Below, in pieces: positions 1-34,176 of a stretch of DNA of 34,176 bases. Source of the stretch: Candidatus Gastranaerophilales bacterium (lineage in GTDB: Bacteria; Bacillota; Clostridia; Lachnospirales; Lachnospiraceae); assembly GCA_023663225.1 (NCBI GenBank), contig JAMPHU010000030.1, forward strand, positions 1 through 34,176. Reading direction: 5' to 3'. Within the stretch, counting starts at the first letter, position 1. Every line of letters starts with the position of its first letter. The position numbers and the translations under genes were made by a program. Under the pieces are notes generated by a model. It searched no databases. It was not told the DNA's origin and saw only the letters and a list, made by a program, of their open reading frames with translations.

Positions 1-8
1 AAGTACTG

Positions 9-254
9 TTACGGGAACAATATAAAAGCGCTCAACAAACTTAGGAAAGAACCCAGCTTTTTGTATGTGATTTTTCTGCCAAAGTAAATAAGTGCTACAT
101 CATCCAGATGATCCTTATTATTTTCCCAAAGGTATTCGTAAATCGTGCATTCCGGCAAAGGAGCATTGATGGCTTCCTGGCTGTAGTACTGCAGCCAGGG
201 TTTGTCGATGGATGGGTAGCCGGTAAGTGGCTTGTCAGTGGTGTTTGTGCTCAT
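9..254 (-). pseudogene. Truncated N-terminus of an AMP-dependent acyl-CoA ligase
   Basis: The first 70 or so residues resemble the leader of AMP-binding acyl-CoA synthetases: a TGYPSIDKPW stretch, then TIYEYLWENN, then YFGRKITY just ahead of where the ligase core should begin. Resemblance stops after ITYKK and the frame ends at a TAA about 18 residues later, so the adenylation core (several hundred residues in the family) is missing. The start ATG at 254 is preferred because AAGGAGG lies 6 nt upstream; an upstream in-frame ATG at 275 has no such site. The break near position 55-60 could be an insertion or deletion junction. The opposite strand is open from position 1 to 87 and could be the tail of another gene, but I do not recognise it. 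The window edge prevents checking what lies beyond. Confidence 0.6.
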
Positions 255-322
255 GATTATCCTCCTTAAATTCATCGCTTATATAGGGCAGTGATTTTAA
301 CCTATGTCTGGCAATATACACC

Positions 323-3300
323 TTACAGAGAATCAATAACCCGCAGCATCTCCTCAATGTCCTGTTCCCTATTTGCCTGCATTTCCTCGCTGATCTCAAA
401 TACTTTCTGTAGACACTCCCACTTTTCTTTTACTCCCTTAGACCGCGCGTTTAAATTCACCTGCAAACTGCCCTCCAGCCTTCCTTTGACATAATCTTTT
501 ACCTGTGCCAGGCATTCGGTATCATCATTTGCATAAACCGCTACAAGCATACGAATCAATGTATCCAACGTCTTACTGTCATCCTCGCCCTGTACAAGCA
601 TCCGATAGAGCATGACAGAGCAGAACTGCTTCACGGCAATCTCATAGAAACCCATATGCAGATAATAGTCACCCATATACTGCATCTGCTCATACAGCTT
701 TCCGTTCAAGCCAAAAAACTCCGAAACGGTTTCTAGCGACAATTCTTCTCTTTTCCACAGATAAACTTCCAATCCACCCTTTTCTGTACTATCCCTTGAA
801 ACTGCTTCTGTTTTCCGTATCCGTGATTCTGCAGGAGCGCTTAACGAAGTACGCGGCAAAAGCTTGCTGCTCTGCTCCATAACCTCTTTTTCAAGAATAC
901 AGGCAGTTTCCACCTTTCCTAGTTTAAAGAGATATGCACAGATATTGTGATAGCTTTCCTGCATTTTGATGGTGTAATCTTCAATTGTGCGGTCATTTGC
1001 CTTGATATTGACGGCTGCCTGCCGCCTCGCTTTGCGCAGCCAATAGGTTCTTGCTCCATATTTCCATATTTCATCCGCATTGTCTGTTTCCTTAGGTGCT
1101 TTTATACAATACCATGGATAATTTCCCCTCAGATTCTGCTGATCAGTCAAAAGTAACTGTTTCAAAATTTTCCCGTACTTATCACTCTGTATTTCGCTTT
1201 CCATCAATTTCTGATATGCCTGAATTAGTTTTGTAAATAATTCTCTATGTATTTCCGTGCATGAATTAACCGTAAACTCCGGTGACTCCTCCGGGAAGAC
1301 TATAATTTCATAGATTTCTCTTTCACCTTCGCTTATTTTACTTTCCTGCACCAACCTGTCCAGCAACTGCACCGCCAGTTCCTTCAAATTGTTCATACCA
1401 TCCTCACCATAATCACGCGCACTGGAATAACTATGGTTTGCAGATAAATCATAGGCAATCGCATTTCGCGCTTTCACTATCTTTTGCTGACATTGAAAAT
1501 ATTCGGCACTATCCGAGTATTCCCGCTTTATTTTTTCCAACATTTTTTCCCAGAAATACAAGCATAGCTTCTCTAACTGCTCTGCCTCATCATTCTGGCT
1601 ATTATTCGTATACAAATCCCCCAGATTAAAACAATACTGCATATAATCACAAATGTATGGGAAAGGTTGTACTGAATATTCCCATTGATCTATATTTTCT
1701 CCGATTTGATTCTTTAGATTATCCAACGCTGACAAATCAATTTGGCTTGTTTTCACGAAAGGAATCTCCTTTTCTTCCCGCACCTTGTCTATATATTCAC
1801 TGTATAAGCGAATGAAGTCATCACTAAAGCTTCCCCTCTCTTTGTTTTGAGCATAGATGACTGCCATCGTGTTTTTCAGAGATTCCATACTTTTCTTGTT
1901 GTCCGCCTCAGTATAGGCATATGCCAACTTTACAAAAGTCTGTAACCGCGTTGACTCATACCATATTTCCTTATGTTCGACCGTTTCCTTTCCTCCGTAG
2001 ATCATGTTGAATTTCTCAAATAAATATTTCAATACATCCAGCTTAATATAGTTGCGGCTGCCATTATATAAACCCTCCTTCACCGCTTCGTGAAGCTTAA
2101 ATTTCCCGTTCTCCAATTCTTCTATTGGAGCGGTATTTGACAAAAGATTCCAAGCATTCAACAAGTGATTATCAAATCTTTCTCTTACCAAATCTATCCA
2201 CAGGGCATCCCATTCATCAATGCAGGATAAGATCTGGAAAGCATTTATCATCAAATCCGTCAGATCCTTGTAAAAATAGTAACCAAAGATATCTTCCCTT
2301 TTTTCCAGTGCCACAAAATCTTCCGGCACAATCGTATGGGAAGGATCTCTTTCCAACGCTCTGTAATGCAAGACAATCAGGCGAAGCAAATAAGGGAGAT
2401 ATGTGTATTGTCCTTTCTTATGCGTCGATATCCGTCCGGCTTCCACCATCTTTTCAATAATGGTATTGTAAGTTTCATCTTTTGAATCAGGACAGGGACA
2501 GCACTCCATAAAATACAGTCTGGCTTCTTCTTCATTGAAACCTTGCAGCTCATATACTTCTAACATACCATTTGTTCTAATGATATCTTTAAACTGAGAA
2601 ATCACATTCTGTCTGCTCACAATGATCCACATTGCATCAAAGGAGTCCATCAGTTTGCCCGGCTGCGAAAGCCATGTCTGATCTCTGCCAAGGTCATTGT
2701 TCGCCACTAACTGAAAATTGTCTAAAATGATGACCGGCTTCAACAACTGTTGTTCTGCCGCTTTGTCCCCTTTGATTGCACCGACTAATAGGTTGCGCAG
2801 TATTTCCTCTCTGACCATCTTTGAAGAAAATGCTTCAACAATTTCCTGTAATAATGCTCTGGCGCGATTTTCCTGTGAAGTCTTTACCACTATTTGTGGA
2901 ATCGCAATAAGAGCTTTAGCAAAAGGAATTGCACCGGCAAGTTTATCAACGACTTCAAGCGCTGTAGAAATAGTATCCTGTGTATCATCTTGCTCTATTA
3001 AATAATTGCATGTTTCCGTTACTATTTCCGTGATTGCATCTGCCATGTCTGAACCATTATCTTTGGAATGCTCCACAGCGTATCGCTTATTTACGCCGTA
3101 AACCCACTCATATATGGTAATCAACTGTTCGACCGCCTTATTCTTCTGATGCGGATGATGTATATAAAAATCTTGCAGTTCCCTTGCTATTTTGTAATAA
3201 ACGTCTACTTCATCTGCACAGTCCGAAATATCCGCATAGCTAATGCAAACGGACTTATACTTTGAATTTGTACGGATTTCATGACATATCTGCCTCATCA

Positions 3301-3487
3301 AATAAGATTTTCCTGTGCCGGGAAAGCCATGTACAGAAAGCAAGTATCTCTGATTGCCCGCTCTCTGACAGTAACTGCTTATCTTATTTAAAATCTCCCC
3401 CTCATCATTACGGGGAATATTCACAAAATTTTCCCTCGAAAATGCCAGTTCCGACTTCCTGTTTGTCTTTTCATTTGTCTTGCTCAT
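323..3487 (-). CDS. Large P-loop NTPase, STAND/AAA-like, with long helical C-terminus
   Basis: The protein has 1054 residues. A Walker A motif GFPGTGKS lies at residues 54-61, a Walker B-like KPVIILDNFQ near residue 250, and a WIIVSRQNV strand (sensor-1-like) about 40 residues later. The remaining roughly 700 residues are rich in helices with TPR-like hydrophobic spacing, and no signal peptide or membrane segment is seen. This layout, an NTPase switch plus a long helical sensor region, is typical of STAND NTPases used in bacterial signalling and antiphage defence; the defence role here is inference. The start ATG has AGGAG 7 nt upstream. The gene overlaps the 3' end of the DUF218-like gene by 17 nt, which suggests translational coupling. 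Base composition is AT-richer than the core genes to the right, consistent with acquisition. It could also be an ORC/CDC6-like AAA protein of other function. Confidence 0.75.
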   Translation of the reverse strand: MSKTNEKTNRKSELAFSRENFVNIPRNDEGEILNKISSYCQRAGNQRYLLSVHGFPGTGKSYLMRQICHEIRTNSKYKSVCISYADISDCADEVDVYYKIARELQDFYIHHPHQKNKAVEQLITIYEWVYGVNKRYAVEHSKDNGSDMADAITEIVTETCNYLIEQDDTQDTISTALEVVDKLAGAIPFAKALIAIPQIVVKTSQENRARALLQEIVEAFSSKMVREEILRNLLVGAIKGDKAAEQQLLKPVIILDNFQLVANNDLGRDQTWLSQPGKLMDSFDAMWIIVSRQNVISQFKDIIRTNGMLEVYELQGFNEEEARLYFMECCPCPDSKDETYNTIIEKMVEAGRISTHKKGQYTYLPYLLRLIVLHYRALERDPSHTIVPEDFVALEKREDIFGYYFYKDLTDLMINAFQILSCIDEWDALWIDLVRERFDNHLLNAWNLLSNTAPIEELENGKFKLHEAVKEGLYNGSRNYIKLDVLKYLFEKFNMIYGGKETVEHKEIWYESTRLQTFVKLAYAYTEADNKKSMESLKNTMAVIYAQNKERGSFSDDFIRLYSEYIDKVREEKEIPFVKTSQIDLSALDNLKNQIGENIDQWEYSVQPFPYICDYMQYCFNLGDLYTNNSQNDEAEQLEKLCLYFWEKMLEKIKREYSDSAEYFQCQQKIVKARNAIAYDLSANHSYSSARDYGEDGMNNLKELAVQLLDRLVQESKISEGEREIYEIIVFPEESPEFTVNSCTEIHRELFTKLIQAYQKLMESEIQSDKYGKILKQLLLTDQQNLRGNYPWYCIKAPKETDNADEIWKYGARTYWLRKARRQAAVNIKANDRTIEDYTIKMQESYHNICAYLFKLGKVETACILEKEVMEQSSKLLPRTSLSAPAESRIRKTEAVSRDSTEKGGLEVYLWKREELSLETVSEFFGLNGKLYEQMQYMGDYYLHMGFYEIAVKQFCSVMLYRMLVQGEDDSKTLDTLIRMLVAVYANDDTECLAQVKDYVKGRLEGSLQVNLNARSKGVKEKWECLQKVFEISEEMQANREQDIEEMLRVIDSL

Positions 3488-4511
3488 TTTCTTTCTCCTG
3501 TATGATTTTTTCCATCGCCAACAGCGCAGACCTTATCTCCTGCAGATAATTCACCGCTGTCTGCAGTCCTTGCAGATGCGCCGACCATTCCTGCGGAAAA
3601 CCGACAGTTTCTATACTGCATCCATAGGGTATCCCCAAGGTTCGTATCGCCTCCATCTGCTGATAAGGAACATAAATCTGGCTTGTGACAAGCAAAAGTC
3701 TCTCACGCTCCACCAGACTCTTTTGCTTCGCCCAAAATTCAAAGGTGTCCGCCGTATTTGCCCGCCGCCTGTCCGGTTCTGTGGACGCCGCCGCCAGTAC
3801 CGTCAGCGGGATTTTATGTTCAAACTGCATAACGCCCCACGAACGGTTACTGTTTTCGCATAATTCTTTTTTGACAGACTTGACAGCCGCAGATGCAAAA
3901 ATTTTCTTAGCCGCTTCACACATCAGATCAAATTCTGTGGCGGCTTCAGGCGCATAAGTATCTGTTGCATTCCTCTCCGAGTCCGCTATGAGACGCATAG
4001 CCGTCAATCCCGTTATTTCGCTTGACGCAACACCATATCGACGGCACAATTCTTCCGCATATTTCATGCGGAAGAAACAGGACATTCTGGCGCCGCCCAA
4101 GACAAGGATCGCGTCATAACAGGAATGAGCAGGCAACTCACAATCCACCATGCCCAACTTTGAAGCAGCTTTTAAGGCCGCCAATATCTGGCTTTCCGTT
4201 AGACCGGAACCATCAAGAAGCCAACGGGCATTTTCTCCTGTTTGGGCGTCCTGTGCACATTTCTGTAAGCTCCTGAAATCCCAAATTCTGCTGAAATCAA
4301 CCAACCATCTGAGACGCTGCTTAAAGTCTGTATTTTGCGGGATCTTTCCGTCGAATTGCGCTGCCAAAGCGTCCAACTCAGGAGCTTCCAGCCATGCAGC
4401 ACACTTAGATAACAATGTTTCCCTACTATCTGTACAAAGATATTCAAAAATAATTTTCACCCCCTCTACAGCGCTTAGTACCTGTTTCAAAAAGTAGACT
4501 TTTTGAAACAC
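3471..4511 (-). CDS. DUF218/YdcF-like protein, first gene of the switch-controlled unit
   Basis: Up to 346 residues. The first 130 are helical and unrecognised. The C-terminal half looks like a degenerate DUF218 (YdcF/SanA-type) Rossmann-like domain: AILVLGGARM at about 134-143, NTADTFEFW at 252-260 in place of the usual NTxEN element, and LLLVTSQIYVPYQQ at 272-285 matching the VTs-x-x-Hm-x-Ra strand, although the usual His is absent. The biochemical role of the family is poorly defined. The start is unsettled: GTG 4511 lies inside the left recombination site with no ribosome site in the orientation shown, and GTG 4460 has GAGGGG directly abutting it. After inversion of the adjacent segment, AGAGGTG would sit 8 nt before an in-frame CTG replacing GTG 4511. 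It overlaps the NTPase gene by 17 nt, so the two are probably coexpressed. Confidence 0.65.
   Translation of the reverse strand: MFQKVYFLKQVLSAVEGVKIIFEYLCTDSRETLLSKCAAWLEAPELDALAAQFDGKIPQNTDFKQRLRWLVDFSRIWDFRSLQKCAQDAQTGENARWLLDGSGLTESQILAALKAASKLGMVDCELPAHSCYDAILVLGGARMSCFFRMKYAEELCRRYGVASSEITGLTAMRLIADSERNATDTYAPEAATEFDLMCEAAKKIFASAAVKSVKKELCENSNRSWGVMQFEHKIPLTVLAAASTEPDRRRANTADTFEFWAKQKSLVERERLLLVTSQIYVPYQQMEAIRTLGIPYGCSIETVGFPQEWSAHLQGLQTAVNYLQEIRSALLAMEKIIQEKENEQDK
4484..4509. repeat. Left 26-bp recombination site of an invertible segment
   Basis: Quasi-perfect dyad: half-site GTTTCAAAAAGT, central AG, half-site ACTTTTTGAAAC. The length (12 + 2 + 12) is that of serine-invertase crossover sites such as hix/gix. 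Compared with the reverse complement of the site at 4568-4593 it matches at 22 of 26 positions, including the whole GTAGAC core; in direct orientation only 20 match and the core dinucleotide differs. It covers the first codons of the DUF218-like gene as drawn from GTG 4511. Confidence 0.75.
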
Positions 4512-4523
4512 TTCATATATAAT
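4495..4523 (+). promoter_or_regulatory. Promoter inside the invertible segment, pointing right as shown
   Basis: TAGACT (4495-4500, within the left site) is followed after exactly 17 nt by TATAAT (4518-4523). Ten of twelve positions match the sigma-A consensus. As shown it reads rightward, antisense into the end of the recombinase gene and away from the DUF218/NTPase unit. Further along the same strand AGAGGTG (4551-4557) looks like a ribosome-binding site without a gene to serve in this orientation. A weaker leftward pair, TTCAAA with 17 nt to TATATA (8 of 12), exists on the other strand, so the OFF state may not be fully silent. Confidence 0.6.
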
Positions 4524-4567
4524 GATTTAGGGAAGATTTTTGAAGTAAATAGAGGTGATAAAAGGCT
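4510..4567. promoter_or_regulatory. 58-bp predicted invertible DNA segment
   Basis: This is the sequence between the two inverted 26-bp sites. It is AT-rich, has no gene of its own, and carries a rightward promoter -10 and a rightward Shine-Dalgarno-like AGAGGTG. Flipping it would place promoter, leader and ribosome site directly upstream of the DUF218-like gene and in frame with it. The neighbouring serine recombinase is the obvious candidate enzyme. Inversion itself is inferred; only one orientation is visible in this assembly. Confidence 0.6.
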
Positions 4568-4593
4568 GTTTCACTAAGTCTACAATTTGAAAC
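4568..4593. repeat. Right 26-bp recombination site of an invertible segment
   Basis: Half-site GTTTCACTAAGT, central CT, half-site ACAATTTGAAAC. It is the inverted partner of the site at 4484-4509. The recombinase stop codon TAG (4582-4580) lies in the middle of this site. The recombinase-side half and the central AG (minus strand) would be kept after strand exchange, so the stop codon should survive inversion. Confidence 0.75.
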
Positions 4594-5206
4594 AATTTTC
4601 CTGATCTTTTTCTCTATTCCGCTCCCGACACCTGCGGAAAAAGGTAGAATCGCTCATATTTAAGGCTTCCGCCGCCTTGCGGATAGAAATTTCCCCATTC
4701 TCCCACATTTGATAATACTTTTCAAAATCCGCCGGAAGATTTCTTTTCTGACAGCCGAATTTGACTCCCCGCTGTTTTGCCGCCGCGATCCCCTCCGCCT
4801 GACGCTGTTTGATAAACGCCCTCTCGGTTTCCGCCACGTAGGCGAGAATCTGAAGCACCAGATCGGCAATAAATACGCCTGTCAGATCGGAGTGGGAAGA
4901 GTTTGTGTTTAAAATGGGCATATCCAAAACTTGTATATCCGCCTCGATTTCTTTTGTGATGATTCTCCACTGTTCCAGAATTTCTCCGTAATTTCTTCCC
5001 AATCGGTCAATACTTTTGACTACAAGCACGTCCCCTTTTTTTAAAACTTTTAACAGTTTTATGTATTCCGGCCTTGAAAAGTCCTGCCCTGATATTTTGT
5101 CCAAATAAATATCAGATGCTTTGATCTGTTGCTCCTGCATTGCCAGAATTTGACGTTCCGGATTCTGATCCTTTGTAGAAATTCGTACATACCCATACTG
5201 TTTCAT
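4580..5206 (-). CDS. Small serine recombinase, DNA invertase/resolvase type
   Basis: The protein has 208 residues. An N-terminal resolvase domain begins GYVRISTKDQNPERQ with the nucleophile Ser10; SGQDFSRPEY and DVLVVKSIDRLGRNY carry the conserved arginines, and the ETERAFIKQRQAEG stretch is the start of the long E helix. A C-terminal helix-turn-helix (ISIRKAAEALNMSDSTFF) should bind the crossover site. Length and architecture match the Hin/Pin/Tn3-resolvase group rather than large serine integrases. The start ATG at 5206 is chosen because AGGAGG lies 7-8 nt upstream; upstream in-frame codons have no such site. The gene reads toward the pair of inverted 26-bp sites and its stop codon is inside one of them, which ties it to the switch. 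It could instead be a remnant of a mobile element, but no transposase or second res subsite is seen. Confidence 0.88.
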   Translation of the reverse strand: MKQYGYVRISTKDQNPERQILAMQEQQIKASDIYLDKISGQDFSRPEYIKLLKVLKKGDVLVVKSIDRLGRNYGEILEQWRIITKEIEADIQVLDMPILNTNSSHSDLTGVFIADLVLQILAYVAETERAFIKQRQAEGIAAAKQRGVKFGCQKRNLPADFEKYYQMWENGEISIRKAAEALNMSDSTFFRRCRERNREKDQENCFKL

Positions 5207-5243
5207 CTTGTCCGCCTCCTCGCATCCAGTCATAATCTTTGGC

Positions 5244-5266
5244 TGATAATCCTACGACTATTATCA
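5244..5266. repeat. Inverted repeat in the recombinase leader
   Basis: TGATAAT (5244-5250) and ATTATCA (5260-5266) form a 7-bp dyad with a 9-nt centre, about 40 nt upstream of the recombinase start. It could be an operator or a weak hairpin; no further evidence. Confidence 0.3.
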
Positions 5267-5339
5267 TCCATATTTGCCAAAAATGCAGACACAAAATGGA
5301 CTTAAAATATACTTAATTCAAATTTGATGGGAGATTTTT

Positions 5340-5450
5340 ATGGAAAAAGATAAACACTTAGGATTGCGAATCGACTCAGAGACACATGAGAAACTCAAAA
5401 GCCTTGCAGAATACGAAAGCCTCTTGCTTTTTTCTATTTTGGGTGTATGA
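5340..5450 (+). pseudogene. Ribbon-helix-helix protein fragment, 36 codons
   Basis: ATG at 5340 follows GGGAGA by 5 nt. The peptide begins MEKDKHLGLRIDSETHEKLK and continues SLAEYE, which is the beta strand and first helix of a ribbon-helix-helix (Arc/MetJ-like) DNA-binding domain. The second helix, normally starting with a GRS/S-type turn, is replaced by an unrelated hydrophobic run ending at TGA. Such small proteins serve as antitoxins or mobile-element regulators. It is divergent from the recombinase gene and may be a leftover of the element that brought it. Confidence 0.5.
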
Positions 5451-5506
5451 TGGATAGTATCGCCAAGATAGGATTTATACTGGAATGTAATTGAAAAGGT
5501 GCTGCC

Positions 5507-6844
5507 ATGAAAACATATGAAATGGATCTTTGCAGCGGCTCCCTGTGGAAGAAGATTTTCCTCTACAGTATTCCGCTGATGTTTTCCAATATTTTACAGG
5601 TATTGTTCAATATGTCGGATATCGCCGTGGTCGGCAAATTTGCAGGGCCGATCGCTTTGGGCGCCGTCGGCTCCACCAGCATCCTTGTCACCCTGTTCAC
5701 CGGTCTGATCATAGGCCTTTCCAGCGGCGTCAACGCTCTCACCGCGCTCTACATCGGCTCCAAAAATAAAAAAGACCTAACGGAGACGGTACATACCTCC
5801 GCGATTCTGTGCTGTTCCATGGGCATAGCGATCATGGTCTGTGGCATCCTGTTTGCCCGCCCCATTCTGACGGCGATGCACACCAAGGATGAGTTGATCT
5901 CGGACGCGGCGCTCTATCTGCGCATCTACCTGCTGGGGATGCCTGCGTTGGGATTATATAACTTTGGCAACGCCGTATTGAGCGCTGCCGGAGACACCAA
6001 ACGCCCGCTGTATTATCTACTGTTTTCCGGCGTCATCAATGTATTGTTGAATCTGTTTTTTGTCATCATATGCAGATGGGATGTGGCCGGCGTTGCCGCC
6101 GCCAGCATGATCTCCCAATATCTTTCCGCTTTTCTCATCCTCGCCGTACTGTTCAAGAGCAAGGAAGGTTTTGCGCTGCACATCCGAAGCCTGAAATTAT
6201 ATCCCTCCAAAATGCAGCGCATCTTAAGGATCGGAATACCCGCCGCTTTTCAAAACGGCTTGTTTGCCATCGCCAATCTTTTCGTACAGACCAGCGTCAA
6301 TTCTTTCGATCATGTGATGGTGGAAGGCAATTCCGCGGCTGCCAACGCCGACCCGTTAGTCTATGATATGATGGCCGCTTTTTATACTGCCTGTTCCAGC
6401 TTTATCGCCCAAAATTTAGGAGCGCGCAAAAAAGAACGGATCCGAAAAAGCTTTGCCGTCTGCCTTACTTATTCCTTTTTCATCGGATTGCTCATCGGCG
6501 TCGGCATATACTTGTTCCGCTATCCGTTTCTTGCCCTTTTTACCAATGATCAGGCCGTGGTGGAAGCCGGCATCAACCGTCTGTCCGTCATGGCACTGTC
6601 TTATTCGGTATCCGCTTTTATGGACTGTTCCATAGCGGCCTCCAGAGGACTTGGCAAAAGCGTCCTGCCCACCATCATTGTGATCATGGGTTCCTGTGTG
6701 TTTCGGATCGTCTGGATCTATACGGTCTTTGCATACTTCCAGACCATACGGTCGCTGTATCTGCTATATGTGTTTTCCTGGTTCATCACGGCGATCGCAG
6801 AGATGATATACTTTATTGTTATTTACAAAAAAACGGCGCCCTAA
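5507..6844 (+). CDS. MATE family efflux transporter
   Basis: The protein has 445 residues with about twelve hydrophobic segments arranged as two related halves, typical of MATE (NorM/DinF-like) Na+- or H+-coupled drug and metabolite exporters of the inner membrane. The N-terminus (LWKKIFLYSIPLMFSNILQV, then FNMSDIAVVGKFAG) is the first MATE repeat. A second repeat begins near residue 240 (RILRIGIPAAFQNGLF). The length is normal. The start ATG follows AAAGGTG with short spacing. The gene stands alone between the RHH remnant and the convergent AAA ATPase, with which it leaves only 5 nt between stop codons. The substrate cannot be told from sequence. Confidence 0.9.
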   Translation: MKTYEMDLCSGSLWKKIFLYSIPLMFSNILQVLFNMSDIAVVGKFAGPIALGAVGSTSILVTLFTGLIIGLSSGVNALTALYIGSKNKKDLTETVHTSAILCCSMGIAIMVCGILFARPILTAMHTKDELISDAALYLRIYLLGMPALGLYNFGNAVLSAAGDTKRPLYYLLFSGVINVLLNLFFVIICRWDVAGVAAASMISQYLSAFLILAVLFKSKEGFALHIRSLKLYPSKMQRILRIGIPAAFQNGLFAIANLFVQTSVNSFDHVMVEGNSAAANADPLVYDMMAAFYTACSSFIAQNLGARKKERIRKSFAVCLTYSFFIGLLIGVGIYLFRYPFLALFTNDQAVVEAGINRLSVMALSYSVSAFMDCSIAASRGLGKSVLPTIIVIMGSCVFRIVWIYTVFAYFQTIRSLYLLYVFSWFITAIAEMIYFIVIYKKTAP

Positions 6845-6849
6845 CCTAA

Positions 6850-8052
6850 TCATCCTCCTGCAAGCCAATCCGCAATATCGACCACCTTGATTCCCTCATA
6901 CTGATACTCTTCCATTCGGGTTCGCGCAATTACCATCTTGGGATAAGCGTCCTTTATTTGAAGCAGCGGCTCTGTCTCCCTCCTAAACGTCTTTTCCTCA
7001 CTGAGGTTATCAGACACTTGAATATAAATCTTTTCACTTCGTTTTAAAGCGACAAAGTCAATTTCTTTCTTATAAAGAACTCCAACATATACTTCATAAC
7101 CGCGTCTAAGAAGTTCTATTGCAACAATATTTTCAAGGACACGTCCCATATCAAAATTTTTGGTTCCCAACTTTGCATAACGAAAAGTATGATCACTCAA
7201 ATACATCTTATCGTTAGCGGCAAGGTATTTCTTTCCCTGTATATCATATCTGCGGAATTTGTAAAATGCAAAAGCATTGCACAGATATTCCAGATAATTT
7301 CCCACCGTTTTATGGTTGATCTTATCTTCATTATTTGTGAGCGCAGCGGCTATATTTCTCGCAGATGTCCGATTAGAGATATTATCCATCAAAAAATCAA
7401 CAATGCGATCCATGAGAATCGGATTACGGATTTTGTATTTTTGACGGATATCACGCACGATCAATGTGTCAAAAACATCTGCTATATAATCATACTTCGT
7501 TTCCTGTTCTTTATAAAGATAGGATCCTGCCATGCCCCCTTCTTTCAAATATCTGTCAAAAGCAGCATAGTTGTCCCTTAATTCATAATATTGTAAAAAT
7601 TCTTTAAAGGAAAACGGATATACTTTTATCTCTAAAGTTCTTCCGGTAAATAAGGTTGCCAAATCCGAACTTAACAGAAAAGCATTAGAACCGGTTATAT
7701 AAATATCAAATTTCTCCATGGCATGCAAATTATTGATTGTCAATTCAAAATTCGGACACATCTGTACTTCATCAATCAAAACAAAGTTCTCTTTTCCCTG
7801 CACATAAGACTGCTCAATGTAGTCATTCAGCACATGATAATCTTTATACTGTTCATACTTAGTCAAGTTAAAATTGATGTGTACAACATTGGCATCGGAA
7901 TTATTTTTCGCCACATACTCCCGAAAGGATTCCAATAATTTAGATTTTCCACTGCGTCTGACACCAGTGATCACCTTAATATCCGGCGTTCCCATAACAT
8001 TGATCAACTTTTGCAAATACGCTGTACGGTCAATTAATTTCATATACTTCAT
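6850..8052 (-). CDS. AAA_14/DUF4143 ATP-binding protein
   Basis: About 400 residues. The Walker A motif GVRRSGKS lies near residue 35, and a Walker B-like ENFVLIDEVQ follows near residue 95. ITGSNAFLLSSDLATLFTGR is the sensor region usual for this group, and the C-terminal half is the DUF4143 domain ending in the nuclease-like fold with EIDFVALKR. These ATPases are common in Clostridia and Bacteroidetes, often as solitary genes; their role is not settled, and links to toxin-antitoxin or defence have been suggested. ATG 8052 is taken as start, with AAGG 7 nt upstream; GTG 8055 and ATG 8043 are alternatives. The gene has its own promoter with an overlapping palindrome. Confidence 0.85.
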   Translation of the reverse strand: MKYMKLIDRTAYLQKLINVMGTPDIKVITGVRRSGKSKLLESFREYVAKNNSDANVVHINFNLTKYEQYKDYHVLNDYIEQSYVQGKENFVLIDEVQMCPNFELTINNLHAMEKFDIYITGSNAFLLSSDLATLFTGRTLEIKVYPFSFKEFLQYYELRDNYAAFDRYLKEGGMAGSYLYKEQETKYDYIADVFDTLIVRDIRQKYKIRNPILMDRIVDFLMDNISNRTSARNIAAALTNNEDKINHKTVGNYLEYLCNAFAFYKFRRYDIQGKKYLAANDKMYLSDHTFRYAKLGTKNFDMGRVLENIVAIELLRRGYEVYVGVLYKKEIDFVALKRSEKIYIQVSDNLSEEKTFRRETEPLLQIKDAYPKMVIARTRMEEYQYEGIKVVDIADWLAGG

Positions 8053-8064
8053 CACCCCGCCTTC

Positions 8065-8093
8065 ATTATAAATTATCTATTTCCCAAAATCAA
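8065..8093 (-). promoter_or_regulatory. Promoter of the AAA_14/DUF4143 gene
   Basis: On the minus strand TTGATT (8093-8088) is followed after 17 nt by TATAAT (8070-8065), just ahead of the gene. One arm of the adjacent palindrome lies in the spacer, which would let a bound protein block the polymerase. Confidence 0.6.
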
Positions 8094-8117
8094 TAATTTA
8101 TCAAAATTGGGAAATAG
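8077..8117. promoter_or_regulatory. Palindromic operator candidate
   Basis: CTATTTCCCAA (8077-8087) and TTGGGAAATAG (8107-8117) are perfect 11-bp inverted arms separated by 19 nt. They bracket the -35 element of the AAA_14/DUF4143 gene, so the arrangement fits a regulatory site better than a terminator; there is no GC-rich stem with a T-run. Confidence 0.5.
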
Positions 8118-8152
8118 AAACGGTGCCATGTCCGCCAAACCCCTTCGTCCCC

Positions 8153-8632
8153 CTACTTATGATACGGCTCCCCATGTATGATCCGAAAGGCCCGATAAAT
8201 CTGTTCGCTCAAAATCACCCGCATCAACTGGTGCGGAAAGGTCATATCCGAAAAACTCAGCGCAAAATCAGATCGCTTTTGCACCAACTGATGTAATCCC
8301 AGCGAACCTCCGATCACAAAAACAAGGTCACTCCTTCCCTCCACCGCTGCCTTTTCGATCCATTCGGCAAAACCGGTGGAAGAAAGCCTGTGACCTTCTA
8401 TCTCCAGCGTACACACATAGGCGTCCTCTCTGATCCTCGCTAAGATGCGCTTGGCCTCCTTTTCCTTGATCTGCTCACAACAGACAGCGTTTGCCCCATC
8501 GGGCGTCATCTCGTCCGCCACTTCCGCCACTTCCAATTTACAATATCGGCTCAGACGCTTTGCGTATTCCGCCAGCGCATCCCTGTAAAACTTTTCCTTC
8601 ACCCTGCCCACACAGACGATCGTAACCTTCAT
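8153..8632 (-). CDS. rlmH: 23S rRNA (pseudouridine1915-N3)-methyltransferase RlmH
   Basis: With start ATG at 8632 the protein has 159 residues, exactly the usual RlmH length. It opens MKVTIVCVGRVKEKFYRDAL, has the SPOUT-family knot region FVIGGSLGLHQLV and the signature tail YRAFRIIHGEPYHK. The enzyme uses S-adenosylmethionine to methylate pseudouridine 1915 in helix 69 of 23S rRNA. A longer in-frame start 17 codons upstream is rejected because the 159-residue form matches the family and has GGGAG 7 nt before its ATG. It lies at the end of the leftward core block, with a 38-nt dispersed repeat just upstream. Confidence 0.97.
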   Translation of the reverse strand: MKVTIVCVGRVKEKFYRDALAEYAKRLSRYCKLEVAEVADEMTPDGANAVCCEQIKEKEAKRILARIREDAYVCTLEIEGHRLSSTGFAEWIEKAAVEGRSDLVFVIGGSLGLHQLVQKRSDFALSFSDMTFPHQLMRVILSEQIYRAFRIIHGEPYHK

Positions 8633-8662
8633 GGCGTTACTCCCTATCCTCCCCTCAAAGAG

Positions 8663-8700
8663 GTAACATTTCAGCCATGCCATTCATAAGTTGCCGAAAT
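8663..8700 (+). repeat. 38-nt dispersed repeat, copy 1
   Basis: It starts GTAACATTTCAGCCATGCC and ends AAGTTGCCGAAAT. A second copy with a single mismatch, in the same orientation, is at 34122-34159. The ends (TTCAGC and GCCGAA) can pair imperfectly, so a small hairpin is possible. It lies between the DUF2007 gene and rlmH. Confidence 0.85.
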
Positions 8701-8701
8701 C

Positions 8702-9634
8702 TTAACTGTTATCCAAGAATACCATGTCGTACACTTTCTCATCAATAAAATGATCCAAAAGTGCCTGATCCAAATTCATAAACTGATGGTTCAGCATCCC
8801 CTTGATCTGCTCACAGCGGCGAAAATACAATGTCTCCTCCGTGTCCTCTTCTGTTTTTGCGATCTGCGCATCGATCGTCTCCTCCTGCAGATTCTCCCTG
8901 CACCACTTGAGCAAAATCTCCTGGAGATTGCTCTCCGACTCCGCCTTCTTGGCAAAAAACCTGGCGTTTTTCACGGAGACTACTCCCATCACGATAAACA
9001 GGATAAAGACGGCGCTCAACACCCCGTAAAACAGATAGGCGTTCCCCAGTCTGAAAGGAATGATCCCTGCAATGCCGAGAGCGACTACCACAAGGCCCGC
9101 CACACCCGTAAACAAAAGTATGCCTGCGGAAGAACGGTTCTCCTCCGCTCTCTCAGCGCTGTCCTGATAGTTCTGCGGCGCGGCCTTTCCGGCGGAAGCT
9201 TCCTCCATATACTCCCTCTGGCCTAAACCGTCCCTGGACGCGCCGCCAGTATTTTCCCTCTGGTCTGACGCCTCCTTTCCAGTATCTTCCTCTTGGCCTA
9301 AACCGTCCTTGGATGCGCCGCCAGTATCTTCCTCCTGCCGCTCTTTCGACCGCTCGTTTTCCCGAATCAAAAACACCCGCAACAGATCCGTCGCCTTCTT
9401 CTGTTGTGCTTTTGGCACTTTAAGGTCATACACGCTTTCCGCCTCATCGTACTGCAGACTGACCTTCCCGATGCCGCCCGCCGTCAAAAATTCCTTAAGC
9501 GCCGTCATCTGTTCCTCATCGCCGAATGTGAGCAGACAAGCGTCTTCCAGCTTCTCCACCAATTCGCATCCGCAGTCCGCGCAAACCGTTATTCCCTCTA
9601 CATACTCATTCTTACATATCGGACACCAGGGCAT
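8702..9634 (-). CDS. Zinc-ribbon DUF2007-like membrane protein
   Basis: The protein has 310 residues. The N-terminus has a zinc ribbon with CPIC and CADCGC pairs, followed by a DUF2007-like segment (LLTFGDEEQMTALKEFLTAGG, then YDLKVPKAQQKKATDLL). Next is a Glu/Gly-rich linker in which a 25-residue unit (GGAS-x-DGLGQ) is repeated with a 75-nt period. Two adjacent hydrophobic segments (about residues 170-220) and a charged tail complete it. No enzymatic motif is seen, and the function is unknown. The start ATG has AAGGGAGA upstream. It lies between nfnB and rlmH on the same strand, 24 nt from nfnB, and may be cotranscribed. Confidence 0.75.
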   Translation of the reverse strand: MPWCPICKNEYVEGITVCADCGCELVEKLEDACLLTFGDEEQMTALKEFLTAGGIGKVSLQYDEAESVYDLKVPKAQQKKATDLLRVFLIRENERSKERQEEDTGGASKDGLGQEEDTGKEASDQRENTGGASRDGLGQREYMEEASAGKAAPQNYQDSAERAEENRSSAGILLFTGVAGLVVVALGIAGIIPFRLGNAYLFYGVLSAVFILFIVMGVVSVKNARFFAKKAESESNLQEILLKWCRENLQEETIDAQIAKTEEDTEETLYFRRCEQIKGMLNHQFMNLDQALLDHFIDEKVYDMVFLDNS

Positions 9635-9658
9635 ACACTTCTCCCTTCATCTTTTTGA

Positions 9659-11041
9659 TCAGTTAGACAAATACTCATCTATCCCCTTGGCTGCCGCTTT
9701 GCCGGCTCCCATCGCCAGAATCACGGTGGCTGCTCCGGTGACGGCGTCCCCGCCTGCATAGACCCCTTCCTTGGTGGTCTTGCCGTTTGCCTCATCCGCC
9801 ACGATACACTTCCATTTGTTCGTCTCCAGACCCTCGGTGGTGGATGAGATCAACGGATTGGGCGAAGTGCCCAAGGACATGATCACCGTGTCCACCTCCA
9901 TGACAAATTCGGAATCGGGGATCTCCACAGGGCGGCGTCTGCCGGAATCGTCAGGCTCGCCCAGCTCCATCCGGATACACTTCATTCCATTTACCCATCC
10001 CTTCTCATCCGCAAGAATCTCGGTGGGATTGGTCAACAAGTCAAAGATGATGCCCTCTTCCTTGGCATGGTGAACTTCCTCCACCCTGGCGGGAAGCTCC
10101 TCCTCGCTGCGGCGGTACACGATATGCACCTCTGCCCCCAGACGAAGCGCCGTTCTGGCAGCGTCCATCGCCACATTGCCGCCGCCTACCACAGCCACCT
10201 TGCGTCCGCGCATGATGGGCGTGTTGGAATTCTCGTCAAAAGCTTTCATCAGATTGCTTCTGGTCAGATACTCGTTGGCGGAGAACACACCGTTGGAATT
10301 TTCGCCGGGGATGCCCATAAACTTGGGAAGGCCCGCGCCGGAACCGATGAACACGGCGGAAAATCCCTCCTCCGAGAGAAGCTCGTCGATGGTCACGGAC
10401 TTGCCGATCACCACATTGGTCTCAATCTTTACACCGAGAGATTTCACATTCTCGATCTCTTTCGCCACCACATCCTGCTTGGGCAGACGAAACTCCGGAA
10501 TCCCGTACACCAACACGCCGCCCGCCTCATGCAGCGCCTCAAAAATTGTCACGTCATAACCCATCTTGGCCAGATCGCCGGCACAAGTCAGACCCGCAGG
10601 GCCGGAACCGATGACTGCCACCTTCTTGCCCTTTTTCTCTGCGTAAAGCACGGGTTTGATCCCATTCTCTCCCGCCCAGTCAGCCACAAAACGCTCCAAC
10701 TTACCGATGGAGATGGGATCTCCCTTGATCCCGCGGATGCACTTTCCCTCACACTGGCTTTCCTGCGGGCACACACGGCCGCAGACAGCGGGCAGCGCGC
10801 TGGACTTGCTGATGATCTGATAAGCCTCCTCAATATTGCCGTTCTTCACCTGCTCGATAAAAGCGGGGATATCGATGGCAACGGGACAACCCTTGATACA
10901 TTGCGCATTTTTACAGTTGATACATCTCGCAGCCTCGTTCATAGCCTCTTCTTTATTGTAACCCAGGCACACCTCTTTAAAATTGGCGGCGCGCTCCTTT
11001 GCATCCTGCTCTCTCACAGGGATCTTTGTCAAAACGTCCAT
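9659..11041 (-). CDS. nfnB: NfnB-like / GltA-type FAD-NADPH oxidoreductase subunit
   Basis: The protein has 460 residues. An N-terminal [4Fe-4S] domain carries CINCKNAQCIKGCP and later CGRVCPQESQCEGKC. An FAD site (VAVIGSGPAGLTCAGDLA) lies near residue 150 and an NAD(P) site (VAVVGGGNVAMDAARTA) near 290. Single proteins of this type are annotated as glutamate synthase small subunit, but here no large subunit is present and the gene directly follows an NfnA-like [2Fe-2S] flavoprotein. In Clostridia this pair is the large and small subunit of the electron-bifurcating NADH-dependent ferredoxin:NADP+ oxidoreductase, which balances NADH, NADPH and ferredoxin in the cytoplasm. The gap to nfnA is 69 nt. 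Confidence 0.88.
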   Translation of the reverse strand: MDVLTKIPVREQDAKERAANFKEVCLGYNKEEAMNEAARCINCKNAQCIKGCPVAIDIPAFIEQVKNGNIEEAYQIISKSSALPAVCGRVCPQESQCEGKCIRGIKGDPISIGKLERFVADWAGENGIKPVLYAEKKGKKVAVIGSGPAGLTCAGDLAKMGYDVTIFEALHEAGGVLVYGIPEFRLPKQDVVAKEIENVKSLGVKIETNVVIGKSVTIDELLSEEGFSAVFIGSGAGLPKFMGIPGENSNGVFSANEYLTRSNLMKAFDENSNTPIMRGRKVAVVGGGNVAMDAARTALRLGAEVHIVYRRSEEELPARVEEVHHAKEEGIIFDLLTNPTEILADEKGWVNGMKCIRMELGEPDDSGRRRPVEIPDSEFVMEVDTVIMSLGTSPNPLISSTTEGLETNKWKCIVADEANGKTTKEGVYAGGDAVTGAATVILAMGAGKAAAKGIDEYLSN

Positions 11042-11110
11042 TGATTGCCTTCCTCCATTCTTCTGCCGTTTTCAGGCATATTTTAATCTAATCTACAGGA
11101 ACCGTAAGTC

Positions 11111-11986
11111 TCAGCAGTTTCCGCAGCCGCCGTGATGCGTGTCGCCTTCCTCTAACGCCAGCATCGCTCTGCCCTCGGCGGTCTTATACATCTGCTGCCG
11201 CCTCATGGCTTCGTCAAAGTTTACTTCATGCCCGTCAAACTCCGGGCCGTCCACACAGGCAAACTTTACCTTGCCGCCCACCGTCACACGGCATGCACCA
11301 CACATGCCCGTGCCGTCCACCATAATGGGATTGAGACTGACAACTGTGGGGAGTCCCAACTCCTTGGTGAGCTGACAGACAAACTTCATCATAATCATAG
11401 GGCCGATCGCGATACACAGATCATACTGCTTTCCCTCCGCCACCAGATCCTTGATGGTCTGCGTCACCATACCGCTCCTGCCGTAGGAACCGTCGTCCGT
11501 AGTCACATAGAGATTGCCCGCGACAACCTCCATCTCCTTCTCTAAGATCAACAAGTCCTTGGTCTTGCTGCCCACGATCACATCTGCGTTCACACCGCGC
11601 TCATGCAGCCACTTCACCTGGGGATATACCGGCGCTGTGCCCACGCCGCCGGCGACAAACAGAATCTTCTTCTGCTTCAGGGCATCCGGCTCCTCCTTCA
11701 CCAGCTCCGAAGGACAACCCAGGGGCCCCACAAAATCATGGAACGCGTCACCCTCGCCCAGACCGGCCATCATCTTAGTCGCTGCGCCCACCGTCTGGAA
11801 CACAATGGTGATCGTGCCCTTCTTACGGTCATAATCGCAAATTGTCAAAGGGATCCGCTCTCCCCCCTCATCCGTCCGCACGATCACAAACTGTCCCGGC
11901 TCGCAGGATTTTGCAACCCGCGCCGCCTCCACTTCCATCAGAAAAATGTTGGCAGTAAGCTCCTGTTTTTTCACAATCTTGTACAT
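11111..11986 (-). CDS. nfnA: NfnA-like FAD/[2Fe-2S] subunit of the bifurcating transhydrogenase
   Basis: The protein has 291 residues. It has a ferredoxin-NADP reductase-like FAD domain (CEPGQFVIVRTDE, then RIPLTICDYD), an NAD-binding domain with FVAGGVGTAPVYPQ, and a C-terminal [2Fe-2S] cluster site MCGACRV followed by KFACVDGPEFDGH. This is the domain order of NfnA and of PyrK-like or sulfide dehydrogenase beta subunits. Absence of pyrD and presence of an nfnB-like gene immediately downstream favour NfnA. The tail GGCGNC adds further cysteines. The zinc-ribbon protein gene ends 17 nt downstream of this start on the other side. Confidence 0.88.
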   Translation of the reverse strand: MYKIVKKQELTANIFLMEVEAARVAKSCEPGQFVIVRTDEGGERIPLTICDYDRKKGTITIVFQTVGAATKMMAGLGEGDAFHDFVGPLGCPSELVKEEPDALKQKKILFVAGGVGTAPVYPQVKWLHERGVNADVIVGSKTKDLLILEKEMEVVAGNLYVTTDDGSYGRSGMVTQTIKDLVAEGKQYDLCIAIGPMIMMKFVCQLTKELGLPTVVSLNPIMVDGTGMCGACRVTVGGKVKFACVDGPEFDGHEVNFDEAMRRQQMYKTAEGRAMLALEEGDTHHGGCGNC

Positions 11987-12002
11987 AGTCCACCTTTCCT
12001 CC

Positions 12003-13451
12003 CTATTCCTGGATTTCCATTTCCTCTATCTCAACTAATGTATAGTTGCCATTTTCAATCTGTAAGCGAAACAACTCCCCACTATACACATCCACCGCAA
12101 AATAACTGCCGGTGCGCGCTACTGTGTTGTCCGTGCTCATCAGATATTCCGCGATCACATAAAAATCACCGATCCGATTGATATTGGTCACATACTGATA
12201 CCGATATTGATAAGCATCGCTGCTGCCCCACACAAAATGGCCCTCCCTATCCACGATCTTTCCGGTGTTGAGCCTATAATCCACCACCGCATCCTCCGCC
12301 ATGGAAGTGCTGATGCTGGTATTTAAAGTCAGATGATAGATCCGCTCTTCTATATCGCTGGATCTGCCGTCCTCGATCCGTATAAATCGAAATATGGAAT
12401 TGCCAAGCGGCATATGAATGGCCCCCGTGTAGGGAGTGGACGTCACATTGGGGTCGGTTCCGTCCGTAGTATAATACACATTGGTACTGTCGTCCGTGAC
12501 CTCGATCTTTGTGGCCTCCCGATAATCCCCGCTCATAACGCTGATCTCCGGCACAGGCAGCTTCTCGATCGCAATATGATATTCTGCCTCGGCCACCTGG
12601 CTGGCGATCCCATTTTCATTCAAAAAATAAGCTTTGATCACATAGTCTCCGTTTTCCAGCAAAATGGGCATGGTGTACGGCGTGCTGTTCTCGTCGGGGT
12701 CGCTGCCGTCTAAAGTATAATAGATCTGTCCGTTTCCCGATGCGGTCAACTTGAGCGGCTGTATGCTATTGTAATATCCCGCTTTTACGCTAAATTCCGG
12801 CGCCAGCGCCACATAATTCGGATAGAGCGCCAAAATCGCAGCATTATCGCTCTCCAGCAAAAAATCGTTGATCGTCTGGTAATCCTCCCTGTCACGGTAA
12901 ATGGCGATCAACTTTCCGTACGCCGCCTCCAACTGCTCCGCCGAAGCGCTTTCATTCCTGACGATCTCCCGCAGAAGATATTCATATTCCATCTTATTGT
13001 TCTTTTGATAGTAAACCTCAGCCAGCTCCACCATCAGATCTACATTGCTCTCATCCAGTTCTATGGCGCGGTCGTAATATGCGATCGCTCTCTCATACAG
13101 TCCATCCGCCATACACTCTCTGGCCCTGTCTATCTGGTAATCCACAGAATAGTGCAGATAGAGCGCTATACCGCCCATAGTTCCCGCCACCAGAAATACC
13201 ACAAGAACAATCGCAAAAATAATTCTTTTTTTGTAACCCTTTTGCTCTTTGGATGTTTTCTGTGTCTCTGCGGCATCTTCCTTCTCTATTCTGTCATTCT
13301 CCCAAATGTCTTCCGCAATGTTCTTTATCGTCTGCTGTATGTTTTCGTCCAGCTCCGGCTCAAAATCAGGCACGATATGGATGTCTTCCCCGCACTGGTT
13401 ACAGTAAAGAGAACCTTCCGCCATCTCGGCCCCACAATTCGGACATTTCAT
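12003..13451 (-). CDS. Zinc-ribbon, single-pass TPR protein with chitobiase-type repeats
   Basis: The protein has 482 residues. Domains in order are a zinc ribbon (CPNCGAEM, YCNQCGED), an acidic linker, one membrane helix (IIFAIVLVVFLVAGTMGGIAL, about 75-95), and a TPR pair (ERAIAYYDRAIELDESNVDL). Two chitobiase/beta-hexosaminidase C-terminal-type repeats follow, recognisable from IYYTLDGSDPDENSTPY and VYYTTDGTDPNVTSTPY. A final beta-rich domain ends it. This is an N-in, C-out layout that would place the repeats at the cell surface. No catalytic domain is seen. It lies between folD and nfnA, with 15-nt and 16-nt gaps, probably in the same transcript. Function unknown. Confidence 0.8.
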   Translation of the reverse strand: MKCPNCGAEMAEGSLYCNQCGEDIHIVPDFEPELDENIQQTIKNIAEDIWENDRIEKEDAAETQKTSKEQKGYKKRIIFAIVLVVFLVAGTMGGIALYLHYSVDYQIDRARECMADGLYERAIAYYDRAIELDESNVDLMVELAEVYYQKNNKMEYEYLLREIVRNESASAEQLEAAYGKLIAIYRDREDYQTINDFLLESDNAAILALYPNYVALAPEFSVKAGYYNSIQPLKLTASGNGQIYYTLDGSDPDENSTPYTMPILLENGDYVIKAYFLNENGIASQVAEAEYHIAIEKLPVPEISVMSGDYREATKIEVTDDSTNVYYTTDGTDPNVTSTPYTGAIHMPLGNSIFRFIRIEDGRSSDIEERIYHLTLNTSISTSMAEDAVVDYRLNTGKIVDREGHFVWGSSDAYQYRYQYVTNINRIGDFYVIAEYLMSTDNTVARTGSYFAVDVYSGELFRLQIENGNYTLVEIEEMEIQE

Positions 13452-13466
13452 AAGTTATGACACCTT

Positions 13467-14315
13467 TCACATCTGCTGTAATGCCACAGACTCCACACAA
13501 TTATTCATCAGCATGGCGATCGTCATGGGCCCGACTCCGCCGGGTACGGGTGTGATCGCGCTGCACTTAGGCTCCACACTCTCAAAATCCACATCGCCGC
13601 AAAGCTTATTCTGCTCATTCCGGTGAATCCCCACATCTATGACCACCGCGCCCTCCTTCACATAGTCGGCCGTGATCATCTTAGGCTTCCCCACCGCGGC
13701 CACCAAAATATCCGCGCGCCTGGTCACTTCCCTCAGATCCTTCGTCCGGCTGTGGGTGATGGTGACCGTGCCATTCTCCCGCAGCAGCAAGATCGCCATG
13801 GGTTTCCCCACGATATTGCTCCTGCCCACGACCACACATTCCTTCCCCTCGACCTCGATACCGGAACGCTTTAAAAGCTGAATGATCCCCGCCGGCGTAC
13901 AGGACACGAAACCGGCCTTCCCGATGCAAAGCGCCCCCACGTTCTGCGGGTGAAAGCCGTCCACATCCTTTTTGGGATCGATGGCGTTCAACACCTTTTC
14001 CTCGTCAATATGCTTCGGCAGAGGAAGCTGTACCAAAATACCGTTTACGTCCTGTCTGCCATTCAGCTCCCCGATCAGAGAGAGCAGTTTTTCCTCCTCT
14101 GTCTCCTCCGGAAGTTCATACGCCAAAGACCGCACGCCAATGTACGCGCAGGCGTTCTTTTTGTTTCTCACATAGACGGTGGAGGCCGGATCCTCTCCCA
14201 CCTGTATCACCGCCAGCGTGACCTCCGTGCCCTGCTCCTTCAGCCTGGCCACCCTTTCTTTCAATTCCTCTTTGATCTGGGCGGATATCACTTTCCCGTC
14301 AATAATCTGCGCCAT
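13467..14315 (-). CDS. folD: Bifunctional methylene-THF dehydrogenase / methenyl-THF cyclohydrolase FolD
   Basis: The protein has 282 residues, the usual FolD length. The catalytic lysine region reads YVRNKKNACAYIG, the NADP-binding loop is VVGRSNIVGKP, and the signature PGGVGPMTIAMLM is near the C-terminus. It interconverts 5,10-methylene-THF, 5,10-methenyl-THF and 10-formyl-THF. The gene lies 20 nt downstream of fhs, so the two form a one-carbon module feeding purine synthesis, and in acetogens the methyl branch of the Wood-Ljungdahl pathway. Confidence 0.97.
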   Translation of the reverse strand: MAQIIDGKVISAQIKEELKERVARLKEQGTEVTLAVIQVGEDPASTVYVRNKKNACAYIGVRSLAYELPEETEEEKLLSLIGELNGRQDVNGILVQLPLPKHIDEEKVLNAIDPKKDVDGFHPQNVGALCIGKAGFVSCTPAGIIQLLKRSGIEVEGKECVVVGRSNIVGKPMAILLLRENGTVTITHSRTKDLREVTRRADILVAAVGKPKMITADYVKEGAVVIDVGIHRNEQNKLCGDVDFESVEPKCSAITPVPGGVGPMTIAMLMNNCVESVALQQM

Positions 14316-14335
14316 ATCTTCCTCCTATCATTCAC

Positions 14336-16006
14336 TCAAAACAATCCCTTGATCACGCCGTTGTCATCCACATCGATCCCGTAGGCCGCCGGTTGTTTGG
14401 GCAGGCCCGGCATTGTCATCACCGTTCCCGTCAACACCACCACAAATCCCGCTCCCGCGGAGACATACACCTCCCGCACATTCAGATCAAACCCTTCCGG
14501 CCTGCCCAGCCGTGTGGGATCATCCGAAAAAGAATACTGCGTCTTGGCCATGCACACAGGCAGCCTGCCGAATCCCATCTGTTCCAGTTTCTCTAACTGC
14601 TTCCCCGCAGCCGTTGCAAACTTCACGTCGGCCGCGCCGTAAATCTCCCGCGCAATCATCTTGATCTTATCCCGAAGGCTCATCTCATCCGGATACAGCG
14701 GCGCAAAATGACTCTCCTTCCGCTCCAAAGTGTTCAGCACTTTGCGCGCCAAATCTACGCCGCCCTCGCCGCCTTTCTCCCACACTTGGGAGATCGCAAA
14801 CTCACAGCCTCTCTCCTCGCAAAACCGCCTCACAAAATCCACTTCGGCATCCGAATCTTCGGAAAAAGCGTTTAAAGCCACCACGACGGGAACCTGATAC
14901 TTTTTCAGATTCTCTATATGCTTCTCCAGATTGACAATCCCTCTTTTCAGGGCGTCCGGATCCTCCCTGTTCAAATCAGCCTTGGCCACACCACCATTGT
15001 ATTTGAGCGCCCGCACGGTGGCTACCAGCACGGCGGCGTCAGGTTTTAAACCTGCCTCCCTGCATTTGATGTCAAAAAACTTTTCCGCGCCCAGATCCGC
15101 GCCAAAACCCGCTTCCGTAATACAGTAATCCGCCATTTTCAATGCCGTCCGTGTGGCTCTCACGGAATTGCACCCGTGGGCAATATTGGCAAAAGGCCCT
15201 CCGTGCACCAGTACCGGAGTGTGCTCCAAGGTCTGCACCAAATTGGGCTGCAACGCATCCTTCAACAGCGCCGCCATAGCGCCGACCGCCTGTAAATCCT
15301 TTGCTGTCACCGCCTTTCCCTCCATGTCGTAGGCCACGATTATGCGGGACAGACGCTCCTTCAGATCTCTCAGATCGGCCGCCAGACACAAAATCGCCAT
15401 GATCTCGCTGGCCACCGTGATCACAAAATGTTCCTCCCGCACAAAACCGTCCGCTTTGCCGCCGAGTCCTACCACCACATTCCTAAGCGCCCGATCGTTC
15501 ATATCCTCACAACGTTTCCACACAATCTGCCTTGTATCGATCCCAAGCTCATTGCCCTGTTTAATATGATTATCCAAAATCGCAGAAAGCAGATTGTTAG
15601 CGGAAGTCACCGCGTGGAAGTCTCCCGTGAAATGCAGATTTAACTCCTCCATGGGCACCACCTGCGCATAGCCGCCTCCGGCCGCGCCGCCCTTGATGCC
15701 AAAACAGGGGCCGAGCGAAGGCTCTCTCAAAGCGATCACCACCTTTTTCCCAAGTCTGGCAAAGGCATCCCCCAGACCGACGCTGGTGGTGGTCTTCCCC
15801 TCCCCCGCAGGGGTGGGATTGATGGCCGTGACCAAAATCAGTTTCCCGTTCGGCTTATCCTTTCCTTTTTCTATGTAAGCGTTTGTGAGCTTTGCCTTAT
15901 ATTTCCCGTAAAACTCCAATTCCTCCGCGTCGATGCCGATCTTATCTGCCACTTGTGCGATCGGCTGCATCTTCGCCTCCTGCGCGATCTGAATATCTGT
16001 TTTCAT
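14336..16006 (-). CDS. fhs: Formate--tetrahydrofolate ligase
   Basis: With ATG 16006 the protein has 556 residues, the standard length. The N-terminus ([20 protein letters not shown]) and the nucleotide loop [17 protein letters not shown] are typical; [24 protein letters not shown] follows as in all family members. It activates formate with ATP to make 10-formyl-THF. An alternative GTG start 7 codons upstream (16027) also has a ribosome site and would overlap the ftsK stop region closely. ATG 16006 is preferred on length and has GGAGGAG immediately upstream. It is cotranscribed with folD. Confidence 0.96.
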
Positions 16007-16028
16007 AATCTCCTCCGCTTTTGCCACG

Positions 16029-18797
16029 CTATATCTCCTCCAAAAGCTGCTCGAACTGCTCCATACTCATCAGCACCTTCCTGGGTTTGGTTCCTTCCTC
16101 TTCCCCGACGATGCCATATTCACACAGTTGATCCATGATCCGCGCCGCCCGGTTAAATCCCACCTTCAACACACGCTGCAACATCCCGATGGAAGCCTTA
16201 TCCTTGTCGATGATAAAGCGCGCCGCCTGCTCAAAATACTCATCCCTCGAGCCTGCCTCTCCGCCGCCTGCTCCCGACACGCTGCCGGAATTGATCTTCG
16301 CCTCCACATCCTCGGCATATGTATTGCCGATAGCCTGGTTCTTCAAAAAGTCCACCACAGCGGAGACCTCGCCGTCCGAGACAAAGGCTCCCTGCACCCT
16401 GGCAGGTTTGGCATAACCCTGGGGGTAAAAAAGCATATCTCCCTTTCCCAACAGCTTCTCCGCGCCGTTCATATCCAAAATCGTGCGGGAATCCACGCCG
16501 CTGGACACCGCAAACGCCACACGGCTCGGCATATTCGCCTTGATCAGGCCGGTGATGACATCCACGCTGGGCCGCTGGGTCGCAATGATCAAATGGATAC
16601 CGGCCGCCCTCGCCAACTGGGCCAGACGACAGATGGCCTCCTCCACTTCTCCGGCAGCCACCATCATCAGATCGGCGAGTTCATCTACGATAATGACGAT
16701 CTGGGGCATCTTGGCCGGAGCGTTCTCATCGCCTTTGTCCCGCATCGCCTGAACCTTTTCATTGTAGCCGTGAATCTCTCTGACATTCATCTCGGCAAGC
16801 TTCCTGTAGCGGTCCTCCATCTCCGTCACCGCCCAATGCAGCGCCGCGGAAGCCTTCTTGGGATCCGTCACCACCGGAATCAACAGATGGGGAATCCCAT
16901 TGTACACGCTCAACTCCACCACCTTGGGATCCACCATGATCAACTTTACATCGTCCGGGTGCGCCTTGTACAAAATACTCATAATCAGAGTATTGATACA
17001 GACGGACTTGCCGGAACCGGTGGAACCCGCTATCAGCATATGCGGCATCTTGGCGATATCCGTCACCACCACCTTGCCGGCGATATCTTTTCCCACGGCA
17101 AACGCGATATTGGACTTAAAATTCTGGTATTCTCCGCTCTCCAAAAGCTCTCTGAGCGCCACGGGCAGAGTCTCCTTGTTGGGCACCTCTATGCCGATCG
17201 CAGCCTTGCCCGGAATGGGCGCCTCCATACGGATATCCGTGGCCGCCAGATTCAGCTTGATATCTTCCGTCAACCCCACGATCTTGGACACCTTGACGCC
17301 CTGTTCCGGCTGCATCTCATATCGCGTGACCGTAGGCCCCTGGCTGATATCGGTGATCGTGACCCTCACGCCGAACGTCTCCAAGGTCTGCTGCAGACGC
17401 ATTGCGGTCTCCTTCAACTCTCTGCTGGAATCGCCTGCAGTCGATCTGCCTTTTTTCAAGAGTTCCAAAGAAGGCCGTCTGTATTCTCTGGGAATAGATT
17501 GCCTAGGTGCCACCGGTCTGGGACGAATCTCCTCCGACTCCTGCGGTGCAAGCTCCTCCATATCCGCCTTGTGCACGCGGATCCGGTTCCTCTCATCCTC
17601 CTCATAGGATGCACTGTCCTGTCGGGGTGCTTCCCCATAAAATGGTTCCTCCGCATAAAGAGACTCCCTCGCATACGAGGACTCCTCCCCATACGAGGAC
17701 TCCTCCCCATACGGAGACTCCTCCCCATACGGGAGCTCCTCCACGGCTTCCGGCTCCGGAGCATACCCTTCCGCATCCGGATAAGCGGAGGCGTCCAACG
17801 TCACCTGATGCGAACTTCTGATCTGTATTTTCTCAAAATCAAAGATGGGCGCGTTAGCCGTATTATTTGCGACACTCGTGTCACTCTCATATATCCCTGT
17901 ATCTTCGCCGTTCTGAAGTTCTTCCTCCCCCTCCGCATATGTAATCTCGTGAATATTGTCGCGCCGTTTCTCCTCTTTCTTCAGCGCGGTATCTAACATG
18001 ACGCCCGTGACTTTTTTCTCCATGCGCAAGATTTTCTCGTTTTCTTTTTCCTCCGCCCGAAGTCTGCGTTCTTCCTCTCTGCGGGCGCGCTGCTCCTTCT
18101 GTTCTTCCCTGCGCACAGCCGCCTGTTCTCTGCGTCTAGAGGCATCCTCCTTAGAACGCTCCTTCAAACGGCTCCCGCCGGTCTTCATACTGTCAAGCAG
18201 CGACTTTTCCGTGAGTAAGATCAAGCTGATCACAGAACACAAAAGAACCACCAGCACGGTGCCCAAAAGCTCCAAATAATGCTGAAGCAGATAAGCCAGA
18301 CTGCCGGCCAGCACACCGCCGCCTTTCTTGCCTTCGCTGCAAATCAGATAGAGTGCCTTGACATCGTAGGACTCCATCTCTGCCGTGCTTCCCACAAACA
18401 GATCGCACACGACGCCAAGCATCACAAAAAGCGCCACACCCGCCCCAAGCTTGCGCGCCGCATTGGCATTGCCCTGGTTGGCATACCAGAACGCAAACGC
18501 CAAAAACAGTAAAATAGGGGCAATGTATGCCGTAAAACCAAACACCCCGAAAAGGACATTGCTGACCGCATTGCCCACAGGGCCGATAATCCCAAAATTA
18601 CAGCAGAACAAGATCAACATGGCCACAAACAAAACGATCAGTCCGATCTCATGGAACAGCGCTCCGTCCTGATTTTCCACAACCTCCTGCGGCTCCTTAA
18701 CCCGACTCTTTTTGCTGTTCCCGCCCGTTTTCCTGGTAGTACTGCTCCTTTGGGAAGAAGATGTTCTCCTGCCTGATGTAGCTGCCATCTTCATCAT
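16029..18797 (-). CDS. ftsK: DNA translocase FtsK/SpoIIIE
   Basis: The protein has 922 residues. An N-terminal basic stretch precedes about four membrane helices (about 50-195), then a long charged linker with coiled-coil-like Arg/Glu runs and short tandem repeats. The RecA-like motor has Walker A GSTGSGKS near residue 590 and Walker [13 protein letters not shown]. The C-terminal gamma winged helix ([20 protein letters not shown]) reads KOPS/SRS-like polarity sequences. It pumps DNA across the division or sporulation septum. The gene has its own promoter inside the end of tepA. The membrane domain has four helices and the linker is variable, as in Clostridia. Confidence 0.96.
17641..17730 (-). 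repeat. 18-bp tandem repeats in the ftsK linker
   Basis: Five successive 18-bp units, the last three nearly identical (plus strand GAGGACTCCTCCCCATAC at 17677 and 17695, GGAGACTCCTCCCCATAC at 17713). They encode six-residue units of the type SYGEES in the linker between membrane and motor domains. Copy number changes would keep the frame. Confidence 0.8.
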
Positions 18798-18843
18798 ACC
18801 TTTCTATCAAACAATGCACTGTTTTTTCTAAGACATCTATATG

Positions 18844-18872
18844 AGTATAACATTTTTACACTTCCTTTTCAA
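18844..18872 (-). promoter_or_regulatory. Candidate promoter of ftsK
   Basis: On the minus strand TTGAAA (18872-18867) is followed after 17 nt by TATACT (18849-18844). The -35 lies in the last codons of tepA and the -10 lies past its stop, about 45 nt upstream of the ftsK start. Confidence 0.55.
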
Positions 18873-19698
18873 TCATCAAATGCAGCCTGTGGATAGCCTT
18901 GTCTATCCCGCCCACTTCATCTATGATGCCGTTTTGCACAGCCTCCTCCCCCACCAGAATCGTACCCACATCCTTTGTGAGGATGCCGGTCTCCATCATC
19001 AGCTCCTCAAAACGCTCCTGCTCCACCCTGCAATGTCTACAGACAAATCCCGTGATCCTGTCCTGGATGGATTTAAAATAGTCAAATGTCTGCGGCACAC
19101 CGATGACCATCCCGTTCATCCTCACCGGATGAATCACCATCGTGCCCGTGGGTACAATATAAGAATAATCCGTGCTGACCGCGATAGGGACGCCGATGGA
19201 ATGACTGCCGCCCAACACAAGAGACACCGTAGGCTTACTCAGAGAGGCGATCATCTCCGCTATGGCAAGCCCCGCCTCCACATCGCCGCCCATGGTGTTC
19301 AAAAGCACCAACACACCCTGAATGTCCTTACTGTCCTCGATGGCCGCAAGCTGTGGCAAAATATGCTCATACTTGGTGGTCTTGGAATTGTTGGAGAGAT
19401 TGTCATGCCCCTCGATCTCCCCGATAATAGAGAGCAGATGAATGGTGTGATGCTCCTCATTCTCATTCAACGTGACCTGTCCGGTCTGTTTTATCCTATC
19501 GTCCTTGTGTTCTTCCTGCTCTCTCTTTTCCTGCCCGTCCTCGCTGTTTTTGACATCCTTTCCGCCGCTGTCCCGATTGCCCTTCTTGTCCCTGTTTTCT
19601 CTATTCTCTTTCTTTTCTTGGTTCTCTCTATTCTCTTGGTTCTCTCTATTCTCTTGATTCTCTTTATTTTCTTTGCGTTCCTTGTCGTTTTTGGCCAT
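18856..19698 (-). CDS. tepA: ClpP-like serine protease of the TepA/YmfB family
   Basis: The protein has 280 residues. The first 80 are extremely polar (Lys, Glu, Asn, Arg, Gln) and built from short repeats. From about residue 90 a ClpP-fold domain follows, with LLSIIGEIEGH, LNTMGGDVEAGLAIAEMI, the nucleophile-containing GGSHSIGVPIAVSTD and VIHPVRMNGMVIGVPQTFDYF with the catalytic His. This is the order in TepA (translocation-enhancing protein) of Bacillus, a cytoplasmic ClpP homologue encoded beside spoIIIE there too. GGCGGAG lies just before the ATG. No membrane segment is seen, so the substrate remains unknown. Confidence 0.88.
   Translation of the reverse strand: MAKNDKERKENKENQENRENQENRENQEKKENRENRDKKGNRDSGGKDVKNSEDGQEKREQEEHKDDRIKQTGQVTLNENEEHHTIHLLSIIGEIEGHDNLSNNSKTTKYEHILPQLAAIEDSKDIQGVLVLLNTMGGDVEAGLAIAEMIASLSKPTVSLVLGGSHSIGVPIAVSTDYSYIVPTGTMVIHPVRMNGMVIGVPQTFDYFKSIQDRITGFVCRHCRVEQERFEELMMETGILTKDVGTILVGEEAVQNGIIDEVGGIDKAIHRLHLMIEKEV
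19594..19674 (-). repeat. 18-bp tandem repeats in the tepA N-terminus
   Basis: Two identical units (plus strand GTTCTCTCTATTCTCTTG at 19621-19638 and 19639-19656), flanked by diverged copies at 19594 and 19657. They encode QENREN-type hexapeptides. Confidence 0.8.
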
Positions 19699-19813
19699 AT
19701 CTCCGCCCTGCCTTCCGTCTTCGCTTACGCGTCAAACAAACTTGACCCGCTTCCTACTAATATCTCACGAATCGGCATTTTTATACCGGCAAGGTTACCC
19801 GAATGTTACTCTC

Positions 19814-19845
19814 CAGCAATGTCAAATGATTTTTAACGATTGCTG
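19814..19845. repeat. Small hairpin in the tepA upstream region
   Basis: CAGCAAT (19814-19820) pairs with ATTGCTG (19839-19845) across an 18-nt loop. It is adjacent to a much longer inverted repeat. Confidence 0.4.
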
Positions 19846-19853
19846 TGATCCGA

Positions 19854-19956
19854 ATTGTGCGAATGGTATACTCCAAAAGCAGACGCTAGCGATGCCATTA
19901 TTACGAGCGAGATGCAGAGAAAGCATGTCTGCGTTGGAATATACCATTCGTACAAT
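19854..19956. repeat. Long imperfect inverted repeat in the 354-nt gap upstream of tepA
   Basis: The left arm 19854-19884 contains CGAATGGTATACTCCAA then AGCAGAC. The right arm 19927-19956 is its near reverse complement (GTCTGCGTTGGAATATACCA then TTCGTACAAT). About 27 of 31 positions pair around a 42-nt centre. The gap 19699-20052 otherwise holds a 16-bp tandem duplication and no convincing gene. The element could be a MITE-like relic, a structured RNA or a strong folding barrier between transcripts; no T-run typical of an intrinsic terminator follows either arm. Confidence 0.7.
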
Positions 19957-19982
19957 GACACTTGCTACGACCTTGGCTAAAA

Positions 19983-20014
19983 AAGCATTTATTTTATGAA
20001 GCATTTATTTTATG
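19983..20014. repeat. 16-bp perfect tandem duplication
   Basis: AAGCATTTATTTTATG is present twice head to tail (19983-19998 and 19999-20014), downstream of the membrane-protein gene. Confidence 0.9.
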
Positions 20015-20052
20015 GCTGATCTATTACGCAAGATCTGCTACAAAAATTAGAA

Positions 20053-21759
20053 TCACCATGCGTCAAAATCGTCGTCATCCGCCACGGCAATATCATAATC
20101 GTCCAGATCAGGCTCTTCCTTCAAACCATAATCCATGGCCTTATGCTCATGCTGCTTAGGAAGCGGAAGCGGATTATCCAACAGTTTCACTTGCTTGGTC
20201 TCTCCCCTGACGGTGACCGTCACAACTTTTCCCGGCTCCCCTTTTCCGGCCTCTTTCCCGCCTTGTAAATCCTCTTTTTTCTCTTTTTCAGTCTCTTCTT
20301 TCTCTTCTTTCATCTCTTCTCCGCCTTTTCCGATGTCTCCCTTGTCCGTCCCGGCCTCTCCCACAGCCTTCCCTTCCTGCGAGGGTTCTTCCTGCTTCCT
20401 CTGCGCAAATTCCACATATCCGTCCGTGATTTCCTCCGAATCCAGCTTCACAAACGTCCACGGCACACCTTCTTTACCGCCTTCCGAACCGCTCCCCTGT
20501 GCATCCTGCGCTCGCTTTTTGGACACATGCACAAAGCGTTCCGCCGGTCCAAAATACTGTGCAATCCCGACTCCCGCCAAAATATACACCGTCAGACGCA
20601 GCCACAGACTGCCGTCCACCTCTCCGGAAAACACACTAAACGCCGCCGATGCCACGATCGCAAGCGCCGCCGGCACCCACACGCTCAATTTCTCCCATCT
20701 CTTGTAACACCAAAAACTGAATATCCCCGTGCACATCAAAATAAGCGCCACATTGTCCCAACCATCGCCGAAATCAGAGAACTCGGCAAAAGGAATGTGA
20801 AACGCTCCCAGCTTGTAGTTCCTGCCCCAGGCGGATAAAATTTCCACCACACCCTTTTGACTGCCTCTCGCGTCCAAAAAAGCCAGAAGCAAAAAGCAGA
20901 CTACCGCCGCCGCAAGAGACTGTATAAACGGAAGCAGCTTCTCCGTCCACTTTTCTCCTGTCCTGCCTTCCTTCATCAGAGTGCCCGCCGCCAGGATCAA
21001 CAATAGCGTGACTCCCGTCACATCCAGATAAGTCACGATCGCCGCGGCCAATCCCGCCGCCAGATTTAAGAACAAGCTTTTCCCCGTGCTCCTGACTCTG
21101 CCCGCCACAATCCAGAAAGCCACTCCATAACACAATAGATAAAGCGTCTGCGGGGACGGCGTCACCGCCTCTTTAGCGATATCGGACGACTGGCAGACAA
21201 AAAAGAGCATGACTGCCGACGGCAGCATACCGGAAAGCCTCCTCACACCCGCATACAAAGTCAAGATCCCCATATGGTACAACACCATCTGCAGCACGAT
21301 CGCCGCCAACGGTTTATTGCCAAACAAAAAAAGGACCAGGTGGAGTATCTGCACATACAGATACACGATGCCGTGTGCAATCTGCGGAATCTCTCTTCCT
21401 TCCTCCACGAGCGCCGCCTGAAAATAAAGATTTCCCGACATCTCTCCCGCTGCGGACTGCATGGGCCATTTGTTCAGAACAATCGCCATGATAGCGACCG
21501 CCACCAAAAAAAGCGCCTCAAGCTGCAGACAGACGTTCCTTCCAGGCCGCCTGCCTCCCAGTGCAGCGTTGATTTTAGGAGCGGATATGGCCAACACGCC
21601 GCCCACCAAAAGCGCTATGCTGCTGACGATCCCGCCGCTCAAGGCAGACCGCTCCACCCTCGCACACAATCCGTGCGCTCCGATATAAAGTCCTCCCAGC
21701 GCCAAAAGCACATAGAAAAACCACATCACATAACTGAAACCATTTTTCTTCCAGACCAT
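20053..21759 (-). CDS. Polytopic membrane protein, probable glycosyltransferase partner
   Basis: The protein has 568 residues. About eleven or twelve hydrophobic segments fill residues 10-400. A charged cytoplasmic tail with Glu/Lys runs follows, ending in an Asp-rich stretch (DLDDYDIAVADDDDFDAW). The membrane part resembles polyprenyl-phosphate-sugar-dependent (GT-C-like) transferases in spacing, but I see no certain catalytic motif. The gene starts 12 nt after a GT2 glycosyltransferase that has GtrB-like membrane helices. Such pairs make a lipid-linked sugar and transfer it to a surface polymer. The role is inferred from this neighbour. Confidence 0.7.
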   Translation of the reverse strand: MVWKKNGFSYVMWFFYVLLALGGLYIGAHGLCARVERSALSGGIVSSIALLVGGVLAISAPKINAALGGRRPGRNVCLQLEALFLVAVAIMAIVLNKWPMQSAAGEMSGNLYFQAALVEEGREIPQIAHGIVYLYVQILHLVLFLFGNKPLAAIVLQMVLYHMGILTLYAGVRRLSGMLPSAVMLFFVCQSSDIAKEAVTPSPQTLYLLCYGVAFWIVAGRVRSTGKSLFLNLAAGLAAAIVTYLDVTGVTLLLILAAGTLMKEGRTGEKWTEKLLPFIQSLAAAVVCFLLLAFLDARGSQKGVVEILSAWGRNYKLGAFHIPFAEFSDFGDGWDNVALILMCTGIFSFWCYKRWEKLSVWVPAALAIVASAAFSVFSGEVDGSLWLRLTVYILAGVGIAQYFGPAERFVHVSKKRAQDAQGSGSEGGKEGVPWTFVKLDSEEITDGYVEFAQRKQEEPSQEGKAVGEAGTDKGDIGKGGEEMKEEKEETEKEKKEDLQGGKEAGKGEPGKVVTVTVRGETKQVKLLDNPLPLPKQHEHKAMDYGLKEEPDLDDYDIAVADDDDFDAW

Positions 21760-21771
21760 CTCATGCGTATC

Positions 21772-22728
21772 CTATTGTTCTTCGTCCGTAAGTACCTTTT
21801 CTATATTGTATCGAGGCCTCTGTTTGACCTCCATATAAATCTTGCCGATATACTGTCCGACCAAGCCCACTGCCAAAAGCTGCACGCCTCCCAAAAACCA
21901 GATGGACAAGATCAACGAAGTCCATCCCGGCACCACATGCCCTGTAAAATAAGAGACAAACGCATAGACCGCCGCCGCCACAGATACCAGCACGATTCCA
22001 AACCCCAGCCCCAAGATCATGCTGATGGGCTTGACACTGAAAGATGAGATCCCATTGAACGCAAGCGCCAGCATTTTTTTCAACGGGTACTTGGACTCTC
22101 CCGCCACTCTCTCCTTGCGATCATAGTACACCATATCAGTCTGATAGCCGATCAGCGGCATCATCCCCCGCAGAAACAGATTGGTCTCCTTGTAGAGGGA
22201 AAACTGCTCCACCGCGCGCTTGGACATCAAACGGAAATCCGCATGATTATAGATGGTCTTAACCCCCATCAGATCCATGACCTTGTAAAAACCCTGCGCC
22301 GTCGTCCGCTTAAAAAAGGTGTCCGTCTTGCGCTCTCTGCGCACACCGTAGACAATATCACAGCCCGCGTGGTATTTGTCGATCATCTCCTCGATCACCT
22401 CTATGTCATCCTGCAAATCTGCGTCGATGGACACCATCACATCACTCAGATCCTTTGCTGTGATCAACCCCGCCGTCAGAGCGAACTGATGCCCCACATT
22501 GCCCGCGAGCTTCACGCCCCACACCCTTTCAGGACAAGCTCTGTGCTCCTCCTCGATCAGTTCCCAAGTGCGGTCCTTACTGCCATCATTCACAAACAAG
22601 ATAAAACTGTCCTCCGCGATCTTTTCCTTGCGGATCAGATCGTCCAGAACCTCCCGCAGAGCCTTGGATGCAATTTTTAATACCTCTTCCTCGTTATAAC
22701 AAGGAACCACGATCGCCAATTTATCCAT
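21772..22728 (-). CDS. GT2 family glycosyltransferase, GtrB/DPM1-like
   Basis: The protein has 318 residues. It starts LAIVVPCYNEEEVL, has SIDADLQDD (the DXD metal-sugar site) near residue 100, and ends with two membrane helices (about 230-290), as in polyprenyl-phosphate glucose/mannose synthases. It should transfer a sugar from a nucleotide donor to undecaprenyl phosphate on the cytoplasmic face. The order yebC, this gene, membrane protein has gaps of only 17 and 12 nt, consistent with one operon. Confidence 0.92.
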   Translation of the reverse strand: MDKLAIVVPCYNEEEVLKIASKALREVLDDLIRKEKIAEDSFILFVNDGSKDRTWELIEEEHRACPERVWGVKLAGNVGHQFALTAGLITAKDLSDVMVSIDADLQDDIEVIEEMIDKYHAGCDIVYGVRRERKTDTFFKRTTAQGFYKVMDLMGVKTIYNHADFRLMSKRAVEQFSLYKETNLFLRGMMPLIGYQTDMVYYDRKERVAGESKYPLKKMLALAFNGISSFSVKPISMILGLGFGIVLVSVAAAVYAFVSYFTGHVVPGWTSLILSIWFLGGVQLLAVGLVGQYIGKIYMEVKQRPRYNIEKVLTDEEQ

Positions 22729-22745
22729 ACTAATCCTCTTATTAT

Positions 22746-23474
22746 TTATTCATCCCAGTTGTGGTAAACCGCCTGTACATCGTCATCTTCTTCCAGAAGA
22801 TCCAGCGTCTTTTGCAGATTCTTCACGGCCGTCTCATCCGTCAGCGCCACATAATTCTGCGGCAGCATCGTAACTTCTGCGCTCACCATGGGGACGCCCC
22901 CGTCTTCCAACGCCTTGCGGACTGTCTCCAAACCGTCCGGATCCGTCAGGATCTCATAGCAGTCCTCCTCGTCGGAAAAATCTTCCGCTCCGGCGTCCAA
23001 GGCCAGCATCATCAGATCATCCGCCTCCATGTCGCACTCTTCCTTGTCCACCATAATCTGCCCTTTGCGGTCAAACATAAAAGACACACATCCGGGCGTT
23101 CCCACATTGCCCTGCCCCTTTGTGAAGGCGCTCCTCACATTGGCGGCGGTGCGGTTCTTGTTGTCCGTCAGCGCATCCACAATGATGGCGATGCCGCCCG
23201 GCCCGTAACCCTCGTATGTAATGTACTCGTAGTTTACGTTACCGGCGTCTCCGGCCGCCTTCTTGATCCCTCTCTCAATGGTATCGTTGGGCATATTGTT
23301 GGCCTTGGCCTTGGCGATCACAGCGGCGAGCTTAAAGTTGTTGTTGGGATCCGGCCCGCCATCCTTCACGGCGACTGCGATCTCACGCCCGATAATAGTA
23401 AAGATCTTGCCCTTCGCGGCGTCGTTCTTTTCCTTTTTATGCTTAATGTTTGCAAATTTAGAATGTCCTGACAT
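22746..23474 (-). CDS. yebC: YebC/PmpR-type DNA-binding or translation-associated protein
   Basis: The protein has 242 residues, usual for the family. It opens [20 protein letters not shown], followed by [20 protein letters not shown] and [19 protein letters not shown], all family signatures, and has an acidic C-terminal domain. Members were described as transcriptional regulators, and some promote translation of proline-rich sequences. AAGGAG lies 9 nt before ATG. It begins the glycosyltransferase transcript. Confidence 0.97.
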
Positions 23475-23521
23475 ATTTTTTACTCCTTCTTACGTTATTG
23501 TTTACACTGTTTTCTATCATA

Positions 23522-24904
23522 TCATTGTTCGCCGTTTTGTTCAAGTGCCGATTCCTCCGGCCCGGGCAGTCTGGTCAGAAGAACCCTTGTGACCATCTTG
23601 TTTTCCACGGACAAAATCTTAAAATTATACCCGTCGTGATCCACATCGAAATCCTCGTCCGGCTCCGGTATCCGATCCAGCTTAGAGATCAGATAGCCGT
23701 TCAAGGTCTCAAAATCCTCATTGTCAAAACGGATATGGAATCGCTCCTCCAACTCCTCCAGGGGGGTCTTCCCTTCCAGAATATACTCGTCCTCGCCCTT
23801 CTCCTCGATATAAGTTCGGTCCTCGTCATACTCATCCTGGATGTTGCCCACGATCTCCTCCAAAATGTCCTCCATGGCCAGCAGGCCGTCCGTCTGGCCG
23901 TACTCGTCCACCACAATGACCATCTGCAGCTTGTCCCGCTGCATCTCCCGAAACAACTCGTCTATATTTTTGGTCTGCGGCACAAAACGCGGCTCCCTGA
24001 GCAGCTCTGTCAGATTCTTCACAGGCTGTTCCAGCTTCTCCTCCCACTGATGATAACGCATGGCGTCTTTTAAATGCAGGATCCCGACAATATGATCGAT
24101 ATTCTCCTCATAGACGGGATAACGGCTGTTTTTCCCCTCCAGCATAAAAAAGATGGCGTCCCTGAGCCTGCCCGCCCCGTCAATAGCCGCGATATTGTTG
24201 CGGTGCGTCATAATATCCTGCGCTTCCTTGTCCCCAAATTCAAAGATATTTGAGATCATCTCCGCCTCACTCGCCTCAATGATCCCCTGCTCGTGACCCT
24301 CGTTGACCATCTCGATGATCTCTTCCTCCGTCACGTCGTTCTCGCCCTCTTTTTCACGAACCCCGAACAAAAACAAGATTCCGCCCGTAGTGGCCGTCAC
24401 CAGTCCGGTGAGCGGACGCAGGAATCTGGTCACCACATACACGGGAGTGATACACGCATACGCCCATCTCTCCGGCATTCTCGCTGCGATCCGCTTGGGA
24501 AGGAGCACGCCAAAAGTCAGGAGTATGTACAACAACGCCGCCATAGAGACCACTGTGACCGCCACCGCGAGAGGCACCGCAGGCGCCCTGTCAACATGCA
24601 GATCATGCTCCCGCATCACGTCGATCGCTCTCTGCAGTCCGCCCGACCACAGCCTCAGATAGAAAGCGCCCACAATCATATGAATCAGGGTGACGATAAG
24701 CTGCACCGTATTCACATAAATAGAAGGGTCGTCTATAATACTCTTTAGACGAATCGCCTTTTTATCCTTATCCTCTTCCGCCCTGCGCTCAACCTCCTTC
24801 TCGTTCAGACTTTTAATCGCTGCGCCAAAACCGTAAAAAAAGAAATCGATCAGCACCAACAACAAAAACAACAGTATACTGGCAGTAGGTTCGCCATCGC
24901 CCAT
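23522..24904 (-). CDS. DUF21-CBS-CorC_HlyC membrane protein (CNNM/hemolysin C type)
   Basis: With ATG 24904 the protein has 460 residues. Four hydrophobic segments (DUF21/CNNM domain) fill residues 1-190, followed by the acidic ENDVTEEEIIEMV linker and two CBS domains (about 215-330). A C-terminal CorC_HlyC domain (TLNGYLISKLDRIPEPDEDF) ends it. Related proteins export Mg2+ or are linked to divalent-cation homeostasis. The start is chosen because AGAGGG lies 7 nt upstream and a promoter precedes it; 14 additional in-frame residues upstream would overlap that promoter's -10. Confidence 0.92.
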   Translation of the reverse strand: MGDGEPTASILLFLLLVLIDFFFYGFGAAIKSLNEKEVERRAEEDKDKKAIRLKSIIDDPSIYVNTVQLIVTLIHMIVGAFYLRLWSGGLQRAIDVMREHDLHVDRAPAVPLAVAVTVVSMAALLYILLTFGVLLPKRIAARMPERWAYACITPVYVVTRFLRPLTGLVTATTGGILFLFGVREKEGENDVTEEEIIEMVNEGHEQGIIEASEAEMISNIFEFGDKEAQDIMTHRNNIAAIDGAGRLRDAIFFMLEGKNSRYPVYEENIDHIVGILHLKDAMRYHQWEEKLEQPVKNLTELLREPRFVPQTKNIDELFREMQRDKLQMVIVVDEYGQTDGLLAMEDILEEIVGNIQDEYDEDRTYIEEKGEDEYILEGKTPLEELEERFHIRFDNEDFETLNGYLISKLDRIPEPDEDFDVDHDGYNFKILSVENKMVTRVLLTRLPGPEESALEQNGEQ

Positions 24905-24936
24905 GTATCGTCCCTCTCTTTTGCAGATTTTCCATA

Positions 24937-24965
24937 AATATACCATTTCTGTATCTATTCGTCAA
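24937..24965 (-). promoter_or_regulatory. Promoter of the DUF21-CBS gene
   Basis: On the minus strand TTGACG (24965-24960) is followed after 17 nt by TATATT (24942-24937), about 35 nt upstream of the chosen start. Ten of twelve consensus positions match. Confidence 0.7.
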
Positions 24966-25003
24966 GAATGTGGAAAAAGTCTCCCGCTCCTCTCCGGCTG
25001 CGC

Positions 25004-25345
25004 TTATGTATCCAACTCCAGACTGATCATCAGCGCGCGGTTTATTTTCCGCATGATCTCCCCCTCCAGATGACACACTTTATCCTTGAGCCGTTTCTTG
25101 TCGATCGTCCGAAGTTGCTCCAACAGCACCACCGAATCCTTATCCATATCGTACAAAGAAGCGCTCAATTCAATGTGGGTGGGGAGCTTCGCCTTATTCA
25201 TCTTTGAGGTAATGGCCGCGCAGATCACCGTAGGACTGTGCCGGTTTCCCACATCGTTCTGCACGATAAGAACCGGTCGGATGCCGCCCTGCTCGGATCC
25301 CACCACTGGGCGCAGATCTGCATAATAAACATCTCCTCGTCTCAT
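25004..25345 (-). CDS. mazF: MazF/NdoA-type mRNA interferase (toxin)
   Basis: The protein has 113 residues, starting [20 protein letters not shown] then [11 protein letters not shown] and [11 protein letters not shown], very close to the Bacillus EndoA (NdoA) pattern. It cleaves single-stranded RNA at short sequences and is normally neutralised by EndoAI/MazE encoded just upstream. Here the 126 nt between alr and mazF contain no antitoxin-like reading frame. GGAGG lies 5 nt before ATG. The position after alr is the same as in Bacillus, which argues for vertical inheritance. Confidence 0.93.
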
Positions 25346-25471
25346 TTTTCCTCCATTCCGCCGCGCGGACGTAAAATCTCATCCGTCGGCCCATCAGCTC
25401 TTGCTAGAGAAAGTATTGCCGATTTATCCGGAGGTATTCAATTTCACTACAATTTATCAAAAGTCCGCTGC

Positions 25472-26941
25472 CTATTCCTGTTCATAATCTGCCGTAAGGA
25501 CCGGCTCGCCATGCCGCAAATACACTCTGGGCAGACGCTTCCCCAAGTCGCAGACAAGCTCATAATGAAAGCGTCCCGACAACTCGCCCAACCATTCGAC
25601 GTCAATCCGCTCTCCTCCGTCTGCTCCGATTAACGTCACCAGATCCCCCTCCGCCGCATCCGGTATATCCGTCACATCCACCATAAACTGATCCATGCAC
25701 ACTCTGCCAAGGATCGCCGCTTTCTTTCCTCTGATCAACACAGATCCCTTGCCGGACAATCCTCTGGGATAGCCGTCCCCATACCCCAACGGGATGGTGG
25801 CCACACGCATGGCGCGCTCTGCCGTAAACGTCCCCCCGTAACTGACGCTCTGGCCTGCGTGAATAGTCTTTATGTATACAACATGACTGTACAGGGAAAG
25901 CGCCGCCGCAAGCGACACCGAACCCTTGCTCACCTCCGCGGATGGATACAGGCCATAGAGAGCGATCCCCGCTCTGGCCATGTTAAGTCCCATCTTTGGC
26001 AGTTCCATGATGGCGGCGCTGTTGGCGCAATGCCGCATGGGAATGGAAACGCCAAATGTCTTCTCTATGCGCTCCACAAAACGCTGAAAAATCGCAAACT
26101 GCCTTTTGGCCGCACCCTTGTCAGTCTCATCCGCCCTGGCAAAATGAGTAAAGATTCCCTCGACTTCGATTGCGTTCTCCCGCAGAAGCCGCCCCACAAA
26201 CGACAATCCCTCCTCGTCCGGCGAAATGCCAATTCTGCTCATGCCGGTGTCCACCTTCACATGGACTTTCGCACACTTTCCGACTGCTCCGGCGGCTCTT
26301 GCAAGCGCCTCTATCGTGTCTGTACGAAATACCGTCAAACGAACCTCCTCCCTCACCAACTGCTCATAGCTGTAAGGAAAGGTGTAACCCAAAATAAGGA
26401 TCGGCTTTTCGATCTTCGCCATTCTGAGGATATGCGCCTCTTCGGCCGTAGCCACCGCAAAACCGTATACAAAATCAAGCGGCTCCAGGACGCGGGCGAT
26501 CGGCACGCTCCCATGCCCATAGCCGTCCGCCTTGACCACAGCCATCAAACGTGTGTCCTTCGGAAGATTTGCTTTCAAATGCCTCATATTCGAGACGATC
26601 TTATCCAGATCGACCTCCACATAACCCCGCATATATGTGCGCAGCTTTTCCTGACACTCTTTTTTTCCGCTCTCCTGTATCCTTTCCTGAACCGTCTCTT
26701 TCATCTGTCCACTTCCTTTACCTGTCCGCGTTCCTTTATCCATCCGCGTTCCTTCATCCATCCGCGTTCCTTTATCCATCCGCGTTCCTTCATCCATCCG
26801 CGTTCCTTCATCCATCCGCGTTCCTTCATCCATCCGCGTTCCTTTATCCATCCGCGTTCCTTCATTTGTCCGCGTTCCTTCATCTGTCCGTGTTCCTTCA
26901 TCTGTCCGCGTTTCTTCATCTGTCCGCGTTCCTTTATCCAT
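25472..26941 (-). CDS. alr: Alanine racemase with repetitive N-terminal extension
   Basis: The catalytic part is a normal alanine racemase: YVEVDLDKIVSNMRHLK, the PLP lysine in LMAVVKADGYGHG, the tyrosine in GQSVSYGGTF and CMDQFMVDVTDIP. It makes D-alanine for peptidoglycan. The family has about 370-390 residues, but this frame stays open upstream through an 18-bp tandem array that would encode about 80 extra residues of MDEGTR-type hexapeptides. ATG 26941 overlaps the nnr stop by 8 nt and has AGGA 7 nt upstream, favouring coupled initiation there (489 residues). ATG 26704 just after the array also has AGGA upstream and gives 410 residues, nearer the family length. The true start is undecided. 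Confidence 0.9.
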   Translation of the reverse strand: MDKGTRTDEETRTDEGTRTDEGTRTNEGTRMDKGTRMDEGTRMDEGTRMDEGTRMDKGTRMDEGTRMDKGTRTGKGSGQMKETVQERIQESGKKECQEKLRTYMRGYVEVDLDKIVSNMRHLKANLPKDTRLMAVVKADGYGHGSVPIARVLEPLDFVYGFAVATAEEAHILRMAKIEKPILILGYTFPYSYEQLVREEVRLTVFRTDTIEALARAAGAVGKCAKVHVKVDTGMSRIGISPDEEGLSFVGRLLRENAIEVEGIFTHFARADETDKGAAKRQFAIFQRFVERIEKTFGVSIPMRHCANSAAIMELPKMGLNMARAGIALYGLYPSAEVSKGSVSLAAALSLYSHVVYIKTIHAGQSVSYGGTFTAERAMRVATIPLGYGDGYPRGLSGKGSVLIRGKKAAILGRVCMDQFMVDVTDIPDAAEGDLVTLIGADGGERIDVEWLGELSGRFHYELVCDLGKRLPRVYLRHGEPVLTADYEQE

Positions 26942-26950
26942 CCGCGTTCC
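26717..26950 (-). repeat. 13-copy 18-bp minisatellite at the nnr/alr junction
   Basis: Thirteen exact-length 18-bp units on the plus strand of the type TTCATCCATCCGCGTTCC, with variants TTTATC, TTCATCTGT and TTTACCTGT; a degenerate fourteenth lies at 26699-26716. The unit includes the last codons and stop of nnr (26934) and the start region of alr. On the coding strand many units contain AGGAA followed by an ATG. The length is a multiple of 3, so unit gain or loss keeps alr in frame. Confidence 0.97.
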
Positions 26951-28448
26951 TACAAATCTGTGCCGCGGCCTCCACGATATCCTGCGCCATACAGCCGTAC
27001 TCCCCCTTCTCACAGGAGGCCGCTTCCCCCGCACAGGCATGGAAATATACGCCCACAGACGCCGCCGCAAAAGCCTCCATTCCCTGCGCCGCCAATCCGC
27101 AGATCAATCCCGCCAGCACATCGCCGCTTCCGGCTGTGGCCATACCGCTGTTGCCCCGTATATTGACACAAAACGGCCCCTGTTCTGCACAGACGATCGT
27201 TCTGGCATCCTTGGCCACCACCACGCTATGCAGCGCCTCCGCCAGCTTTTTGCCATGGCGGGCAAGGTCTTTTTTCAATTCCGGCACAGCCACCTTCGTC
27301 AAGCGGGACAATTCCCCCACATGGGGCGTGAGAATCACGCTCCGGCCGCCAGCTCCCTGCGCCGCAAGCGTTTCCTTTAACGCCGTATCCTCCGCCAGCA
27401 GATTCAACGCATCCGCATCCAGCAAAAGAGGCTTGTCGGTGTGCCGTATCACCTGCGCAAGCGCCTCTTTGGCGGCAGCGCCCTTTCCCAGACCCGGGCC
27501 GATTCCGATCATGTCAGCCCAATGCGCGCCCGCCTCCCAGTCCTCCCAGACGCCCAAAAGAGCCTCCGGCACGGCGCACTGTAAAATCTCTCTGTTTTCT
27601 CTGGGGGTCAGTACCCTGACCATGCCCGCTCCGGCCCGATAAGCCGCTCTCGCGCTCAAGATCGCCGCGCCCGCCATATTATAGTCTCCCGCGATCAAAA
27701 GCACCTTGCCAAACGTACCCTTGTTGCCGGACGGGTTCCGCTTTGGCAGCAGCGCGGACGGCTCTTCGTCATAATAAAACATTTCCGGCTGCCTTCCATA
27801 AAACCCCGCCTCCGTGATGCCCACATCCGCGCGCACAAGCTCGCCCGCATACTCACAACCCGGATACAACACAAGGCCCCTCTTGGCAAAACCAAAAGTC
27901 ACCGTCACATCCGCCCGAAACGCACACCCCAACACTTCTCCCGTGTCGGAGTGAACGCCGCTCGGCACATCCAGCGCCAACTTAAACCCTGCAAGCTCGT
28001 TGCAGACCGCAACCATGCGGGCATAGTCTCCCGTCACCTCTCTGGACAATCCCACGCCAAAAATCGCATCCACAATAATAGTATATTCGCCTCTTTGCGG
28101 TTTGCCCACAATCTCCGCCGGATAATGGGTTAAAATCTGCATCTGCTCCTTCCACTGCGCCGAGACGCCCGTCTGGCTCTCCGGCGGGACCGCGCTCCAC
28201 ACTTCCACATCATAACCCGACTCCGCCAAAAGCCTCGCCAGCGCCAGGCCGTCCCCGCCGTTATTCCCTGTCCCCACCGCGATCAGAACATGCCTGTCGC
28301 GCGCAGACAATCCGCCGAATCTCTTCTGAATCATGTCAAACGCCGCGAGGGCCGCCCGCTCCATCAAGACCATCCCGGGGATCCCCGTGCGCGCAATGGT
28401 GTTGGCATCATATGTTTTCATCTCATCAGCCGTCACAAGATATTTCAT
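26934..28448 (-). CDS. nnr: Bifunctional NAD(P)H-hydrate epimerase / ADP-dependent dehydratase
   Basis: The protein has 504 residues in two domains. The N-terminal YjeF_N epimerase has VLIAVGTGNNGGDGLALARL and MVLMERAA, and the C-terminal ribokinase-like dehydratase has GPGLGKG, LDADALNLLAE and NSGMATAGSGDVLAGLICGL. It repairs NAD(P)H damaged by hydration. The ATG follows GAGGGGG. Its last codons form the first unit of the minisatellite, and alr starts inside its stop region. The stop codon of a 47-codon candidate gene is 1 nt upstream of its start. Confidence 0.95.
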   Translation of the reverse strand: MKYLVTADEMKTYDANTIARTGIPGMVLMERAALAAFDMIQKRFGGLSARDRHVLIAVGTGNNGGDGLALARLLAESGYDVEVWSAVPPESQTGVSAQWKEQMQILTHYPAEIVGKPQRGEYTIIVDAIFGVGLSREVTGDYARMVAVCNELAGFKLALDVPSGVHSDTGEVLGCAFRADVTVTFGFAKRGLVLYPGCEYAGELVRADVGITEAGFYGRQPEMFYYDEEPSALLPKRNPSGNKGTFGKVLLIAGDYNMAGAAILSARAAYRAGAGMVRVLTPRENREILQCAVPEALLGVWEDWEAGAHWADMIGIGPGLGKGAAAKEALAQVIRHTDKPLLLDADALNLLAEDTALKETLAAQGAGGRSVILTPHVGELSRLTKVAVPELKKDLARHGKKLAEALHSVVVAKDARTIVCAEQGPFCVNIRGNSGMATAGSGDVLAGLICGLAAQGMEAFAAASVGVYFHACAGEAASCEKGEYGCMAQDIVEAAAQICRNADG

Positions 28449-28449
28449 T

Positions 28450-28593
28450 CTACCCCCTCATTTCTGAGCGACTTGTCGCGAAGAGGCGACGAGAAATTCG
28501 CGTAGGCGATTTCTCGTCTGCCATCAAGGCTATTTGTTTTCGCTCAGAAACAAATAGCCGATTGAAAAATAAGCTATCAAGCTTATTTTTCAA
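28450..28593 (-). CDS. Candidate 47-residue small protein upstream of nnr
   Basis: A TTG start at 28593 has GGAGGGGAGA immediately upstream. The frame runs 47 codons to TAG, followed by a single base and then the nnr ATG. The peptide starts MKNKLDSLFFNRLFVSERKQ, is basic, and ends SRSEMRG; I do not recognise a family. The nnr ribosome site GAGGGGG lies in its last codons, so translation would be coupled. The same DNA is made of four stacked perfect or near-perfect hairpins, so it may instead be a repeat element that happens to be open. Protein function, if any, is unknown. Confidence 0.45.
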   Translation of the reverse strand: MKNKLDSLFFNRLFVSERKQIALMADEKSPTRISRRLFATSRSEMRG

Positions 28594-28595
28594 TC
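28461..28595. repeat. Stacked and nested palindromes upstream of nnr
   Basis: Arms are GTCGC/GCGAC (28475-28490), GACGAGAAAT...ATTTCTCGTC (28488-28518), GGCTATTTGTTT/AAACAAATAGCC (28528-28539 and 28548-28559) and GATTGAAAAATAAGCT with its 16-nt perfect complement (28560-28575 and 28580-28595). In addition TTTCTGAGCGA (28461-28471) pairs at long range with TCGCTCAGAAA (28540-28550). Either strand could fold into an elaborate structure in the nnr leader. Confidence 0.85.
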
Positions 28596-28616
28596 TCCCC
28601 TCCATTCCTGCAACTT

Positions 28617-28645
28617 ATTTTACCAAAATCCGCAGATTTTTTCCA
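28617..28645 (-). promoter_or_regulatory. Candidate promoter for the small ORF-nnr-alr transcript
   Basis: On the minus strand TGGAAA (28645-28640) is followed after 17 nt by TAAAAT (28622-28617), about 24 nt before the TTG start of the small gene. The match is moderate. Confidence 0.4.
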
Positions 28646-28655
28646 CATAAAAAGT

Positions 28656-28720
28656 GGCCGGAAGCATCTGGCACAAACCCGATGCCCCGGCCGCAGGCCG
28701 CGAGGTGTTTGACCCTCGCG
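28656..28720. repeat. Two GC-rich hairpins between the ABC remnant and nnr
   Basis: GGCCGG-AA-GCATC pairs with GATGC-C-CCGGCC (28656-28692), and CGCGAGG pairs with CCTCGCG (28699-28705 and 28714-28720). They lie just downstream of the ABC transporter remnant on the minus strand and could end its transcript, but no T-run is present. The rest of 28596-28739 holds only the candidate promoter. Confidence 0.6.
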
Positions 28721-28739
28721 AACAATGAGCCACCTGCGT

Positions 28740-28998
28740 TCATTTTATCTGCCAATTCTCTGCCTCTTCACGGATTCTTACGAACTCGCGATAAGTGCCT
28801 TCCTGCCCTAAAAGCTGCTTATGTGTACCTCTCTGCGCCACGCTGCCGCCGTCAATGACCAGGATCTGGTCTGCATTTTCAATCGTGGCATCTTGCGGCC
28901 TTTGCCGCTGCTATGACTTCTTCCTCTGTGGCATCCGGCCTTCCGAAACGGATACTGTTCCGGATCGTGTTGTGGAACAGATATACATTCTGGAATCT
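28740..28998 (-). pseudogene. Internally deleted ABC exporter remnant
   Basis: One minus-strand frame reads [20 protein letters not shown] then [19 protein letters not shown], the Q-loop region of an MsbA/LmrA-type exporter ATPase. After a junction near 28890 a second frame reads [20 protein letters not shown] and ends EAENWQIK at TGA (28742-28740), the normal C-terminus of the same domain. The signature motif, Walker B and H-loop between them are gone, and the two parts are in different frames. The permease part is absent. This remnant lies back to back with the intact TetR-ABC operon. Confidence 0.8.
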
Positions 28999-29021
28999 AC
29001 TATTTCTATATGAAATACTTA

Positions 29022-29050
29022 TTGACATTTAAAGACGATTAAATTATAAT
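29022..29050 (+). promoter_or_regulatory. Consensus promoter of the tetR-ABC operon
   Basis: TTGACA (29022-29027) is followed after 17 nt by TATAAT (29045-29050), a full 12-of-12 sigma-A match, about 49 nt upstream of the tetR start. Confidence 0.9.
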
Positions 29051-29052
29051 TA

Positions 29053-29081
29053 AAAACGTATGATTTAAAACGATTGATTTA
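29053..29081 (+). promoter_or_regulatory. Direct repeats, candidate TetR operator
   Basis: AAAACGTATGATTTA (29053-29067) and AAAACGATTGATTTA (29067-29081) are 15-bp repeats with two mismatches and a period of 14. A related AAAGACGATTAAATTA overlaps the promoter spacer. They lie between the -10 and the tetR ribosome site, where an autorepressor would bind. Confidence 0.45.
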
Positions 29082-29098
29082 GAAAGGAAAGGTGAAGT

Positions 29099-29680
29099 AT
29101 GCCACCAAAAGCAAAGTTTTCACGAAAACAAATTGTAAACGCCGCAATAAATTTAGTTCGTGAGGACGGATTTGAAGCTCTAACTTCCAGAGCCTTGGGA
29201 ACGTATCTCGGAAGCTCGGCAAGACCGATTTTTACTGTATTTCAAAATATGGACGAAGTACAGCAAGCAGTGATTGAGTCTGCCAAAACTTTGTACAAAG
29301 AATATGTCAACAAAGGTTTAACATGGGAACATCCTTTTAAGGGCGTAGGAATGCAATATATTCTCTTTTCAGTGAATGAACCAAGGTTTTTTCAGCTTCT
29401 CTTTATGACAGAACAGCTAGGAACGCCTAATTTATCTAGGGTACTTCCCTTGATAGAGGAAAGTTATAATGAAATTCTTTTGTCTATTCAAAAAGATTAC
29501 GGATTAAACGAGTGTTTAGCGAAAAAACTCTATTATCACCTTTGGATATATACACATGGCATTGCAACGCTTTGTGCCACCAAAATGTGTCGCTTCACCA
29601 GTGAAGAAATCAGCAATATGATTACAGAGGTATGTACGAGTATTTTGAAAAACCTAAAGGAGTGCCAAAATTATGATTGA
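29099..29680 (+). CDS. TetR/AcrR family regulator
   Basis: The protein has 193 residues. The N-terminal helix-turn-helix region (SRKQIVNAAINLVREDGFEA then LTSRALGTYLGSSARPIF) is typical of TetR proteins, followed by a helical ligand domain. AAAGGTGAAG precedes the ATG. It is the first gene of the operon and its end overlaps the ABC ATPase gene by 8 nt, so it probably controls that transporter in response to an unknown inducer. Confidence 0.93.
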   Translation: MPPKAKFSRKQIVNAAINLVREDGFEALTSRALGTYLGSSARPIFTVFQNMDEVQQAVIESAKTLYKEYVNKGLTWEHPFKGVGMQYILFSVNEPRFFQLLFMTEQLGTPNLSRVLPLIEESYNEILLSIQKDYGLNECLAKKLYYHLWIYTHGIATLCATKMCRFTSEEISNMITEVCTSILKNLKECQNYD

Positions 29681-30365
29681 AGTGAAAGACATTATAAAGT
29701 CATACGGAAGCAAAGAGAATTGTTTTGAGGTATTAAAGGGTATCAGCCTTGAAATTAAGGATGAGGATTTTGTAGTGATTCTCGGTGCATCCGGCTCTGG
29801 AAAATCTACTTTTTTGAATGTGATTTCGGGTCTTGAACGCCCCGACAGTGGTAAGATATTTTATGATACAATGGATATTTCATCGCTTTCCGACAATGAA
29901 TTGACTGCATTTCGCAAAAAAAATATAGGTTTCATTTTTCAGCAGTATTATTTGCTGCCCAATATGGATGTTGATAAAAATGTGAAAATGGGTGCGGATT
30001 TAGTGGGCAACAAAGAGTATCAATCTGCTATCAAGGCAGTTGGACTTGGAGAAAAATTACATAAATACCCGTGTGAGCTTTCGGGCGGCGAACAGCAAAG
30101 AGTTTCCGTTGCAAGAGCATTAGCCAAAAAGCCAAAAGTATTATTTCTTGATGAGCCTACAGGCGCATTAGATGAGCAGACGGGCAGACAGGTATTGGAC
30201 TATATCTGCAAATTAAGGAACATTTATAGCTTTACGATTGTAATGGTTACGCACAACTTAAATATTGCAGAAATGGCTAAAACAGTTATTAAAATGAACA
30301 GCGGGAAAGTATCAGATATCTATACAAACGAAACGCAAAAGACTGCTTATGAGATTGGATGGTGA
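29673..30365 (+). CDS. ABC transporter ATPase, MacB/LolD type
   Basis: The protein has 230 residues. Walker A is GASGSGKST (about residue 38), the Q-loop region reads FIFQQYYLLPNM, the signature is LSGGEQQR, and Walker B is VLFLDEPTGALDEQ. This is the ATPase of FtsX-type (type VII) transporters that drive export of peptides or lipoproteins, or drive antibiotic resistance, from the membrane face. It overlaps tetR by 8 nt and is followed 4 nt later by the permease start. Confidence 0.96.
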   Translation: MIEVKDIIKSYGSKENCFEVLKGISLEIKDEDFVVILGASGSGKSTFLNVISGLERPDSGKIFYDTMDISSLSDNELTAFRKKNIGFIFQQYYLLPNMDVDKNVKMGADLVGNKEYQSAIKAVGLGEKLHKYPCELSGGEQQRVSVARALAKKPKVLFLDEPTGALDEQTGRQVLDYICKLRNIYSFTIVMVTHNLNIAEMAKTVIKMNSGKVSDIYTNETQKTAYEIGW

Positions 30366-30369
30366 TGAT

Positions 30370-31518
30370 ATGTTGATTGGGATAAAGAATGTTTCAAAAC
30401 TCATTGGTATTTCTATCATCGCCTGTTGTGCCGTGCTTGTATGCACAATGTTTTTGAACTTTTATTTTGATGTTCAGCGCATTGAGAGTGAAATCACATC
30501 AGAACTGTCTATGTTTTTTTATAACGCTCAGCTATCTACGGCAAAGGTGGTATGCCTTGTAAGCGGGGGTTGTTTGTTGATTACTTCGGTCATTATGCTG
30601 ATATTTTACATCAAGCATTATGTTGATGCCCATAAAAAGGAACTTGGTATCTTAAAGGCTTTGGGATATTCAAATCTAAAGATTGCAAAAAGTTTTTGGG
30701 TATTTGGAATGAGCGCATTTATTGGAACAGTGATTGGTTTTGGCGGAGCGTTTCTGATGATGCCCAAATTTTATGCCCTGCAAAATGAAGATAAAATGCT
30801 TCCAGAGATTACCATTCATTTCCACCCAACCATTTTTCTTTATTTTGTGATATTGCCTACAGCCGGCTTTTCTCTGCTTGCGATTGGTTATGCTTGGTGT
30901 AAACTAAAGAAACCTGTATTATCGCTTCTGAAAAATGATTTTCAGACCTTGTTAAATACAAAGAAACATACGGAGGATAAATTCCGTGAATGTTCTTTCT
31001 TGGATGACTTGAAAAGAAACACTTTAAAAAACAAACAAGTGCTTACTTTTTTTATCATCTTTGCTTCCTTCTGCTTTTCTGCAATGACGCAAATGTCTTT
31101 CAGCATGAAAGACCTGTCGAGCAAAATGATGGGAGCAATGATACTGATGATTGGTCTTGTTTTAGCATTTACTACTCTGTTCATTGCTGTCACGACAGTT
31201 ATCAATGGAAACACACAAACAATTGCTGTTATGAGAGCTTTTGGTTATTCGCAAAAAGAATGCTGCAAGGCAATTCTTGGCGGATACAGACCGATATCCT
31301 ATATCGGTTTTGTCACTGGAACAGTATATCAGTACGCATTGCTCCGGATTATGGTAGACATTGTGTTTAAAGATGTTGAGGGCGTTCCCGCTTATGAGTT
31401 TGATTTACCTGTCATGCTCATTTCACTTGTCGTCTTTATTGCAGCTTATGAAGTTCTTATGTTTGCATATTCCGAAAAAATAAAGACGATTTCAATGAAA
31501 GAAATAATGCTTGAATAA
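30370..31518 (+). CDS. FtsX-like ABC transporter permease
   Basis: With ATG 30370 the protein has 382 residues. Hydrophobic segments lie near residues 10-30, 60-85, 110-135, 155-180, 220-240, 258-285 and 340-370. The FtsX-type strand KKELGILKALGYSNLKIAKS occurs once, and a second related stretch (TIAVMRAFGYSQKEC) occurs in the second half. This gives two half-domains in a compact protein, shorter than the 600-850 residue BceB-like permeases. ATG 30370 is preferred over an ATG 7 codons earlier, which overlaps the ATPase gene, because GGTGATG lies just before it. The substrate is unknown; a role in antimicrobial-peptide export or resistance is plausible from the family. Confidence 0.88.
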   Translation: MLIGIKNVSKLIGISIIACCAVLVCTMFLNFYFDVQRIESEITSELSMFFYNAQLSTAKVVCLVSGGCLLITSVIMLIFYIKHYVDAHKKELGILKALGYSNLKIAKSFWVFGMSAFIGTVIGFGGAFLMMPKFYALQNEDKMLPEITIHFHPTIFLYFVILPTAGFSLLAIGYAWCKLKKPVLSLLKNDFQTLLNTKKHTEDKFRECSFLDDLKRNTLKNKQVLTFFIIFASFCFSAMTQMSFSMKDLSSKMMGAMILMIGLVLAFTTLFIAVTTVINGNTQTIAVMRAFGYSQKECCKAILGGYRPISYIGFVTGTVYQYALLRIMVDIVFKDVEGVPAYEFDLPVMLISLVVFIAAYEVLMFAYSEKIKTISMKEIMLE

Positions 31519-31583
31519 TTGGACTTTTTTATCCGCATGATCCGGTTCAGTAAAGGCAACTTTAAAACTCTCCCAACTGCGCC

Positions 31584-31920
31584 CTATTTCTGGCACTTCT
31601 CACAATACACGCTGCTTCGCCCGCCGATAACGGTACGATACAGTAAATTCCCACAGCGGGGACAAGGTTCACCTGCATGACCGTACACCTGTAAAAACGG
31701 TGTGTTACGGTAATCCTGTCCCTTGCTTTCCAAATATTCTTCCGATGTAAGTGTATTCCTTTCAATAAAGTAGTTCAGCCGTTCCTGAATAACCGCCGCA
31801 AGACATTTCCATTCCTCTGCAGTCAGACCGTCAGCCGGACGAGCCGGATAAATTTTAGCGGCAAACAGTATCTCATCAGAATAGATATTGCCGATTCCGG
31901 CATGATTTTCGCCTCCTAAA
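31584..31920 (-). pseudogene. mutM: C-terminal fragment of formamidopyrimidine-DNA glycosylase
   Basis: The frame read leftward is GENHAGIGNIYSDEILFAAK and ends CPRCGNLLYRTVIGGRSSVY then CEKCQK at TAG (31586-31584). That is the second half of the helix-two-turn-helix domain and the zinc finger of MutM/Fpg. The N-terminal catalytic half (PE-start) is absent, since the acetyltransferase remnant begins immediately upstream. About 112 residues of about 270 remain, so no glycosylase activity is expected. Confidence 0.85.
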
Positions 31921-32534
31921 CTATATTTTCCGAGATTAACTTACCATGATCATAATAAATGTCATCCTCCGGCCCGATTTCCCGCAAAACCCTGGCCGGC
32001 GTTCCAACAGCGAACACATTGGCGGGAATATCCCTTGTTACCACCGCTCCTGCGCCAATTACTGAATGATCTCCAATATGAACGCCGGGCAAAACCGTGA
32101 CATTGGAGGCCAGCCACACATTTTTCCGATGTAGACAGGTTTGTTGCAGCCGTACCCCTCTGCCCTCAACTTCGGAGAAAGCGGATGGGATGCCGCCACA
32201 ATTGTGACATTCGGGGCAAACATGGAACCGTCGCCAATGTAGATATGGGCATCATCCACCAATGTGCAGTTGAAATTGATGTATACATTTTTGCCCAGGT
32301 GGACGTGCCGCCGCCCCACATGGCATGATAGGGAGCCTGAATATAAGCGCCTTCGCCTGCCTCGGCAAAAATCTCATGTAAAATACGTGCTTTCTTTTCC
32401 TCTCCCTCCGGCGTGTACCCTGCGGTATTGTATTCTTCCATTTTTTGCAGGTATTCGTGATAATGTCCCTGTTCATCGGTCAGCTCCATCACCTTGTACA
32501 ATTTTCCGGAATTCATAATTTCTTCTGCTGTCAT
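31916..32534 (-). pseudogene. maa: Maltose/galactoside O-acetyltransferase with two frameshifts
   Basis: Three overlapping frames together give a complete hexapeptide-repeat acetyltransferase. The first is MTAEEIMNSGKLYKVMELTD through YHAMWGG. The second is RHVHLGKNVYINFNCTLVDD through KPVYIGK. The third is NVWLASNVTVLPGVHIGD to the end at 31916. The two junctions, near 32318 (GGCGGCGGC) and near 32127 (a run of five A where six would restore GKNVW), each need one added base. The enzyme class acetylates sugars with acetyl-CoA. It starts with an ATGA overlap on the radical SAM gene. Confidence 0.85.
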
Positions 32535-33558
32535 ACTACTGTCCTCCTCGTTGATTTTTTGATTTCGCTGTGATAAAAATAATTGACTATGACAGGTGCC
32601 GCCTCAAACGGGCGGCTCATGCTGTCATCATTCGTAACATAATCAAGACCGATTTTGGCAGCATACTCTTTTAGTTCCATGTCAAGAGATTCCCAATAGC
32701 TGCGGCTGCCTTTATGATAGATTTCCTGATACAGTGGCAGAAGAGCGGGATATTGCTCTTTGATATAATCTAAAATGACTGCTTTGTAGTTCCCACGCAG
32801 ATTTAGATTTTCAAGCCATATCAAATTACATTGGTGCTTCGCTCGTTCAATAATCGCCTTTACATCCGTAATACCAGGGAAAATGGGTGAGATAAAGCAG
32901 GTTGTCCGTATCCCGGCATCGTGAAATGCTTTCATCGCCGTCAGCCGTCGTTCTATCGACACCGCCTTGTCCATATCATCCTTGAATGTTTCATCAAGCG
33001 TGTTAATAGACCACGAAACGCGGGCATCAGGGAAGGATTTTATTAAGTCCAAATCCCGCAAGATTAAATCGGAGTTGGTCGCAATACTCAGCTTCGCCCC
33101 GCTTCCCCTCAGTTCCGTCAGCAATACTCTTGTTCGTCCGTAAATTTCTTCCTGCGAGTTATACGGATCGGTAACGGAACCGATAAAAAGTTCCTTTGCG
33201 GCATACTTTTGCGGCTTTTTTATCTCCGGCCAATATTTCACATCCAAAAATCCTCCCCACTGTTCCGAGTGGTTTGTAAAGCATTTCATAAAGCAGGCAT
33301 AACAATATTTGCAAGGGGATTGAGTCTACTGACCCATTCTCCGTTCAGTTTATTGCATTTGAACAACGGCACAATGACATACGGGCAGTCAACCAGCATC
33401 GTGTATTGCAAAGGCATGTCGGGCGTCAACTCATAGCGTGTAACTTTGTTCGGAAACAACGGATTGCGGGAAAGCACATACCCTTCCGAAAAACGGTTTA
33501 AGAGCCACTCGCTGTAATACTGGACGGTATCTGTCCGTCCACCTGTGTTGATAATCAT
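32531..33558 (-). pseudogene. Radical SAM (SPL-like) protein split by a frameshift
   Basis: The 5' part (33558-33286) begins MIINTGGRTDTVQYYSEWLL, resembling the start of DUF1848 proteins, and runs on through CPYVIVPLFKCNKLNGEW. In another frame the sequence continues CKYCYACFMKC, a cysteine cluster fitting a radical SAM 4Fe-4S site, then ELFIGSVTDPYNSQEE and RTTCFISPIFPGITDV to the stop at 32531. One base missing from a run of four C near 33320 explains the break. The SPL-like body is typical of small radical SAM enzymes of unknown substrate. It overlaps marR by ATGA on one side and the acetyltransferase by ATGA on the other, so the three genes form an operon. Confidence 0.8.
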
Positions 33559-34010
33559 TGTTCATCCTCACTTTTCCTGACAAGTCTTTCAAGATTTCTT
33601 GTAAAACGCCTCGAAAGGTCAATCAACTGTTCCTGTTCCTTAGGCGTGAACATAGACATTGCCGTATCCTCCGCCCATGTGATATGACGGACAGGCTTTT
33701 CTGCATATGCACGGCCTTTATCGGTCATTTTCACTGTCTTGTTCCGCTTATCCTCCGTATTTTCTTCCAGCGTAACGTACTCATCCTTCAGCAAATTTTT
33801 GACAATCAGACTTACTGTCTGCTTGGACTCAAATGTTCTCTTACAGATTTCTTTCTGTGTCATACCATCCTTCGCATAAAACAGCACGTTCAGCACAAGA
33901 AAGGTATTCATCAAAATCCCGTTGCCTTTTGCATACTCATCATAAAGGGCAAACTGCTCATCCCGAAATTTACAGTATAGAAAAGCGTTTCTGCGATCCT
34001 CCTTAGTCAC
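33555..34010 (-). CDS. MarR family transcriptional regulator
   Basis: About 151 residues. The winged helix region reads MTQKEICKRTFESKQTVSLI then VKNLLKDEYVTLEENTEDKR and MTDKGRAYAE, with helical dimerisation ends. GTG 34010 is chosen as start because TGAGGTG lies 6 nt upstream; GTG 34019 overlaps that site. The operon order marR, radical SAM, acetyltransferase suggests that it controls them and itself, since a palindrome overlaps its promoter. MarR proteins respond to phenolic, oxidative or other small-molecule signals. Confidence 0.9.
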   Translation of the reverse strand: MTKEDRRNAFLYCKFRDEQFALYDEYAKGNGILMNTFLVLNVLFYAKDGMTQKEICKRTFESKQTVSLIVKNLLKDEYVTLEENTEDKRNKTVKMTDKGRAYAEKPVRHITWAEDTAMSMFTPKEQEQLIDLSRRFTRNLERLVRKSEDEQ

Positions 34011-34045
34011 GCATATCACCTCACAAACTCACCTGACACCCTAAT

Positions 34046-34063
34046 TAGTCAATTCCTTGACTA
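34046..34063. promoter_or_regulatory. MarR operator candidate
   Basis: TAGTCAA and TTGACTA form a perfect 7-bp dyad with a 4-nt centre. The palindrome touches the -10 element and would cover the transcription start, as in MarR autorepression. A second dyad, TACTTGA (34067-34073) and TCAAGTA (34088-34094), overlaps the -35 and -10. Confidence 0.65.
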
Positions 34064-34091
34064 TTGTACTTGAATTTCTTTCAAATGTCAA
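34063..34091 (-). promoter_or_regulatory. Promoter of the marR operon
   Basis: On the minus strand TTGACA (34091-34086) is followed after 17 nt by TACAAT (34068-34063), matching 11 of 12 consensus positions. Confidence 0.85.
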
Positions 34092-34121
34092 GTAAATGTG
34101 ATCTATTTTCAGACATTCGAC

Positions 34122-34159
34122 GTAACAGTTCAGCCATGCCATTCATAAGTTGCCGAAAT
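34122..34159 (+). repeat. 38-nt dispersed repeat, copy 2
   Basis: It begins GTAACAGTTCAGCCATGCC and differs from the copy at 8663-8700 by one base (G for T at position 7). It lies just upstream of the marR promoter at the window end. Confidence 0.85.
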
Positions 34160-34176
34160 ATACGTTTGCACCAACC

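Follow-up and report, generated by a model that had tools for sequence, protein, structure and literature searches.

Near one end of the window, as the whole stretch of 34,176 nucleotides analysed here is called, a small serine recombinase gene is followed by two dyad sites enclosing a short segment, into which a promoter extends, and by three cargo genes (Table 1). The recombinase contains a Resolvase domain (PF00239; E = 2.8e-27) and keeps the conserved columns, including Tyr, Arg, and Ser near the N terminus; we take the catalytic residues to be among its invariant columns. The homologues aligned with it mostly begin at about Met10 of the ORF, near position 5206, and its solved relatives in the PDB comprise Sin, gamma-delta resolvase, and DNA-invertase chains, with Sin and gamma-delta scoring best. 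By domain and length the protein is a small serine recombinase, in agreement with the original prediction of a Hin/resolvase-size enzyme next to the sites, and its stop codon (TAG, 4582–4580 on the minus strand) lies, as also predicted, inside one site, where it includes the crossover dinucleotide. The stop codon stays as before when the segment is flipped in silico, and the first site is found at the window's offset (−12) in 13 of 44 other loci with AG/CT centres. An Arc-family gene adjoins the recombinase in 19 of the 44 AG/CT loci with enough upstream DNA (window included) and in 0 of 32 GT/AC loci, and is a candidate regulator of the switch. The copy in the window is truncated, and regulation may therefore be abnormal here.

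Table 1. Coordinates of the features at the recombinase and cargo locus of the window
Feature	Position	Strand	Remarks
Third cargo gene, probable start of AMP-binding ligase	9..275	-	near contig end; weak sub-cut-off match
Second cargo gene, STAND-type NTPase	323..3487	-	AAA_22/NB-ARC P-loop
First cargo gene, weakly DUF218-like	3471..4511	-	true start probably 4460 or nearby, past the site
Cargo-side recombination site	4483..4510	.	13+2+13 perfect dyad, centre AG 4496-4497
Promoter	4495..4523	+	-35 TAGACT 4495-4500, 17-nt spacer, -10 TATAAT 4518-4523
Predicted invertible segment between crossover dinucleotides	4498..4579	.	82 bp; flipped in relatives
Recombinase-side recombination site	4567..4594	.	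13+2+13 dyad, centre CT 4580-4581
Small serine recombinase	4580..5233	-	Resolvase domain and C-terminal region; 217 aa ORF
Truncated divergent Arc-family (ribbon-helix-helix) gene	5340..5420	+	matches 27/52 residues of intact relatives

The cargo-side site reads TGTTTCAAAAAGT AG ACTTTTTGAAACA, with arms palindromic at 13 of 13 positions, and the recombinase-side site reads TGTTTCACTAAGT CT ACAATTTGAAACA, with arms palindromic at 9 of 13. The arms of the two sites are inverted repeats of each other, equal at 22 of 26 positions. The inverted dyads and their AG and CT centres had been recognized correctly in the original prediction, and only their extent, given there as 12+2+12 (26 bp), is better described as 13+2+13 (28 bp). 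The sites are separated by 56 bp and their centres by 84 bp, or 8.0 turns of 10.5 bp, which bears out the expectation of a very small switch. With a score of 44, this is the top pair of the 34-kb window (runner-up, 34), and none of five block-shuffled windows contained any pair scoring at least 34. When up to two mismatches are tolerated, the window genome contains the site pattern at the two switch sites only. Elsewhere in the window (28530–28592), two neighbouring strong hairpins (dyads 11/13 and 12/13) are possibly terminators.

The −35 element of the promoter overlaps the crossover dinucleotide of the left site, while the −10 element is inside the segment, exactly as the TAGACT-17-TATAAT arrangement had been read before. 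The −35 lies across the crossover, and the outer arms terminate in GT, so that the same −35 is rebuilt in both orientations. As assembled, the promoter aims at the 3' end of the recombinase gene and away from the cargo, which corresponds to OFF; judged by sequence, the promoter on the segment could face the downstream gene, as in a phase-variable promoter. When any of five spacings was accepted, a 6/6 match arose in 0.8% of shuffled segments. In the 45 AG/CT loci taken at a score of at least 32, a threshold equal to the shuffle maximum, an exact TATAAT lies 17 nt from the site-borne −35 in 35 (29 OFF and 6 ON, counted as orientation in the assemblies); the other 10 comprise 3 OFF-like, 1 ON-like, and 6 undecided loci. 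A AAAGAGGC-like motif recurs in several AG/CT segments, close to the end away from the −10; the window version is AGAGGTGATAAAAGGC. In the GT/AC branch, unlike in AG/CT loci, no promoter is carried by the sites, and the best promoter-like match, a weak indicator, has the higher score toward the recombinase in 17 of 30 loci, toward the cargo in 3, and is tied in 10.

Paired sites, flips, and spacing among relatives of the recombinase

Relatives of the recombinase were collected, and paired dyads were sought past its end, blind to the central dinucleotide. The discovery set consisted of 119 distinct loci, including the window, after loci with less than 120 bp downstream or with a repeated stretch had been dropped. 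Pairs scoring at least 37 were found in 54 of the 119 loci, above every shuffle (maximum, 32), and 53 of these 54 were asymmetric and inverted (26 AG/CT, 26 GT/AC, and 1 AC/GT), the remaining one being AT/AT. For the later set, 151 loci were fetched afterwards, among them 2 from viral contigs searched with the window recombinase and 39 obtained with a GT-branch relative, and 143 were examined; one all-N row and five exact duplicates (window included) were removed. At a threshold of 35, which is loose in that the best shuffle reached 35 and five shuffles reached at least 34, this set gave 42 pairs (29 asymmetric inverted, 12 AT/AT, and 1 neither), 41 of them complementary; at 37 or above, all 31 were complementary. 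Direct-polarity pairs numbered 0 among the 54 discovery pairs scoring at least 37 and 0 among the 42 later pairs scoring at least 35. Both sets together contain 113 unique complementary pairs scoring at least 35, with site centres 75–286 bp apart. At least one pair of the later set, that of locus L222 with its G+C-rich arms and 281 bp, is possibly a hairpin that arose by chance. No convincing pair was present in 65 of the 119 loci of the discovery set (score below 37) and in 95 of the 143 examined in the later set (score below 35).

The central dinucleotides occur as AG/CT, GT/AC, AC/GT, AA/TT, TT/AA, and TC/GA, and a complementary change of both crossover dinucleotides is what inversion demands. 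Two inverted dyads with a complementary asymmetric 2-bp core, the hallmark of invertase sites, are thus present in the window and in its relatives. The symmetric AT/AT core of 12 of the 42 unique later pairs has no polarity by itself, and some other rule would be required at these loci for inversion to prevail over deletion. The first ORF past the second site is read in the direction of the ON promoter in 65 of 67 testable discovery loci, a count based on 72 discovery pairs scoring at least 35, five of which were dropped as too short.

Two further relatives of the recombinase are found in the window genome itself. Downstream of the one at 3347–3973 (minus strand) in L146 (G000:C91:1-9000) is a second such switch, with GT/AC centres 127 bp (12.1 turns) apart, a score of 35, and arms unlike those of the window switch; the gene behind it encodes what we take to be a membrane protein resembling an O-acyltransferase. 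A third related recombinase, at 4577–5182 (minus strand) in L145 (G000:C42:11000-21000), has no convincing site pair (best score, 28) and is directly followed by a gene that is cytidylyltransferase-like by sequence. In L029 (5000–6200), the switch is followed, close to where the contig ends, by part of another recombinase in convergent orientation, with a 28/28 inverted repeat; this is either a real duplication or an assembly artefact.

Comparison of orientation among related genomes, proposed with the original prediction, revealed three pairs of relatives flipped exactly at the crossover dinucleotides. L017 and L119, whose recombinases are 69 and 68% identical to that of the window, have near-identical flanks around a segment that is inverted exactly from one crossover dinucleotide to the other: identity is 146/202 as is and 186/202 after an in silico flip, and the promoter faces the cargo in L119 and away from it in L017. 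The same treatment raised the identity of L047 to L080 from 184/285 to 257/285, and that of L061 to L078 from 175/246 to 226/246. Altogether, 83 segments were compared, giving 64 similar pairs (score above 0.25), of which 53 had the same orientation and 11 were inverted; the flips described here are the best 3 of these 11, and the remaining 8, most of which involve L119, L061, or L080, are weaker. The relatives thus show that the design flips, and flipping of the window copy itself is predicted from its sequence.

The distances between site centres pile up near 84, 94–95, 105, 115–116, 126, 136–138, 147, and 166–167 bp, i.e., at multiples of about 10.5 bp, with most close relatives of the window at 94–95 bp (9 turns). 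As this pattern was noticed by eye in the discovery list, the discovery p-values are post hoc; replication relied on the loci fetched after noticing, tested at 10.5 bp and phase zero after clustering. The new-only clusters scoring at least 35 gave n = 35, R = 0.53, a phase of −0.3 bp, and p = 5e-5, the lowest value attainable with the 20,000 draws of the jitter test, and those scoring at least 37 gave n = 26 and p = 2e-4. At 40 or above the signal was weaker (n = 16, p = 0.0039), with the phase drifting to −0.9 bp. For all clusters R was 0.57 (n = 72), and for distinct lengths only it was 0.40 (n = 48). With one locus per 70%-identity recombinase cluster, R was 0.48 (n = 37, p = 5e-5), and 60%-identity clusters (R = 0.11, p = 0.44) are powerless, as there are seven, one of them with 110 loci; clustering takes out the shared ancestry of lengths only in part. 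The deviation from a whole turn is at most 2 bp in 88 of the 113 unique pairs, compared with 38% expected by chance (4/10.5), and exceptions include L026 at 80 bp and L022 at 87 bp. The best period by bootstrap was 10.3 (5–95%, 9.9–11.0). Low-score control pairs are weakly periodic at 10.5 bp (n = 89, R = 0.19, p = 0.028, phase −1.3), so a small part of the pattern may come from sequence periodicity. The whole-turn spacing suggests a compact, helically phased synapsis.

Cargo of the window and of related loci

The original prediction placed the first codons of the DUF218 gene inside the left site. A start there was rejected: the in silico flip brings a TAA within the site into the frame extended by the ORF finder, in L024 the frame read from the site hits a stop ahead of the first cargo gene, and three other relatives of this gene align from ORF residue 33–37 onward only. 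The cargo start therefore probably lies downstream of the site, at the GTG at 4460 or at a codon nearby.

A role of the unit in defence, which had also been proposed, was not established. The match of the first cargo gene to DUF218 (13.5 bits, E = 0.07) is below the Pfam gathering score of 27.6, and the third cargo gene has no match in Pfam. In a PADLOC search for known defence families, the first cargo gene matched none and the NTPase none at 0.001 (best E = 0.0062), so that neither of these two genes has a match to a known anti-phage defence family at that threshold. Only 6 of 397 family genomes, that of the window among them, contain a relative of the first cargo gene. In L024 and in L142, which is the same place as L007, AMP-ligases accompany relatives of the DUF218-like and NTPase genes, the AMP-binding genes coming after the NTPase in both. 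The relatives whose switch precedes a DUF218-like gene (L024, L007/L133, and, as a partial match, L022) are OFF, as is the window locus. L141 (6865–10037, minus strand) contains two overlapping genes, one distantly related (about 30%) to the first cargo gene and one with a SIR2_2 domain, whose PADLOC matches are ThsA/LmuA-like; this is a possible pair of an NADase and a DUF218-like protein, and the overlap only hints at a defence role of the cargo.

Among the related loci scanned with Pfam, the recurring cargo consists of surface proteins, glycan genes, and AMP-ligases or NRPS. Surface proteins (LRR/BspA, ChW, or Ig-like) lie behind the switch in L004, L011, L015, and L021, and AMP-binding ligases or NRPS in L009, L012, L017, L020, L024, and L142. 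The other matches are a mannosyltransferase-like protein (L008), DUF6020 (L010), LytR-CpsA-Psr (L028), an FAD-binding protein (L014), a BTAD regulator (L023), and, in L026, a sub-cut-off PA14 match alone. Pfam gave no match for the chosen ORFs of L002, L003, L005, L006, and L018, and L030 (kinase) has no convincing site pair.

Proposed switch, alternatives, and known systems

Based on these features, the window locus is very probably a self-contained promoter-inversion switch run by the adjacent small serine recombinase. The invertible promoter, its dedicated recombinase, and the OFF state seen in the assembly, which made up the original prediction apart from the defence label, are strongly supported by the complementary dinucleotides, the conserved promoter geometry, and the three flipped pairs of relatives. 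The recombinase would bind both dyads, and the sites would synapse across the 84-bp loop of eight turns, in which whole-turn spacing would let them face each other despite the very short loop. Cutting at the AG and CT of inverted polarity, rotation, and rejoining would then flip the 82 bp, the sites providing the −35 (T|AG|ACT, remade either way) and the segment the −10. In the ON state the promoter would fire into the DUF218-like, STAND NTPase, and AMP-ligase cargo; in the OFF state it would fire toward the 3' end of the recombinase gene and presumably yield RNA antisense to that gene, with a parallel in the fim switch. We infer that this recombinase acts, that the segment flips in this species, and that the promoter and the antisense effect operate as outlined.

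Alternatively, the two dyads would be mere operators, bound by the recombinase or another factor for self-regulation in DNA that never inverts. This would agree with the overlap of the sites with the 3' end of the recombinase gene and with a promoter, and with the single orientation known for the window locus, from its single assembly; operators, however, do not need complementary central dinucleotides, and the segments of relatives are flipped exactly at these positions, making this explanation very unlikely. A pair left over from a resolvase or a transposon end, with no regulatory switch, is still harder to credit, even though the best-scoring solved relatives of the recombinase are resolvases (Sin and gamma-delta): high-scoring pairs include no direct one, a promoter lies between the sites, and the cargo is co-oriented in 65 of 67 loci.

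A further alternative is a switch that once worked and is now decaying, locked OFF in the window genome. We regard this as unlikely, since the recombinase ORF and its conserved residues are intact, the sites equal those of relatives in quality, the 84-bp distance amounts to 8.0 turns, and the promoter matches exactly; on the other side stand the truncated Arc gene, the recombinase-side site palindromic at 9 of 13 positions only, and the lack of an ON copy among the loci with this cargo. For the wider family, we propose, tentatively and with slightly less than even confidence, that the switch of the window belongs to a widespread Clostridia class of enhancer-free micro-invertases, with whole-turn switches whose sites face each other across a loop of mostly about 90–180 bp and whose length steps by one turn, and that one member drives the STAND-NTPase unit stochastically ON and OFF. 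The phasing would reflect the synapsis itself.

As in Hin, Gin, and Cin, a small serine recombinase and two inverted dyad sites are combined for inversion, but here the recombinase lies outside the invertible segment. Wild-type Hin uses Fis and an enhancer, whereas the short segments here (56 bp between the window sites) leave little room for an enhancer; Fis is not known from Firmicutes. In the work of Haykinson and Johnson in 1993, assembly of the Hin invertasome reportedly depends on helical phase, with an engineered site-to-enhancer distance. Short-loop synapsis by a serine recombinase would be tied to the helical repeat in both cases, here through natural site-to-site distances across the family. 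In Bacteroides, a serine invertase of the Mpi type acts on invertible promoters. Promoter inversion is likewise proposed here, but with one recombinase beside one switch and with a promoter divided between site (−35) and segment (−10); the match of the recombinase to the Mpi model PRK13413 (NCBIfam) is partial in length, with E = 2.5e-13 and 50.2 bits, below the cut-off of 272. The fimS and Clostridioides difficile RecV switches are also short promoter or leader switches with ON and OFF states; they use tyrosine recombinases and different sites.

Hin works by a mechanism involving Fis (PMC3798978), and known Hin/Gin/Cin-type invertible segments are about 1–4 kb long (PMC12529663), compared with the 75–286 bp between site centres here. 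Gut invertons have been catalogued by read mapping, with invertible promoters and nearby recombinases also in Firmicutes_A/Clostridia, according to PMC11892184, where the linked Clostridia group 139 is assigned to tyrosine recombinases, in contrast to the serine recombinase here. The sections of that source considered here do not mention helical spacing; the present family may overlap with its supplementary motif tables. Among the literature matches listed and the passages considered (including PMC4784862, PMC5903667, PMC9368917, and PMC7105139), no paper dealt with this cassette or with the helical phasing of naturally occurring site pairs.

If true, the proposal describes a compact switch of one protein and one promoter with a simple length rule, in which the synapsis of short segments by serine recombinases could be studied to advantage. 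A further suggestion is that gut Clostridia may carry a recurrent cassette for phase variation of surface proteins, glycan genes, and NRPS/AMP-ligases, and possibly also of NTPase-based defence.
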